Source of the DNA: Sporichthya brevicatena
GTDB taxonomy: Bacteria; Actinomycetota; Actinomycetes; Sporichthyales; Sporichthyaceae
Reading direction: 5' to 3'
Assembly (NCBI RefSeq): GCF_039525035.1
Contig: NZ_BAAAHE010000010.1
Coordinates: forward strand, 52,400 to 116,399
DNA: 64,000 bases
The notes under the pieces were generated by a model. The model searched no databases, was not told the DNA's origin, and worked only from the letters and a program-made list of their open reading frames with translations. Made by a program: the position numbers and the translations under genes. How positions within the stretch are numbered: the stretch's first letter is position 1; each line of letters starts with the position of its first letter. Below are positions 1-64,000 of the stretch, piece after piece.

Positions 1-10
1 CCGTTTCTGC

Positions 11-844
11 TTATTCCAGCGGGTGCGCGCGCAGGTGGGCGACGAGCAGCTCGGTGAAGCGCTCGGGGGCGGCCTCGGGGATCCAGTGGCTGACGCCGGG
101 CAGGATCTCGAAGGTGTACGGGCCGTCGACGTACCGTTCGGTGGTCTCCGCGCCCTTCCGCTTGAGCGCGACGTCGTGATCGCTCCACACGAAGAGCGTG
201 GGTTGCTGCACCCGGGCGCCGGAGCGCCTCCAGAGGTTGACCAGCGGGAGCCCGCGGTACCAGTGGATCGCGCCGCGCAGTGACTCCGCGTCCGGGAAGC
301 CGGCGAGGTCGCGCCGCGCCCCCTCCGGCGTCTGGCCCGCGTAGTCGGAGAGGAACCAGGTCCACCGGGCGCGCAGTGCCCGCTCGGGGAGCCAGGGCAG
401 CTGGAAGAACAGGATGTACCAGGAGGAGAGCACCTGTCGGCTCGTGCCCATCGAGGCGAGGAACGCCCGTGGGTGCGGTACCGACACCGACGCCACCGTC
501 GCGGCCCGCTCGGGATGGTCGGTCGCGAGGAACCACGCCACGATCGCGCCCCAGTCGTGGCCGACGACGTGGGCCCGTCCGCCGTACGCCTCCACCACGG
601 CGGCCGCGTCGGCGGTGAGCTCGCCGATCACGTAGTCGCGCCGGCGAGGCGGCCGGGCCTCGGGCGTGTACCCGCGCTGGTCGAACGTCACCGTCCGGTA
701 GCCGGCGGCGTTCAACAGCGGGACGACGCGGTCCCAGCAGTCCGCGTGCTGCGGGAACCCGTGCAGGAGCAGCACGACCTCGCCGTCCGCGGGCCCCGAC
801 GCCGAGGTCCGAAAGGTGCAAGGTCCGCGTGTGACGCTTGTCAT
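11..844 (-). CDS. alpha/beta hydrolase, epoxide hydrolase-like
   Basis: A 277-residue alpha/beta-hydrolase. The HGFP oxyanion motif (residues 29-32), the nucleophile elbow GHDWG (Asp97), a candidate acid in WSDHD (Asp222/224) and His253 in GVSHW give the Asp-Asp-His triad of epoxide hydrolases and haloalkane dehalogenases rather than the Ser triad of esterases. Lid tyrosines (Tyr143 and Tyr196) fit an epoxide hydrolase, which opens epoxides to diols in the cytoplasm. The ATG is only 38 bp from the divergent flavin oxidoreductase gene, so the two probably share a control region. Substrate unknown; dehalogenase activity is less likely given the tyrosines. Confidence 0.85.
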   Translation of the reverse strand: MTSVTRGPCTFRTSASGPADGEVVLLLHGFPQHADCWDRVVPLLNAAGYRTVTFDQRGYTPEARPPRRRDYVIGELTADAAAVVEAYGGRAHVVGHDWGAIVAWFLATDHPERAATVASVSVPHPRAFLASMGTSRQVLSSWYILFFQLPWLPERALRARWTWFLSDYAGQTPEGARRDLAGFPDAESLRGAIHWYRGLPLVNLWRRSGARVQQPTLFVWSDHDVALKRKGAETTERYVDGPYTFEILPGVSHWIPEAAPERFTELLVAHLRAHPLE

Positions 845-882
845 GGGGAATACGGTCTCAGAAACCCGACAGGAGGCCTGCG

Positions 883-2052
883 ATGCGCGATCGGCGGATG
901 CGATTCGGAATCTTCATGGCGCCCTTCCACCCGCCGGGGGAGAACCCCACGCTGCTGCTCGAGGGTGACCTGGCGACGGTCGAGTGGCTCGACCGCCTCG
1001 GTTACGACGAGGCCTGGATCGGCGAGCATCACTCGGCGGGCAGCGAGATCATCGCGTCCCCGGAGATCTTCATCGCCACCGCCGCCGAGCGCACCCGCCG
1101 CATCAAGCTGGGCACGGGTGTCATCTCCGCGTCGTACCACCACCCGCTGTGGGTGGCGGAGCGCGCGGTGCTGCTCGACCACCTGACGCGGGGTCGGTTC
1201 ATGCTCGGCCTCGGCCCCGGGTCGCTCCCGTCGGACGCGGCGATGATCGGGCTCGACATGCCCCGCACCCGCGAGCTGCTCGACGAGGCGACCGACCTGA
1301 TCGTGCGGCTGCTGCGCAGCGACGAACCGGTGAACTTCACCAACGACCGCTGGACCCTGCGCGACGCCCGGCTGCACCTGCGGCCCTACAGCGACCTCGA
1401 GATCGCCATCGCCGCGGTCGCGTCCCCGTCCGGTCCGCGGTTGGCCGGCCGCTACGGCCTGGGCCTGCTCTCGATCGGGGCCACGATGGCCGCCGGGTTC
1501 GACGTCCTCGCCCACCACTGGGACGTCATGGAGGAGCGGGCGGCGCACTACGGGACGACCGTCGACCGCTCCGCCTGGCGCCTGGTCGGACTGATGCACC
1601 TGGCCGAGACCAAGGAGCAGGCCTACGCCGACGTCGAGCACGGAATTATGAAGTGGTTCCACTACTTCCAGAAGGTGGCCGCCTTCCCGCAGATGGATGT
1701 CGGTGACGGTGCCTCGGTGCGCGACCACATCGACTTCGTCAACTCCTCCGGCATCGGCGTGATCGGCACCCCCGACGAGGCGGGGGAGCAGATCGAGCGG
1801 CTGTGGAAGCAGTCGAACGGCGGCTTCGGCGCCTACCTGCAGCTCAACCACGACTGGGCGAACCCCGCGCGGAAGGCCAACAGCTACGAGCTGTTCGCCC
1901 GTCACGTGATGCCGGAGTTCCAGGGTCAGGCCTACAGCACCCGGGAGGCGGCCGCCCGGGCGGCGGCGGTGCGGCCGGAGCTCGCGCAGTCCAACCTCGA
2001 CGCCGTCGCCGCGTCGACGGCGCGCTACGCCGCCGAGACCGCAAAGGGCTGA
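883..2052 (+). CDS. LLM-class flavin-dependent oxidoreductase (luciferase-like monooxygenase)
   Basis: A 389-residue protein of the bacterial-luciferase-like TIM-barrel family, which uses reduced FMN or F420 to oxidise small organic molecules. The N-terminus MRFGIFMAPFHPP, the GYDEAWIGEHH block (about residue 45) and the LGTGVISASYHHP strand are typical. The ATG at 883 has a textbook AGGAGG six bases upstream (871-876); an ATG five codons later is the only alternative. FMN or F420 use cannot be told from sequence. Divergent from the hydrolase gene across 38 bp, suggesting joint action on a xenobiotic or terpenoid, which is inference. The C-terminal ~40 residues are Ala-rich. Confidence 0.88.
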   Translation: MRDRRMRFGIFMAPFHPPGENPTLLLEGDLATVEWLDRLGYDEAWIGEHHSAGSEIIASPEIFIATAAERTRRIKLGTGVISASYHHPLWVAERAVLLDHLTRGRFMLGLGPGSLPSDAAMIGLDMPRTRELLDEATDLIVRLLRSDEPVNFTNDRWTLRDARLHLRPYSDLEIAIAAVASPSGPRLAGRYGLGLLSIGATMAAGFDVLAHHWDVMEERAAHYGTTVDRSAWRLVGLMHLAETKEQAYADVEHGIMKWFHYFQKVAAFPQMDVGDGASVRDHIDFVNSSGIGVIGTPDEAGEQIERLWKQSNGGFGAYLQLNHDWANPARKANSYELFARHVMPEFQGQAYSTREAAARAAAVRPELAQSNLDAVAASTARYAAETAKG

Positions 2053-2079
2053 CAGCGGCTGGTTCGGCAGGATGGGCCC

Positions 2080-2427
2080 ATGGCGGACGTACCCCCACAG
2101 CCGGTCGGCCCGGCCTTCCCGATGCCGCCGCGCACCTCCCAACGGTCGGTGTGGGTGGCGGTCACCGGCATCGGGTCGATCGTCGGGTTCTTCATGTGCT
2201 GCCTCGGGATCGTGCCGGCGATCGTGTCGCTCTGCCTGGCCCCGGGCGCACGGCGCGAACTCGCAACCACCGACGAGAACCTCACCGGCGACGGGCTGAT
2301 CCGGGCCGGGGTGGTCTGCAGCTGGATCACCATCGGCCTGACCGTCCTGGCGGTGATCGCTTTCGTGTTGTTCCTGTCGGCGTGGGAGTGGTCGATCGGG
2401 GAGTCGATCGAGTGGAGCAGCACGTGA
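2080..2427 (+). CDS. small two-helix membrane protein (DUF4190-like)
   Basis: A 115-residue protein with a short Pro-rich cytosolic N-terminus followed by two hydrophobic segments (about residues 25-53 and 77-102) separated by a charged loop containing LAPGARRELATTDENLTGDG. This pattern, with a small-residue-rich first helix and a GLIRAGVVCSWI second helix, resembles the DUF4190 group of actinobacterial membrane proteins of unknown role. A -10-like CAGGAT (2068-2073) lies six bases before the ATG and no clear Shine-Dalgarno is present, so the message may be leaderless. The next gene overlaps by 4 bp (GTGA) and is a divergent paralogue. No function is proposed. Confidence 0.7.
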   Translation: MADVPPQPVGPAFPMPPRTSQRSVWVAVTGIGSIVGFFMCCLGIVPAIVSLCLAPGARRELATTDENLTGDGLIRAGVVCSWITIGLTVLAVIAFVLFLSAWEWSIGESIEWSST

Positions 2428-2774
2428 CCGAGGTCGACGGACCGGACCACGACGAGTACCCGGAGGCCGTCGAGACCGAGGCGCTCCCGACGGCGCGGTC
2501 CGCGGCGGTGGTCGGGATGCTCGGCGTCGGGTCGCTGCCGGGAATGCTGTTCTGCGGACTGGGGACGCCGATGGCGGTCCTCGCGCTTGCGCTCGCGCCG
2601 TCGGCCCGGCGGCAGGTCGTGGACTCCCACGGCCGGTTCGGCGGTCTCGGCCTGATCCGGGCGGCGCGGATCTGCAGTGTCATCAGCCTCGTGATCGCCC
2701 TGCTGATGACGGTCGGGCTCGTGCTCGCGTGGAACTGGCTGATCGACTACGCGCGCGAGCACAACGGCGACTGA
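2424..2774 (+). CDS. small two-helix membrane protein, paralogue of upstream gene
   Basis: A 116-residue protein read from a GTG that overlaps the upstream stop (GTGA). An acidic N-terminus (about 30 residues) precedes two hydrophobic segments, and the loop LALAPSARRQVVDSHGRFGGLGLIRAARICS parallels the upstream protein's loop (LAPGARRELATTDEN...GLIRAGVVCS), so the pair looks like a tandem duplication. Both are likely expressed together and may act as a hetero-oligomer in the cytoplasmic membrane; that is inference. The following glycosyltransferase-like gene starts 3 bp after the stop, so they may share its mRNA. Confidence 0.65.
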   Translation: MTEVDGPDHDEYPEAVETEALPTARSAAVVGMLGVGSLPGMLFCGLGTPMAVLALALAPSARRQVVDSHGRFGGLGLIRAARICSVISLVIALLMTVGLVLAWNWLIDYAREHNGD

Positions 2775-2777
2775 CGC

Positions 2778-4712
2778 GTGTTCGTGCTCTACCTCACGCT
2801 CACCTGGCTCGGCGGCCTCGCCGTCGTGCACCGGCTCTGGCCGCACCTGCCGGTCCTGGCCCGGCTGGCCGGCGCCTTCGCGGCCGGGACCGTGATCACC
2901 GCCTGGGTCGCGTTCGCGGCCGCGTGGACCGCCCACGGGCTCGGGTCCGACGACGCGACCGGCGTCGGGGTCTGGGTCGCGGCCGCGGTCGACGCGGGGC
3001 TCGTCGCCGCGGGCTGGCGGGGACTGCGGCCGACCGCGGTGCGGATGCGGTGGCCCGATCTGCTCGGCCTCACCGTCGTCCTGAGCGTCGCGGCCTGGGT
3101 GATGCGGGCGCGGCTCTCCGGCGACCCGCTCGCGGTGTCGCTGAACACCTGGGGCGACACGTCGTTGCACGTGGGCATCGCCCGGTCGTTCTCGGAGGGC
3201 GCGAACTTCCCGCCGGAGCTGCCGATCTTCGCGGGCGAGCCGATCCGCTACCACTTCGGGTTCGACTTCTACGCCGGGACGCTGGAGCGGGCGGGCCTGC
3301 CGATCGGGCTCGCGTTCAACGTCCCCGGCGCCGTCGCGTTCGCGGCGATCTGCGTCCTGCTCGTCGAGTTCGGGCGGCTGCTGTGGCGGTCGAGTGCGGT
3401 GGGCGTGATCGCGGCGGTGCTCTTCGCCACGAACTCCTCGTTGGCGTTCCTGCGCTACTTCGAGGCCGAGGGCGCGGACGGGCTCCGGCCGGGCACGCTC
3501 TGGGACCACGTCGGCTACGACGGCGGCGGGCCGTACAACGGCGACGAGATCTCCATCTTCATGACGCTGAACCCGTATCTGACGCAGACGCATCTGATGG
3601 TGGCGCTGGTCGTCGTGCTGTTCGCCGTCCTCGTGCTGCTGACGGACCTGCGGGGCGACGGCCCGGGCACCGGCCGGCCGGCGGGTCGGACGGCGGCGAT
3701 CGGTCTCGGGCTGCTGCTCGGTGGGGCGTTCTGGTTCAACGGCATCGTCGTGGTGGTCGCGCTCGGCCTGGCCGGCGCGTTGTGCCTGCTCCACCGGGAG
3801 CTGCGTGGGTCTTTGCCGTTCCTGGTGGCCGGGGCGGTCGTGGCCCTCCCGCAGCTCGTCTGGCTGAACGGGGGGTTCGGCACCGGCGGGTCGGTGTCGT
3901 TCCACCTCGGCTACCTCGTCGAGGACTTCCACCCGGTCGACCCCCGGTCGTGGTGGGACTTCCTGCGCTACTGGTGGCTCAACCTCGGCGTCGCGCTCCC
4001 GCTGCTGGTCGCGGGGGCCGTGTTGTGCCGACCGCGCGAGCGCCGGGTGTTCGTCGCGGTGATGTCGGTGTTCCTGGTCGGCAACGTCGTCGCGTTCGGT
4101 CGGGAGCTGGGCGGCCACAACCACAAGGTCTTCAACCTGTGGGAGCTGCTGGTCAACCTGTTCGTCGCCTACGCCTTCGTGCGCCTCGTGACCTGGTTGT
4201 GGGGCCTCGCGCGGCCGGCCGCGATGGTGGCCGCGGGCCTCGCCGGCGTCCTGCTCCTCGCCTCGGGTGTCCTGGACTACCTGACGCTGAAGAACGACCC
4301 GCGCTACGAGGTGGTGGGGGACCGGGCCGCGGCCCTGGAGTGGATCCGCGAGCGGACCGCGCCCGACGCGGTGTTCCTGACGGCGTTCGGCGAGGTGTAC
4401 ACGACCCCGACGCTGGCCGGGCGGAAGGTGTACCTCGCCGGCTTCCGGCCGTGGGCCGAGATCATGGGCTACGACCACCTCCCGCGCGAGCAGCGGATCG
4501 CCGCCGTCTACGGCGCGGCGGACCGCGCCGCCGCCTGCCGGGCGTTGGCGGGGACCGGGGTCGACTACGTCGAGGTCGGCCCGGCCGAGCTCGGCACCAC
4601 CGCGTTCGACGCCAACCCCGACCTGTTCCCGGGGGACTTCGTCGAGGTCTACCGCGACGAGGTGTACGCGTTCTACGACGTGGCGCGGTCGTGCCCGGAG
4701 CCGGGTCAGTAG
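2778..4712 (+). CDS. GT-C-fold membrane glycosyltransferase-like protein
   Basis: A 644-residue polytopic membrane protein with roughly a dozen hydrophobic segments and a soluble C-terminal domain (about residue 510 onward). The motif WGDTSLH (125-131), in the first large extracytoplasmic loop, looks like the acidic catalytic motif of GT-C enzymes that use polyprenyl-phosphate sugars. A second protein in this window (8714-10606) has the matching WADYGVH and the same architecture, including an EWIRERTAPDAVFLT-type C-terminal segment. GTG start, 3 bp after the upstream gene. Converges with and overlaps the PIG-V-type gene by 7 bp. Donor and acceptor cannot be named. Confidence 0.7.
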   Translation: MFVLYLTLTWLGGLAVVHRLWPHLPVLARLAGAFAAGTVITAWVAFAAAWTAHGLGSDDATGVGVWVAAAVDAGLVAAGWRGLRPTAVRMRWPDLLGLTVVLSVAAWVMRARLSGDPLAVSLNTWGDTSLHVGIARSFSEGANFPPELPIFAGEPIRYHFGFDFYAGTLERAGLPIGLAFNVPGAVAFAAICVLLVEFGRLLWRSSAVGVIAAVLFATNSSLAFLRYFEAEGADGLRPGTLWDHVGYDGGGPYNGDEISIFMTLNPYLTQTHLMVALVVVLFAVLVLLTDLRGDGPGTGRPAGRTAAIGLGLLLGGAFWFNGIVVVVALGLAGALCLLHRELRGSLPFLVAGAVVALPQLVWLNGGFGTGGSVSFHLGYLVEDFHPVDPRSWWDFLRYWWLNLGVALPLLVAGAVLCRPRERRVFVAVMSVFLVGNVVAFGRELGGHNHKVFNLWELLVNLFVAYAFVRLVTWLWGLARPAAMVAAGLAGVLLLASGVLDYLTLKNDPRYEVVGDRAAALEWIRERTAPDAVFLTAFGEVYTTPTLAGRKVYLAGFRPWAEIMGYDHLPREQRIAAVYGAADRAAACRALAGTGVDYVEVGPAELGTTAFDANPDLFPGDFVEVYRDEVYAFYDVARSCPEPGQ

Positions 4713-5848
4713 GTGAACTGACCTCCGGCGTAGCGGTAGAAGAGCCACCCCTGCACCAGGACACTTCCCGCCAGCACCGGCGCGAGGACGCGGCGGGAGG
4801 AGGTGCGCAGCGCGAGCACGACGAACAGGGGCCAGAGCACGAGGGCGTAGCGGGGGAGGCTGATCAGCCAGGCCGCCGACATCGTGATGCCGAAGGCGAC
4901 GACGGTGTAGAGCAGGTCGTCGGCGCGCAGCGCCCGGGCGCCGAGCGCGAGGAGCAGGACGACGACGGCCGCGGCCACCAACCGGCTGACGAGGACGAAC
5001 TGCAGGTAGCCGTTGCCCTCGGTGGTGAGGCCCTCGACCGCGTCGGAGATCGGGACCCACGGCCAGACCCGTTCCTGGTGCCAGTGCTCCCGCTGGACGT
5101 CCAGGAAGTGGAACGGGCTGCCGTGCACGATCTGATTGATGCTCAGGTAGACGAGCAGGCCGGCGCCGCCCGTGGCGCTCCAGGCGAGTCGGCGCCACCG
5201 GACGCCGGGCGGTCCGCCCGCGCGGAGGGCACGGAACGCCATCGCCGCCGGTACCGCGACGCCCACCACCCGCGTGCCGGTGGCCAGCGCCCCGGCTGCG
5301 GCCGCGAGCGGCCACCGCCCGGAGCGGAGCGCGTGGGCGGCGCCGAGCGCCCCGACGAGGAACAGGGACTCGGTGTACGGCGCGAACAGGAAGAACGCCG
5401 TCGGGGAGGCGAGCAGCAGCAGGACGGCCCGGTCGGCCGCGGCCCGGCCGGCGTAGTCGAAGGTGACCCGGTGCAGCAGGTAGCAGGCGGCGACCGCGGC
5501 GGCGAACGAGACGGTCAGCCCCGCGAGCACGAGGTCGCGCACCACCACGTGCACGACGGCCACGGCGGCGGGGTAGCCGGGGAAGAAGACGATGAACAGC
5601 GGGTCGTCACCGCCGCTGCCCTCGGGGCGGTACCCGACCTCGGCCAGCCGCAGGTAGTGCGGGGCGTCCCACGCCGACCAGAGCGTGAAGAAGTTGCCCA
5701 CCCCGTCGCCGCCGTGCCGGTCGACGGACACGACCCCGATCACCTGCAGGACGGTGCGCGCGGCCAGGCACAGCAGGGTGCAGCGGAGGAGGAGCTCCCG
5801 CACCCCCGGTGCGGCGGTGGTGCGGTCGCGGAGCCCCTCGAGCGCCAT
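4706..5848 (-). CDS. PIG-V-type mannosyltransferase family membrane protein
   Basis: A 380-residue polytopic membrane protein. The segment LWSAWDAPHYLRLAEVGY (57-74), with Asp61, followed by FFPGYP (88-93), is the signature of the PIG-V/GPI-mannosyltransferase-2-like GT-C family, whose actinobacterial members use polyprenyl-phosphomannose at the outer face of the membrane. The ATG overlaps the stop of the GT2-GtrA gene (TGATG), so the two are translationally coupled. This fits a pathway in which the GT2 partner makes a lipid-linked sugar that this enzyme transfers. The acceptor (glycolipid, lipoglycan or protein) is unknown. The conserved C-terminal part is rich in hydrophobic helices to the end. 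Confidence 0.8.
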   Translation of the reverse strand: MALEGLRDRTTAAPGVRELLLRCTLLCLAARTVLQVIGVVSVDRHGGDGVGNFFTLWSAWDAPHYLRLAEVGYRPEGSGGDDPLFIVFFPGYPAAVAVVHVVVRDLVLAGLTVSFAAAVAACYLLHRVTFDYAGRAAADRAVLLLLASPTAFFLFAPYTESLFLVGALGAAHALRSGRWPLAAAAGALATGTRVVGVAVPAAMAFRALRAGGPPGVRWRRLAWSATGGAGLLVYLSINQIVHGSPFHFLDVQREHWHQERVWPWVPISDAVEGLTTEGNGYLQFVLVSRLVAAAVVVLLLALGARALRADDLLYTVVAFGITMSAAWLISLPRYALVLWPLFVVLALRTSSRRVLAPVLAGSVLVQGWLFYRYAGGQFTY

Positions 5849-7083
5849 CAGGTGCGGCGGAACACCCAGCGGCGGAGCAGCAGGAACCGCATCAGGGTGG
5901 CGACCGCGTTCGCCGTCACGGTGACGGCGAGTTCGAGGTTGCGCCCGGGATCGGTGGTCGTCGCGTGGAGCAGCGCGAGGGTGCCGCTGGTCAGCCCGAG
6001 GGCGAGCGCGAACACGATCAGGCCCTGGGCCTGGTGCTGGGCCTGCCGGGCCCGGCCGCGGATGCCGAAGGTGAACCGCCGGTTCAGCGCCGTGTTGCCG
6101 ACGGCGGTGATGAGCAGCGCGGTCGCGTTCGCGCCCTGGCCGCCCAACGGCGAGTGCAGGGCGAGGAACAGCAGGATGTAGGCGAGCGTGGAGAGCACCC
6201 CGACGGCCGCGAACCGGACGAGCTGCCGGGTCAACCCGGTGGGCACGCCCGGCGTGACGGGCTCCAGCGGCGACCGCCCGAGCTGGACGCTCAGGTCGTG
6301 CAGCGGCACCGTGCCGCGGGCGAAGGCCCGGATCAGCCGGAGGATGCCCCGGATGTCGTCGCGGGCCGTCGTGTAGATGTGGACGGTCGAGTTCGGGTCG
6401 TCCACCCAGTCGACCGGGACCTCGTGGATGCGCAGGCCGGCGCGCTCGGCGAGCACGAGCAGCTCGGTGTCGAAGAACCAGGCGTTGTCCTCCACGTGGG
6501 GGAGCAGGGCCTGGGCGACGTCGTGGCGGATCGCCTTGAACCCGCACTGGGCGTCGCTGAACTTCGCCGAGAGGGTGTGGCGGAGCATCAGGTTGTAGCT
6601 GCGGGAGATGAACTCCCGCTTCGCCCCGCGGACGACGCGCGAGCCCGGGTGCAGCCGGGTGCCGATCGCGACGTCGGAGTGCCCGGAGACCAGCGGTGCG
6701 ATCAGGGGCAGCAGACCGGCGAGGTCGGTCGACAGGTCCACGTCCATGTACGCGAGGACCTGGGCGTCGGAGGAGAGCCAGACCTGCCGCAGCGCCCGGC
6801 CGCGCCCCTTCTCGGGGAGATGGACCACCCGCACGTGCGGGTACTCGGCGGCCAGTCGCTCGGCCTGCTCAAGGGTGGTGTCGGTGCTCGCGTTGTCCGC
6901 GACCGTGATCCGGAAGGTGTACGGCAGGTTCTCGACCAGGTGCCCGTGCAGTCGGCGGACGCACGGCTCGAGGTCGATCTCCTCGTTGTAGACCGGCACG
7001 ACCACGTCGAGCACGGGGGCCGGCGACGTCAACAGGCCCCCCTCGTTCGGTTGCGGTCGGCTGTCCTTAAGAATGGCGGACAT
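5848..7083 (-). CDS. GT2 glycosyltransferase fused to GtrA membrane domain
   Basis: A 411-residue two-domain protein. Residues about 24-250 are a DPM1-type GT2 domain: VVVPVYNEE (28-36), ADNASTD (62-68), DVD (114-116) and the acidic DAQCGFKA block; such enzymes attach a nucleotide-activated sugar to polyprenyl phosphate on the inner face of the membrane. Residues about 287-410 form a four-helix GtrA/DPMS domain (LVRFAAVGVLSTL; GNTALNRRFTF), proposed in the family to help membrane anchoring or flipping. I chose ATG 7083; a GTG at 7161 preceded by GGGGGGTGGA would add 26 residues and overlap the start of the divergent PMT gene. Coupled to the PIG-V-type gene downstream. Confidence 0.85.
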   Translation of the reverse strand: MSAILKDSRPQPNEGGLLTSPAPVLDVVVPVYNEEIDLEPCVRRLHGHLVENLPYTFRITVADNASTDTTLEQAERLAAEYPHVRVVHLPEKGRGRALRQVWLSSDAQVLAYMDVDLSTDLAGLLPLIAPLVSGHSDVAIGTRLHPGSRVVRGAKREFISRSYNLMLRHTLSAKFSDAQCGFKAIRHDVAQALLPHVEDNAWFFDTELLVLAERAGLRIHEVPVDWVDDPNSTVHIYTTARDDIRGILRLIRAFARGTVPLHDLSVQLGRSPLEPVTPGVPTGLTRQLVRFAAVGVLSTLAYILLFLALHSPLGGQGANATALLITAVGNTALNRRFTFGIRGRARQAQHQAQGLIVFALALGLTSGTLALLHATTTDPGRNLELAVTVTANAVATLMRFLLLRRWVFRRT

Positions 7084-7155
7084 CCGGTGCGGATGCCGGT
7101 CGTGAAGTCTGTCCAACGCGCCCTCCGGTGTCGACGCCGGGGCGAAGGAGGGTCG

Positions 7156-8691
7156 GTGCACGCTTCCACCCCCCGGTCGACGGCATCACCGGCCGAGGGA
7201 TTCCCGGCCCGAATTCTTTCTCGGTTGCTGCGCGTCCCGACTGAAATCTACGTGCTCGCCGGTCTTGCGGTGCTCACGCGCTTCGTGTGGCTGACCCGGC
7301 CGCGGGCGATCGTCTTCGACGAGGTGTACTTCCGCGACGCCGCCCTGCGGTACGCGGACGGTTCGTACTACTTCGACCCGCATCCTCCGCTCGCGAAGCT
7401 GCTGCTGGCGGGGTGGGCCAAGCTCCTGGGCATCGACGCGGCGCACGACGTGCCCGACGGCGCGACACCCACCCCGGAGTCGCTCGACCCGGCGGTGGCG
7501 CTGCGGGTGCTCCCGGCGCTGGCGGGCGCGGCGCTGATCGTCGTCTTCTACTACTTCCTCAAGGAAATCGGGGCCGGACGGAAGGTCGCCACCCTCGGGG
7601 CGAGTGCGCTGCTGCTCGACAACGCCCTCGCGCTGGAGTCGCGGCTGATCCTGCTCGACTCGATGCTGCTGTTCTTCGGGATGGCGGGCATCACCGTCTT
7701 CCTCGCGGCGCGGCGCAGCACGGGACGCAAGCACTGGATCCTGCTGACGGTCGCGGCGCTGCTGATCGGCGCCTGCGTGTCCACGAAGGTGACCGGGCTC
7801 TGCATCCTCGGGGCGGTCGGGGTGATCGGTTTGGTCACGACGGTCCAGCACCGGGTGCCCTGGCGGCGCTGGCTGGCCCAGGCCGCCGTCCTGGTCGTCG
7901 TGCCGTTCGCGGTGTTCTTCGGCTCCTACGCGATCCACACGCCGCTGCTGCCGAACAGCGGCGACGGGGACCGGTTCATGTCGGAGGAGTTCCAGGCCAC
8001 GCTCAAGGGCAACCCGAACTACGACCCCGACGCCTCGATGGGGATGGTCGCGAGCTTCTTCGAGATGCAGCGCGCCACCCACGAGTACGAGAAGGCGCTC
8101 AAGGACCGGACGCACCCCTACCAGTCGGACTGGAAGGTCTGGCCGATCGAGAAGCGCTCGATCTACTACTACCTGGGCCCGGAGGAGGACGGCGGCAAGC
8201 ACCGCTACCTCTACCTGATCGGCAACCCCGTCGTGTGGTGGGGAACGCTCGTCGGGGTGGCGGGGACCGTCGTCGCCTGGGCCCTGATGCCGGCGCTGTA
8301 CCGGCCGCACCGGCGGCGGCTGGCGATGCTCGTCGTCGCGTACGTCGGGAGCTACCTGCCGTTCGCCTTCATCGACCGGCCGATGTTCCTGTACCACTAC
8401 TTCTTCCCGCTGCTGTTCAGTCTGGCCTTCGCGGTCTACGGCGTCGGGATCCTCGCCCGCTGGGCGCCCGACCCGGTCCCCGTCGAGGCGCGGAGCAATG
8501 TGAACTCGGCGGTGGTGGACGAGCCCGACGACCGGGCCTGGCGCTTCGCCTCCCGGGCGTCGCTGGTCGGTTACGCCGGCGTGATCACGCTCGCCCTGCT
8601 GGTGTTCCTGTGGTTCTCGCCGTTGACCTACGGCTTCCCGCTGACCGACGCCGAGCTCCAGGACCGCATGTGGCTGAGCACGTGGCGGTGA
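7156..8691 (+). CDS. pmt: dolichyl-phosphate-mannose--protein O-mannosyltransferase (PMT family)
   Basis: A 511-residue polytopic GT39 enzyme that transfers mannose from polyprenyl-phosphomannose to Ser/Thr of secreted proteins during Sec translocation. The catalytic loop shows FDEVYFRD (54-61; Asp55-Glu56) and FDPHPPLAK (73-81), and the C-terminal part carries the family's FIDRPMFLYHYFFPLL segment. The GTG at 7156 follows AAGGAGG (7145-7151) by four bases; no better start lies downstream before the conserved region. Divergent from the GT2-GtrA gene, the probable maker of its lipid-sugar donor. Length matches actinobacterial PMT enzymes. Confidence 0.9.
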   Translation: MHASTPRSTASPAEGFPARILSRLLRVPTEIYVLAGLAVLTRFVWLTRPRAIVFDEVYFRDAALRYADGSYYFDPHPPLAKLLLAGWAKLLGIDAAHDVPDGATPTPESLDPAVALRVLPALAGAALIVVFYYFLKEIGAGRKVATLGASALLLDNALALESRLILLDSMLLFFGMAGITVFLAARRSTGRKHWILLTVAALLIGACVSTKVTGLCILGAVGVIGLVTTVQHRVPWRRWLAQAAVLVVVPFAVFFGSYAIHTPLLPNSGDGDRFMSEEFQATLKGNPNYDPDASMGMVASFFEMQRATHEYEKALKDRTHPYQSDWKVWPIEKRSIYYYLGPEEDGGKHRYLYLIGNPVVWWGTLVGVAGTVVAWALMPALYRPHRRRLAMLVVAYVGSYLPFAFIDRPMFLYHYFFPLLFSLAFAVYGVGILARWAPDPVPVEARSNVNSAVVDEPDDRAWRFASRASLVGYAGVITLALLVFLWFSPLTYGFPLTDAELQDRMWLSTWR

Positions 8692-8713
8692 GCCGCCCGG
8701 CCCGGGGGCGGCG

Positions 8714-10606
8714 ATGACGGCGCTGCTGCTCCTCGCCTCTGCACTCGCCCTCGGGGCGGCCGCCGCCTGGCGTCTGCCGCTGCGGTTCTACGCCTTCGAG
8801 TACGTCGCCACGAGCGTCGTGGTCGGCCTCGTCGGCTGGACCTGGCTGGCGTTCCTGGTCGCCCTCGTCCTGCCGATCGTCCCGGCGATCGTCGTCACCA
8901 CCGTCGTCGCGACCGCCGGCGCCGTCGCGCTGGTTTGGCCCCGGCGGCCCCGCGCGGAGGGGTTCGCCCGCCTGACCTCCCGCGGCGACCGCCTGCTCTG
9001 GGGCGCGGTCACGGCGGTCACGGTCGTCGGGCTGGGCCGGCTGTTCTGGACCCACAGCCTGATCAGCGAGTCCGACGGCATCTACAGCGCCGGCTCCTCG
9101 TGGGCCGACTACGGCGTGCACGCGGCGATCGCGAGCAACGTCGCGGAGTCCGACTCCCTGACGATGGACCTGCCGATCGCGAGCGGTGAGCGGCTGACCT
9201 ACCCCTTCCTGATCGACCTGCTCTCCGGGCTGCTGATGCGGTCCGGCCTGAGCCTGCACCTGAGCTTCTTCCTGCCCGGGGTCCTGCTCGCGCTCGCGAT
9301 CTGCCAGCTGGTCCTCGGGTTCTCGCTCCGCCTGTTCGACCACCTCGGGGCGGCCGTCACGACGCTGGTGCTGTTCCTCTGCACCGGCAGCGCGCTGGGT
9401 CTGAGCGAGGCGTGGTCGGACTGGCGCGACAGCGACCAGGGCCTGTTCGAGTTCCTCGGCGACCTCCCGCGCGACTACACGACGCTGTCCGACCGCGGGG
9501 CCGAGGTGACCAACCTGGTGGCGCACGCCCTGCTCCCGCAGCGGACGATCCTGTTCGGCCTGGGTGTGGCGCTGGTGGTGTTCCGCCTGCTGCAGGCCTC
9601 CCGCATCGGCGGGGCCTCGCCGGTCAGCACCCGGCTGCTCCTGCTCGCCGGCGGTGCGGTGGGCCTGCTGCCGATGGCGCACCCACACAGCTTCCTCGTG
9701 TGCCTGGGCGTGCTGGTCGTGCTGACGGGGGAGGCGGCCCTGGCCCGTCGCGGACTGCCCCGGCCGCACCTGGCGGCGCTCGGCCTCGCCCTGGTCCTCG
9801 CCCTGCCGCAGCTCGCCTGGCAGCAGCTCGCCAACGACCACGGGACCGGCGGCCGCTTCCACTGGGTGTGGGTCAAGCCCGAGGGCCAGCTCGTCGGCGA
9901 GTTCTGGTGGCACAACTTCGGCCTGATGGGCCTGCTGTTCCTCGTCGTCCCGCTCGTGCTGCTCCGGCGGCGGGAGATCGGCCTGCTGGTCTGGTGCGTC
10001 CCGTTCCTCGCCGTGCTGGTCGTGACGCAGGTCTACGCGTTCCAGCCGTTCGAGTACGACAACCTCAAGCTCCTCTACTACGTGTACTTCATGGGTGCGC
10101 TGTTCGCCGGGTACCTCGCGGTGCTGGCCTACCGGGCCTCCCGGTGGACGCTGCTGGCCGCGGTTCCGCTCGCGGTCGTGATCGCCGCCCCCGGGGCCCT
10201 CTCCATCACCTACGAGTTCGGGCTGCACGACCGGTTCGCGAGCCCGGAGGACGAGGCGGTGGCCGCCTGGGTCCGGGAGCACACCGAACCCGACGACGTG
10301 TTTCTCACCACTGACCGGCCGAACAACCCGATCTCGGCACTCGGTGGCCGCCCGATCGTCACCGGCTACATCGGCTGGCTCTACAACTTCTCGATCCCGT
10401 ACGAGGAACGGCTGGCGGCCGTGCGCGCGGCGCTCGCCGGCCGCGTGGACGACCCGCTCGTGCGCAAGTTCGCGCCCGACTACCTGGCCGTGCAGGCGCA
10501 GGAGGGCCCGGAGTGGACGGTCGACACCGACGCCCTGGACGCCCTCGCGGACGCCGGTCGGGTCGCCTACGCCAACGCCGGATGGACGATCTACCGGCTC
10601 CCGTGA
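8714..10606 (+). CDS. GT-C-fold membrane glycosyltransferase-like protein (second copy)
   Basis: A 630-residue polytopic protein, distantly similar to the product of 2778-4712: [15 protein letters not shown] (130-144, with Asp132 and His136) matches WGDTSLHVGIARSF, and the C-terminal domain repeats a [15 protein letters not shown] segment where the other has WIRERTAPDAVFLTA. About twelve hydrophobic segments precede the soluble tail. ATG at 8714, 22 bp after pmt on the same strand, so probably cotranscribed with it. A role in O-glycan extension or surface glycosylation is plausible, but substrate and product are unknown. A well-defined ribosomal promoter follows the gene. Confidence 0.7.
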
Positions 10607-10637
10607 GGGCCCTTCAGAGCCGAAGCGGTATTCACTT

Positions 10638-10666
10638 TTGGACCGCTTCCCGCGTGGTGGTAAGGT
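10638..10666 (+). promoter_or_regulatory. promoter of rpsL-rpsG-fusA-tuf
   Basis: TTGGAC (10638-10643) and TAAGGT (10661-10666) separated by exactly 17 bp match a housekeeping sigma-70-type promoter. Transcription would start near 10673, leaving a leader of about 210 nt before rpsL. Confidence 0.7.
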
Positions 10667-10803
10667 CTCCCCTCGTGTCTGGGCCTCGCCCAGGCATGCG
10701 CGCGTGCGTCCATCGTCCTGCGCGGTCTCCGGTCCGGCCGGCCTTCGTCGCCAGGACCGCATCCCGGTCGATTTTCTTTCCGGCAGGGACGTGTGGACGG
10801 GTT

Positions 10804-10827
10804 CGACACACCCGACCGCGGGGGTCG
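10804..10827 (+). promoter_or_regulatory. leader element shared with rpsJ (copy 1)
   Basis: 24 nt identical to 15243-15266 in the rpsJ leader. It includes GACACACCCGACC followed by GCGGGGGTCG and can fold as CGACC/GGTCG around a GCGGG loop. It lies 57 nt before the rpsL start, against 51 nt before rpsJ. Probably a conserved r-protein leader structure; function inferred. Confidence 0.55.
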
Positions 10828-10884
10828 CCTCCGTTCGGACCGCGACCGCGATGAGCTCTACACCTCGAAGAAGACGGAGAAGCG

Positions 10885-11259
10885 GTGCCCACCATCCAGC
10901 AACTGGTCCGGAAGGGCCGGCAGGACAAGGTCTCCAAGACCAAGACCCCTGCGCTGAAGGGTTGTCCCCAGCGTCGCGGCGTGTGCACCCGCGTCTACAC
11001 CACGACCCCGAAGAAGCCGAACTCCGCGCTGCGCAAGGTGGCTCGTGTCCGCCTGACCAGCCAGATCGAGGTCACGGCGTACATCCCCGGCGTCGGCCAC
11101 AACCTGCAGGAGCACTCGATCGTGCTCGTGCGCGGCGGCCGTGTGAAGGACCTCCCGGGTGTGCGCTACAAGATCATCCGCGGCTCGCTCGACACCCAGG
11201 GCGTGAAGAACCGCAAGCAGGCGCGCAGCCGCTACGGCGCGAAGAAGGAGAAGTCCTAA
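10885..11259 (+). CDS. rpsL: 30S ribosomal protein S12
   Basis: A 124-residue S12, the decoding-centre protein. The [13 protein letters not shown] loop carries Lys43 and [12 protein letters not shown] carries Lys88, the two positions classically mutated in streptomycin resistance; both are wild-type lysines here, so drug sensitivity at this site is expected. GTG start after GGAGAAGC. First gene of the str operon; its stop overlaps the rpsG start by one base. The C-terminal lysine-rich tail (KKEKS) is normal. Confidence 0.99.
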
Positions 11260-11729
11260 TGCCGCGTAAGGGCCCTGCGCCTAAGCGCCCGGTCATCGTC
11301 GACCCGGTCTACCAGTCGCCGCTGGTCACCCAGCTGGTCAACAAGGTGCTGCTCTCGGGCAAGCGCTCGGTCGCCGAGCGCACCGTCTACGGCGCTCTCG
11401 AGGGTTGCCGCGCGAAGACCGGCAACGACCCGGTCGTCACGCTCAAGCGCGCGCTCGACAACGTCAAGCCGACCCTCGAGGTCCGCAGCCGCCGCGTCGG
11501 TGGCGCGACCTACCAGGTCCCGGTCGAGGTCAAGGCCGGCCGGTCCAACACCCTCGCGCTGCGCTGGCTGATCACGTACTCCCGCGCGCGCCGCGAGAAG
11601 ACCATGACCGAGCGCCTGATGAACGAGATTCTCGACGCCAGCAACGGCCTGGGCGCGAGCGTCAAGCGGCGCGAGGACACGCACAAGATGGCGGAGTCCA
11701 ACAAGGCCTTCGCGCACTACCGCTGGTAG
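11259..11729 (+). CDS. rpsG: 30S ribosomal protein S7
   Basis: A 156-residue S7, the primary 16S rRNA-binding protein that nucleates the 30S head. [11 protein letters not shown] at the start and the C-terminal [21 protein letters not shown] block are family hallmarks, and length is standard. The ATG overlaps the rpsL stop (TAATG), implying translational coupling. The open frame extends far upstream into rpsL, but only this ATG gives the conserved N-terminus. Followed 18 bp later by fusA. Confidence 0.99.
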
Positions 11730-11747
11730 TAGGGGGAACGAACTCAA

Positions 11748-13850
11748 GTGGCAGTCAGCACCGCCGGCGTCGACCTCGCCTCGGTCCGCAACATCGGGAT
11801 CATGGCGCACATCGACGCGGGCAAGACCACGACGACCGAGCGCATCCTGTTCTACACGGGCATCACCTACAAGATCGGTGAGGTCCATGAGGGCGCCGCC
11901 GTCATGGACTGGATGGAGCAGGAGCAGGAGCGGGGGATCACCATCACCTCCGCGGCCACCACCTGCCAGTGGGACGGCCACACCATCAACATCATCGACA
12001 CCCCGGGCCACGTCGACTTCACCGTCGAGGTGGAGCGCAGCCTTCGCGTCCTCGACGGCGCGGTCGCGGTGTTCGACGGTGTCGCCGGTGTCGAGCCCCA
12101 GTCCGAGACCGTGTGGCGTCAGGCGGACCGCTACGGCGTCCCGCGCATCTGCTTCATCAACAAGCTCGACCGCGTCGGCGCGGAGTTCCACCGCTGCGTC
12201 GACATGCTGGTCTCGCGGCTGAACGCGACCCCGCTGGTCCTGCAGCTCCCGATCGGCGCCGAGGCGGACTTCAAGGGCGTCATCGACCTCGTCGGCATGA
12301 AGGCCCTCGTGTGGCCGGAAGAGGCCGCCAAGGGCGAGATGTACGAGACCGTCGACATCCCGGACACCCACCTCGAGGCTGCGCGCGAGTGGCGCGACCG
12401 GCTCATCGAGACCCTGGCCGAGGGTGACGACGCGATCATGGAGCTGTACCTCGAGGGCACCGAGCCCACCGAGGAGCAGATCATCGCCGGCACCCGCCGC
12501 GCGACGATCGCCGGCAACCTGACCCCGGTCGTGTGCGGCACCGCGTTCAAGAACAAGGGCGTGCAGCCCATGCTCGACGCGGTCGTCCGCTACCTCCCCT
12601 CGCCGCTCGACATCGGGGCCGTCCAGGGCCACGCGGTCGGCAAGGAGGACGAGGTTCTCGAGCGCGAGCCGGCGAACGACGCTCCGCTCTCGGCGCTGGC
12701 GTTCAAGATCATGAGCGACCCGCACCTCGGCAAGCTGACCTACATCCGCGTCTACTCCGGCACGCTCACCGCGGGCACCCAGGTGCTGAACAGCACCAAG
12801 GGGAACAAGGAGCGGATCGGCAAGATCTACCAGATGCACGCGAACAAGCGTGAGGAGATCGAGAAGGTCACCGCCGGCCACATCGTCGCGGTCATGGGTC
12901 TGAAGAACACGACGACCGGTGACACGCTGTGCGGCCCCGAGGCCCCGGTGATCCTGGAGTCGATGACCTTCCCGGCCCCGGTCATCTCGGTCGCGATCGA
13001 GCCGAAGTCCAAGGGCGACCAGGAGAAGCTGGGTGTCGCCATCCAGCGCCTGGCCGAGGAGGACCCGACCTTCCAGGTCCGGACCGACGAGGACACCGGC
13101 CAGACGATCATCGCCGGCATGGGCGAGCTGCACCTCGAGGTGCTGGTCGACCGCATGCGCCGCGAGTTCAAGGTCGAGGCCAACGTCGGCAAGCCGCAGG
13201 TCGCCTACCGCGAGACCATCCGCAAGCCGGTCGAGCGCTACGACTACACCCACAAGAAGCAGACCGGTGGTTCCGGCCAGTTCGCGAAGGTGCAGATCGC
13301 GATCGAGCCGACCGGCGGCGGCGACGGTGGGTACGAGTTCGAGAACAAGGTCACCGGTGGCCGCATCCCGCGGGAGTACATCCCCTCGGTCGACGCCGGT
13401 TGCCAGGAGGCCATGGAGTTCGGCGTGCTCGCCGGCTACCCGATGGTCGACGTCAAGGTGACCCTGCTCGACGGTGGCTACCACGAGGTCGACTCCTCGG
13501 AAATGGCCTTCAAGATCGCGGGTTCGATGGCCTTCAAGGAGGCCGCCCGCAAGGCCGACCCGGTTCTCCTTGAGCCGATGATGAGCGTCGAGGTGCGTAC
13601 GCCCGAGGACTACATGGGCGACGTCATCGGCGACCTGAATTCCCGCCGTGGCCAGATCCAGGCCATGGAGGAAGCCTTCGGCATGCGCGTCGTTCGTGCG
13701 CTCGTGCCGTTGTCGGAGATGTTCGGCTACGTCGGGGATCTCCGGAGCAAGACCCAGGGGCGTGCGAACTACACGATGCAGTTCGACTCGTACGCCGAAG
13801 TGCCGCGCAACGTGGCGGACGAGATTGTGAAGAAGGCTCGCGGCGAGTAA
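11748..13850 (+). CDS. fusA: elongation factor G
   Basis: A 700-residue EF-G, the GTPase that drives ribosomal translocation and, with RRF, recycling. Visible motifs: AHIDAGKT (P-loop, 20-27), the [11 protein letters not shown] switch I, DTPGHVDF (G3) and NKLDR (G4); the C-terminal domains IV-V include the [10 protein letters not shown] segment. GTG start 18 bp after rpsG, preceded by AGGGGGAACG. Length is typical of actinobacteria. Third gene of the str operon, followed by 90 bp before tuf. Confidence 0.99.
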
Positions 13851-13940
13851 GTAGCCCGACCCACGGGAGGCTCCGGCCCTCCGTGCACCCCCGAAGACAG
13901 TGCGCACGTACCTGAAGAACAAGTCCTGAAGGAGAGTCCA

Positions 13941-15134
<1,194 letters not shown>

Positions 15135-15140
15135 TACTTC

Positions 15141-15175
15141 GCTCCGGGGCCCGCGCTCTCTGCGGGCCCCGGAGC
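15141..15175 (+). terminator. terminator after tuf
   Basis: Perfect 14-bp stem, GCTCCGGGGCCCGC (15141-15154) with its complement (15162-15175), around a 7-nt loop. No T-run follows, as is common for actinobacterial terminators. It separates the str operon from the S10 operon. Confidence 0.85.
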
Positions 15176-15194
15176 ATGTACGACCCGCCTCGAT

Positions 15195-15223
15195 TTGGTG
15201 CTGGCGGGCGCATCGGGCAGACT
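15195..15223 (+). promoter_or_regulatory. promoter of the S10 (rpsJ) operon
   Basis: TTGGTG (15195-15200), a 17-bp spacer and CAGACT (15218-15223). Both hexamers are moderate matches; position between the tuf terminator and rpsJ supports it. The leader would be about 90 nt. Confidence 0.5.
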
Positions 15224-15242
15224 ACGCAGGTTGCCCGCGCCC

Positions 15243-15266
15243 CGACACACCCGACCGCGGGGGTCG
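15243..15266 (+). promoter_or_regulatory. leader element shared with rpsL (copy 2)
   Basis: Identical over 24 nt to 10804-10827. Here the stem can extend to CCGACC/GGTCGG (6 bp) because the flanking bases also pair. It ends 51 nt before the rpsJ ATG. Confidence 0.55.
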
Positions 15267-15317
15267 GCAACCTCGACTTTTCGCACGTACAGCAGACTGA
15301 AGGACGGCGACCCTGCC

Positions 15318-15626
15318 ATGGCGGGACAGAAGATCCGCATTCGGCTCAAGGCCTATGACCACGAGGTCATCGATTCCTCGGCGCGCAAGATCGTCGACAC
15401 GGTGACGCGTACTGGTGCGCACGTGGCCGGCCCGGTGCCGTTGCCGACCGAGAAGAACGTGTTCTGCGTGATTCGGTCGCCGCACAAGTACAAGGACTCG
15501 CGCGAGCACTTCGAGATGCGCACGCACAAGCGCCTCATCGACATCCTCGACCCGACGCCGAAGACCGTCGACTCGCTCATGCGGCTCGACCTGCCGGCCG
15601 GCGTCGACATCGAGATCAAGCTTTAG
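15318..15626 (+). CDS. rpsJ: 30S ribosomal protein S10
   Basis: A 102-residue S10 of the 30S head, and in other bacteria NusE, a partner of NusB/NusG in antitermination. [16 protein letters not shown] and [20 protein letters not shown] are diagnostic. The frame is open upstream, but ATG 15318 is the only start that gives the conserved N-terminus. First gene of the long S10-spc cluster; rplC follows after 21 bp with its own GGAGGGGAGG. Confidence 0.98.
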
Positions 15627-15647
15627 ACCCGGAGGGGAGGCATCACC

Positions 15648-16307
15648 ATGAACGTTCGCGGACTGCTGGGCGAGAAGCTGGGCATGACCCAGGTCTTCGA
15701 CGCCCGCGGGCGGGTCGTCCCCGTCACCGTGGTCAAGGCGGGCCCGTGCGTGGTCACCGCCGTCCGTTCCCCGGAGGGTGACGGCTACTCCGCGGTCCAG
15801 CTGGGCTTCGGGGAGGTCGACCCGCGCAAGGTGAACAAGCCGGAGGGCGGTCACTTCCGCAAGGCCGGGGTCACCCCGCGCCGGCACGTGGCCGAGATCC
15901 GCACCGACGACGCGGGCAGCTACGAGGTCGGCCAGGAGCTGACCGTCGAGGTCTTCGCCGAGGGCGCGCTGGTCGACATCGTCGGCACCAGCAAGGGCAA
16001 GGGCACCGCCGGTGTCATGAAGCGGCACGGCTTCCGCGGCCTGGGGAGCTCCCACGGCACGCAGCGCAAGCACCGCTCGCCGGGTTCGATCGGCGCCTGC
16101 GCCACCCCGGCGCGCGTGTTCAAGGGCCTGCGGATGGCCGGCCGGATGGGCAACGTCCGGACCACCACCCAGAACCTGACCGTGCACTCGGTCGACCCCG
16201 AGAACAACCTGATCCTCGTCAAGGGCGCGGTCCCCGGTCCCGCCGGCGGCCTCGTGCTCGTCAAGACGCCCGCCAAGGGCAACCCCTCGAAGGGTGAGCT
16301 GAAGTGA
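15648..16307 (+). CDS. rplC: 50S ribosomal protein L3
   Basis: A 219-residue L3, an early-assembly 23S rRNA-binding protein whose long loop reaches the peptidyl-transferase centre. The loop region [19 protein letters not shown] and [16 protein letters not shown] are intact. Preceded by a purine-rich GGAGGGGAGG. Its stop overlaps the rplD GTG by 4 bp. Length is standard. Confidence 0.98.
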
Positions 16308-16957
16308 GCTCCGGCACCCAGTCCGTTGATGTCGTCTCGCCGGACGGCAGCAAGTCCGGCAGCGTCGAACTCCCTGCGGAGATCTTCGACGTCACCGTGA
16401 ACATCCCGCTGATCCACCAGGTCGTGGTGGCGCAGCAGGCCGCCGCGCGTCAGGGCACGCACAAGACCAAGACCCGCGGCGAGGTCTCCGGTGGTGGCAA
16501 GAAGCCGTACCGCCAGAAGGGCACCGGTCGCGCCCGTCAGGGCTCGACCCGCGCGCCGCAGTTCACCGGCGGTGGCGTCGTGCACGGTCCCGTGCCGCGG
16601 GACTACTCGCAGCGGACCCCGAAGAAGATGAAGGCCGCCGCCCTGCGCGGTGCCCTCACCGACCGGGCCCGCGGCGGCAAGGTGCACGTCCTCTCCTCGC
16701 TCGTCGCGGGGGAGACCCCGTCGACCCGCGCCGCGGTCGAGGCCCTCTCCCACGTGGGTGACGCCGGCAAGGCGCTGGTGGTCGTCGAGCGCACCGACCT
16801 GGTCGGCTGGAAGAGCGTTCGCAACGTCCCCGGCGTCCACGTCATCGCCCCGGACCAGCTGAACACCTACGACGTCCTCTGCGCGGACGACATCGTCTTC
16901 ACGCAGGGCGCCCTCGAGGCGTTCCTCGCGGGCGGGAAGAAGGAGGCGTCGGCATGA
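16304..16957 (+). CDS. rplD: 50S ribosomal protein L4
   Basis: A 217-residue L4 that lines the nascent-peptide exit tunnel. The extended loop [23 protein letters not shown] is intact, including the residues near the tunnel constriction linked to macrolide sensitivity in other species. GTG start overlapping rplC (GTGA); its own stop overlaps rplW (ATGA). In enterobacteria L4 also autoregulates the S10 operon; no such leader can be recognised here. Confidence 0.98.
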
Positions 16958-17259
16958 GCTCGACCTACAAGGACCCGCGCGACATCCTGCTCGCGCCCGT
17001 GATCTCCGAGAAGAGCTACGGCCTTCTCGACGAGAACAAGTACACGTTCCTGGTGCACCCGGACGCCAACAAGACCGAGATCAAGATCTCGGTCGAGAAG
17101 GTCTTCGGCGTCAAGGTGACCGGGGTCAACACCATCAACCGGCAGGGCAAGCGCAAGCGCACCCGCTTCGGCTACGGCCAGCGCAACGCCACCCGCCGCG
17201 CGATCGTGACGGTTGCCGAGGGCGACCGGATCGACATCTTCGGAGGGCCGGTCAGCTAG
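16954..17259 (+). CDS. rplW: 50S ribosomal protein L23
   Basis: A 101-residue L23, located at the tunnel exit where trigger factor and SRP dock. [20 protein letters not shown] and the basic [16 protein letters not shown] stretch are typical. ATG overlaps rplD by 4 bp; rplB starts 2 bp after the stop. Nothing unusual in length or composition. Confidence 0.97.
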
Positions 17260-17261
17260 CC

Positions 17262-18100
<839 letters not shown>

Positions 18101-18101
<1 letters not shown>

Positions 18102-18382
18102 TGCCCCGCAGCCTGAAGAAGGGCCCCTTCGTCGACGGCCACCTCGCCAAGAAGGTCGAGGTGCAGAACGAGAAGGGCACCAAGAACGTCATCAAGACCT
18201 GGTCGCGCCGGTCGATGATCGTGCCCGAGATGCTCGGTCACACGATCGCCGTGCACGACGGCCGGAAGCACGTCCCGGTCTTCGTCACCGAGTCGATGGT
18301 CGGTCACAAGCTCGGCGAGTTCGCGCCGACCCGGACGTTCCGCGGTCACGAGAAGGACGACCGCAAGTCCCGCCGCCGCTAA
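18101..18382 (+). CDS. rpsS: 30S ribosomal protein S19
   Basis: A 93-residue S19 of the 30S head, which contacts S13 and the A-site t[18 protein letters not shown] and [12 protein letters not shown] are diagnostic. Overlaps rplB by one base; a 40-bp gap precedes rplV. Standard length. Confidence 0.98.
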
Positions 18383-18422
18383 GAACCGCCGAGAGCTGAG
18401 TAGAGAGAACTGAGGGATAGCG

Positions 18423-18803
18423 ATGGCATCCACATTGAGTGGGGGCAGGCCCGACAGCGCGGTTGCGCGCGTCCGGCACCTGCGAATCGCGCCGATGAAG
18501 ACTCGTCGTGTCGTCGACATGATTCGCGGGCTCCCGGCCGCCGAGGCGCAGGCGCTGCTCGCGTTCTCGCCGCAGGCCGCGAGCGAGCCGGTCGGCAAGG
18601 TGCTCGCCAGCGCCATCGCGAACGCGCAGAACAACTTCAACCTCGACCCGCGGACGCTGGTGATCAGCGAGGCGTACGTGGATGAGGGCCCGACGATGAA
18701 GCGGTTCCGGCCGCGCGCCCAGGGCCGCGCCTACCGCATCCGCAAGCGCAGCTCGCACGTGACGATCGTCGTCACGTCCGAGTCCAAGGGAGGGACCCGA
18801 TAG
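18423..18803 (+). CDS. rplV: 50S ribosomal protein L22
   Basis: A 126-residue L22. The long beta-hairpin ([20 protein letters not shown], near the C-terminus) reaches the tunnel constriction and is complete. N-terminal [22 protein letters not shown] is typical. The 40-bp upstream gap supplies a purine-rich leader. The stop overlaps rpsC by one base (TAGTG). Confidence 0.98.
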
Positions 18804-19627
18804 TGGGCCAGAAGGTCAATCCGCACGGGTTCCGGCTCGGCATCACCAGCGAGTTCAAGAGCCGCTGGTACGCCGACAAGCTCTACGCGGACTACGTGAA
18901 GGAGGACGTGGCGATCCGCCGCATGCTCACCAAGGGCATGGAGCGGGCCGGCATCTCCAAGGTCGAGATCGAGCGCACCCGCGACCGGGTCCGCGTCGAC
19001 ATCCACACCGCGCGTCCGGGCATCGTCATCGGCCGTAAGGGCGCGGAGGCGGACAACATCCGCACGCGTCTGGAGAACCTCACCTCGAAGCAGGTTCAGC
19101 TCAACATCCTCGAGGTGAAGAACCCCGAGGTCGACGCGCAGCTCGTCGCGCAGGGTGTGGCCGAGCAGCTCGCCTCCCGCGTCGCGTTCCGTCGTGCGAT
19201 GCGCAAGGCGCTGCAGTCGGCCACCAAGGCCGGCGCCAAGGGCATCCGGGTGCAGTGCTCGGGCCGTCTCGGTGGCGCCGAGATGTCGCGCTCGGAGTTC
19301 TACCGCGAGGGTCGCGTCCCGCTGCACACGCTGCGCGCGGACATCGACTACGGCTTCTTCGAGGCGCGCACGACCTTCGGCCGCATCGGCGTCAAGGTGT
19401 GGATCTACAAGGGTGACGTCACCGGCACCCGCGCCGAGCGCGAGGCCCAGCAGCGCGCCGCGGCCGCCGCCGGTGCCCGTAGCCGCCCGGACCGTCGTCC
19501 GCGCCGCGGCGAGCGTCCCGGCCGTGGCCCGGCCGTCGAGTCGGCGCCCGCCACCGAGCCCACTGCCACCACCACGGCTCCGGCCGAGGCCGCGTCCGCG
19601 CCCGAGGGCGCGGGAGGGGAGAGCTGA
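18803..19627 (+). CDS. rpsC: 30S ribosomal protein S3, C-terminally extended
   Basis: A 274-residue S3 at the mRNA entry channel. The KH domain [13 protein letters not shown] and the C-terminal [20 protein letters not shown] block are complete. After about residue 210 comes a low-complexity tail: first Arg/Pro-rich, then Ala/Thr/Glu-rich, roughly 60 residues longer than the Escherichia coli protein; such tails are common in actinobacteria. GTG start overlapping rplV by one base; rplP follows after 3 bp. Confidence 0.98.
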
Positions 19628-19630
19628 ACC

Positions 19631-20050
19631 GTGCTGATCCCACGTCGCGTCAAGCACCGTAAGCAGCACCACCCGGACCGCCACGGCGCGTCCAAGGGCG
19701 GCAACACGATCGCGTTCGGTGACTTCGGCATCCAGGCTCTCGAGCCGGCCTACGTGACCAACCGCCAGATCGAGTCGGCCCGTATCGCGATGACCCGTCA
19801 CATCAAGCGTGGCGGCAAGGTCTGGATCAACATCTACCCGGACCGCCCGCTCACCAAGAAGCCCGCCGAGACCCGCATGGGTTCCGGTAAGGGTTCGCCG
19901 GAGTGGTGGGTCGCGAACATCAAGCCGGGTCGTGTCATGTTCGAGCTGTCCGGTGTTCCGGAGCCCGTCGCTCGCGAGGCCATGCGCCGCGCGATCCACA
20001 AGCTTCCGATGAAGTGCCGGTTCGTCACCCGCGAGGGGGTGCAGGGCTGA
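19631..20050 (+). CDS. rplP: 50S ribosomal protein L16
   Basis: A 139-residue L16, which helps position the A-site t[18 protein letters not shown] and the [19 protein letters not shown] loop are diagnostic. GTG start 3 bp after rpsC. The stop overlaps the rpmC ATG (TGATG). No unusual features. Confidence 0.98.
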
Positions 20051-20292
20051 TGGCTGACGAGAAGCAGGTCACCAACAAGGCCGCCGCCGCGCTGCGTGAG
20101 CTCGACGACGCCGAGCTGCTCAGCAAGCTCAAGGAGGCCAAGGAGGAGCTGTTCAACCTCCGCTTCCAGGCCGCCACCGGTCAGCTCGAGAGCCACGGCC
20201 GGCTGCGTGCGATCAAGAAGGAGATCGCGCGGATCTACACGACGATGCGGGAGCGCGAGCTCGGCATCACGACGTTCGAGGGCGTTGCCTGA
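20050..20292 (+). CDS. rpmC: 50S ribosomal protein L29
   Basis: An 80-residue L29, an alpha-helical hairpin protein near the tunnel exit. The [27 protein letters not shown] core and [16 protein letters not shown] end are typical; an N-terminal [12 protein letters not shown] and C-terminal GITTFEGVA extend slightly beyond the usual 60-70 residues. One-base overlaps with rplP before it and rpsQ after it indicate coupled translation. Confidence 0.96.
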
Positions 20293-20558
20293 TGAGTGAG
20301 TCCACCCAGCGCGGCTTCCGCAAGGTCCGTGAGGGCCTCGTGGTCAGCGACAAGATGCAGAAGACCGTCGTCGTCGCCGTCGAGGACCGGGTCAAGCACC
20401 CGCTCTACGGCAAGGTCATCCGCCGCACCAACAAGCTGAAGGCCCACGACGAGAACGACGAGGCCGGCGTCGGCGACCGCGTTCTCCTCGCCGAGACCCG
20501 GCCGCTGTCCGCCACCAAGCGGTGGCGCGTGGTCGAGATCCTCGAGAAGGCCAAGTAA
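20292..20558 (+). CDS. rpsQ: 30S ribosomal protein S17
   Basis: An 88-residue S17, a primary 16S rRNA-binding protein. [31 protein letters not shown] is diagnostic and the C-terminal [13 protein letters not shown] is complete, so the stop looks genuine. Overlaps rpmC by one base. The 98 bp between this stop and rplN carry a coding-like reading frame without a start codon (see findings), the only long gap inside this part of the cluster. Confidence 0.97.
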
Positions 20559-20656
20559 GCGCGCACGGCAGCAAGGCCCACCGCAAGCCACCAGCAAGCC
20601 AGTTCCGCAAGGCTCGGCAGCACGCCGAGAACCAGCGCGACAACCAGGAGTAGGCA

Positions 20657-21025
20657 GTGATCCAGCAGGAGTCGCGACTGCGCGTCGCCGACAACACGGG
20701 TGCGAAGGAACTTCTCTGCATCCGCGTTCTCGGTGGCTCCGGTCGGCGCTACGCGGGCATCGGCGACATCATCGTCGCCACCGTCAAGGACGCGATCCCG
20801 GGCGGCGGGGTGAAGAAGGGCGAGGTCGTGAAGGCGGTCGTCGTCCGGACCACCAAGGAGCGTCGCCGTGGCGACGGCTCCTACATCCGCTTCGACGAGA
20901 ACGCGGCCGTGATCATCAAGGACGGCGGGGACCCGCGCGGCACCCGCATCTTCGGCCCGGTCGGGCGCGAGCTGCGGGACAAGCGCTTCATGCGCATCAT
21001 CTCGCTCGCTCCGGAGGTGCTCTGA
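20657..21025 (+). CDS. rplN: 50S ribosomal protein L14
   Basis: A 122-residue L14, part of the intersubunit bridge network and the binding site of the silencing factor RsfS in other bacteria. [28 protein letters not shown] and [26 protein letters not shown] are diagnostic. GTG start preceded by AGGAGTAGGCA. First gene of the spc part of the cluster; rplX follows after 3 bp. Confidence 0.98.
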
Positions 21026-21028
21026 CCT

Positions 21029-21346
21029 ATGAAGATCAAGAAGGGCGACACCGTCCAGGTGATCTCGGGCAAGGACCGCGGCGTCCGCGGCCGGGTCATC
21101 CAGGCCTACCCCGAGGCTGACAAGGTCCTCGTCGAGGGCGTGAACCGCATCAAGAAGCACACCAAGGTGACCACCGGTCTCCGCGGCGCGCAGAGCGGCG
21201 GCATCGTCACGCAGGAGGCACCGATCCACGTCTCCAACGTGATGCTCGTCGACCCCGAGGACCACCTGCCCACCCGCGTCGGCTACCGCCGCGACGAGGA
21301 GGGCCGCAAGGTCCGGGTCTCCAAGCGCACGGGGAAGGACATCTGA
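21029..21346 (+). CDS. rplX: 50S ribosomal protein L24
   Basis: A 105-residue L24, an assembly initiator with an N-terminal KOW motif ([18 protein letters not shown]). [19 protein letters not shown] is the usual C-terminal strand region. ATG after GACCT; overlaps rplE by one base. Standard length. Confidence 0.97.
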
Positions 21347-21924
21347 TGACGGCCACCGAAGAGCGCGTCGAGAAGATTCCGGCCCGCCTCAAGCTGCGGT
21401 ACCGCGAGGAGATCGTCCCGGCGCTGCAGAGCGAGTTCGGCTACGCGAACGTCATGCAGATCCCGCGGCTGGTCAAGGTCGTGGTGAACATGGGCGTCGG
21501 CGAGGCCGCTCGCGACTCCAAGCTGATCGACGGCGCCGTCCGCGACCTCGAGGCCATCACCGGCCAGAAGCCGCAGGTCACCAAGGCCCGCAAGTCGATC
21601 GCGCAGTTCAAGCTCCGCGAGGGCATGCCGATCGGCGCGCACGTCACGCTGCGCGGCGACCGCATGTGGGAGTTCACCGACCGCCTGCTGTCGATCGCGC
21701 TGCCCCGCATCCGCGACTTCCGCGGTCTGTCGCCGAAGCAGTTCGACGGCCGCGGCAACTACACGTTCGGTCTGAACGAGCAGTCGATGTTCCACGAGAT
21801 CGACCAGGACAAGACGGACCGCGTGCGCGGCATGGACATCACGGTGGTCACGACCGCCACCAACGACGACGAGGGTCGCGCACTGCTGCGTCACCTCGGC
21901 TTCCCGTTCGCCGAGTCGCGGTAA
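21346..21924 (+). CDS. rplE: 50S ribosomal protein L5
   Basis: A 192-residue L5, a 5S rRNA-binding protein that contacts P-site tRNA and the 30S head. [36 protein letters not shown] and [10 protein letters not shown] are diagnostic. About ten residues longer at the N-terminus ([16 protein letters not shown]) than the minimal family member. One-base overlap with rplX; rpsN follows after 12 bp. Confidence 0.98.
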
Positions 21925-21936
21925 GGAGACCGACCC

Positions 21937-22122
21937 ATGGCCAAGAAGTCTTTGATCGCGAAGGCGGCGCGCAAGCCGAAGTTCGCCGTGCGTGGCTACA
22001 CCCGCTGCCAGCGCTGCGGGCGCCCGCACTCCGTGTACCGCAAGTTCGGCCTCTGCCGCGTGTGCCTGCGCAACATGGCGCACCGCGGTGAGCTGCCCGG
22101 CGTCACCAAGAGCAGCTGGTAA
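21937..22122 (+). CDS. rpsN: 30S ribosomal protein S14 type Z
   Basis: A 61-residue zinc-binding S14. Cys24, Cys27, Cys40 and Cys43 form the two CxxC pairs that hold zinc. This is the short C+ paralogue normally encoded in the spc operon; a zinc-free copy, if present, would lie elsewhere under Zur control. GGAGA precedes the ATG. rpsH follows after 12 bp. Confidence 0.98.
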
Positions 22123-22134
22123 GGGGGAGCCGAC

Positions 22135-22539
22135 ATGACGATGACTGACCCGATCGCGGACATGCTCGCGCGCCTGCGCAACGCGAACACCGCGTACCAC
22201 GACACCGTGTCGATGCCCTACAGCAAGATCAAGGCGCACATCGCCGAGATCCTGCAGCAGCAGGGCTACATCGCCGGCTGGACCGTCGACGAGGTCGAGG
22301 GCGTCCCCGGCAAGCGCCTCACGCTCGAGCTGAAGTACGGCCCGAGCCGGGAGCGTGCGATCGCCGGCCTGCGCCGCATCTCGAAGCCGGGCCTGCGCGT
22401 GTACGCCAAGTCGACGAACATGCCCAAGGTCCTCGGTGGCCTCGGCGTGGCCATCATTTCGACGTCGTCCGGCCTGCTGACCGACAAGCAGGCCGTCAAG
22501 CAGGGTGTGGGCGGGGAAGTCCTCGCCTACGTCTGGTAA
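22135..22539 (+). CDS. rpsH: 30S ribosomal protein S8
   Basis: A 134-residue S8, a central-domain 16S rRNA-binding protein and, in E. coli, the translational repressor of the spc operon. [16 protein letters not shown] and [20 protein letters not shown] are diagnostic. ATG 22135 is used; an ATG two codons later (22141) is equally possible given the GGGGGAG upstream. Normal length. Confidence 0.97.
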
Positions 22540-22557
22540 CGGGAGGAGGAGCACCAC

Positions 22558-23097
22558 ATGTCGCGAATCGGCAGGCTTCCGATCCCGGTCCCGTCCGGCG
22601 TCGAGGTGACCATCGCGGGCTCGGAGATCACGGTGAAGGGCCCCAAGGGCACCCTCACGCACACCGTGGTCTCGCCCATCACGGTCGAGAAGGGTGAGGA
22701 CGGCGTCCTCACCGTCACGCGCCCGGACGACAACCGGGACTCGCGGTCCCGGCACGGTCTGACCCGCACGCTGATCAACAACATGGTGATCGGCGTGACC
22801 CAGGGCTACGAGAAGAAGATGGAGATCGCGGGCGTCGGCTACCGCGTCCAGCCGAAGGGCTCCGGTCTGGAGTTCGCGCTGGGCTACAGCCACCCGGTCC
22901 CCGTCGAGGCGCCTCCCGGCATCACCTTCGCCGTCGAGTCCCCGACCAAGTTCTCGGTCGCGGGCATCGACAAGCAGCTCGTCGGTGAGGTCGCCGCGAA
23001 CATCCGCAAGCTGCGCAAGCCCGACCCGTACAAGGGCAAGGGTGTGCGCTACGCCGGCGAGGTCATTCGCCGCAAGGTCGGAAAGGCTGGCAAGTAG
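22558..23097 (+). CDS. rplF: 50S ribosomal protein L6
   Basis: A 179-residue L6 near the factor-binding GTPase centre. [17 protein letters not shown] and the C-terminal [17 protein letters not shown] motif are diagnostic; two homologous RNA-binding halves are present. GGGAGGAGGA precedes the ATG. rplR starts 2 bp after the stop. Confidence 0.98.
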
Positions 23098-23099
23098 CC

Positions 23100-23483
23100 A
23101 TGGCTGTCAGCGTCAAGATCGGCAAGGGCATCTCCCGCAAGGGGGTGGCCCGCAAGCGCCGTCACCTTCGGGTCCGCAAGAAGGTTTCCGGCACGGCGAC
23201 GCGTCCGCGTCTCGTCGTGAACCGGTCCAGCCGCCACATGGTGGCGCAGGTGGTGGACGACACCGCCGGCGTGACCCTGGCGTCGGCGTCGACCATGGAC
23301 GCCTCGCTGCGGACCGCAGCCGGCGACAAGACGGAAAAGGCGCGCAAGGTCGGCGAGCTCGTCGCCGAGCGCGCGAAGGCCGCGGGAGTCTCTGCGGTGG
23401 TCTTCGACCGGGGTGGCAACCGCTACCACGGCCGGATCGCCGCGCTCGCCGACGGTGCCCGCGAGTCTGGATTGGAGTTCTGA
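23100..23483 (+). CDS. rplR: 50S ribosomal protein L18
   Basis: A 127-residue L18, a 5S rRNA-binding protein working with L5. [23 protein letters not shown] and [23 protein letters not shown] are diagnostic. ATG 2 bp after rplF; its stop overlaps the rpsE ATG by one base (TGATG). Confidence 0.97.
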
Positions 23484-24112
23484 TGCCCGGTCAACAGCGT
23501 CGAGGCCCCGGTGGCGGGGCCGGCGGCGGCCAGGGCGGTGGCGGCGACCGTCGCGACCGTCGCGACGACCGTCGCGGCGGCGGCTCGCAGGAGAAGAGCG
23601 CGTTCGTCGAGCGCGTCGTCGACATCAACCGTGTCGCCAAGGTCGTGAAGGGTGGCCGGCGCTTCAGCTTCACCGCGCTGGTCGTCGTCGGCGACGGTGA
23701 CGGCACCGTGGGCGTCGGCTACGGCAAGGCCAAGGAGGTGCCCGCGGCGATCGCCAAGGGTGTCGAGGAGGCCAAGAAGAACTTCTTCAAGGTCCCGCGG
23801 ATCCAGGGCACCATCCCGCACCCCGTCCAGGGTGAGAAGGCCGCCGGCGTGGTCATGCTGCGTCCGGCCAGCCCGGGTACCGGCGTCATCGCCGGCGGTG
23901 CGGTCCGCGCCGTCCTGGAGTGCGCCGGGGTCCACGACATCCTGAGCAAGTCGCTGGGGTCGGACAACTCGATCAACATCGTTCACGCAACGGTCGACGC
24001 GCTGCGCCGGCTGGAGAAGCCGGAGGCGGTGGCGGCCCGTCGTGGCCTGCCCCTGGAGGACGTCGCCCCGCCGGCGATGCTCCGCGCCCGGGCGGCGGGA
24101 ACGGGGGCCTGA
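23483..24112 (+). CDS. rpsE: 30S ribosomal protein S5, N-terminally extended
   Basis: A 209-residue S5 at the mRNA entry site. The double-stranded RNA-binding fold begins near residue 38 ([25 protein letters not shown]) and the [16 protein letters not shown] loop is intact. The first ~35 residues are a Gly/Arg/Asp low-complexity extension, an actinobacterial trait of unknown purpose. The frame is open far upstream, but ATG 23483, overlapping the rplR stop, fits best. Confidence 0.97.
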
Positions 24113-24113
24113 G

Positions 24114-24293
24114 ATGGCTCAGCTGAAGATCACCCAGGTCCGCTCCGCCATCGGCGGCAAGCAGAACCAGCGCGACACCCTGCGCTCGCTCGGCCTCCGC
24201 AAGATCTCCCAGGAGGTCATCCGCGAGGACGACCCCGTCACGCTCGGCATGATCAACGCCGTGCGGCACCTCGTCACGGTAGAGAAGGTCTAG
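24114..24293 (+). CDS. rpmD: 50S ribosomal protein L30
   Basis: A 59-residue L30. [28 protein letters not shown] is diagnostic. The frame is open upstream, but the ATG at 24114, one base after rpsE, gives the conserved N-terminus. rplO follows after 4 bp. Standard length. Confidence 0.96.
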
Positions 24294-24297
24294 GTCC

Positions 24298-24741
24298 ATG
24301 ACGCTCAAGGTTCACCACCTGCGCCCGGCCCCGGGTGCCCACAAGCCGAAGACCCGCGTGGGTCGCGGTGAGGGCTCCAAGGGCAAGACGGCCGGTCGCG
24401 GCACCAAGGGCACCAAGGCCCGCTACCAGGTTCCGGCCCGGTTCGAGGGTGGGCAGATGCCGCTGCACATGCGGCTGCCCAAGCTGCGCGGCTTCACCAA
24501 CCCGTTCCGCACCGAGTACCAGGTCGTCAACCTCGACAAGCTGGCGGCGCTCTACCCGTCCGGCGGCGAGGTCACGGTCGAGGACCTGGTCGCCAAGGGT
24601 GCGGTCCGGAAGAACTCCCCGGTCAAGATTCTGGGAACAGGGGAGGTCTCCGTGGCGCTGCAGGTGACGGTGCACGCGGTCTCGGGTTCGGCTCGCGAGA
24701 AGATCACGGGCGCCGGCGGCACGGTCACGCCGCTCGCCTGA
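24298..24741 (+). CDS. rplO: 50S ribosomal protein L15
   Basis: A 147-residue L15, a late-assembly protein. [22 protein letters not shown] is the flexible Gly-rich N-terminal arm and [20 protein letters not shown] the start of the globular domain. Last r-protein gene before secY; 81 bp separate them. Confidence 0.98.
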
Positions 24742-24822
24742 GCGGTCCGTGAGTTAGCCTCCGTACGAGTCCCGACCCCGCCAGGCCGCACACCCGCCCC
24801 GTAAGTCCGCGCAGGAGGAAAC

Positions 24823-26133
24823 GTGCTCACCGCGTTCGCGCAGGCGTTCCGTACGCCTGACCTGCGCAAGAAGCTGTTGTTCACCCTCGGCATCATCCTG
24901 CTGTTCCGGCTGGGTTCGCAGGTGCCGACGCCGGGGGTGGACACCCAGGCCATCAACACCTGCCTGGAACCGGCGCTGGACGAGGGCGGGATCTACGGCC
25001 TGATCAACCTGTTCTCGGGTGGCGCGCTGCTGCAGCTCGCCATCTTCGCGCTCGGGATCATGCCGTACATCACGGCGAGCATCATCATCCAGCTGCTCGT
25101 CGTGGTCATCCCACGCCTGGAGACCCTCAAGAAGGAGGGCCAGGCCGGCACCGCGAAGCTCACGCAGTACACCCGGTACCTCACGATCGCGCTCGCGATC
25201 CTGCAGTCCACCGCCCTGATCGCGATCGCGCGTCAGCCCGGGCGACTGCTCCAGGGCTGTGACCTGCCGCTGATCCACGAGGACATCGGCTGGTTCGGGA
25301 TCGTCACGATGGTCTCGATCATGACCGCCGGCACCGGCGTGATCATGTGGATGGGCGAGATGATCACGGACAAGGGCGTCGGCAACGGCATGTCCGTCCT
25401 GATCTTCACGCAGATCGCCGCGACCTTCCCGCAGCAGCTGTGGCAGATCAAGGTCGTCGAGGGCTGGTTCGTCTTCATCTGCGTCTGCGCCGCCGGCCTC
25501 GTGCTCGTCGCCGCGGTCGTGTTCGTCGAGCAGGCGCAACGCCGCATCCCGGTGCAGTACGCCAAGCGGATGATCGGCCGCCGCATGTACGGCGGGACCA
25601 GCACCTACATCCCGCTCAAGGTCAACCAGGCCGGCATCATCCCGGTCATCTTCGCCTCGTCGCTGCTCTACCTGCCGGCGCTGGCGACCCAGATCTCGGA
25701 CGACAAGAACAGCGGCTGGGCCCTCTGGATCCAGAAGTACTTCACGACCGGGGACCACCCGCTGTACATGGCCTCGTTCTTCATCCTGATCGTCTTCTTC
25801 GCCTTCTTCTACGTCGCGATCACCTTCAACCCGAAGGAGCTCGCGGACAACATGAAGAAGTACGGCGGCTTCATCCCCGGCATCCGGGCCGGCCGCCCGA
25901 CCGAGGAGTACCTCGACTACGTGCTCAACCGGATCACCACCGCGGGTGCGCTCTACCTGGGCGTCATCGCGCTCATCCCGATGGTGGCGATCGGCATTCT
26001 CGGCAGCAGCGCGACGCAGCAGTTCCCGTTCGGTGGTGCGAGCATCCTCATCATCGTCGGGGTCGGCCTGGACACCGTGAAGCAGATCCAGAGCCAGCTG
26101 CAGCAGCGCAATTACGAGGGATTCCTGCGGTAG
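24823..26133 (+). CDS. secY: preprotein translocase subunit SecY
   Basis: A 436-residue SecY, the channel of the Sec translocon, with ten hydrophobic helices. GALLQLAIFALGIMPYITASIIIQLL (helix 2 region) and the cytosolic loop GQTSTYIPLK-like GGTSTYIPLKVNQAGIIPVIFASS are diagnostic. GTG start after AGGAGGAAAC. A -10-like TAGCCT (24755-24760) lies in the upstream gap, but no matching -35 was found. adk begins at the base after the stop. Confidence 0.98.
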   Translation: MLTAFAQAFRTPDLRKKLLFTLGIILLFRLGSQVPTPGVDTQAINTCLEPALDEGGIYGLINLFSGGALLQLAIFALGIMPYITASIIIQLLVVVIPRLETLKKEGQAGTAKLTQYTRYLTIALAILQSTALIAIARQPGRLLQGCDLPLIHEDIGWFGIVTMVSIMTAGTGVIMWMGEMITDKGVGNGMSVLIFTQIAATFPQQLWQIKVVEGWFVFICVCAAGLVLVAAVVFVEQAQRRIPVQYAKRMIGRRMYGGTSTYIPLKVNQAGIIPVIFASSLLYLPALATQISDDKNSGWALWIQKYFTTGDHPLYMASFFILIVFFAFFYVAITFNPKELADNMKKYGGFIPGIRAGRPTEEYLDYVLNRITTAGALYLGVIALIPMVAIGILGSSATQQFPFGGASILIIVGVGLDTVKQIQSQLQQRNYEGFLR

Positions 26134-26787
26134 ATGCGCATCGTCCTTGTGGGTCCCCCAGGAGCGGGGAAAGGCACCCAGGCGGAGTTCATCGCGGCAC
26201 ACCTGTCGATTCCGAAGATCTCGACGGGCGACATCTTCCGCAAGAACGTCAGCCAGGGGACGCCGCTCGGCGCCGAGGCCAAGAAGTACATGGATGCCGG
26301 TGACCTCGTCCCGGACGAGATCACCATCGCCATGGTGAAGGACCGCATCAGCGAGCCGGACGCGGTGAACGGGTACCTGCTCGACGGGTTCCCGCGGAAC
26401 GTCGCCCAGGCCAAGGTCCTCGACGCGATGCTCGACGACATGGGCAGTGGCCTGGACATGGTCATGGAGCTCGTCGTCGACGACGAGGAGGTCGTCCGCC
26501 GCCTCGCCGGGCGACGCACCTGCCGGGACTGCGGTCAGATCTGGCACGTCGAGTTCGACCCGCCCGCCGTCGAGGACGTCTGCGACCGGTGCTCGGGCGA
26601 GCTGTTCCAGCGCGACGACGACAAGGAAGCGACCATCCGGCACCGGCTGGAGGTCTACAACGAGCAGACCGCGCCGATCGTCGACTACTACGCCGACCGC
26701 TCGATCCTCGTCGGGGTCGACGCGACCGGCACGGTCGAGGACGTCACCGAGCGAGCGATCGGCGCGCTGCACCGCATGGAGAGCTGA
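26134..26787 (+). CDS. adk: adenylate kinase
   Basis: A 217-residue adenylate kinase (ATP + AMP to 2 ADP). P-loop [10 protein letters not shown] (7-16), the [13 protein letters not shown] motif and a lid carrying two cysteine pairs (CRDC and CDRC), which should bind zinc as in long-form Gram-positive enzymes. ATG immediately after the secY stop with no gap; the secY 3' end must supply its ribosome-binding site. map follows after 9 bp. Confidence 0.98.
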
Positions 26788-26796
26788 GGGGCCGAC

Positions 26797-27630
26797 GTGT
26801 TCCGACGGCGACGCGCCATCGAGTACAAGACGCCTGAGCAGATCCAGAAGATGCGGGTGGCCGGCCTGCTCGTGGGGGAGACCCTCGAGCTGCTGCGCAG
26901 CAGCATCGAGCCGGGCATGACGACCAAGGACCTCGACGCGATCGCGGAGAAGAACATCCGCTCCGCGGGCGGCATCCCGTCCTTCATCGGGGTCCCGGGT
27001 GGTCCCGGGGTCCCGGACTTCCCGGCGACGCTGTGCACCTCGGTCAACGACGAGGTCGTCCACGGCATCCCGGGCCCGCGGGTGATCCGGGACGGCGACG
27101 TCGTCTCGATCGACTGCGGCGCGATCGTCGACGGCTGGCACGGCGACGCGGCGATCACGATCCCGGTCGGGGACGTGGCGCCGGAGCACCTCGAGCTGCT
27201 GCGCGTGTGCGAGGAGTCGCTGTGGCGGGGGATGGCGGCGGCCACCCTCACCGGCCGGATCAACGACATCGGTGACGCGATCCAGGACTACGTCGAGAGC
27301 CAGGGCGACTACGGGATCGTCGAGGAGTACGTCGGTCACGGCATCGGCAGCGAGATGCACATGGCGCCCCAGGTGCCGAACTACTCCGTGGCCGACAAGC
27401 TGGAGAAGATCCGTCCGGGTCTGGTCCTCGCCGTCGAGCCCATGATCAACCTCGGGGACCGCCGGACCCGGACGCTCGCGGACGGCTGGACCGTCAGCAC
27501 CGTCGACGGGAAGTTCTCCGCCCACTTCGAACACACGTTCACCGTCACCGACGACGGGCCGTGGGTGTTGACCGCCCTCGACGGGGGAAAGGAACGAATC
27601 GGTGCAATTCGGGCGGCCGCTCCCGCCTGA
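26797..27630 (+). CDS. map: methionine aminopeptidase, type I
   Basis: A 277-residue MetAP that removes N-terminal methionine. Metal ligands sit in SIDCGAIVDGWHGDAAIT (two Asp), GHGIGSEMHMAPQVPNY (His), AVEPMIN (Glu) and HFEHTFTVTD (Glu). GTG start after GAGGGGCC. The N-terminal FRRRRAIEYKTPEQI lacks a zinc-finger or SH3-binding extension. In the conserved secY-adk-map group, linking secretion and N-terminal processing. Confidence 0.97.
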   Translation: MFRRRRAIEYKTPEQIQKMRVAGLLVGETLELLRSSIEPGMTTKDLDAIAEKNIRSAGGIPSFIGVPGGPGVPDFPATLCTSVNDEVVHGIPGPRVIRDGDVVSIDCGAIVDGWHGDAAITIPVGDVAPEHLELLRVCEESLWRGMAAATLTGRINDIGDAIQDYVESQGDYGIVEEYVGHGIGSEMHMAPQVPNYSVADKLEKIRPGLVLAVEPMINLGDRRTRTLADGWTVSTVDGKFSAHFEHTFTVTDDGPWVLTALDGGKERIGAIRAAAPA

Positions 27631-27646
27631 CCGGCACCGGCCCGAT

Positions 27647-27676
27647 TTCGCCCTGCCGACACGAGTGACGTAGACT
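27647..27676 (+). promoter_or_regulatory. probable promoter of infA-rpmJ-rpsM
   Basis: TAGACT (27671-27676) is a good -10. The best -35, TTCGCC (27647-27652) at 18 bp, is weak. The 129-bp gap between map and infA supports a separate promoter. Confidence 0.45.
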
Positions 27677-27759
27677 CGCCCGTCGGCCCCCGGAACGATC
27701 ACTGCCGTGGGCTGTTCATGCGTGACAGCACCCAAGTACGAGACCGAAACGCGGAGGCT

Positions 27760-27981
27760 ATGCCGAAGAAGGATGGTGCCATCGAGATCGAGGGCACGGT
27801 TGTCGAGTCGCTCCCGAACGCCATGTTCCGGGTCGAGTTGGACAACGGCCACAAGGTCCTGGCGCACATCAGCGGCAAGATGCGGATGCACTACATCCGG
27901 ATCCTGCCGGACGACCGGGTTGTCGTGGAGCTCTCGCCCTACGACCTGACCCGGGGTCGGATTGTCTACCGCTACAAGTAA
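27760..27981 (+). CDS. infA: translation initiation factor IF-1
   Basis: A 73-residue OB-fold protein that occupies the 30S A-site during initiation. [27 protein letters not shown] and [13 protein letters not shown] are diagnostic. ATG 27760 follows GGAGG closely; an upstream ATG in frame (27718) would add 14 non-conserved residues and is rejected. Begins the infA-rpmJ-rpsM-rpsK-rpoA-rplQ group. Confidence 0.98.
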
Positions 27982-28029
27982 CCGTCGGGGGCGCTGCCCC
28001 GGACAACCCCCGAAGGACGAACAGAGGCC

Positions 28030-28143
28030 ATGAAGGTCAACCCGAGCGTGAAGAAGATCTGCGACAAGTGCAAGGTGATCCGCCGGCACGGTCGCGTCAT
28101 GGTCATCTGCGAGAACCTGCGCCACAAGCAGCGCCAGGGCTGA
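28030..28143 (+). CDS. rpmJ: 50S ribosomal protein L36
   Basis: A 37-residue L36, too short for many ORF lists. Cys11, Cys14, Cys27 and His32 form the zinc-ribbon of the C+ form. Sequence [20 protein letters not shown] onward matches the family end to end. ATG 48 bp after infA, with GAGG just upstream. Confidence 0.97.
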
Positions 28144-28183
28144 TTCACCCCGCTGCGCATCGACGGCGACCCAGTCGCTGAAC

Positions 28184-28203
28184 CCCCGGCACGGAGGCCG
28201 GGG
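28184..28203 (+). terminator. hairpin between rpmJ and rpsM
   Basis: CCCCGGC (28184-28190) pairs with GCCGGGG (28197-28203) around a 6-nt loop, inside the 120-bp rpmJ-rpsM gap. May be an attenuator or processing site rather than a full terminator. Confidence 0.4.
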
Positions 28204-28263
28204 CCGGGACTTCCACCCGGACCGATGTGCTCAGACCTCCGTCGAAGTTGAAGGAAGTACCTC

Positions 28264-28644
28264 GTGGCACGCCTTGTCGGCGTCGACCTCCCACGCGAGA
28301 AGCGTCTGGAGATCGCGCTCACCTACATCTACGGCATCGGCCGCACCCGCGCGCAGCAGACCTGCGCCGGCACGGGCATCGACCCGAACATGCGCGCCAA
28401 GGACCTCGGCGACGAGGAGCTGGTGAAGCTCCGCGACTGGATCGAGGCGAACTACAAGACCGAGGGTGACCTCCGTCGTGAGGTTGCCGCCGACATCCGT
28501 CGCAAGGTGGAGATCGGTTGCTACCAGGGGCTCCGGCACCGCCGCGGCCTGCCCGTGCACGGCCAGCGCACGCACACCAACGCCCGTACCCGTAAGGGCC
28601 CGCGCCGCGCCATCGCCGGCAAGAAGAAGCCCGGAAAGAAGTAG
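28264..28644 (+). CDS. rpsM: 30S ribosomal protein S13
   Basis: A 126-residue S13 of the 30S head. [27 protein letters not shown] and the C-terminal [22 protein letters not shown] are diagnostic. GTG start preceded by GAAGGAAGT. Bordered on both sides by intercistronic hairpins, unlike the tightly packed genes upstream. Confidence 0.98.
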
Positions 28645-28648
28645 GACA

Positions 28649-28667
28649 GTGGGGGCTCCGCCCCCAC
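28649..28667 (+). terminator. hairpin between rpsM and rpsK
   Basis: A perfect 8-bp stem GTGGGGGC (28649-28656) / GCCCCCAC (28660-28667) with a TCC loop, 4 bases after the rpsM stop. No T-run. Probably an RNA-stability or attenuation element because rpsK must be expressed. Confidence 0.5.
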
Positions 28668-28716
28668 GCCCCCCGGCTTCCTCAGCCTCGATTCCCAGTC
28701 CTCGTAGGAGCATTCA

Positions 28717-29121
28717 GTGCCACCCCAGTCACGCAAGCAGGGCGCCAAGAAGGTCCGGCGCAAGGAGAAGAAGAACGTCGCTCACGGGCACGCCCACATC
28801 AAGAGCACGTTCAACAACACGATCGTCTCGATCACCGACCCGAACGGGAACGTGATCTCCTGGGCCAGCGCCGGCCACGTGGGCTTCAAGGGCTCGCGCA
28901 AGTCGACGCCGTTCGCCGCGCAGATGGCCGCCGAGTCGGCCGCCCGTCGCGCGCAGGAGCACGGCATGCGCAAGGTCGACGTGTTCGTGAAGGGCCCGGG
29001 CTCGGGCCGCGAGACCGCGATCCGTTCGCTCCAGGCCACCGGCCTCGAGGTCGGCTCGATCCAGGACGTCACGCCGTCGCCCCACAACGGCTGCCGCCCG
29101 CCGAAGCGTCGCCGCGTCTGA
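28717..29121 (+). CDS. rpsK: 30S ribosomal protein S11
   Basis: A 134-residue S11 of the 30S platform. [19 protein letters not shown] and [18 protein letters not shown] are diagnostic. GTG start with GTAGGAGCA upstream. In many bacteria rpsD (S4) follows directly; here the next gene, after 76 bp, is rpoA. Confidence 0.98.
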
Positions 29122-29197
29122 CATCCCGTCACGCGGCTGTCACAGCACCACCTAGTTCGCGACTTCATATAGCGGTCGTCGCGGAAAGGCAGTACCC

Positions 29198-30217
29198 ATG
29201 CTGATCGCACAGCGCCCCACCCTCTCCGAAGAGGTCGTCTCCGAGCACCGCTCCCGGTTCGTCATCGAGCCGCTGGAGCCGGGCTTCGGCTACACCCTCG
29301 GCAACTCCCTGCGCCGCACGCTGCTGTCCTCCATCCCGGGGGCGGCCGTGACGAGCATCCGCATCGACGGCGTGCTCCACGAGTTCACGACGGTGCCGGG
29401 GGTCAAGGAGGACGTCACCGACCTGATCCTGAACATCAAGGAACTGGTCGTCTCCTCCGAGCACGACGAGCCGGTCGTCATGTACCTGCGCAAGCAGGGC
29501 CCGGGCGACGTCACCGCCGGTGACATCCAGCCGCCGGCCGGCGTCGAGGTCCACAACCCCGAGCTCGCGCTCGCCACGCTCAACGGCAAGGGCAAGCTCG
29601 ACATGGAGCTCACCGTCGAGCGCGGTCGTGGCTACATCTCGGCGCAGCAGAACAAGCAGGCGGGCCAGGAGATCGGCCGCATCCCGGTCGACTCGATCTA
29701 CTCGCCGGTCCTCAAGGTCACGTACAAGGTCGAGGCGACCCGTGTCGAGCAGCGCACGGACTTCGACCGGCTGATCGTCGACGTCGAGACCAAGCCGTCG
29801 ATGCTGCCGCGCGACGCGATGGCGTCCGCCGGTAAGACCCTCGTCGAGCTGTTCGGCCTCGCCCGCGAGCTGAACGTCGACGCCGAGGGCATCGACATGG
29901 GCCCGTCCCCGACGGACGCCGCCCTGGCCGCCGACCTCGCGCTCCCGATCGAGGAGCTCGAGCTGACGGTCCGGTCGTACAACTGCCTGAAGCGCGAGGG
30001 CATCCACTCGGTCGGCGAGCTCGTCTCCCGCTCCGAGGCGGACCTCCTCGACATCCGCAACTTCGGTGCCAAGTCCATCGACGAGGTCAAGGCCAAGCTC
30101 CACGGCATGGGTCTTGCTCTCAAGGACAGCCCGCCCGGGTTCGACCCGAGCACCGTCGTCTCCGACTTCTCGCTGGACGACGACGACCAGGGCTACGCGG
30201 AAACCGAGCAGTACTAG
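29198..30217 (+). CDS. rpoA: RNA polymerase subunit alpha
   Basis: A 339-residue alpha subunit. The N-terminal dimerisation domain (about 1-230) begins [31 protein letters not shown]; a linker leads to the C-terminal domain (about 250-320) with [30 protein letters not shown], which contacts UP elements and activators. Acidic tail after residue 320. ATG with GGAAAGG upstream. rplQ follows after 163 bp. Confidence 0.99.
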
Positions 30218-30380
30218 TCACATTGCGGCCTGCGGCCGCGTCGCGCGAGCGGCGCGGCCGTCTCCGCGGCTCGCAACACCGGTAAGTTCGCACCAAGCAC
30301 CACCGGCGGGCACATCCCGCCACCCCCACGGCCCGTGGAGCGGCGTGGGGCGTAATCCCTCCGAGTGAAAGCAGAAGAAC

Positions 30381-30974
30381 ATGCCTCAGCCGACCAAGGG
30401 TCCCCGCTTCGGCGGCAGCGCGTCGCACGAGAAGGCGCTCCTCGCGAACCTCGCGACCGCGCTGTTCGAGCACGGCCGGATCACCACCACCGAGGCGAAG
30501 GCGCGTCGGCTGCGCCCGGTCGCGGAGCGCCTGATCACCAAGGCGAAGCGCGGCGACCTCCACAACCGCCGTCTGGTCATGCGCACCATCCGCGACAAGT
30601 CCGTCGCGCACGTGCTGCTCACCGAGATCGGTCCGCGCTACGAGAACCGGCCGGGTGGCTACACCCGCATCACCAAGCTCGGTCCGCGCAAGGGTGACAA
30701 CGCCCCCATGGCGGTCATCGAGCTCGTCGAGCCGCTGACGGTGGCTCAGACCGCGGTGGGCGAGGCCGAGGGCGCGACCAAGCGCGCGGCCAAGGAGAAG
30801 GCGGCTGCCCCGGCTCCGGCGCCGGCGGTCGAGGAGACCGCGGCGGAGGAGACTCCGGTGGTCGAGGCCGACGAGACCCCGGCCGAGGGCGAGACCTCGG
30901 ACCAGGTCGCGGCCGCGGACGAGACCGCGCAGGCCGAGGGCGACGACGACGCCACCGCCGAGGACAAGTCCTGA
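30381..30974 (+). CDS. rplQ: 50S ribosomal protein L17 with long acidic tail
   Basis: A 197-residue L17. The conserved core (1 to about 118) starts [29 protein letters not shown] and includes [18 protein letters not shown]. The remaining ~80 residues form an Ala/Glu/Asp/Thr-rich tail ending in [10 protein letters not shown], probably disordered, seen in several actinobacteria. Its stop overlaps the only plausible start (CTG) of truA, and a strong hairpin follows at once. Confidence 0.97.
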
Positions 30975-31861
30975 CCCAGACGAACGCCGCCGACGCCCCC
31001 GCCCTCTCCGAGGGTGGGGGCGTTCGCGTTCGGCTCGCGATCGCCTACGACGGCACGGACTTCTCCGGCTGGGCGGTGCAGGACGGCCGGCGCACCGTCG
31101 CCGGGGTGCTCGCGGGCGCCCTGGCGACCGTGCTGCGCCTGCCGGCTCCGCCGCTGCTGACCGTCGCCGGCCGCACCGACGCGGGGGTGCACGCCCGGGG
31201 CCAGGTCGCCCACGTGGACGTGCCGGTCGCCACCTGGGAAGCCGTCCCGGGCCGGATGCGGGCCACGCCCGGCGAGGCCCTGGTCCGGCGGCTGGCGGGA
31301 CTGCTGCCCCACGACGTCCGCGTCTTCGCGGCTGCGCCCGCCCCGCCCGGCTTCGACGCCCGCTTCGGCGCGCTCTCCCGCCGCTACGCCTACCGCGTGG
31401 GGGACGCCCCCGGCGGCGTCGACCCGCTGCGCCGGCTCGACGTGCTCTGGCACCCGCGGGAGCTCGACGTCGCGGCGATGGACGCGGCCGCGCGGCATCT
31501 GACGGGGGAGCACGACTTCGCCGCGTTCTGCAAGCTGCGCGAGGGTCAGTCGACGGTGCGCCGCCTGATCCGGTTCGGCTGGTCCCGCGTGACCGAGGGG
31601 CCCGAGGCCGGGCTGCTCGTCGCCGACGTCGAGGCGGACGCGTTCTGCCACCACATGGTCCGCGCGCTCGTGGGGGCCAGCTTCGCCGTGGGGGAGGGCC
31701 GCCGCCCCGTCGAGTGGCCGGCCGCGGTGCTCGCGTCGGGGGAGAAGGACTCCGCGGTCCAGGTCGTCCCCCCGCACGGGCTGACGCTGGAGGAGGTCCG
31801 CTACCCCGCGGACGCCGACCTCGCCGCCCGCGTCGCAGAAACCCGTCGCCCGCGGGGCTGA
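30971..31861 (+). CDS. truA: tRNA pseudouridine(38-40) synthase
   Basis: TruA converts U38-U40 of tRNA anticodon arms to pseudouridine. The catalytic Asp lies in [12 protein letters not shown] and the Tyr/Arg region in RRYAYRVGD. The conserved N-terminal strand [17 protein letters not shown] lies upstream of the first GTG (31076); reading back, no ATG, GTG or TTG exists in frame and the first usable codon is CTG 30971, overlapping the rplQ stop (CTGA). That gives 296 residues, with a ~16-residue lead before the family start. Starting at 31076 would delete a core strand. The 5' coding end contains the 30993-31023 hairpin. Function is secure; the start is inferred. Confidence 0.85.
30993..31023 (+). 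terminator. strong hairpin after rplQ, inside truA 5' end
   Basis: A 14-bp stem (30993-31006 with 31010-31023, one G-T wobble) closed by a TCC loop. GC-rich, no T-run. It looks like the rplQ terminator, yet it lies within the conserved-frame start of truA, so it may act as an attenuator between rplQ and truA. Confidence 0.65.
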
Positions 31862-31869
31862 CGGTCCGC

Positions 31870-31875
31870 CAGACT
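31870..31875 (+). promoter_or_regulatory. putative leaderless -10 for ABC-F gene
   Basis: CAGACT ends seven bases before the GTG at 31883, the spacing expected when transcription starts at the start codon. No Shine-Dalgarno is present; no good -35 was seen. Confidence 0.4.
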
Positions 31876-31882
31876 GCGCGCT

Positions 31883-33517
31883 GTGGGACACGTCGACGTC
31901 AGCCGCCTCCAGCACCGCCTGCCCGACGGGCGGCTGCTGCTCGACGAGGTCTCCTTCCGCGTCGGTGACGGGGCGAAGGTGGCGCTGGTCGGGGCCAACG
32001 GTTCCGGCAAGACGACGCTGATGAACCTGATCGCCGGGGACCTCGACCCCCAGGCGGGCACGGTCACGCGCAGCGGCGGGCTCGGGGTGATGCGGCAGTT
32101 CATCGGCCATCGCGACCGTGCGGAGGACGGCGCCGGCACCACGGTGCGGGACCTGCTGGTCTCGGTCTCGCCGCCCCGGGTGCGCGCGGCCGCCGCCGAG
32201 CTCGACGCCGCCGAGCTGCTCATGATGGAGCGCGACGACGAACGGACCCAGCTGCGCTACGCCCAGGCCCTCGCGGACTGGGCCGACGCGGGCGGCTACG
32301 AGGCCGAGGTGCTCTGGGACGTCTGCACCCAGGCGGCGCTCGGGACGCCGTACGAACGGGCCCAGTGGCGGGATCTCGCGACGCTGAGCGGCGGTGAGCA
32401 GAAGCGCCTGGCCCTGGAGGCGCTGCTGCGCGGCCCGGACGAGGTCCTGCTGCTCGACGAGCCCGACAACTACCTCGACGTGCCCGGCAAGCGCTGGCTG
32501 GAGGACCAGCTGGCCGCGACGGCGAAGACCGTCCTGTTCGTCAGCCACGACCGTGAGCTGCTGGCGCGGACGGCGAACCGGATCGTCACGGTCGAGGGCG
32601 GCTCGGCGTGGGTGCACGGCGGCGGCTTCGACAGTTATCACCAGGCCCGGCTGGACCGGCACACCCGGCTCGACGAGCTCCGCCGCCGCTGGGACGAGCA
32701 GCGCGAGCGGCTGCGCCAGCAGATGCTGTTCTACAAGAACAAGGCGGCCTACAACTCCGACATGGCCAGCCGGTACCAGGCCGCGATCAAGCGTCTGGAG
32801 CGCTTCGACGCGGCCGGCCCGCCGGAGGAACGCCCCCGCGAGCAGAACGTCACGATGCGCCTGCGCGGCGGCCGGACCGGCGTCCGTGCTGTGATCTGCG
32901 AGCGCCTGGAGCTGACCGGGCTGATGCGCCCGTTCGACGCCGAGTTCTGCTACGGCGAGCGGATCGCGGTCCTCGGGTCCAACGGGTCCGGCAAGTCGCA
33001 CTTCCTGCGGCTGCTGGGGGCGCTGCCCGACGGGGACGGCGGCGTCGCGCACACCGGCGTCGCCCGGCTCGGCGCGCGGGTCGTGCCCGGGCACTTCTCC
33101 CAGACCTCCGACCACCCGGAGTTCGCCGCCCGCACGCTCGTGGAGATTCTTGCCGAGCAGGCCCTGCCCCGGGGCGAGGCGATGGGGGCGCTGCGCCGCT
33201 ACGAGCTGCACCAGGCCGGTGACCAGCTGTTCCGGACGCTCTCGGGCGGCCAGAAGGCCCGGTTCCAGATCCTGCTGCTGGAGCTCGCCGGGGCCACGCT
33301 CCTGCTGCTCGACGAGCCCACCGACAACCTCGACGTGGACTCGGCGGAGGCCCTGGAGGAGGGGCTGGCGAGCTACTCGGGCACCGTGGTGTCGGTCACG
33401 CACGACCGCTGGTTCGCCCGCTCGTTCGACCGTTTTCTGGTCTTCGGATCGGACGGCGTCGTCCACGAGTCGGCGGAGCCGGTCTGGGACGAGGCCCGGG
33501 TGGTCCGTGCCCGCTGA
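31883..33517 (+). CDS. ABC-F family ATPase
   Basis: A 544-residue protein with two ABC ATPase domains and no membrane segments. First domain: Walker A GANGSGKT (37-44), signature LSGGEQ, Walker B LLLDEPD; second: GSNGSGKS, LSGGQK, LLLDEPTDNLD. The ~80-residue linker between them (YHQARLDRHTRLDELRRRWDEQ...) is the P-site tRNA-interaction motif of ABC-F factors, which bind the ribosomal E site. Could be a housekeeping translation factor or an antibiotic ribosome-protection protein; sequence alone does not decide. Follows truA by 21 bp, within the ribosomal cluster, but may have its own leaderless promoter. Confidence 0.9.
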   Translation: MGHVDVSRLQHRLPDGRLLLDEVSFRVGDGAKVALVGANGSGKTTLMNLIAGDLDPQAGTVTRSGGLGVMRQFIGHRDRAEDGAGTTVRDLLVSVSPPRVRAAAAELDAAELLMMERDDERTQLRYAQALADWADAGGYEAEVLWDVCTQAALGTPYERAQWRDLATLSGGEQKRLALEALLRGPDEVLLLDEPDNYLDVPGKRWLEDQLAATAKTVLFVSHDRELLARTANRIVTVEGGSAWVHGGGFDSYHQARLDRHTRLDELRRRWDEQRERLRQQMLFYKNKAAYNSDMASRYQAAIKRLERFDAAGPPEERPREQNVTMRLRGGRTGVRAVICERLELTGLMRPFDAEFCYGERIAVLGSNGSGKSHFLRLLGALPDGDGGVAHTGVARLGARVVPGHFSQTSDHPEFAARTLVEILAEQALPRGEAMGALRRYELHQAGDQLFRTLSGGQKARFQILLLELAGATLLLLDEPTDNLDVDSAEALEEGLASYSGTVVSVTHDRWFARSFDRFLVFGSDGVVHESAEPVWDEARVVRAR

Positions 33518-33537
33518 GCGCGGGGCGGTCCCCGGTT

Positions 33538-33566
33538 TTGCTCGGGGCGCAGCCGCCGGGTAGGCT
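33538..33566 (+). promoter_or_regulatory. promoter of rplM-rpsI
   Basis: TTGCTC (33538-33543), 17-bp spacer, TAGGCT (33561-33566), 20-50 bp after the ABC-F gene. Predicts a leader of about 95 nt before rplM. Confidence 0.6.
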
Positions 33567-33665
33567 GGCCCGTCGTTGCGGAGCGCCTGTAGTTCTCTGT
33601 GGCGCCGCACCACCGGTGGGTCCGGTAGGACCCGACTCCGACCCCGCGAACCGAAGGCTTTTCAC

Positions 33666-34109
33666 GTGCGCACGTACAGCCCTAAGCCCGGCGAGATTCA
33701 GCGCCAGTGGCACGTCATCGACGCCACGGACGTCGTGCTCGGCCGGCTGGCCAGCCAGACCGCCCAGCTGCTGCGCGGGAAGCACAAGCCGACCTTCGCG
33801 CCGCACGTCGACACCGGTGACTTCGTCGTGATCATCAACGCGGCGAAGGTCTCGCTCTCCGGCGACAAGCTCAACCAGAAGAAGGCGTGGCGCCACTCCG
33901 GGTACCCGGGCGGTATCCGCGGCGTCGCCTACTCCGAGCTCCTGGAGACCAGCCCCCGCAAGGCCGTCGAGAAGGCCGTCAAGGGCATGCTCCCGCACAA
34001 CTCGCTGGGCCGCGCCCAGCTCCGCAAGCTGAAGGTCTACGCCGGGCCGGAGCACCCGCACCAGGCGCAGCAGCCCGTTCCGTTCGAGATCACGCAGGTG
34101 AGCCAGTGA
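33666..34109 (+). CDS. rplM: 50S ribosomal protein L13
   Basis: A 147-residue L13, an early-assembly protein. [30 protein letters not shown] and [25 protein letters not shown] are diagnostic. An upstream open frame exists, but GTG 33666 gives the family N-terminus. Its stop overlaps the rpsI GTG by 4 bp (GTGA), the universal rplM-rpsI pairing. Confidence 0.98.
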
Positions 34110-34600
34110 GCACCGAAGCCGCCGAGACCCCCGAGGTCGCCGACCTCGAGGAGAACGCGCCCGAGTCCTACACGACCGAGTCCGCGCCCACGATCACCCC
34201 GGTCTCGAACATCGAGCCCGGCGCGGCGACCGGTCGTCGCAAGGAGGCGGTCGCCCGCGTCCGCATCGTGCCCGGCACCGGCAAGTGGAAGATCAACGGT
34301 CGCGACCTCGAGAACTACTTCCCGAACAAGGTCCACCAGCAGATCGTCAAGGAGCCGCTGGTCAGCCTCGGGCTCGAGAACAGCTACGACGTCTTCGCCC
34401 GGATCCACGGCGGCGGCGTCTCCGGCCAGGCCGGCGCGCTGCGCCTCGGCGTCGCCCGCTCGCTGAACGAGGCCGACGCCGAGCACAACCGCCCGACGCT
34501 GAAGAAGGCCGGCTTCCTCACCCGTGACCCTCGCGCCACCGAGCGCAAGAAGTACGGCCTGAAGAAGGCCCGCAAGGCTCCGCAGTACTCGAAGCGGTAA
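34106..34600 (+). CDS. rpsI: 30S ribosomal protein S9, N-terminally extended
   Basis: A 164-residue S9 whose C-terminal arm (ending [12 protein letters not shown]) reaches the P-site tRNA. The family core starts near residue 36 ([21 protein letters not shown]). The first ~35 residues are an acidic Glu/Thr/Ala-rich extension typical of actinobacteria. GTG 34106 overlapping rplM is chosen because it is the only start in the right place; the frame itself is open further upstream. Confidence 0.97.
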
Positions 34601-34614
34601 TTCGAGCGTTTCGT

Positions 34615-34650
34615 CACGACCCGTGTCCCCGAGATGGGGCGCGGGTCGTG
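34615..34650 (+). terminator. terminator after rpsI
   Basis: CACGACCCG (34615-34623) pairs with CGGGTCGTG (34642-34650); the interior adds a CCCC/GGGG pair. Followed by TGCGTTTCC. Ends the rplM-rpsI unit. Confidence 0.7.
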
Positions 34651-34733
34651 TGCGTTTCCGGCCCCGTGCGCCATCGTGTACGCGATCATGGCCGGGTTCG
34701 GCCGCAGGCACGCGCGCACGCAAGGGGTACGAG

Positions 34734-36080
34734 ATGGGTCGGTTGTTCGGGACGGACGGCGTCCGCGGGGTCGCGAACGTCGACCTGACGGCGGAGCTGG
34801 CCCTGGATCTGTCCGCCGCGGCAGCCCGGGTGCTCTCGGCGCAGCGCGCGGCGGGGGGCCGCCCCCTGGCGGTCGTCGGCCGGGACCCGCGCGCGTCGGG
34901 GGAGTTCCTTGAGGCCGCGGTCGTGGCCGGGCTCGCGAGCGCCGGGGCGGACGTCGTCCGGGTCGGTGTGCTGCCGACGCCCGGCGTCGCGCACCTGACG
35001 GCTGCCCTGGAGGCCGACCTCGGCGTCATGCTGTCCGCCTCGCACAACCCGGCGCCGGACAACGGCATCAAGTTCTTCGCGCGCGGCGGCCACAAGCTCC
35101 CCGACGCGACCGAGGACGAGATCGCCGCCCTCCTCGACGCCGACTGGACGCGCCCGACGGGCGGGGACGTCGGCCGGGTGCGCGACGAGGCCGACGCCCT
35201 GCGCCGCTACCTCGACTTCCTGCTGACCACCGCGCCGAACCGGCTCGACGGCGTGAAGGTCGTCATCGACTGCGCGAACGGCGCGGCCTCCGAGGTCGCC
35301 CCGGCGCTGCTGCGCGCCGCCGGCGCCGAGGTCGTGACGCTGCACAGCGACCCGGACGGCCTGAACATCAACGAGGCCTGCGGCTCGACCCACCCGGAGG
35401 ACCTGCAGGCGGCGGTCGTCGCCCACGGCGCCGTGGCCGGCCTCGCCTTCGACGGCGACGCCGACCGGTGCCTGGCGGTCGACGCCGCGGGCAACCTCGT
35501 CGACGGCGACCAGATCCTCGCGATCCTCGGCCTCGCCATGAAGGAGGCCGGCCGGCTCGCCGACGACACCGTCGTCGTCACCGTGATGAGCAACCTCGGG
35601 TTCCGGCTGGCGATGTCCGACGCCGGGATCAAGGTCGTCGACACCGCGGTGGGGGACCGGTACGTCCTGGAGGCGATGCGCGCCTCCAGCTTCACCCTCG
35701 GCGGCGAGCAGTCCGGCCACGTCGTGATGCTCGAGCACGCGACCACCGGGGACGGCGTCCTCACCGGGCTGCACCTGCTCGCCCGGATCGCGGACACCGG
35801 GCAGTCCCTGGCCGACCTCGCCGCGGTGATGACCCGGCTCCCGCAGGTGCTGGTCAACGTTCGGGGCGTGAACCGGGCCGGGATCGGGGACAGCGCCGGC
35901 CTGGCCGAGGCCGTCGCGGCCGCGGAGGCCGAACTCGGCACCAGCGGCCGCGTCCTGCTGCGGCCGAGCGGCACCGAGCCCGTCGTCCGCGTGATGGTCG
36001 AGGCCGCCTCCGCCGAGCAGGCGCAGACGGTCGCGGACCGGCTCGCGGACGCCGTCCGGCTCCACCTGCCGTTGCCCTGA
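34734..36080 (+). CDS. glmM: phosphoglucosamine mutase
   Basis: A 448-residue enzyme converting glucosamine-6-phosphate to glucosamine-1-phosphate for UDP-GlcNAc and peptidoglycan. N-terminus [15 protein letters not shown]; the phosphoserine loop SASHNP (101-106, Ser103 modified), FDGDADR metal site and the C-terminal [14 protein letters not shown] phosphate-binding loop are all present. The frame is open upstream, but only ATG 34734 gives the conserved start. Upstream of glmS, so both GlcN steps are together here. Confidence 0.98.
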
Positions 36081-36221
36081 CCCGGGTCGCTCCGGCGGTT
36101 TCTCGGACCGGTCCCCCGATCGGGCGGGACGAGTCGGACATCCCGGACCGCTCGGTCCGTCGCGCGCGGGTCCGGCGCCCCGGCTGGAGTCGTTCGGCCC
36201 GTCCCGCGCGGCGTCTGCCTC

Positions 36222-36227
36222 TACGCT
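36222..36227 (+). promoter_or_regulatory. putative leaderless -10 for glmS
   Basis: TACGCT seven bases before the glmS ATG, with GATCATC between and no Shine-Dalgarno. A matching -35 was not found in the 154-bp gap. Confidence 0.45.
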
Positions 36228-36234
36228 GATCATC

Positions 36235-38097
36235 ATGTGCGGGATCGTGGGGTATGTCGGCGGCGAGTCCGTCGGTCGGGATGCGCTCGACGTGGTGCTC
36301 GCCGGGCTCAAGCGCCTGGAGTACCGGGGCTACGACTCGGCCGGCGTGGCCCTGGTGGCGGACGGTGAGCTGAGCGTCGCCCGCAAGGCGGGCAAGCTCG
36401 GCAATCTCGTCGCGCTGCTCGCGGAGGAGCCGCTGCCGGCGTCGCAGACGGCGATGGGACACACCCGCTGGGCGACCCACGGTGGCCCGACCGACCGCAA
36501 CGCCCACCCGCACCGGGACTGCACCGGCAAGGTCGCGGTGATCCACAACGGGATCATCGAGAACTTCGCCCAGCTCCGGGACGAGCTGGAGTCCGCGGGC
36601 TGCGAGCTGAGCTCGGACACCGACACCGAGACCGTCGCGCACCTGCTCTCGCAGGAGTTCGAGGGCGCGGGCCGGAACCTCGCCGAGGCGATGCGTCGCG
36701 TCTGCCAGCGGCTGGAGGGCGCGTTCACCCTCGTCGCCGTCCACGCGGACCTGCCGGACGTCGTCGTCGGTGCCCGCCGGAACTCCCCGCTCGTCGTCGG
36801 TCTGGGGGAGGGCGAGAACTTCCTCGCCTCGGACGTCGCCGCGTTCATCGCCTACACGCGGGAGGCGCTCGAGCTGGGCCAGGACCAGGTCGTCGAGCTG
36901 CGCCGCGAGGGCGTCACCGTCACCAACTTCGACGGGACCCCGGCCGCCGTGCGCCAGTTCCACGTCGACTGGGACGCCGCCGCCGCCGAGAAGGGCGGCT
37001 ACGACTACTTCATGCTCAAGGAGATCGCCGAGCAGCCGAAGGCGATCGCCGACACCCTGCTCGGCCGCGTCGGTCTCGACGGGCAGCTCGTCCTCGACGA
37101 GATGCGCCTGTCGGACGAGGAGCTCCGCGAGGTCGACAAGGTCGTCATCGTCTCCTGCGGCACGTCTTTCCACGCCGGCCTGATCGCCAAGTACGCGATC
37201 GAGCACTGGACCCGCATCCCGTGCGAGGTCGAGCTCGCGAGCGAGTTCCGCTACCGCGACCCGATCCTGTCCCGCTCGACGCTGGTCATCGCGATCTCGC
37301 AGTCCGGCGAGACCGCGGACACCCTGATGGCCGTCCGGCACGCGCGCGAGCAGCGCTCGCGGGTGCTCGCGATCTGCAACACCAACGGCTCGACGATCCC
37401 GCGCGAGTCCGACGCGGTCGTCTACACCCACGCCGGCCCGGAGATCGCGGTCGCGTCGACGAAGGCGTTCCTCGCGCAGATCGTCGCCTGCTACGTCGTC
37501 GGGCTGTACCTGGCGCAGGTCCGCGGCACGAAGTTCGGTGACGAGATCGCCACCGTCATGGACCAGATCAACGAGATGCCCGCCGCGGTCGAGAAGGTCC
37601 TCGAGACCATCGAGCCGGTGCGCGCGCTCGCCCGCACGCTCAAGGACAAGAAGTCGGTGCTGTTCCTCGGCCGCCACGTCGGGTACCCGGTGGCGCTCGA
37701 GGGTGCGCTCAAGCTCAAGGAGCTCGCGTACATGCACGCCGAGGGCTTCGCCGCCGGCGAGCTCAAGCACGGCCCGATCGCGCTGATCGAGGAGGGCGTG
37801 CCGGTCGTCGTCACCGTCCCGTCCCCGTCGGCGCGGCACCGCCTCCACGACAAGATCGTGTCCTCGATCCAGGAGGTCCGCGCCCGTGGCGCCCACACGA
37901 TCGTCATCGCCGAGGAGGGCGACGAGGCCGTCGTCCCGTACGCGAACACCCTGATCCGCATCCCGCAGGTCCCGACGCTGCTGCAGCCGCTGGTCTCCAC
38001 CGTCCCGCTGCAGGTCTTCGCCTGCGAGATGGCCACGGTCAAGGGCTACGACGTCGACCAGCCCCGCAACCTGGCCAAGTCCGTCACCGTCGAGTAG
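36235..38097 (+). CDS. glmS: glutamine--fructose-6-phosphate aminotransferase
   Basis: A 620-residue GlmS making glucosamine-6-phosphate. Cys2 (MCGIVGYVG) is the glutaminase nucleophile; HTRWATHGGPTDRNAHPH and the two SIS domains (SCGTSFHAGLIAKY; SQSGETADTLMAV; LGRHVGYPVALEGALKLKE) are complete, ending in KSVTVE. The ATG lacks a ribosome-binding site and lies seven bases from a -10-like hexamer, suggesting a leaderless mRNA. No glmS ribozyme is evident in the 154-bp upstream gap. A nested hairpin region follows. Confidence 0.98.
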   Translation: MCGIVGYVGGESVGRDALDVVLAGLKRLEYRGYDSAGVALVADGELSVARKAGKLGNLVALLAEEPLPASQTAMGHTRWATHGGPTDRNAHPHRDCTGKVAVIHNGIIENFAQLRDELESAGCELSSDTDTETVAHLLSQEFEGAGRNLAEAMRRVCQRLEGAFTLVAVHADLPDVVVGARRNSPLVVGLGEGENFLASDVAAFIAYTREALELGQDQVVELRREGVTVTNFDGTPAAVRQFHVDWDAAAAEKGGYDYFMLKEIAEQPKAIADTLLGRVGLDGQLVLDEMRLSDEELREVDKVVIVSCGTSFHAGLIAKYAIEHWTRIPCEVELASEFRYRDPILSRSTLVIAISQSGETADTLMAVRHAREQRSRVLAICNTNGSTIPRESDAVVYTHAGPEIAVASTKAFLAQIVACYVVGLYLAQVRGTKFGDEIATVMDQINEMPAAVEKVLETIEPVRALARTLKDKKSVLFLGRHVGYPVALEGALKLKELAYMHAEGFAAGELKHGPIALIEEGVPVVVTVPSPSARHRLHDKIVSSIQEVRARGAHTIVIAEEGDEAVVPYANTLIRIPQVPTLLQPLVSTVPLQVFACEMATVKGYDVDQPRNLAKSVTVE

Positions 38098-38107
38098 CGC
38101 CCGGCCA

Positions 38108-38134
38108 CCCCTGCGGGATGACGTCCCGCAGGGG
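38108..38134 (+). terminator. terminator hairpin after glmS
   Basis: CCCCTGCGGGA (38108-38118) pairs with TCCCGCAGGGG (38124-38134) around TGACG: an 11-bp perfect stem. Part of a larger nested repeat (38110-38191). Confidence 0.75.
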
Positions 38135-38191
38135 CGGGTGTCAGCCCTCCCACGGGCTGACAGTCGCGCACCAGGGACGTCATCCCGCAGG
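38110..38191. repeat. 18-bp inverted repeat enclosing a second hairpin
   Basis: The 18 bases at 38110-38127 are exactly reverse-complementary to 38174-38191. Between them lies TGTCAGCCC (38139-38147) / GGGCTGACA (38154-38162). The left arm can pair locally (38108-38134) or with the distant right arm, so two exclusive folds are possible. The right arm overlaps the expected -35 zone of acpS. Confidence 0.75.
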
Positions 38192-38201
38192 AGCACGCCA
38201 C

Positions 38202-38207
38202 TAGGGT
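38202..38207 (+). promoter_or_regulatory. putative leaderless -10 for acpS
   Basis: TAGGGT seven bases upstream of the GTG at 38215; no ribosome-binding site between. The -35 position overlaps the right arm of the inverted repeat. Confidence 0.45.
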
Positions 38208-38214
38208 TCGCGTT

Positions 38215-38658
38215 GTGATCGTGGGAGTCGGCATCGATGTCTGCGACATCGGCCGGTTCGCCACCGCGATGGCGCGGACACCGGGGCTCGGGCCCCGGTT
38301 GTTCACCCCGGCCGAGCTGACGCGGGGGACGGCCTCGCTCGCGGCCCGGTTCGCGGCGAAGGAGGCGATCGCGAAGGCCCTCGGCGCCCCGAGCGGGCTC
38401 CAGTGGCACGACGCGGAGATCCTGTCCGACCGCAGCGGCCGGCCGACGCTGACCGTCCGCGGGACCGTCGCTGAGCGGGCACGACTGCTCGGGGTCTCCG
38501 CCTGGCACATCTCGCTCTCCCACGACGCCGGGGTCGCCTCCGCGATGGTGGTCGCCGAGGGGTGGGGGACCCCGCCGATCGGTGCCGCCGCCTCGACCGG
38601 ACTCGGGCCGCCGTTCGCGCCGCCCTCGGACATCCCCGAGAACCCGACCCAGGAGTAG
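38215..38658 (+). CDS. acpS: holo-[acyl-carrier-protein] synthase
   Basis: A 147-residue AcpS that transfers phosphopantetheine from CoA to acyl carrier proteins. [15 protein letters not shown] contains the metal-binding Asp, [12 protein letters not shown] the conserved Glu/Lys, and [19 protein letters not shown] the C-terminal strand. About 20 residues of Gly/Pro-rich tail exceed the usual ~125. GTG start; nnr begins 3 bases after the stop, so the two are cotranscribed. Confidence 0.95.
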
Positions 38659-38660
38659 TC

Positions 38661-40145
38661 ATGCGGACCGCGCACTCCGTCGCCGACGTCCGAGCCGCCG
38701 AGGCGGCCCTGATCGCCGAGCTGCGCAGGACCGGGCCGGGCGAGGACGTCCTGATGAACCGGGCCGCGACCGGGCTCGCGACCGCGTGCGCGGGTCTGCT
38801 CGGCCGGGTCTACGCCGCCCGGGTCGTCCTGCTCGTCGGCAGCGGCGACAACGGCGGGGACGCGCTGTACGCCGGTGCCCAGCTGGCGCGCCGCGGCGCG
38901 CGGGTGGACGCGCTGCTGCTGAACCCGGACCGCGCTCACGCCCGGGGGCTCGCGGCGTTCCGCGGCGCGGGCGGGCGCGTGGCCGGCGACGCGGAGGTCC
39001 TCGACCGGGCCGACCTCGTCCTCGACGGGATCGTCGGCATCGGCGGCTCGGGCGGCCTGCGGCCCGACGCGGCCGAGCTGGTGCTCCGGGCCGAGCTCGG
39101 TGGCGGGCTGATCGTGGCCGTCGACCTCCCCAGCGGCGTGGACGCGGACACCGGCGAGGTCGTCGGCGCCGCGGTGCACGCCGACGTGACCGTCACGTTC
39201 GGGACCTGGAAGCCCGGCCTGCTGATCGACCCCGGCGCGAGTCACGCCGGGGCAGCGACGCTGGTGGACATCGGTCTCGGCGACCACCTGCCGGACCCGG
39301 CGGCGTGCGCGCTGCAGGACGCCGACGTCCTGGTGCCGTTCGGGTGGCTGCTGCCGACCGCCGACAAGTACCGCCGCGGTGTCGTCGGCGTCGTCGCGGG
39401 TTCGAAGACCTATCCCGGCGCCGCGGTGCTCGCCGTCGGCGGGGCCCTGCGCGCCGGCGCGGGCATGGTGCGGTTCGCCGGGCCGGGGCGGGTCGCGGAC
39501 GCCGTCCGCGCGGCCTGGCCGGAGGCGGTCGTGACCGACGGGCTGCCGAGCGAGGCCGGGCGGGTCCAGGCGTGGGTCGTCGGGCCGGGGCTGGGCACGG
39601 ACAAGAAGGCCCGGCGGCGCCTGGCCGAGGTCCTGGACAGCGACGTGCCCGTCCTCGTCGACGCGGACGGCCTCACGCTGCTCGCCGAGGCCGGCGGGTC
39701 GGAACGATCGGCCCCGACGCTGCTGACGCCCCACGCGGGGGAGCTCGGACGCCTGCTGCAGGTCGGACCGGCCGCGGTCGAGGCCGCGCGACTGACACAC
39801 GCACGGCGCGCAGCCGCCCGGTACGGGGCGACGGTGCTGCTCAAGGGCTCGACGACGGTGGTCGTCCCCCCGGACGGCCCGGTCCGCGTGAACCCGACCG
39901 GGACGCCGCGCCTGGCGACCGCCGGGAGCGGTGACGTGCTGGCCGGCCTGGCCGGAACCCTGCTCGCCGCGGGCCGGGAGCCGGTGGACGCGGCGGCGAC
40001 GGCCGCCTACCTGCACGGGCTGGCGGCCCGCCTCGCGGCGGAGCCGGACGGTGCCGAGGCGGACCTGGTGGCCCCGGGGCCGGTCACGGCAACGGACATC
40101 GTGGCGGCCCTGCCGGCCGCCTGGCGGCACGTGGCCGGGGCCTGA
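38661..40145 (+). CDS. nnr: bifunctional NAD(P)H-hydrate epimerase / ADP-dependent dehydratase
   Basis: A 494-residue repair enzyme that restores damaged NADH and NADPH hydrates. The N-terminal YjeF-N epimerase domain (about 1-210) shows LVGSGDNGGDALYAG and AVDLPSGVDADTG; the C-terminal ribokinase-like dehydratase domain (about 225-494) shows VVAGSKTYPGAAVLA, LTPHAGELGRLL and NPTGTPRLATAGSGDVLAG with the catalytic Asp. ATG 38661 follows AGGAG. The fused form is common in actinobacteria. Sits between acpS and alr as in relatives. Confidence 0.95.
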   Translation: MRTAHSVADVRAAEAALIAELRRTGPGEDVLMNRAATGLATACAGLLGRVYAARVVLLVGSGDNGGDALYAGAQLARRGARVDALLLNPDRAHARGLAAFRGAGGRVAGDAEVLDRADLVLDGIVGIGGSGGLRPDAAELVLRAELGGGLIVAVDLPSGVDADTGEVVGAAVHADVTVTFGTWKPGLLIDPGASHAGAATLVDIGLGDHLPDPAACALQDADVLVPFGWLLPTADKYRRGVVGVVAGSKTYPGAAVLAVGGALRAGAGMVRFAGPGRVADAVRAAWPEAVVTDGLPSEAGRVQAWVVGPGLGTDKKARRRLAEVLDSDVPVLVDADGLTLLAEAGGSERSAPTLLTPHAGELGRLLQVGPAAVEAARLTHARRAAARYGATVLLKGSTTVVVPPDGPVRVNPTGTPRLATAGSGDVLAGLAGTLLAAGREPVDAAATAAYLHGLAARLAAEPDGAEADLVAPGPVTATDIVAALPAAWRHVAGA

Positions 40146-40172
40146 ACGACCCCGGCGGCGCCGGTGGACGGA

Positions 40173-40307
40173 CTAGTACGGGAGCTTGCGCCCGGACGGA
40201 CTGCGGAGATCGAGCGAGCTCGGGTCGCGGCGCGACTGCTGGGCGCTGGTCCCCTTGCCCTTCTTGGCCAGGGTCTTGCGCTCGATTCGGATCTGGTTCT
40301 GCGCCAT
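40173..40307 (-). CDS. small basic hypothetical protein (44 aa)
   Basis: A 44-residue, strongly basic peptide (14 Lys/Arg) with MAQNQIRIERKTLAKKGKG at the start and LRSPSGRKLPY at the end. The ATG is preceded, nine bases upstream, by GGGAGGGGG, a convincing ribosome-binding site, and it is convergent with nnr (27 bp apart). I do not recognise the family. The composition suggests a nucleic-acid or ribosome-associated peptide, but this is only inference. A palindrome (40331-40349) lies just upstream. Confidence 0.5.
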   Translation of the reverse strand: MAQNQIRIERKTLAKKGKGTSAQQSRRDPSSLDLRSPSGRKLPY

Positions 40308-40330
40308 GGCCGAACCCCCTCCCCAAGGGG

Positions 40331-40349
40331 GCGGACGGTTACCGTCCGC
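40331..40349. repeat. 19-bp palindrome
   Basis: GCGGACGGT and ACCGTCCGC flank a single T: nine perfect base pairs per arm. Spacing is more like a protein-binding site than an RNA hairpin. It lies 24 bp upstream of the small minus-strand CDS. Confidence 0.6.
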
Positions 40350-40439
40350 TCTGTGCACCATGAGACGACATGACCTGGGTCACGGTTGCGCGGCGTTCGG
40401 ATGATTTGGACATCCTTCAAACGGATGAGGGTCTCCCGT

Positions 40440-40472
40440 GACAGAAACGTGATCTGCTTTCGTGTTTCTGTC
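40440..40472. repeat. inverted repeat upstream of alr
   Basis: GACAGAAAC (40440-40448) and GTTTCTGTC (40464-40472), perfect 9-bp arms with a 15-bp AT-richer centre, about 100 bp before alr. Candidate operator. Confidence 0.5.
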
Positions 40473-40573
40473 CGGGGATGCGGTGGAGTGTCCGGTTCGC
40501 CCCCGGCGCATTTGTCCGGTGCGAGCCCCCGCCGCCCAGCGCCCGGCGTGTCGCGGTGCAAGGATGGGGAGCG

Positions 40574-41728
40574 ATGAGCGACTCCAGTCCGCCCCTCGGG
40601 AACGCGCAGGCCCGTGTCGACCTGGCCGCCGTGCGCTCGAACGTCGTCGCGCTGCGTGGTCACGCGGGTGCGGCCGAGGTCATGGCCGTGGTCAAGGCCG
40701 ACGCCTACGGCCACGGCATGGTCCCCGTCGCGCGGGCGGCGATCGCCGGCGGCGCGACCTGGCTCGGGGCGGCCGTGCTGGAGGAGGCCCTCGGGCTGCG
40801 CGCGGCCGGGATCGGCCCCGACGACGCCCGGGTGCTGTGCTGGCTGATCGCGCCGGGGGCGGACCTTGAGCCGGCGGTCGCCGCGGACGTCGACCTGTCC
40901 GCCAACGCTGTGTGGGCCGTCGAGCAGGTCGCCGCGGCCGCGGAGTCCGCCGGCCGGACCGCCCGGCTGCACCTGAAGATCGACAGCGGGCTGGGTCGCG
41001 GCGGCGCCACGGCGGCCGACTGGGACGACCTCGTCGCGGCCGCCCTCAAGGAACAGGCGGCCGGCCGCGTCCAGGTCGTCGGGATCTGGTCGCACCTCGC
41101 GTGCTCCGACGAACCGGGACACCCGAGCATCGCGGCCCAGGTCGAGGCGTTCACCGCCGCGGTCCGCGCGGCCGAGCGCGCCGGCGTCCGGCCGGAGGTG
41201 CGGCACCTCGCGAACTCCGCGGCCGTCGTGAACCTGCCCGAGACCCACTTCGACCTCGTCCGCCCCGGCATCGCGGCCTACGGCTTCTCGCCGATTCCCG
41301 AGCTCGGCGACTCCGCGCACTTCGGCCTGCGGCCGGCGATGACGCTCGCCGCGCGCCTGCTGCTCACCAAGGCCGTCCCGGCCGGGCAGGGCGTCTCCTA
41401 CGGCCACACCTACGTCACCGACCGGCCGACGCGGCTCGGCATCGTGCCGATCGGCTACGCGGACGGCATTCCGCGGACCGCCAGCAGCCGCGGCCCGATG
41501 CTGGTCGGCGGACGGCGCGTGGCGATCGCCGGCCGCGTCTGCATGGACCAGGTCGTGCTCGACCTCGGTGACCTCGACGTCGCCGCCGGCGACGAGGTGC
41601 TCGTGTTCGGCCCCGGCGACCGCGGCGAGCCCACGGTCCAGGAGTGGGCCGACACGATCGGCACGATCACCTACGAGGTCGTCACCGGGATCGGGGCGCG
41701 GATCCCGCGGGTGTACACCGGCGCATGA
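40574..41728 (+). CDS. alr: alanine racemase
   Basis: A 384-residue PLP enzyme supplying D-alanine for peptidoglycan. The PLP lysine is Lys41 in VVKADAYGHG; the second catalytic tyrosine lies in GQGVSYGHTY and the substrate loop in RVCMDQVVLDLG. ATG 40574 follows GGGGAG; the frame is open 96 bases further upstream without conserved residues. The stop overlaps the next gene's ATG (ATGA). Confidence 0.97.
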   Translation: MSDSSPPLGNAQARVDLAAVRSNVVALRGHAGAAEVMAVVKADAYGHGMVPVARAAIAGGATWLGAAVLEEALGLRAAGIGPDDARVLCWLIAPGADLEPAVAADVDLSANAVWAVEQVAAAAESAGRTARLHLKIDSGLGRGGATAADWDDLVAAALKEQAAGRVQVVGIWSHLACSDEPGHPSIAAQVEAFTAAVRAAERAGVRPEVRHLANSAAVVNLPETHFDLVRPGIAAYGFSPIPELGDSAHFGLRPAMTLAARLLLTKAVPAGQGVSYGHTYVTDRPTRLGIVPIGYADGIPRTASSRGPMLVGGRRVAIAGRVCMDQVVLDLGDLDVAAGDEVLVFGPGDRGEPTVQEWADTIGTITYEVVTGIGARIPRVYTGA

Positions 41729-42867
41729 GTTCGACCGAACCGCTCGGCATGACCGACACCGCAGCTGACGCTGGGTCAGGTGCGCTGCGCTGGGCGGTCA
41801 GTGCCGGTCTCATGGCGGGTGGTGCTCTCGCCACGGCCGGGGCCCGCCGCTACGCCCGGGCGCGTGCCGCCGCCCGTCCGGACCCGCTGCGCAACGAACC
41901 CTTCGGGTCGCTGCACACCGACCCGATCGTCGTGACCGCGAACGACGGGGTCGAGCTCGTCGTCGAGGTCGAGGAGCCCGAGGGTGCGCCCGCGGGCGCA
42001 CCGACGGTCGTCTTCCTCCCGGGCTTCTGCCTGCCGATGGACTGCTGGCACTTCCAGCGCCGCGACCTGCGCGACCTGGGCCGCCTGGTCTTCTACGACC
42101 AGCGTGCGCACGGCCGGTCCGGTCGCGGGGCGCCCGAGCACGCCACGATCGAGCAGCTCGCGGACGACCTCCACTCCGTGCTGCAGGCCGTGGCGCCGAA
42201 CGGCCCGGTGGTCCTCGTCGGGCACTCGCTCGGCGGGATGGTCGTCATGGGCTACGCCGACGCGCACCCGAAGCTGTTCGGTGACCGGATCGTCGGGGTC
42301 GCGCTGCTCGCCACCTCGCCGGGCCGGCTCGCGGAGATGACGCTCGGCCTGCCGGCCGCGATCGTGCAGCGGCTCTGGCCCGTCGCCCCCACCGTCGTGA
42401 ATCGCGTCGCCACCAACCCGCTGGCGGTGCGCCGCGGGATGAAGGCCGACCGCGGCATCGGGCTGATGATCACCCGCCGCCTCTCGTTCGGCCGCGCGGA
42501 CGCCCCGACCTCGCTGGTGCGGTTCGCGGGCCGGCTGCTCTCCTCGACGCCGTTGGACGTGTTCGCCGAGTTCTTCGCCGAGTTCGACCGGCACGACAAG
42601 GAGGCCGCGATCCCGGTCTTCTCGACCTGCCCGACGCTGATCGTGGCGGCCGAGCGCGACATGCTCACGCCCGCGGACCACAGCCGCGCGATGGCGCACC
42701 TGCTGCCGGAGGCGGAGCTGCTCGTGCTCCCCGAGTCCGGGCACCTCGTGCAGCTCGAGGACCCGGAGGAGGTCAACGCCGCGCTGCGCCGACTGCTGGA
42801 GCGGGTGCGCCTGACCGCTGCCCCGACGGGCAAGCGGCGCCGGCCTGCGTCAGGATCGTCCTCATGA
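41725..42867 (+). CDS. alpha/beta-fold hydrolase
   Basis: A 380-residue alpha/beta hydrolase. Residues about 20-45 form a hydrophobic stretch (RWAVSAGLMAGGALATAGARRYA) that may anchor it to the membrane. FLPGFCLPMDCWHFQ holds the oxyanion region, VGHSLGG the nucleophile Ser elbow, ERDMLTP the acid and ESGHLVQLEDPEEV the histidine. ATG overlaps alr by 4 bp and its stop overlaps tsaE by 4 bp, placing it firmly in the alr-tsaE-tsaB operon, an arrangement remembered from other actinobacteria. Substrate unknown. Confidence 0.88.
   Translation: MSSTEPLGMTDTAADAGSGALRWAVSAGLMAGGALATAGARRYARARAAARPDPLRNEPFGSLHTDPIVVTANDGVELVVEVEEPEGAPAGAPTVVFLPGFCLPMDCWHFQRRDLRDLGRLVFYDQRAHGRSGRGAPEHATIEQLADDLHSVLQAVAPNGPVVLVGHSLGGMVVMGYADAHPKLFGDRIVGVALLATSPGRLAEMTLGLPAAIVQRLWPVAPTVVNRVATNPLAVRRGMKADRGIGLMITRRLSFGRADAPTSLVRFAGRLLSSTPLDVFAEFFAEFDRHDKEAAIPVFSTCPTLIVAAERDMLTPADHSRAMAHLLPEAELLVLPESGHLVQLEDPEEVNAALRRLLERVRLTAAPTGKRRRPASGSSS
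42851..42856 (+). promoter_or_regulatory. possible internal leaderless -10 for tsaE
   Basis: CAGGAT ends seven bases before the tsaE ATG, within the end of the hydrolase gene. It may be coincidental because the ATG already overlaps the upstream stop. Confidence 0.25.
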
Positions 42868-43388
42868 CCTCGCCCCTCGTGCTCGAGATCCCGACCGCGG
42901 CCGACATGCAGGCCTTCGGGGCCCGGCTGGCGACGGTGCTGCGGGCCGGGGACCTGCTGGTACTCACCGGCGACCTCGGCGCGGGCAAGACGACGCTGAC
43001 GCAGGGGCTCGGGGCCGCCCTCGGCGTCCGTGGCCGCGTGGCGTCGCCGACGTTCGTGATCTCCCGGGTGCACCCCGCCGACGGGGACGGCCCGGCGCTC
43101 GTCCACGTCGACACCTACCGGATGGCTGACGCCCTCGAGGTCGCCGACCTCGACCTCGAGTACTCACTGGCGGACTCGGTCACCGTCGTCGAGTGGGGCG
43201 CAGGGCTGGTCGAGGAGCTCTCGGCCGACCGGCTGGAGATCGTGCTCACGCGACAGGCCGAGCCGCCGCCCGGCGCCGACCCCGACGACCCGAGCGCCGC
43301 GATCCGCACGGTGACGGTCACGGCAGTGGGCGACCGGTGGGCCGGGACCGACCTCGCGGCGGCGCTGTGTGTGCCGTCCGGGGCCTGA
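42864..43388 (+). CDS. tsaE: tRNA t6A biosynthesis ATPase TsaE
   Basis: A 174-residue P-loop ATPase required with TsaB and TsaD to form threonylcarbamoyl-A37 in ANN-decoding tRNAs. Walker A GDLGAGKTTLTQ, SPTFVISRVH, HVDTYRMAD and VVEWGAGL are the family motifs. The C-terminal ~40 residues (PPPGADPDDPSAAIRTV) extend beyond the core. Overlaps the hydrolase by 4 bp; tsaB follows after 15 bp. Confidence 0.96.
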   Translation: MTSPLVLEIPTAADMQAFGARLATVLRAGDLLVLTGDLGAGKTTLTQGLGAALGVRGRVASPTFVISRVHPADGDGPALVHVDTYRMADALEVADLDLEYSLADSVTVVEWGAGLVEELSADRLEIVLTRQAEPPPGADPDDPSAAIRTVTVTAVGDRWAGTDLAAALCVPSGA

Positions 43389-43390
43389 CC

Positions 43391-43396
43391 TACGCT
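43391..43396 (+). promoter_or_regulatory. putative leaderless -10 for tsaB
   Basis: TACGCT seven bases before GTG 43404; no ribosome-binding site lies between. Same arrangement as glmS and glpD. Confidence 0.4.
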
Positions 43397-43403
43397 TGCG
43401 CGC

Positions 43404-44048
43404 GTGCTGCTGCTGGCTCTGGACACCTCGACCCCCGCGGTCTCGGTCGCGCTCTGGCGCAACGGCGAGACCCTCGCGGCGGAGTCCGTCGTCGACGCCC
43501 GGCGGCACAACGAGCTGCTCGCCGTCCACGTCGAGACCGTTCTGGCCCGGGCGGGTGTGACGCCCCGTCAGCTCGACGGTGTCGCCGCGGGCGTCGGCCC
43601 GGGCCCGTACACGGGCCTGCGCGTCGGGCTGATGACGGCCCGCGCCCTGTCGCACGCGCTCGGCGTCCCGGCGCACGGGATCTGCTCGCTCGACGTCCTC
43701 GCCCGCGCGGCCGCCCGCACCGTCGACGGTGAGTTCGTCGTCGCGACGGACGCCCGGCGCAAGGAGGTCTACTGGGCCACCTACGCCGACGGGCAGCGGA
43801 TCTCCGGCCCGGCGGTCGACAAGCCGGGCGAGGTGCCCTACTCCGGCCCGGTCGTCGGTGAGGGCGGCGTGCTGTACCCGGCGGCGTTCCCCGGCGCGCG
43901 GCCCCCGCTGTACCCCGACCCGGCCGACCTGGCCGAGATCGTCGCCGAGTACGTCGCCGCCGGCCGGGAGACGCTCCCGCTGGAACCGCTGTACCTGCGC
44001 AAGCCGGACGCCGTCGAGCCCGGGGCCCGCAAGCGCGTCGGGGGCTGA
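43404..44048 (+). CDS. tsaB: tRNA t6A biosynthesis protein TsaB
   Basis: A 214-residue ASKHA-fold partner of TsaD/TsaE. LLALDTSTPAVSVALW opens the fold, and GVAAGVGPGPYTGLRVGLMTARAL is the diagnostic block. GTG 43404 gives the conserved start. The rimI gene follows after 5 bp, as is usual; tsaD is not in the operon within this window, so it must lie elsewhere. Confidence 0.96.
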   Translation: MLLLALDTSTPAVSVALWRNGETLAAESVVDARRHNELLAVHVETVLARAGVTPRQLDGVAAGVGPGPYTGLRVGLMTARALSHALGVPAHGICSLDVLARAAARTVDGEFVVATDARRKEVYWATYADGQRISGPAVDKPGEVPYSGPVVGEGGVLYPAAFPGARPPLYPDPADLAEIVAEYVAAGRETLPLEPLYLRKPDAVEPGARKRVGG

Positions 44049-44053
44049 CCACC

Positions 44054-44515
44054 GTGGCGGACCTGCGCCCGATCCGCTGGTGGGACGTGGAGACGCTCAC
44101 GGCGATCGAGGCCGACCTGTTCGGCGTGGACGCGTGGTCGGCGGAGACCTTCTGGGGCGAGCTCGCCGGGATCCCCGAGACCCGCTGGTACCGCGCCGCG
44201 GTGGAGGGGGAGGAGATCGTCGGCTACGTGGGGCTGGCGGCGATCGACGGCACCGGTGACGTCCAGACCGTTGCGGTGCGCCGGGACCGCCAGGGAGCCG
44301 GGTTGGGCGCTGTCCTGCTCGACGCTCTGCTGACGGAGGCTCAGAACCGCGGATGTTCCGAGGTCCTGCTCGAGGTGCGGGCCGACAACCCGGCCGCGAT
44401 CCGGCTCTACGAGAAGCGTGCGTTCGAGCGCATCGCCGAGCGGCCGCGTTACTACGCCGACGGTGTCGGGGCGCTGATCATGCGGCGGGCGCTGGATCCG
44501 GCGGCGGCGGGCTGA
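44054..44515 (+). CDS. rimI: ribosomal-protein-alanine N-acetyltransferase RimI-like
   Basis: A 153-residue GNAT-fold acetyltransferase. The acetyl-CoA loop [24 protein letters not shown] and the NPAAIRLYEKRAFERI segment are typical of RimI, which acetylates S18 in E. coli; other protein targets are possible in actinobacteria. GTG start 5 bp after tsaB. Its 3' end overlaps the convergent methyltransferase gene by 38 bp. Confidence 0.9.
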   Translation: MADLRPIRWWDVETLTAIEADLFGVDAWSAETFWGELAGIPETRWYRAAVEGEEIVGYVGLAAIDGTGDVQTVAVRRDRQGAGLGAVLLDALLTEAQNRGCSEVLLEVRADNPAAIRLYEKRAFERIAERPRYYADGVGALIMRRALDPAAAG

Positions 44516-45731
44516 CCGGCCGCACCAGCAGCGCGATCCGGCCCTTGCCGTGTCGGGTCACCACCACGGTCGCCGCGGCCGAACCGCGCGATCCCTTCAG
44601 CAGGTCGCGGCGCAGCTGTTCGGGCAGGACGTCCACCCCGCGCTTCTTCACGACCACGACACCCACCCCGCGCTCGCGCAGAACCGCCCGCAGCCGCGGC
44701 ACCGAGAACGGCAGGACGTCGGTGACCTCGTACGCCGTCGCGAACGGCGTGGGGACGAGAGCGTCCGCGGTGACGTAGGCGATCGTCGGATCCAGCAGCC
44801 GGCCGTCGACGGCGGCAGCGACGGCGCCGACCAGGTGGGCGCGGATCACCGCGCCGTCGGGTTCGTAGAGGAACCGGCCGGGGTCGCCGACCGGGGGCGG
44901 CTCGTCGGCGGAGTCGGGGCCGACCGCGCTCAGGGTGTGCCCGCCGGGCAGAAGCGTGGCGCGCCGCCGGGCGCCGTCGGCCGGACCGGCCACGAGCCCG
45001 GGGGAGTACAGCGCGGCCTCCTTCACCTCGCCGCGCAGGGACACCCACTCGATCGCGACCTCCGGCTCCGGCAGGTCGTGCGGGATGCCCGGGGCCACCT
45101 TCGCTACGGTCGCCGGCCGGCGCAGCAGCTCCCGCACGAACGACCACGGCGGCGCGTAGGCGTCCGGGTCGAACACCCGGCCCCGCGCCGCCCGCCGGGC
45201 CGGGTCCACGAACACCGCCGCGTCCCCGAGGTCGACCTCCCGGACGTCCCCCACCACGACCCCGGCACTGGAGATGTCATCTCCAGTGGGGGAGTCGAGG
45301 GTGAGGTTGGCCGCCGCCACCGCGGCGGTGAGGGGGTCGGCGTCGACGGCGGTGACGACCAGGCCCGCGGCGCGCAGGGCGAGCGAGTCCGTCCCGATCC
45401 CGCAGCACAGGTCGAACACCGTCGCCCCGGGGCCGAGCGCCGCGGCGACGCGGGCCGCCCGGTGCGCGGCGACGACCGGGTGGGTGGCCTGCTCCAGTCC
45501 GGCGGGGGTGAACCACATCCGCGCCGCGGCGGGCCCGAACTTGGCGACGGCACGCTCCCGCAGTCGGGCCTGGGTCAGGGCCGCCGCGACGAACTCGGCC
45601 GGGTGGTCGCGCCGCAGCCGCGTCCCGAGGCGCAGCGCGGCGGCGTCGTCAAGTGGGCCCGCGGCCGCGAGTTCGGCCAGCACGGCGGCTCCGGCCGGGG
45701 TTCGCAGGGCGCCGAACGCGGCGAGATCCAC
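44478..45731 (-). CDS. class I SAM-dependent methyltransferase, THUMP-like domain
   Basis: A 417-residue protein. The middle carries a Rossmann methyltransferase domain: VFDLCCGIGTDSLALRAAG (motif I), VDADPLT (motif II), VVVGDVREVDLGDAAVFVDPARR (motif IV region). The C-terminus (PFSVPRLRAVLRERGVGVVVVKKRGVDVLPEQLRRDL) matches the THUMP-like domain of this actinobacterial family, suggesting RNA as substrate; the modified position is unknown. GTG 45731 is chosen because AGGAGG lies seven bases upstream; an in-frame ATG at 45773 would add 14 residues. Divergent from groES, converging with rimI. Confidence 0.85.
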   Translation of the reverse strand: MDLAAFGALRTPAGAAVLAELAAAGPLDDAAALRLGTRLRRDHPAEFVAAALTQARLRERAVAKFGPAAARMWFTPAGLEQATHPVVAAHRAARVAAALGPGATVFDLCCGIGTDSLALRAAGLVVTAVDADPLTAAVAAANLTLDSPTGDDISSAGVVVGDVREVDLGDAAVFVDPARRAARGRVFDPDAYAPPWSFVRELLRRPATVAKVAPGIPHDLPEPEVAIEWVSLRGEVKEAALYSPGLVAGPADGARRRATLLPGGHTLSAVGPDSADEPPPVGDPGRFLYEPDGAVIRAHLVGAVAAAVDGRLLDPTIAYVTADALVPTPFATAYEVTDVLPFSVPRLRAVLRERGVGVVVVKKRGVDVLPEQLRRDLLKGSRGSAAATVVVTRHGKGRIALLVRPVSPPPPDPAPAA

Positions 45732-45766
45732 GGCGACGCCTCCTGCTGAATTTCTTGGCCCTGGCA

Positions 45767-45793
45767 TTGGCACTCAAGTTGACTGAGTGCTAA
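45767..45793. promoter_or_regulatory. CIRCE operator (HrcA binding site)
   Basis: TTGGCACTC (45767-45775), a 9-bp spacer, then GAGTGCTAA (45785-45793): one mismatch from the consensus inverted repeat. It covers the -35 of the groES promoter, so HrcA should block polymerase at normal temperature. Confidence 0.95.
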
Positions 45794-45807
45794 CGCTTGC
45801 ATAGGGT
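45779..45807 (+). promoter_or_regulatory. groES-groEL promoter
   Basis: TTGACT (45779-45784), exactly 17 bp, TAGGGT (45802-45807). The -35 sits in the CIRCE spacer. Transcription should begin near 45814, about 137 nt before groES. Confidence 0.8.
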
Positions 45808-45811
45808 CGGC

Positions 45812-45840
45812 GTTGGCACTCTCCCCTGGAGTCTGCCAAC
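45812..45840. repeat. second CIRCE-like inverted repeat
   Basis: GTTGGCA (45812-45818) and TGCCAAC (45834-45840), with CTC/GAG also symmetric inside. It begins at the predicted transcription start. Left half repeats the CIRCE left arm TTGGCACTC. Could be a degenerate second HrcA site or a 5' hairpin. Confidence 0.55.
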
Positions 45841-45950
45841 ACATTCGCACCCCGGCCTGACCCCCGCGACGGCAGTCCGGAACGCGTCCACTGGACACCC
45901 ATTCGCATTCAGGTGACCCCACGTTCGTAAGAAGGGGAAGGTCAGCAGGA

Positions 45951-46244
45951 ATGACCACCAAGATCACTCCGCTCGAGGACCGCGTCGTCGTCAAGCCGCT
46001 CGAGGCTGAGACCACGACCGCTTCGGGCCTCGTCATCCCGGACACCGCCAAGGAGAAGCCCCAGGAGGGCGAGGTCATCGCGGTCGGCCCGGGTCGTTTC
46101 GAGGAGGGCCAGCGCCTTCCGCTCGACGTCGCGGTCGGCGACGTCGTGCTCTACAGCAAGTACGGCGGCACCGAGGTCAAGTACGGCGGCGAGGAGTACC
46201 TGATCCTCTCCGCGCGCGACCTGCTCGCGAAGATCAGCAAGTAG
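45951..46244 (+). CDS. groES: co-chaperonin GroES
   Basis: A 97-residue Hsp10 cap of the chaperonin. [36 protein letters not shown] covers the mobile loop; [28 protein letters not shown] is the roof and C-terminal strand. Preceded by AAGGGGAAGG. CIRCE-controlled; groEL follows 132 bp later. Confidence 0.98.
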
Positions 46245-46355
46245 TCGCAGCAATCCAGTTCGCTGAACTCCGTCCGCCCCGGTCGGCCCACCGTGCTCCG
46301 TTCGAAGCGCCGGGCCCCGGGGCGGTCGCGTCCGGCGGGCTGACATCAGACGTAG

Positions 46356-47990
<1,635 letters not shown>

Positions 47991-48071
47991 TTCATTGGCG
48001 CGCTCCGCGCGCGTCGCGCTCGGGGCGCGGGGCCGCCGCCGTTGCGGTCGCCAGCTCCTCCGGTCGCGAGG

Positions 48072-48099
48072 CACTGGCCGGGCTGACGCCCGGTCAGTG
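48072..48099 (+). terminator. terminator hairpin after groEL (1)
   Basis: CACTGGCCGGGC (48072-48083) pairs with GCCCGGTCAGTG (48088-48099) with one G-T wobble and a TGAC loop. Confidence 0.65.
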
Positions 48100-48174
48100 G
48101 CTCGCTCCTCCGGCGCCGGCGACCTTCACGCGGCGGGCCCGCGGCCCTCGCAGCGTTCCCGGCCCGCAGCAGAT

Positions 48175-48201
48175 GACCCGGTCCCCGGAGGGGGCCGGGT
48201 C
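48175..48201 (+). terminator. terminator hairpin after groEL (2)
   Basis: GACCCGGTCCCC pairs with GGGGGCCGGGTC (12 bp with one T-G wobble) around GGA; followed by GTTGCGTT. Confidence 0.7.
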
Positions 48202-48366
48202 GTTGCGTTAAGTCCGGACTCTCCCGATTCGGTCTGCGCGTTTGTCCGGATTCGCCCGGAGTTGTCCGGATCCCCGGTAGCCGAGTGCGAAACACCCCTT
48301 AACCGGAATGGCGCAATAACCCGTGTCCCCCTGGAACCGGGCGATACGTTCCGCCCAGGAGGTGCC

Positions 48367-48978
48367 ATGTCGACTGTCCTGGTGTGTGACGGTTCCCCGC
48401 TGATCCGCGAGCAGCTGCGGCGCGCGGTGAACGGGGTGCAGGGTGTGGAGAAGGTGGTCATGGCGGCCACCGAGGACGAGGCGATCGAGCACGTCCGGGC
48501 GCAGCCGCCGGACCTCGTCCTGGTGGACGCGGCGCTGACGCAGCGCGGGGGAGCGGGCGCGGTGCGCCGGATCCGCGCGGCCGACCCGTCCGCCCGCGTG
48601 CTGCTGCTGACGCGTCCCGAGGACCCGGACGCGGCGGTCGTCGCGGCCGTCGCCGCGGGGGCTCGCGGCTACCTGCGGAAGGACGCCTCGCGGGCCGAGG
48701 TGCGGGTCGCCGTCGGCCAGGCGCTGACCGAGCCGCACAGCAACGGGGCCGGAACCGACGGTGACGGTGATCACAGTCCGCCACCGGCGCTGACCGAGCG
48801 TGAGCTCGAGGTCCTCGCCGGGATGTGCGAGGGGCAGTCGAACGCGGAGATCGGCCGCGGACTTTATCTGTCCGAGGACACCGTGAAGACGCACGCCAGA
48901 CGGCTTTTCCGCAAGCTCGGGGCCGCGGATCGGGCCCACGCTGTGGCCATCGCGCTGCGCCGAGGGCTCGTGAGGTAG
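48367..48978 (+). CDS. bldM: BldM-like orphan response regulator
   Basis: A 203-residue NarL/LuxR-type regulator. In Streptomyces BldM, alone or with WhiI, controls aerial growth and sporulation genes. Receiver domain 1-120: MSTVLVCDGSPL, Asp54, Thr82 and Lys105. The acidic pair that normally holds Mg is D8-G9, so phosphorylation is doubtful, consistent with BldM being an atypical regulator. DNA-binding domain about 141-203: LTERELEVLAGMCEGQSNAEIG and LSEDTVKTHARRLFRKLGAADRAHAVAI, which closely resembles remembered BldM. AGGAGGT precedes the ATG. No sensor kinase adjoins it. Confidence 0.9.
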   Translation: MSTVLVCDGSPLIREQLRRAVNGVQGVEKVVMAATEDEAIEHVRAQPPDLVLVDAALTQRGGAGAVRRIRAADPSARVLLLTRPEDPDAAVVAAVAAGARGYLRKDASRAEVRVAVGQALTEPHSNGAGTDGDGDHSPPPALTERELEVLAGMCEGQSNAEIGRGLYLSEDTVKTHARRLFRKLGAADRAHAVAIALRRGLVR

Positions 48979-48990
48979 CAAAATGGTCAC

Positions 48991-49629
48991 ATGGCGGTCG
49001 CCGGCGTAACGCCGTCCGATCCGGATCCGATGGGAAGTCGGACGGATCGGATCGATCTGCGCGACCTGGCAGCGGCCGCCATTGCGGGAGACCGCGGCGC
49101 CATGGACGCGCTGCTCGCGACGATCCGCCCGATGGTGCTCCGGTACTGCAGGGGACGACTCGGTCGCCTGCCCGGCGCCGAGTACGCCGCGGACGACGCG
49201 GCACAGGAGGCTTGCATCGCCGTGCTGACCGCACTGCCGCGCTACCGGGACGAGGGCCGCCCGTTCGAGGCCTTCGTGTTCGGCATTGCGGCACGCAAGG
49301 TCGCCGACGTCCAGCGGGCCGCCATGCGTGCCGCCACCCCCACCGCCGACGTCCCCGAGCGCACGGACACCGCGCTCGGGCCCGAGGAGGCAGCGCTGGC
49401 GGCCGCCGACGCCGCCCACGCCCGCGACCTGCTCTCGCGCCTGCCCGAGAACCTCCAGGAACTGCTCGTGCTGCGCGTCGCGGTCGGGCTCTCCGCCGAG
49501 GAGACCGGCCGTGCGCTGGGAATGACGCCCGGTGCCGTCCGGGTCGCCCAGCACCGCGCGCTCAACCGACTGCGCACCCTGGCGGCCGACGAGGCCGCCA
49601 AGGGGTCCGCCGAGGAGGCCACGGCCTGA
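48991..49629 (+). CDS. sigD: ECF-type sigma factor (SigD/ShbA-like)
   Basis: A 212-residue sigma-70-family factor with only regions 2 and 4. Region 2: [42 protein letters not shown]; region 4: [49 protein letters not shown]. Location beside bldM, a membrane anti-sigma gene and guaB matches SigD of mycobacteria and ShbA of Streptomyces (which transcribes hrdB). ATG 48991 is 12 bp after bldM and lies six bases after CAAAAT, possibly leaderless; ATG 49030 is an alternative. The stop overlaps the anti-sigma gene (TGATG). Confidence 0.85.
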
Positions 49630-50555
49630 TGTCCGAGGAACTGAAGTTCGCGGCCCTGCACGCCGACGACCTGTTGCTCGACGCCCTGGGCGCCCGGCAA
49701 CGTGTCGACACCACGGACGACCCCATCGCGGGACTCCTGGCCGCCTACGTCCACGAGATCGACTCCCGCCCGGGGCCGCTCACCACGCTGCTGGAGGAGA
49801 CCCCGGCGCACGCCGAGGAGATCTTCGCCGCCGCGCCCGCGCTCGTGCCGGCGCCGCCGATCGCCGAGCCGCTCGTCCTGCCGCGCCGCGGCGCGAGGGC
49901 GAAGTTCCTCGTCGCGCACCGCGCGGCCGCCGTCGTCACCGTCGGTTCGCTCGTCCTCGGGATCGGCGGAGTCTCGGCCGCGGTCACCGGCGACGGTGGG
50001 CCGCTGGAGAACATCCGCCGCGTCGTCGGTTCGGTGACCGAGCAGGTCACACCGCAGAAGTCGGACTCCGAGCGAATCTCGCGCATGCTCAACGCCGCCG
50101 ACAAGGCGCTGGCCGACCACGACCTGCGTCAGGCGCGTGACCTGCTGGAGAAGGCCCGCACCAACATCGAGGGCGCCGAGGACCCGCAGAAGTTCTCGTC
50201 GCTGCGCGCCAACCTGATCGAGCTGCGCGACCGCTGGCACCAGGCGTTCTCCGACGAGGCCGCCGAGGCCGACCGGGCCGTCGTGCCGGCGGAGCGTGAG
50301 GGCGACCGCGTCGACGTCGTCCCGGGCGAGGGCGTGCTCAGCCCGGACCACAAGCCCAGCGACGTCCTCGACCCGCAGGTGAAGCCGACCGACAAGCTTC
50401 CGACGTCACCCAAGGAAGACCTGAAGCAGGCGAAGGACAAGGTCGCCGACCGCGCCGAGCAGAAGCTCGAGCCGCTGCCGGACCTCCCGATCGAGGAGAT
50501 GCGCGCGCCGACCTGGGCGCCGATCCTCGAGGGAATCCTCGGCGGGGACAAGTAG
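49629..50555 (+). CDS. rsdA: membrane anti-sigma factor, RsdA-like
   Basis: A 308-residue single-pass membrane protein. The cytosolic N-terminus (1-95; ALHADDLLLDALGARQ and DDPIAGLLAAYVHEID) resembles the sigma-D-binding segment of RsdA; one hydrophobic helix spans about 98-119. The outer part is a charged helical region (NAADKALADHDLRQARDLLEKARTN, coiled-coil-like) and a long Lys/Glu/Pro-rich tail. ATG overlaps the sigma stop by one base, the usual sigma/anti-sigma pairing. It should hold the sigma factor until proteolysis; that mechanism is inferred from family knowledge. Confidence 0.8.
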   Translation: MSEELKFAALHADDLLLDALGARQRVDTTDDPIAGLLAAYVHEIDSRPGPLTTLLEETPAHAEEIFAAAPALVPAPPIAEPLVLPRRGARAKFLVAHRAAAVVTVGSLVLGIGGVSAAVTGDGGPLENIRRVVGSVTEQVTPQKSDSERISRMLNAADKALADHDLRQARDLLEKARTNIEGAEDPQKFSSLRANLIELRDRWHQAFSDEAAEADRAVVPAEREGDRVDVVPGEGVLSPDHKPSDVLDPQVKPTDKLPTSPKEDLKQAKDKVADRAEQKLEPLPDLPIEEMRAPTWAPILEGILGGDK

Positions 50556-50641
50556 CCCGGATCGCGGCAGCCGACCGTGGGGCCCGTAAGCCAGGGCACA
50601 CCGCGCGCGGCCGGGGGGACAAATCCGCGCGGGTAGCATGA

Positions 50642-52207
<1,566 letters not shown>

Positions 52208-52210
52208 CCT

Positions 52211-53320
52211 GTGTCTGAGATTGAGATCGGCCGCGGCAAGCGCGGCCGGGTGGCCTACGGTCTGGACCAGGTCGCGATCGTGCCGAGCCGGCGGACCCGC
52301 GACCCCGAAGAGGTCTCGGTCGCCTGGCAGATCGACGCGTACCACTTCGACCTGCCGATCATGGTCGCGCCGATGGACTCGGTGGTCTCCCCGGAGACCG
52401 CGATCGGGATCGGCAACCTCGGCGGTCTCGCCGTGCTCGACCTCGAAGGTCTGTGGACGCGCTACGACGACCCGGCCGCGTTGCTGGCCGAGATCGTCTC
52501 GCTGCCCGACCACGCGGCGACCGCGCGGCTGCAGCAGATCTACGCCGAGCCGATCAAGGAAGAACTGATCGGCGCCCGGATCAAGACGATGCGCGACGCC
52601 GGCATCACCACCGCGGCCGCGCTCTCGCCGCAGCGGACCGCGCAGTACTGGCGCGCGGTCGTCGACGCCGGGGTCGACCTGTTCGTCATCCGCGGCACGA
52701 CGGTCTCCGCCGAACACGTCTCGCACCGGGCCGAACCGCTGAACCTCAAGCAGTTCATCTACGAGCTCGACGTGCCCGTCATCGTCGGTGGCTGCGCCAC
52801 CTACCAGGCGGCGCTGCACCTGATGCGCACCGGCGCCGCCGGCGTGCTCGTCGGCTTCGGCGGCGGTTCGGCGCACACGACCGCGGAGGTGCTCGGCATC
52901 TCGGTGCCGATGGCGTCCGCGATCGCCGACGTCGCGGCCGCGCGCCGCGACTACCTCGACGAGTCCGGCGGCCGCTACGTCCACGTCATCGCCGACGGCG
53001 GCATGACGAGCTCGGGCGAGATCACCAAGGCGCTCGCGCTCGGCGCGGACGCGGTGATGATCGGCTCGCCGCTCGCCCGCGCCGTCGAGGCGCCGGGCCA
53101 GGGCTGGCACTGGGGCGCGGAGGCGCACCACGCCGCCCTGCCGCGCGGCACCCGCATGCACGTCGGCACCATCGGGACCTTCGAGGAGATCCTCCAGGGT
53201 CCGGCGCGCCAGCCCGACGGCTCCATGAATCTCGTCGGCGCCCTCCGCCGCGCCATGGCGACCACGGGCTACTCCGAGCTCAAGGAGTTCCAGCGCGTCG
53301 AGGTCGTCATCTCGTCCTGA
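52211..53320 (+). CDS. guaB3: GuaB3 family IMP-dehydrogenase-related protein
   Basis: A 369-residue TIM-barrel protein of the IMPDH/GMP-reductase superfamily lacking CBS domains. The barrel motifs ([43 protein letters not shown]) are kept, but the loop corresponding to the catalytic GSICTT of GuaB reads GSAHTT, so the nucleophilic Cys is missing and ordinary IMPDH chemistry is not expected. Actinobacteria carry this gene next to guaB almost universally; its reaction is not settled to my knowledge. GTG start 3 bp after guaB. Confidence 0.93.
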
Positions 53321-53339
53321 CGGACTGTCACCTCACCGG

Positions 53340-54104
53340 TCAGTTCGGCAGGCGGCCGAGGCGGAGCTCCCCGAGCTGCTCGCGGAGCCAGAGGCGCTGG
53401 GCCCGCCACAGACCGGTGCCGAGGGAGATCCGGGCCGCACCGGCGGCCCGGGCCGCGTCCGGCGGGAACGTCATCGGGTGCGCGAGCAGGTTCACCGGCG
53501 CGTTCGCGGCGCTGACGAACTGCGCCGCGAGGTCCGCGGACCGGACGAGGATCGGGTAGACGCAGTCGGCGCCGGCGTCCAGGTAGGCGGCGGCACGGTC
53601 CAGGGCGTCGCCGAGGAACGCGGACTGGTCGGCGGCGGGGTCGGGGAAGCTCGCGACGAAGACGTCGATGCGGGCGTTCAGCACCAGCGACCGCCCGGCA
53701 GCACGGCGCACGGTGCGCAGGAACGCCGCCTGTTCGGCGATCGGGCGCAGCTCGCCGGTCTTGTGGTCGGTGTCCTCGAGGTTGCACCCGGCCGCGCCGA
53801 GGGCGAGCAGGCGGTCCGCGAGGACCTCCGGTTCGAGGCCGTACCCGGCCTCGGCGTCGACCGTGACCGGGACGTCGACGGCGGCCGCGATCCGGGCCGC
53901 CGCGTCGAGCATGGCGTCGGCCGGTGCGGCCTCGTGGTCGGAGAACCCGAGGGCGGCGGCGACCGCCCCGGAGCTCGTGGCGACCGCGGGGTAGCCCGCC
54001 TCGACGACGAGCCGGGCCGTGTCGGCGTCCCAGGCGTTCGGGAGCAGGAGCGGGTCGCCGGGGCGGTGCAGCGCGCGCAGCGTCCGGGCGTGCTCAGAGG
54101 TCAT
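53340..54104 (-). CDS. isocitrate lyase / PEP mutase family protein
   Basis: A 254-residue (beta/alpha)8 enzyme. LLLPNAWDADTARLVVEAGYPAVATSS opens the fold; VTVDAEAGYG carries the Mg-binding acidic residues; GCNLEDTDH and LNARIDVF follow. The lyase-specific KKCGH loop is not seen, so it is not a true isocitrate lyase; it may be a PEP phosphonomutase, oxaloacetate hydrolase or 2-methylisocitrate-lyase-like C-C lyase. ATG 54104 has a -10-like hexamer (54112-54117) seven bases upstream on its strand. Convergent with guaB3 and divergent from glpD. Confidence 0.85.
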   Translation of the reverse strand: MTSEHARTLRALHRPGDPLLLPNAWDADTARLVVEAGYPAVATSSGAVAAALGFSDHEAAPADAMLDAAARIAAAVDVPVTVDAEAGYGLEPEVLADRLLALGAAGCNLEDTDHKTGELRPIAEQAAFLRTVRRAAGRSLVLNARIDVFVASFPDPAADQSAFLGDALDRAAAYLDAGADCVYPILVRSADLAAQFVSAANAPVNLLAHPMTFPPDAARAAGAARISLGTGLWRAQRLWLREQLGELRLGRLPN

Positions 54105-54111
54105 GCCCGCC

Positions 54112-54117
54112 ACGCTA
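54112..54117 (-). promoter_or_regulatory. putative leaderless -10 for PEP-mutase-family gene
   Basis: Read on the minus strand, TAGCGT lies seven bases before the ATG; no ribosome-binding site intervenes. Confidence 0.4.
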
Positions 54118-54165
54118 GAACGTCCGGCTGGGAACGGTCCTCCGCGGTGGGAGCCCGTCACCGCC

Positions 54166-54171
54166 TACGCT
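54166..54171 (+). promoter_or_regulatory. putative leaderless -10 for glpD
   Basis: TACGCT six bases before GTG 54178. The divergent promoter lies 49 bp away. The -35 match is poor. Confidence 0.4.
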
Positions 54172-54177
54172 GAGCGC

Positions 54178-55884
54178 GTGGGGACTCCGACTTTCGGGCC
54201 GGCCGAGCGCGCGGCGGCGTGCTCGGCGCTGGCGGGGCGGGAACTGGATCTGCTCGTCGTCGGCGCCGGCATCGTCGGCGCGGGCACGGCCCTGGACGCG
54301 GTGACGCGGGGGCTCGACGTCGGGCTCGTCGACGTGCGCGACTTCGGCGCCGGGACGTCGAGCCGGTCGAGCAAGCTGATCCATGGCGGTCTCCGCTACC
54401 TGGAGATGCTCGACTTCCGACTGGTGCGCGAGGCGCTGACCGAGCGCTCGCTGCTGCTCACCGAGATCGCGCCGCACCTGGTCCGCCCGGTTCCGTTCCT
54501 GTACCCGCTCACCAAGCACTGGGAGCGGCCGTACGTCGGCGCCGGCATCGCGCTCTACGACACCCTCGCCGCCGCGGCACCGGGGAAGACCGGCGTCCCG
54601 CGGCACCGTCACCTGACGCGGCGTCAGGCCCTGCGGGCAGCGCCGGCACTGAAGGCGGACGCTCTCGTCGGCGCCATCCAGTACTGGGACGCCCAGGTCG
54701 ACGACGCCCGGTACGTCGTGAACCTCGTCCGGACCGCCGCCGCCTACGGGGCGCACTGCGCGTCCCGCGTGCGCGTCATCGGCTTCCTGCGCGAGGGGGA
54801 GCGGGTCGTCGGCGCACGGGTGCGCGACACCGAGTCCGGCCTGGAGTGGAAGATCCGCGCCAAGCAGGTCGTCAACGCCACCGGCGTCTGGACCGACGAG
54901 ACCCAGGCGATGGTGGGGGAGCGCGGGCAGTTCCACGTCCGCGCGTCCAAGGGTGTCCACCTCGTGGTGCCGCGCGACCGCATCCACGCCTCGACCGGGA
55001 TCATCACGCGGACCGCGAGCAGCGTCCTGTTCATCATCCCGTGGAAGCGGCACTGGATCATCGGCACGACCGACACCGACTGGTCGCTCGACAAGGCTCA
55101 CCCGGCCGCGAGCCGCGGCGACATCGACTACCTGCTCGCCGAGGCGAACAAGTGGCTGACGACGCCGCTGCAGCACGCCGACGTCCAGGGCGTGTACGCC
55201 GGTCTGCGTCCGCTGCTGTCGGGGGAGTCGGAGAACACCTCGGCGCTCTCGCGCGAGCACGTCGTCGCCCACCCCGTGCCCGGTCTCGTCGTCGTCGCCG
55301 GGGGCAAGTACACGACCTACCGGGTGATGGCCCGGGACGCCGTGGACGCCGCCGTCCACGCCCTCGACGAGCGCGTGCCGCCCTCGTGCACAGAGCGGAT
55401 CCCGTTGCTCGGCGCCCCGGGCTACCAGGCGGCGTGGAACTCCCGCGAGCGCATTGCGACCGCCGCGGGCCTGCACGTGGCCCGGGTCGAGCACCTGCTG
55501 CGCCGCTACGGCTCCGACCTCATGTCGGTGCTCGCGCTCGCCGACGCCGATCCGTCGCTGGCCGAGCCGATCGGCGGCGCCGACGAGCACCTGCGCGCCG
55601 AGGTCGTCCACGCCGTCCGGTACGAGGGGGCGCGCCACCTCGACGACGTCCTCACCCGCCGGACGCGGATCTCGGTCGAGACCTTCGACCGCGGCCTGAG
55701 CGCCGCCGAGGAGTGCGCGACCCTGATGGCGCCGGACCTCGGCTGGACGCCGGAGCAGACCGCGGTCGAGGTCGAGTACTACGCCGCCCGGGTGGCCGCG
55801 GAGCGGGAGTCGCAGGACCAGCCCGACGACCACACCGCCGACGCGGCCCGCATGGGCGCCCCGGACATCGTCCCGGTGCGCTGA
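54178..55884 (+). CDS. glpD: glycerol-3-phosphate dehydrogenase (FAD)
   Basis: A 568-residue membrane-associated flavoenzyme oxidising glycerol-3-phosphate to dihydroxyacetone phosphate. VVGAGIVGAGTALDAVTRG is the FAD dinucleotide motif; SSRSSKLIHGGLRYLE, GVWTDE and the C-terminal domain are typical of GlpD. GTG 54178 gives the right length; the frame is open upstream on the opposite side of the divergent promoter. No glpK or glpF adjoins it. Predicted message is leaderless. Confidence 0.95.
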   Translation: MGTPTFGPAERAAACSALAGRELDLLVVGAGIVGAGTALDAVTRGLDVGLVDVRDFGAGTSSRSSKLIHGGLRYLEMLDFRLVREALTERSLLLTEIAPHLVRPVPFLYPLTKHWERPYVGAGIALYDTLAAAAPGKTGVPRHRHLTRRQALRAAPALKADALVGAIQYWDAQVDDARYVVNLVRTAAAYGAHCASRVRVIGFLREGERVVGARVRDTESGLEWKIRAKQVVNATGVWTDETQAMVGERGQFHVRASKGVHLVVPRDRIHASTGIITRTASSVLFIIPWKRHWIIGTTDTDWSLDKAHPAASRGDIDYLLAEANKWLTTPLQHADVQGVYAGLRPLLSGESENTSALSREHVVAHPVPGLVVVAGGKYTTYRVMARDAVDAAVHALDERVPPSCTERIPLLGAPGYQAAWNSRERIATAAGLHVARVEHLLRRYGSDLMSVLALADADPSLAEPIGGADEHLRAEVVHAVRYEGARHLDDVLTRRTRISVETFDRGLSAAEECATLMAPDLGWTPEQTAVEVEYYAARVAAERESQDQPDDHTADAARMGAPDIVPVR

Positions 55885-55896
55885 CCCCGGTGGGCG

Positions 55897-56409
55897 TCAC
55901 ATGCGGGAGCCGGTCTCCAGCAGCGACTTGAGGTCGGACAGGACCCACGGCCAGCCGCCGCCGCCCTGGTCCGGCGGGGCCTCGTTCAGGCCGCTCACCA
56001 TGCGCAGCGTGGCCGGGTGGGCCGGGCACTCGTGGATCAGCGTCAGCGAGCAGTAGCCGGCGGAGAGCTGCTCGATCTCGTAGGTGAGGGTCGTGAAGCC
56101 CTCGGAGAACGTGGTCTCGTCCATGATCATGCGCCAGCTCTGCTTGAGCAGGGTGTACGGGTTGGCCTCGATCACCTCGCCGTCGACGATGACGTCGGGG
56201 ATCGGGAAGCCCATCTCCTTGCCGGCGGCGAGCATCTGCTCGTCGGGCCGCACGGCGTAGGCGCCACCCGGCTTGAGGTCGTAGCTGACGTAGCCGCCGT
56301 AGCCGTACTTCACGCTCCACTCCGGGTCGGTGATCGCGTTCCAGATCGCTTCCGGGGTGGCGCGGATGTAGACCTTGAAGACGCCCGTGGTCTCGGTCGC
56401 AGTGGTCAT
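55897..56409 (-). CDS. SRPBCC (AHSA1-like) domain protein
   Basis: A 170-residue helix-grip protein. VFKVYIRATPEAIWNAITDPEWSVKYGYGGYVSYDLKPGG is the standard START of the family, and the long C-terminal helix LSDLKSLLETGSRM closes the cavity. Such proteins bind hydrophobic ligands; those paired with ArsR regulators are common in actinobacteria and mostly uncharacterised. ATG overlaps the arsR-type stop by 4 bp, so the two form one operon transcribed away from the encapsulin gene. Confidence 0.88.
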   Translation of the reverse strand: MTTATETTGVFKVYIRATPEAIWNAITDPEWSVKYGYGGYVSYDLKPGGAYAVRPDEQMLAAGKEMGFPIPDVIVDGEVIEANPYTLLKQSWRMIMDETTFSEGFTTLTYEIEQLSAGYCSLTLIHECPAHPATLRMVSGLNEAPPDQGGGGWPWVLSDLKSLLETGSRM

Positions 56410-56732
56410 GAGGGTCGCTCCAGTGAGTTCTTGAGGTCGAGGAGCGCGGTCACGCTCTGCTCGGTGAACTTGTCGATCCAGCGGTCGTGGATCTGACGGA
56501 TCGGCACCGGGTTGAGGAAGTGGAGCTTTTCCCGGCCGGAGCGCCGCGTCACCACGAGGTTGGCGTCCTCGAGCACCTTGAGGTGCTTCATGACGCCGAA
56601 GCGGGTCATCTCCAGCTCGGACTCCAGCTCCGTGAGCGTGCGGCCGTCGCGCGCGAAGAGGAGGTCGAGCAGGAAGCGCCGCGTCGGGTCGGCCAGCGCC
56701 TTGAAGACGCTGCCCAACGCGTCGTCGGCCAT
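56406..56732 (-). CDS. ArsR-family transcriptional regulator
   Basis: A 108-residue winged-helix repressor-type protein. VFKALADPTRRFLLDLLFARDGRTLTELESELEMTRFGVMKHLKVLEDANLVVTRRSGREKLHFLNP covers the fold; no Cys metal site is visible, so it probably does not sense As, Cd or Zn in the classical way. The ATG starts six bases after a -10 hexamer: a leaderless message with a palindromic operator in its promoter, indicating autoregulation of itself and the SRPBCC gene. Divergent from the encapsulin gene 234 bp away. Confidence 0.9.
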   Translation of the reverse strand: MADDALGSVFKALADPTRRFLLDLLFARDGRTLTELESELEMTRFGVMKHLKVLEDANLVVTRRSGREKLHFLNPVPIRQIHDRWIDKFTEQSVTALLDLKNSLERPS

Positions 56733-56738
56733 GGCGCG

Positions 56739-56768
56739 AGAATAGGTGACCAAAAGGTCACATATCAA
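56739..56768 (-). promoter_or_regulatory. leaderless promoter of arsR-SRPBCC operon
   Basis: On the minus strand: -35 TTGATA (56768-56763), 18-bp spacer, -10 TATTCT (56744-56739), then six bases and the ATG. All parts are good matches to a housekeeping promoter. Confidence 0.75.
56742..56765. promoter_or_regulatory. palindromic ArsR operator
   Basis: GTGACC-AAAA-GGTCAC (56746-56761) with outer ATA/TAT symmetry after one mismatched pair. It fills the -35/-10 spacer of the arsR promoter, the ideal place for repression by the encoded regulator. Confidence 0.75.
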
Positions 56769-56903
56769 CGGGAGGGTGAGGACAGAGTTCACACAGCGGT
56801 TTCGGTGCGGCTCTTTTGTCCGGACCTATCGCGGGTGAATGATCATCGGGCGCACCGGGCCTGGGGGCAGAAAAAACAAAGCCGCGCAGCATAGTTCAGT
56901 TTG

Positions 56904-56933
56904 TTGCCGGAGTTAGTCGACTTTCGCTAGGTT
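56904..56933 (+). promoter_or_regulatory. probable promoter of encapsulin operon
   Basis: TTGCCG (56904-56909), 18-bp spacer, TAGGTT (56928-56933), followed by a 30-nt leader with AGGAG. Moderate match. No CymR-, IscR- or SufR-type operator could be recognised. Confidence 0.5.
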
Positions 56934-56965
56934 GTGCGCGCCTCATCGAGATCAGGAGCGTGCCG

Positions 56966-57904
56966 ATGACCGCGGTGTCCGAACCCCGCGCCCTTTCCGA
57001 CTCCGCCGCACGTCAACTCGCGAATGCGACGAAGACGCCGGCGCAGATGGACTCCATCACGCCGCGGTGGCTCGTCCACCTGCTGCAGTGGGTCCCCGTC
57101 GAGGCGGGCATCTACCGCCTCAACCGCGTGAAGAACACGGACGAGACCGTCAACGTCGCCTGCCCCGGCCGCGACGAGTCCGAGCTTCCGCAGTCGTTCG
57201 TCGACTACGACGAGAACGCGCGGGAGTACTTCCTCAACTCGGTCGCGACCGTGCTGGACGTCCACACCCGCGTCTCGGACCTGTACTCCAGCCCGTACGA
57301 CCAGATCGCCGAGCAGCTCCGCCTCACGATCGAGGCCATCAAGGAGCGCCAGGAGGGCGAGCTGATCAACAACCCGGACTACGGGTTGCTGACCCAGTGC
57401 GCGCCGAACCAGCGCATCCGGTCCCGCACGGGCGCCCCGACGCCGGACGACCTCGACGACCTGCTCGTGAAGGTCTGGAAGGAGCCCTCGTTCTTCCTGG
57501 CCCACCCGCGCGCGATCGCGGCGTTCGGCCGCGAGTGCACCCGGCGGGGGACCCCGCCGCCGACCATCTCGATGTTCGGCTCGCAGTTCATCACCTGGCG
57601 CGGACTGCCGCTCGTGCCCTCGGACAAGGTGCCGATCGCGGCCGACAACACCACCTCGATCCTGCTGATGCGGGTCGGCGAGCGCCGGCAGGGCGTCGTG
57701 GGGCTGTACCAGCCGGGCCTCACCGGCGAGCAGAGCCCGGGGCTGTCCGTGCGGTTCATGGGGATCACCCGGGACGCGATCGCCTCGTACCTGATCTCGC
57801 TGTACTGCTCGCTCGCGATCCTCACCGAGAGCGCCCTCGGCGTGCTCGACGGCGTCGCGGTCGACAAGTACCACGCCTACGACGACAAGTACGCCAAGAA
57901 GTGA
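56966..57904 (+). CDS. family 2A encapsulin shell protein
   Basis: A 312-residue HK97-fold shell protein. AARQLANATKTPAQMDSITP, RWLVHLLQWVPVEAGIYRLN, HTRVSDLYSSPYDQIAEQLR, ITWRGLPLVPSDKVPI and VGLYQPGLTGEQSPGLSVRF match, from memory, the 35-kDa major membrane antigen of Mycobacterium leprae/avium and cyanobacterial SrpI, both family 2A encapsulins that assemble into icosahedral nanocompartments. There is no inserted cyclic-nucleotide-binding domain, which excludes family 2B. ATG 56966 is seven bases after AGGAG; the GTG at 56960 is too close. Four cysteines (66, 145, 191, 281). The stop overlaps the start of the cargo gene (GTGA), coupling shell and cargo synthesis. Function as compartment is established for homologues, inferred here. 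Confidence 0.93.
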   Translation: MTAVSEPRALSDSAARQLANATKTPAQMDSITPRWLVHLLQWVPVEAGIYRLNRVKNTDETVNVACPGRDESELPQSFVDYDENAREYFLNSVATVLDVHTRVSDLYSSPYDQIAEQLRLTIEAIKERQEGELINNPDYGLLTQCAPNQRIRSRTGAPTPDDLDDLLVKVWKEPSFFLAHPRAIAAFGRECTRRGTPPPTISMFGSQFITWRGLPLVPSDKVPIAADNTTSILLMRVGERRQGVVGLYQPGLTGEQSPGLSVRFMGITRDAIASYLISLYCSLAILTESALGVLDGVAVDKYHAYDDKYAKK

Positions 57905-60177
57905 CCGCCGGTCTCGGGGACTTCCCCGGCCCCGTGCCGGCCGGCCTGCCCGACGAGGCGACGCTGACCCGGATGGCCGCCGAGTTCTTCGGTGCACTCG
58001 GCGGCACGTCCGGTGCTGTCCCGTCCGGTGCTGTCCCGTCCGGGGCCGTGCCGCCGGGCAGTGTTCCGGCTGAGGCTCCGTCAGAAGTCAACGCGATGGA
58101 GCCGACCCCGGCGGCGCTCGACACCCCGAGCGCGCCCGGGCTGCCCAGCCCGCCGCGGCTGGACCCGCCCGGTGCGGCCGGCGGTGCCTCGACGACCGGG
58201 GCCGCGCAGTACGCGGCAGCCCCGCTCGCGCACGGGGAGTTCACCCCGCCGTGGCTGTCGCCGGTCCCGCCGCCCGGCGAGGCCGTGCCCGCCGGTGGTC
58301 CGGCGCTGCCGGGCAGCGCGATGGCGTCCGCCCCGCCGCCCGCGACCAGGCCCGGCACCACGGGCGGTTCCACCACCGGTGGGACGCAGTACGCTGACTC
58401 CGCCGGCCACCAGCAGGGCAACCCGTTCGGCGACACCACCGTGACGGCCCCGGGCCTGCCGGACATCCCGAGCCTCGCGGCACTGGCCGCTCTGGCGCTG
58501 GGGCAGCCCGCCCCGGCCCCGACGTCGGCGGCCGAGCCGCAGACCCCGGCGGCGCCTGGCTCGACGACCTTCCCGGCGCCGGAGCTCTCCGACGGGCGCG
58601 CTCCGAACTCGCGCACCGGGGACGGGCGTCCGCACGCCGCCGAGTCGGCTCCGGAGTACAGCTCGGCGTTCGGTGCCGATCCGTTCGGTGCGACGGACGT
58701 CGTGGTGCCGCAGCTCCCGGAGATCCCCGCCCTGGCGGCCCTCGCGACCCCGACGTTGCCCGAGGCGCCGGCCGGGTCGCCGCCGATCTCCGCGCCCTCG
58801 ACGCCGTACTCCTTCCTGGGCGAGGCCGCGGGCTATCCGTCCGCGGGCGGGGCCCTGCCGGCGTACACCGCGCCCCGGCCCGAGGGTGGGCGTCCGCTCC
58901 CGCACCCCGGCCACGGTGAGTTCGACGTCGAGGCGGTCCGGCGGGACTTCCCGATCCTGTCCGAGACCGTCAACGGCCGGCCTCTGGTCTGGTTCGACAA
59001 CGCGGCGACGACGCAGAAGCCGCAGGCGGTCATCGACCGGCTCGCGTACTTCTACGCGCACGAGAACTCGAACATCCACCGGGCGGCGCACGAGCTCGCG
59101 GCGCGGTCGACCGACGCCTACGAGGGTGCGCGCGACAAGGTCGCGCGGTTCCTCGGGGCGTCCTCCAGCGACGAGATCGTCTTCGTCCGCGGGGCGACCG
59201 AGGCCATCAACCTGGTCGCGGCGGCCTGGGGGCGCAAGCACATCGGCGCCGGGGACGAGATCGTGATCTCCCACCTGGAGCACCACGCGAACATCGTTCC
59301 GTGGCAGGAGCTGGCCAAGCAGACCGGCGCCGTGCTGAAGGTGATCCCGGTCGACTCCGACGGCCAGATTCTGATGGACCGTTACACCGATCTGCTCTCG
59401 GACCGGACCAAGCTCGTCTCGATCACGCAGGTCTCCAACGCGCTGGGCACCGTGGTGCCGGTTCAGGAGGTCGCGGAGCTCGCGCACCGCGCCGGGGCCA
59501 AGGTGCTCGTCGACGGCGCGCAGTCGGTTCCGCACCTGCGGGTGAACGTCCAGGACCTGGGCGCGGACTTCTTCGCGTTCTCGGGGCACAAGATCTTCGC
59601 CCCGACCGGCGTCGGTGCGCTCTACGTCCGCGACGACGTCGCGGAGGAGATGGGCGTCTACCAGACCGGCGGCAACATGATCCGCGACGTCACGCTCGAG
59701 CGGTCGCTGTTCCACCACGCCCCGATGAAGTTCGAGGCCGGCACGGGCACGATCGCCGACGCCGTCGGCCTCGGTGCGGCGCTCGACTACCTGGAGCGCA
59801 TCGGGTTCGAGAACGCCGCGGCCTACGAGCACTCGCTGCTCGAGTACGGCATGCGCCTGCTCAAGGACGTGCCCGGGCTGACGCTGATCGGCACCGCGCC
59901 GGACAAGGCCAGCGTCATGTCGTTCGTGCTCGACGGCTACTCGCCGGAGCAGGTCGGCTCCGCCCTGAACGCCGAGGGCATCGCGGTGCGGTCGGGCCAC
60001 CACTGCGCGCAGCCGATCCTGCGCCGGTACGGCCTCGAGGCGACGGTCCGACCGTCGCTCGCGTTCTACAACACCTGCGCGGAGATCGATCACCTGGTGA
60101 CGGTCCTGCACCGGCTCGCCGCCGACGGTGGCGGCGCGTCCCGCCGGGGCCAGGGGACGACCGACCCCGCTCCCTGA
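57901..60177 (+). CDS. encapsulin cargo: cysteine desulfurase with disordered N-terminal domain
   Basis: A 758-residue protein. Residues 1-340 are low-complexity (Pro, Ala, Gly, Ser, Thr), with a short helical start LPDEATLTRMAAEFFGAL (16-33) and a duplicated motif (174-196, 260-282); in characterised family 2A systems this kind of region directs packaging. Residues about 341-740 are a SufS/CsdA-type group II cysteine desulfurase: DNAATTQKP, SHLEHHANIVPW, PLP-Lys564 in FSGHKIFAPTGVG and catalytic Cys702 in RSGHHCAQP. It should release sulfur from cysteine as an enzyme persulfide. GTG overlaps the shell-gene stop; the frame is open upstream but unconserved there. No sufU/sufE or serine acetyltransferase gene follows. 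Confidence 0.93.
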   Translation: MTAGLGDFPGPVPAGLPDEATLTRMAAEFFGALGGTSGAVPSGAVPSGAVPPGSVPAEAPSEVNAMEPTPAALDTPSAPGLPSPPRLDPPGAAGGASTTGAAQYAAAPLAHGEFTPPWLSPVPPPGEAVPAGGPALPGSAMASAPPPATRPGTTGGSTTGGTQYADSAGHQQGNPFGDTTVTAPGLPDIPSLAALAALALGQPAPAPTSAAEPQTPAAPGSTTFPAPELSDGRAPNSRTGDGRPHAAESAPEYSSAFGADPFGATDVVVPQLPEIPALAALATPTLPEAPAGSPPISAPSTPYSFLGEAAGYPSAGGALPAYTAPRPEGGRPLPHPGHGEFDVEAVRRDFPILSETVNGRPLVWFDNAATTQKPQAVIDRLAYFYAHENSNIHRAAHELAARSTDAYEGARDKVARFLGASSSDEIVFVRGATEAINLVAAAWGRKHIGAGDEIVISHLEHHANIVPWQELAKQTGAVLKVIPVDSDGQILMDRYTDLLSDRTKLVSITQVSNALGTVVPVQEVAELAHRAGAKVLVDGAQSVPHLRVNVQDLGADFFAFSGHKIFAPTGVGALYVRDDVAEEMGVYQTGGNMIRDVTLERSLFHHAPMKFEAGTGTIADAVGLGAALDYLERIGFENAAAYEHSLLEYGMRLLKDVPGLTLIGTAPDKASVMSFVLDGYSPEQVGSALNAEGIAVRSGHHCAQPILRRYGLEATVRPSLAFYNTCAEIDHLVTVLHRLAADGGGASRRGQGTTDPAP
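58009..58053 (+). repeat. 15-bp tandem repeat, three copies, in cargo gene
   Basis: Two identical 15-bp units (58009-58023, 58024-58038) and a diverged third (58039-58053) encode SGAVP repeats in the disordered domain. Copy number may vary between strains. Confidence 0.8.
58420..58488 (+). repeat. cargo-domain motif, copy 1
   Basis: Encodes residues 174-196: NPFG, then T-x-V-x-x-P, then LPDIPSLAALA. Matches copy 2 at 11-13 aligned key positions; nucleotide identity is lower, arguing for selection on the peptide. Confidence 0.65.
58678..58746 (+). repeat. cargo-domain motif, copy 2
   Basis: Encodes residues 260-282: DPFG, T-x-V-x-x-P, LPEIPALAALA, exactly 86 residues after copy 1. Candidate shell-binding peptide. 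Confidence 0.65.
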
Positions 60178-60469
60178 GAGCCGGGCCCGCCGGCCCGCAA
60201 AGCACGAGGTGCCCGCCCCCGGATTTGTACGGGGTCGGGCACCTCCTTGCGGCGGCGGGCGCTCACCGATCGCGCCTGCGCGCGCGGAGCGCGCGGCGCG
60301 CGAGCTGCTCTCGCCGCCGGTCGCCGGGCGTCACCCGAGGGCGTCGCTGCCGGCGATCGTGATCAGTGCAACGAGCGAGGCCGGAAAAGGTCACGCCCGC
60401 CGATCTCCCGCGCGTGTCGCGCGCACAGCTCGCGGACGTAGGCTCGGCCGCAGCCGAGAGGAGCGAGCG
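60178..60469 (+). other. interval between cargo and redox-lipoprotein genes
   Basis: 292 bp without a gene. It contains a terminator hairpin at the cargo end, a very G/C-rich stretch, and a promoter-like TAGGCT (60439-60444) 26 bp before the lipoprotein gene. The redox pair is therefore probably a separate transcription unit. Confidence 0.55.
60206..60245. terminator. terminator hairpin after cysteine desulfurase
   Basis: GAGGTGCCCG (60206-60215) pairs with CGGGCACCTC (60236-60245); after one mismatch CCCC pairs with GGGG. No T-run. Confidence 0.75.
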
Positions 60470-61081
60470 ATGGCCGGCAGGACGCGCACGGTGCGGTGGA
60501 GTGCACCGGCGATCGCGGCGGCGCTGCTGCTGTCCGCGTGCGGGGACGACGCCGACGAGGCCACCGGCCGCACGTCCGGCATGCCGACCGCCGCGGCCAT
60601 CGTCGACCCGGCGACCGGACCGACGACGGATGCACCGGAGGCCGAAACCGGTTCCGGTGCCCGGGTGAACACCGTGCTGCCCGCCGTCGATGTCGTCCGC
60701 GTCGCGCGCGACGAGAAGGTCGCGCTGCGCGCCCTCGCGCCGGCCGGAAAGCCGGTGCTGCTGTGGTTCTGGGCTCCGCACTGCACCTTCTGTCGCGGGG
60801 AGGCGCCGGACCTGATCGCGTTCGCGAAGGAGCACGGCGACCGCATCACGGTGCTCGGGCTCGGCGCGCAGGACGATCTCGACCAGGCGAAGGGCTTCCT
60901 CGCCGACACCGGCACCGAGGGCCTGGAGATGGTCTGGGACGCCGGCGGGAAGACCTGGGTGCACTTCAAGGTCACGAACCAGCCGACCGTCCTCGTGATC
61001 GACGCGCAGGGCAAGGTCAGCCGGAAGTGGTTCCGGGACTTCGACGCCGACGCGATCCTGCGCGCCGCCCGGCTCACCTGA
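60470..61081 (+). CDS. thioredoxin-fold lipoprotein (TlpA/DsbE-like)
   Basis: A 203-residue exported protein. A signal peptide ending in LLLSAC (Cys24, lipobox) predicts lipid anchoring outside the membrane. After a ~45-residue linker the thioredoxin fold begins; VLLWFWAPHCTFCRGEAPDL holds the CxxC (Cys105, Cys108), and KVTNQPTVLVIDAQGKV contains the cis-proline. ATG after GAGAGGAGC. Next to a CcdA-type gene (13-bp gap), like the Mpt53/Rv2877c pair of mycobacteria. Likely an extracytoplasmic thiol oxidoreductase; direction (reductase or oxidase) undecided. Confidence 0.88.
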   Translation: MAGRTRTVRWSAPAIAAALLLSACGDDADEATGRTSGMPTAAAIVDPATGPTTDAPEAETGSGARVNTVLPAVDVVRVARDEKVALRALAPAGKPVLLWFWAPHCTFCRGEAPDLIAFAKEHGDRITVLGLGAQDDLDQAKGFLADTGTEGLEMVWDAGGKTWVHFKVTNQPTVLVIDAQGKVSRKWFRDFDADAILRAARLT

Positions 61082-61094
61082 GGACCGGTCGGAC

Positions 61095-61976
61095 GTGCTC
61101 GACGCCCCGGTCGGGTTCGCCTTCAGCGCCGGCACCGTCGCGGCGTTCAACCCGTGCGGGTTCGCGCTGCTGCCGGCGTACCTGTCGGTTTTCCTCGCCG
61201 GGCCGGGCGACGCCGAGAACGCCGACGGGGCAAGGGAATCCGGCCGGCCCACTCTCGCCCGCGCGGCCGTCGTCGCGGCCGTGGTGGCGTCCGGGTTCGC
61301 GCTGGTGTTCGGGATCGCCGGCCTGCTGATCTCGCAGACCGCGGTCACCGTCCAGCGCTGGACGCCGTGGCTGAGCGTCGGCATCGGGATCGCGCTCGTG
61401 CCGGCCGGGATCGCGATGATGCGCGGCTGGACGCCGAAGTTGCGCCTGCCCGCGGTGCGGGGCGTGCGCGCGGACGGCGGGATCCCCGCGATGTTCGCGT
61501 TCGGCGTCTCCTACGCCGTCGTCTCGCTCTCGTGCACGATCCCCGCGTTCCTGGTCTCGGTCGTCGGCACGTTCTCCGACGACGACCTCGCGGGTGGACT
61601 CGTCGTGTTCGGCGCGTACACGGCGGGGATGGCGTCGGTGCTGGTCGTGCTCACCGTCGTCGTCGCGCTCGCGCGGCAGACGCTGCTGGCCCGGATTCGT
61701 CGTGTGCTCCCGTACGTGAATCTCGCCGCGGGGACGCTGGCCGTCCTCGCGGGGGCGTACGTCGCCTACTACGGCTGGTACGAGATCCGGATCGAGCGCG
61801 GGGCGGACCCGCCCGAGGGGCCGATCACGCTGGTGGGGGACTGGTCGGGCTCGGTGACCACGTGGGTGTCCGAGGCCGGGAACGCGGCGGTCCTGGTCGG
61901 CGCGGGTGTGGCGCTGGTCGCGGTGGTGGCCGTCGCGGTCCGCTCCCGGCGCGCTGTGGAAGGATCGCGTCAGTAG
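61095..61976 (+). CDS. ccdA: CcdA/DsbD-type membrane thiol-electron transporter
   Basis: A 293-residue membrane protein with about six to seven helices. The paired cysteines are Cys21 in AAFNPCGFALLPAYLS and Cys147 in VSLSCTIPAFLVS, the two residues that relay electrons from cytoplasmic thioredoxin across the membrane. The C-terminal ~60 residues add a loop and a last helix ending in a basic tail. GTG start 13 bp after the lipoprotein gene, its likely electron acceptor. Followed by guaA after 21 bp. Confidence 0.9.
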   Translation: MLDAPVGFAFSAGTVAAFNPCGFALLPAYLSVFLAGPGDAENADGARESGRPTLARAAVVAAVVASGFALVFGIAGLLISQTAVTVQRWTPWLSVGIGIALVPAGIAMMRGWTPKLRLPAVRGVRADGGIPAMFAFGVSYAVVSLSCTIPAFLVSVVGTFSDDDLAGGLVVFGAYTAGMASVLVVLTVVVALARQTLLARIRRVLPYVNLAAGTLAVLAGAYVAYYGWYEIRIERGADPPEGPITLVGDWSGSVTTWVSEAGNAAVLVGAGVALVAVVAVAVRSRRAVEGSRQ

Positions 61977-61997
61977 TTTCGTGGGAGGACCGGGGTT

Positions 61998-63578
<1,581 letters not shown>

Positions 63579-63586
63579 GCCGCTTA

Positions 63587-63609
63587 CCGTTCGGCCATCG
63601 TACGAACGG
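63587..63609 (+). terminator. weak hairpin after guaA
   Basis: CCGTTCG (63587-63593) pairs with CGAACGG (63603-63609) around nine bases, 9 bp after the guaA stop. Confidence 0.4.
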
Positions 63610-63728
63610 ATGAGGGCAAAGTCGGACATACCGACGGTTCGCGGACGATCACGGAACCGGCCTGCTTCCGGCCCCGTCACAGTGCCATTCGCCGACAGGA
63701 AGTCGGCAGTGGGACAGGGGCAGCAGTC

Positions 63729-64000
63729 ATGGGCACGATCACCAGCATCGTCGCGGGTTGGAACGACTTCGCCACGGAGAACGGCACCGTGCACGACAAC
63801 AGCACGCTGGTGCTGCAGGGTGGCGCGATCCTCGTCCTGGTGCTGAGCCTGTACGCGGTCTACAACGTCGCCGCCGTGATGGTGAACGCCGCCCGGCGCA
63901 CCGTTCGCGGCACCGTCCACGGCGTCGCGAACGTCGGCCAGGCCGTCGCCCGCACCGCCGGCCGCAAGCCCGAGGTCGCGGTCCCGACCGTCACCGTCCC
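63729..64000 (+). CDS. small membrane protein, truncated by window end
   Basis: An open frame from ATG 63729, preceded by GGACAGGGG, running past the end of the window (90 codons visible). After a polar N-terminus (MGTITSIVAGWNDFATENG) there is one hydrophobic helix (about residues 28-50: LVLQGGAILVLVLSLYAVYNVAAV), then a basic segment (NAARRTVRGTVHG) and a Val/Thr/Pro-rich stretch. Single-pass topology is likely. I do not recognise the family. Confidence 0.6.
   Translation, partial: MGTITSIVAGWNDFATENGTVHDNSTLVLQGGAILVLVLSLYAVYNVAAVMVNAARRTVRGTVHGVANVGQAVARTAGRKPEVAVPTVTV

Follow-up and report, generated by a model that had tools for sequence, protein, structure and literature searches.

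In Pseudomonas, REPINs or REP doublets are described as two invariant ends in inverted orientation that enclose a less conserved, foldable spacer, with a fixed distance of 71 bp from start to start; they form tandem clusters and can be lost in a way that leaves a few bases of their ends (PMC3116915). The persistence of REPINs is attributed to copying by the RAYT transposase (PMC8049555). CGTC-tagged REPs carry the tag CGTC followed by a local stem of 8–9 bp with A-T first and second, a loop of 4–5 nt and a CCA tail (Di Nocera et al., 2013; PMC3733652). According to the same account, they form dimers in opposite orientation, have no dedicated transposase and lie behind genes in convergent or tandem arrangement, often less than 20 bp from ORF ends, with copies that overlap stop codons or reside within ORFs. 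It also mentions untagged REP-like sequences for M. tuberculosis and D. radiodurans, and Rickettsia palindromic elements (RPE), which are short palindromes read through within genes. RepRanger has found REPs in three Actinomycetota genomes (PMC12306157), and the REP13E12 group is named as repetitive (PMC10589994). REP-like repeats in Actinomycetota are not new in themselves. The name Sporichthya does not occur in the main text of PMC3733652 or PMC12306157, no report of repeats of the kind described here appeared for this genus by title or abstract start among the open-licence PMC papers listed, and no article there unites REP, actinobacteria and RAYT.

The inverted repeat that lies between glmS and acpS in the Sporichthya genome studied here, that of a soil bacterium, belongs to a dispersed repeat of this genus, which we term P1. 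By analogy, P1 resembles a REP doublet or REPIN in architecture and placement: its copies are many, short, palindromic and mostly extragenic, they have two near-invariant inverted ends at a fixed distance (59–61 from start to start), and like the Pseudomonas REPINs (PMC3116915) they form tandem clusters and are lost with a few end bases remaining. It differs from those REPINs in having an extra conserved inner palindrome, another sequence and another phylum, in that copies within one genome show no excess of compensatory changes, and in that no RAYT was found. The RAYT domain (Y1_Tnp, PF01797) had no match in the five genomes G000–G004 (three from Sporichthya and two from a sister genus); the control was positive in five of the 14 named genomes, among them E. 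coli. With the CGTC-tagged REPs (PMC3733652), P1 shares opposite-orientation dimers, no dedicated transposase found, a position behind genes that are convergent or in tandem, commonly close to ORF ends, overlap with stop codons, a copy within an ORF, and a CGTCAT in each arm in the source genome; however, it is without the local 8–9-bp stem after CGTC and without the CCA tail, and the partner of its CGTC, which lies within the arm, is in the other arm. No GTAG tag occurs among the conserved columns of the 34-unit alignment described below. Because PF01797 was not found and P1 falls outside the definitions of both GTAG-tagged and CGTC-tagged REPs, we do not class it as a REPIN. It can be likened, by description only, to the untagged REP-like sequences (PMC3733652, PMC12306157), which are short palindromes without GTAG or CGTC tag, some of them from the same phylum. 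Like the RPE (PMC3733652) it can be read through within a gene, but it is mainly extragenic, with one intragenic copy among 40 sites.

Nested inverted repeats between glmS and acpS

The window (the whole 64-kb stretch of DNA that was analysed) carries the following features in and around the glmS-acpS intergenic region.

36235–38097, + strand: glmS, the upstream gene, with SIS and glutamine amidotransferase domains; its stop is 12 nt before P1
38110–38191, unstranded: one complete unit of the P1 element, a paired palindrome whose strands read nearly alike; 44 columns are invariant among 34 selected, aligned units
38110–38132: imperfect palindrome of 9+5+9, which contains the left arm box
38115–38127, + strand: left arm box GGGATGACGTCCC; found 98 times without mismatch in the genome, and exact in 108 of 114 arm slots
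38128–38138, unstranded: left linker, 11 nt, variable sequence
38139–38162, unstranded: mid palindrome TGTCAGCCC-TCCCAC-GGGCTGACA; 55 exact copies of TGTCNGCCCN6GGGCNGACA, 0 of the reversed control
38163–38173, unstranded: right linker, 11 nt, variable sequence
38174–38186, − strand: right arm box GGGACGTCATCCC, the left box in reverse complement, followed by GCAGG up to 38191
38202–38207, + strand: −10-like TAGGGT of acpS (putative role), kept in three Sporichthya genomes
38215–38658, + strand: acpS, the downstream gene, with a GTG start and an ACPS domain

The original prediction described a perfect 18-bp inverted repeat (38110–38127/38174–38191), a 9-bp hairpin within it (38139–38147/38154–38162, 6-nt loop) and a local stem formed by the left arm (38108–38118/38124–38134, 11 pairs, loop TGACG), and all three are present. 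A GGGA-N5-TCCC motif is likewise found in both the left and the right arm, and the right arm overlaps, as had been noted, the expected −35 zone of acpS, for which TAGGGT would serve as the −10-like box. Complementarity of the arms extends to 38 nt at 82%. The minimum free energy of the RNA from 38098 to 38214 is −80.1 kcal/mol, versus −49.9 kcal/mol for shuffled sequences (s.d. 3.5, n = 200; z −8.6), none of the 200 being equally stable, and a search of 100 shuffled windows for the 23-nt left arm, three mismatches at most being tolerated, gave no occurrence. The stems are therefore not a product of chance. Relative to other P1 copies, the 11-bp local stem is partly peculiar to this one, which has CCCC/GGGG flanks. 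As a separate observation, acpS may be leaderless, the distance from TAGGGT to the GTG at 38215 being 7 nt, with the box kept in three genomes (window 38202–38217).

P1 is a repeat of two inverted boxes and an inner palindrome

The plan of P1 is GGGATGACGTCCC – 11/12 nt – TGTCRGCCC-N6-GGGCYGACA – 11/12 nt – GGGACGTCATCCC, that is, two inverted 13-bp boxes with an inner palindrome of 24 bp between them, the spacing being nearly fixed. A search of the source genome with the 117-nt glmS-acpS gap gave 104 matches, and among the 40 of 79 candidates that were scored the gap itself was best (212 bits), the rest having 72–91% identity. We count about 43 P1 loci spread over the contigs of this genome, namely 42 clusters and one locus on contig C8. 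Strict pairs of GGGATGACGTCCC...GGGACGTCATCCC number 37 in the source genome (G000) and 12 in a second Sporichthya genome (G001), with no match to the reversed pattern; the other 38 of 40 genomes searched have none, the third Sporichthya genome (G002) included. The 13-mer arm occurs without mismatch 98 times in the source genome and the mid 55 times, against 0 for the reversed patterns.

Across an alignment of 34 units that were hand-picked for completeness, neither 13-mer varies (34/34) and 44 columns are invariant; the inner palindrome is nearly invariant as well. A less selected count, in which arms shared inside arrays are counted from both sides and the loci L104 and L107 are left outside, comprises the 114 arm slots beside 57 mids: 108 are exact, three have one change (two of these being one shared arm) and three are without an arm. 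The linkers (n = 111, same scope, lengths of 8–15 permitted) measure 11 nt in 33 cases and 12 nt in 78. Two-unit arrays with a period of 60/61 bp make up 15 of the 42 clusters. The slots without an arm hold a half-site resembling GGGCTGACA in 3 of 3 cases in the source genome and 4 of 6 in G002, and arm and mid may thus be variants of one box. The suggestion that the arms could be sites recognized by a protein fits these data, in that the 13-mers, as candidate sites, are nearly invariant in both sequence and spacing.

One copy outside the clusters (L104, C8:136456) is identical over 77 nt to the copy at C35:71244 and runs into Ns. We considered recent transposition as the source of this identity and dropped it, because the C8 copy abuts the Ns and could reflect an assembly effect.

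P1 lies behind genes and avoids divergent gaps

With genes predicted by a simple codon-usage caller trained on the window, 40 P1 sites were placed: 21 lie between tandem genes, 18 between convergent genes and 1 between divergent genes. Here L013 and L030 are each counted twice (two clusters apiece), L032 is intragenic but tallied as tandem, and L104–L107 are outside the tally. The background, taken from 464 kb (the window and 400 kb of G001), consists of 250 tandem, 40 convergent and 49 divergent gaps, and the probability of at most 1 divergent site in 40 is about 5e-5 by gap length. A gene 3′ end is found within 25 nt at 33 of the 40 sites, and at six sites (L020, L024, L027, L031, L039 and L041) the predicted stop is a TGA inside the arm. 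The single intragenic copy (L032) is read through inside a biotin-carboxylase ORF with a biotinyl domain; the biotin carboxylase of G001 is 21 residues shorter at the P1 position, where its DNA retains the stub ATCCCGCAG. At L030, as a single case, an AbiEi_4 gene (P0001) stands between two P1 arrays (766–2150), and this block is missing from G001, which has other repeats there.

Sequence appears more constrained than pairing within the genome

Among the 34 units of the source genome, covariation of the long hairpin does not exceed that of shuffles (4 pairs changed on both sides versus a shuffled mean of 6.7), and covariation of the local stems, as RNA pair counts over the same units, is also not above shuffles; invariant pairs are uninformative either way on pairing. 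In G002, six units have two exact arms; the left and right boxes are complementary in four of these, whereas L068 and L109 have the same box twice. The G002 mid at glmS-acpS is changed on both sides. The data from within the genome favour sequence; between species, pairing is mostly kept and may contribute.

These results bear on the possibility that P1 copies are bidirectional terminators or 3′-end mRNA stabilizers, GC-rich hairpins selected to stop or protect transcripts. We regard this explanation as possible, though less likely than not. The closeness to gene 3′ ends, the 18 convergent sites versus 1 divergent, the very stable fold and the replacement of P1 by another hairpin in G001 at L022 and L043 all speak for it. 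However, a terminator requires a stem and not a fixed sequence, whereas the boxes in the source genome are nearly invariant and show no covariation. No T-run terminator was found within 37500–39000, so that the glmS-acpS copy is without a T-run; the proposal that its local stem acts as a terminator is for this reason, and for want of covariation above shuffles, not sustained. Moreover, at the window site, L011, L016, L024, L042 and L044 the gap in G001 has only 4–24 unaligned nt, into which a comparable hairpin would not fit.

Fate of P1 in related genomes

Three genomes of the genus were available, the source genome, G001 and the more distant G002, of which G000 and G002 are drafts. At glmS-acpS, G001 has a remaining stub of 10 nt, ATCCCGCAGG, and in G002 the left arm is intact, the mid changed and the right arm broken; in G003, G005 and G006 the gap is short and the element absent. 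The sequence CACTAGGGT upstream of acpS is retained in all three Sporichthya. Conservation of the long-range pairing in relatives, which had been proposed as a check on the original prediction, thus fails at this site, and a role specific to acpS is not borne out, the element being lost in G001 while the acpS −10-like box and start are kept. The glmS-acpS copy would then be a dispensable 3′-end hairpin, possibly an insulator, and not a regulator specific to glmS or acpS.

Mapping of the flanks of the 42 clusters in G001 (1.2 Mb) placed both flanks for 23, one for 3 and none for 16. The element is present at 10 of the 23 sites and absent at 13, and 10/23 is not a retention rate, as the sample is non-random and includes all 13 places where the element was found in G001 (150 candidates scored). 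Ten of these 13 places match a cluster of the source genome; those at 948, 2112 and 2845 kb match none of the 42. Clear stubs, as read, remain at six of the 13 element-less sites (the window site, L032, L035, L037, L044 and L105), the stub at L105 being a whole single arm, and there is no clear stub at L016, L024, L033 and L042. L011 is absent from G001 and present in G002, and was therefore lost in G001. At L022, G001 has a palindrome doublet of the P2 type (see below) instead of P1; at L043 it has, at about C1:4337610–4337660, the hairpin TCCGGCCAACTGTGG...CCACAGTTGGCCGGA, one arm of which recurs once in 1.2 Mb. The number of units differs between species at L018, L029, L031 and L046. In G002, 6 of 13 distinct element sites tested coincide with element sites of the source genome; this set has 14 entries, L083 and L110 being one place, and leaves out further matches (C76, C197 and C380 among them).

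Neither a clean pre-insertion site nor a target duplication was found, the empty sites of G001 being largely losses with stubs. Where half an arm is left behind, the loss is reminiscent, by analogy, of the excision footprints of REPINs (PMC3116915), and palindrome slippage would give the same result. The relaxed pattern GGGANNNNNTCCCN{9,14}TGTCNNCCCNNNNNNGGGNNGACA matched three genome contigs, all from one Sporichthya MAG, in a search from which the source genome and very near genomes were possibly excluded; it matched no viral contig, and blastn of the element against plasmids and phages gave no match. P1 has thus far been found in Sporichthya only; these patterns demand near-exact boxes and could overlook more diverged relatives elsewhere.

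Boxes are conserved at shared sites and differ as a set between species

Of the ten sites shared by the source genome and G001, six have equal numbers of units and could be aligned ungapped, the remaining four having unequal numbers; these six orthologous pairs were compared position by position. The boxes differ at 4 of 264 positions (1.5%) and the spacers at 25 of 174 (14%; Fisher p = 1.3e-7), a comparison that favours conserved boxes in so far as both copies had to be recognizable. By part, the differences are 2/156 in the arms, 2/108 in the mids, 9/36 in N6 and 16/138 in the linkers. The G001 arm at the L038 site has a single change.

In G002, 19 of the 26 arm slots of 13 units are exactly GGGACGWCGTCCC, the exact arms reading GGGACGACGTCCC or its complement, and none is of the source-genome type; one further slot has a single change and six are without such an arm, one of these being two changes away. 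The difference also holds at the six sites orthologous between the source genome and G002. Judged from these sequences, therefore, the box differs as a set between the two genomes while the sites have stayed in place. One arm in the source genome, at L021, carries the G002-type box.

Such a difference of box would be expected if P1 copies were bound by a chromosomal or regulatory protein of the host, of nucleoid or segregation type, and retained for a cellular function without any mobile-element logic, and if the specificity of that protein had changed; the near-fixed spacing of the boxes would suit this as well. We nevertheless find this explanation rather unlikely. Promoter regions are avoided (1 of 40 sites divergent), one copy lies within a coding ORF, P1 is missing at 13 of the 23 mapped G001 sites and was found at 13 places in total there, and unit number varies between species at four sites. 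It is very unlikely that P1 is a relic, with dead copies of a mobile element drifting neutrally and boxes alike through recent spread. Losses in G001 are many, several G002 right arms are broken and no RAYT was found, all of which speak for a relic, but boxes and spacers have changed very unequally at the same orthologous sites, and the copies of the source genome and G002 have different boxes as a set where sites are shared. Finally, a bistable RNA switch or attenuator controlling acpS or glmS is almost certainly the wrong reading: two mutually exclusive folds do exist, as predicted, and the left stem could form first during transcription, but the long hairpin (−71.8 kcal/mol) is favoured by 17 kcal/mol over the most stable fold obtained when the local left stem is forced to form (−54.6 kcal/mol), Rfam gave no match at gathering score in the 64-kb window, the same element occurs at about 43 loci next to other genes, and at glmS-acpS G001 has lost it and G002 has a half-broken copy, with the acpS −10-like box retained. 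Bistability was rejected on the fold energies, the loss in a close relative and the lack of covariation.

Sister palindromes and DUF222 genes

Two further palindromes, P2 and P3, were derived from the commonest 14-mers of G001. P2, GAGATGACATCTC, has 170 exact copies in the source genome, 77 in G001, 1 in G002 and 0 in G003 and G004, with a reversed control of 0. A perfect 23-bp palindrome in the window at 45266–45288, CACTGGAGATGTCATCTCCAGTG, is a P2 copy that is read through within an ORF with a THUMP-like domain (44478–45773, − strand). P3 is, by eye, a 58-bp palindrome with the core AAGGGTGACACCCCTT-ACTGCGCAGT-AAGGGGTGTCACCCTT, and its 82 box hits per 1.2 Mb fall into 44 clusters. Over the same 1.2 Mb of G001, clusters of at least two boxes lie in convergent/tandem gaps 22/8 times for P3, 3/7 for P1 and 3/3 for P2, and in divergent gaps 0 times; one P2 and one P3 cluster are inside predicted genes.

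A possible link between such repeats and DUF222 proteins is suggested by mycobacterial REP13E12. DUF222 (PF02720) has 16 matches in the source genome and 31 in G001. P3 lies upstream in 6 of 15 DUF222 loci of the source genome (L178, L180, L184, L186, L188 and L190), five of these also having P2, and a single P2 accompanies 2 of 15 loci of G001 (one upstream, one downstream); 22 of the 30 loci are without P2 or P3, and P1 is beside none of the 30. Among seven G001 members in the 1.2-Mb stretches, two of which were already among the 30 loci, P3 is upstream in five (positions 22036, 3587630, 5330741, 5379774 and 5453010), four of them with P2. These cases are not independent, being paralogues with similar upstream DNA. 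In comparison with the REP13E12/DUF222-HNH repeats of mycobacteria (PMC10589994), P2 and P3 of Sporichthya stand upstream of some members of the multi-copy DUF222 genes, whereas P1 adjoins none of the 30 DUF222 loci.

The boxes of P1 (GGGATGACGTCCC), P2 (GAGATGACATCTC) and P3 (GGGGTGACACCCC) and the mid half-site (GGGCTGACA) can be read as forms of one box centred on TGAC. It is conceivable, though distinctly improbable, that they form a RAYT-independent REPIN-like system in which multi-copy DUF222/HNH-type proteins both disperse the TGAC-centred paired palindromes and rewrite them where they stand. If so, boxes would change together throughout a genome as the specificity of the enzyme shifts. 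The position of P2 and P3 upstream of DUF222 genes is a lead only on these unexplained proteins.

Discussion

We consider it likely that P1 is a dispersed, non-coding element of REPIN-like type, and that a putative sequence-specific factor preserves its boxes. Its copies would have been spread in an ancestor of Sporichthya by an enzyme acting in trans, and this factor would still read them. Its recognition of the boxes, to a greater degree than base pairing, may keep the boxes alike and may account for the set-wise difference of box between species, with perhaps a minor role for the element at 3′ ends. Among the three Sporichthya genomes no mobilizer was linked to P1, PF01797 not having been found, and in 1.2 Mb of G001 no gene sandwiched by palindrome clusters (at least two boxes within 250 nt) was found as a candidate mobilizer.

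P1 would represent a population of REPIN-like repeats in a genus of actinobacteria where RAYT was not found, with boxes that are near-perfect at fixed sites and set-wise different between species. The maintenance of REPIN-like repeats thereby becomes a testable question in culturable bacteria.
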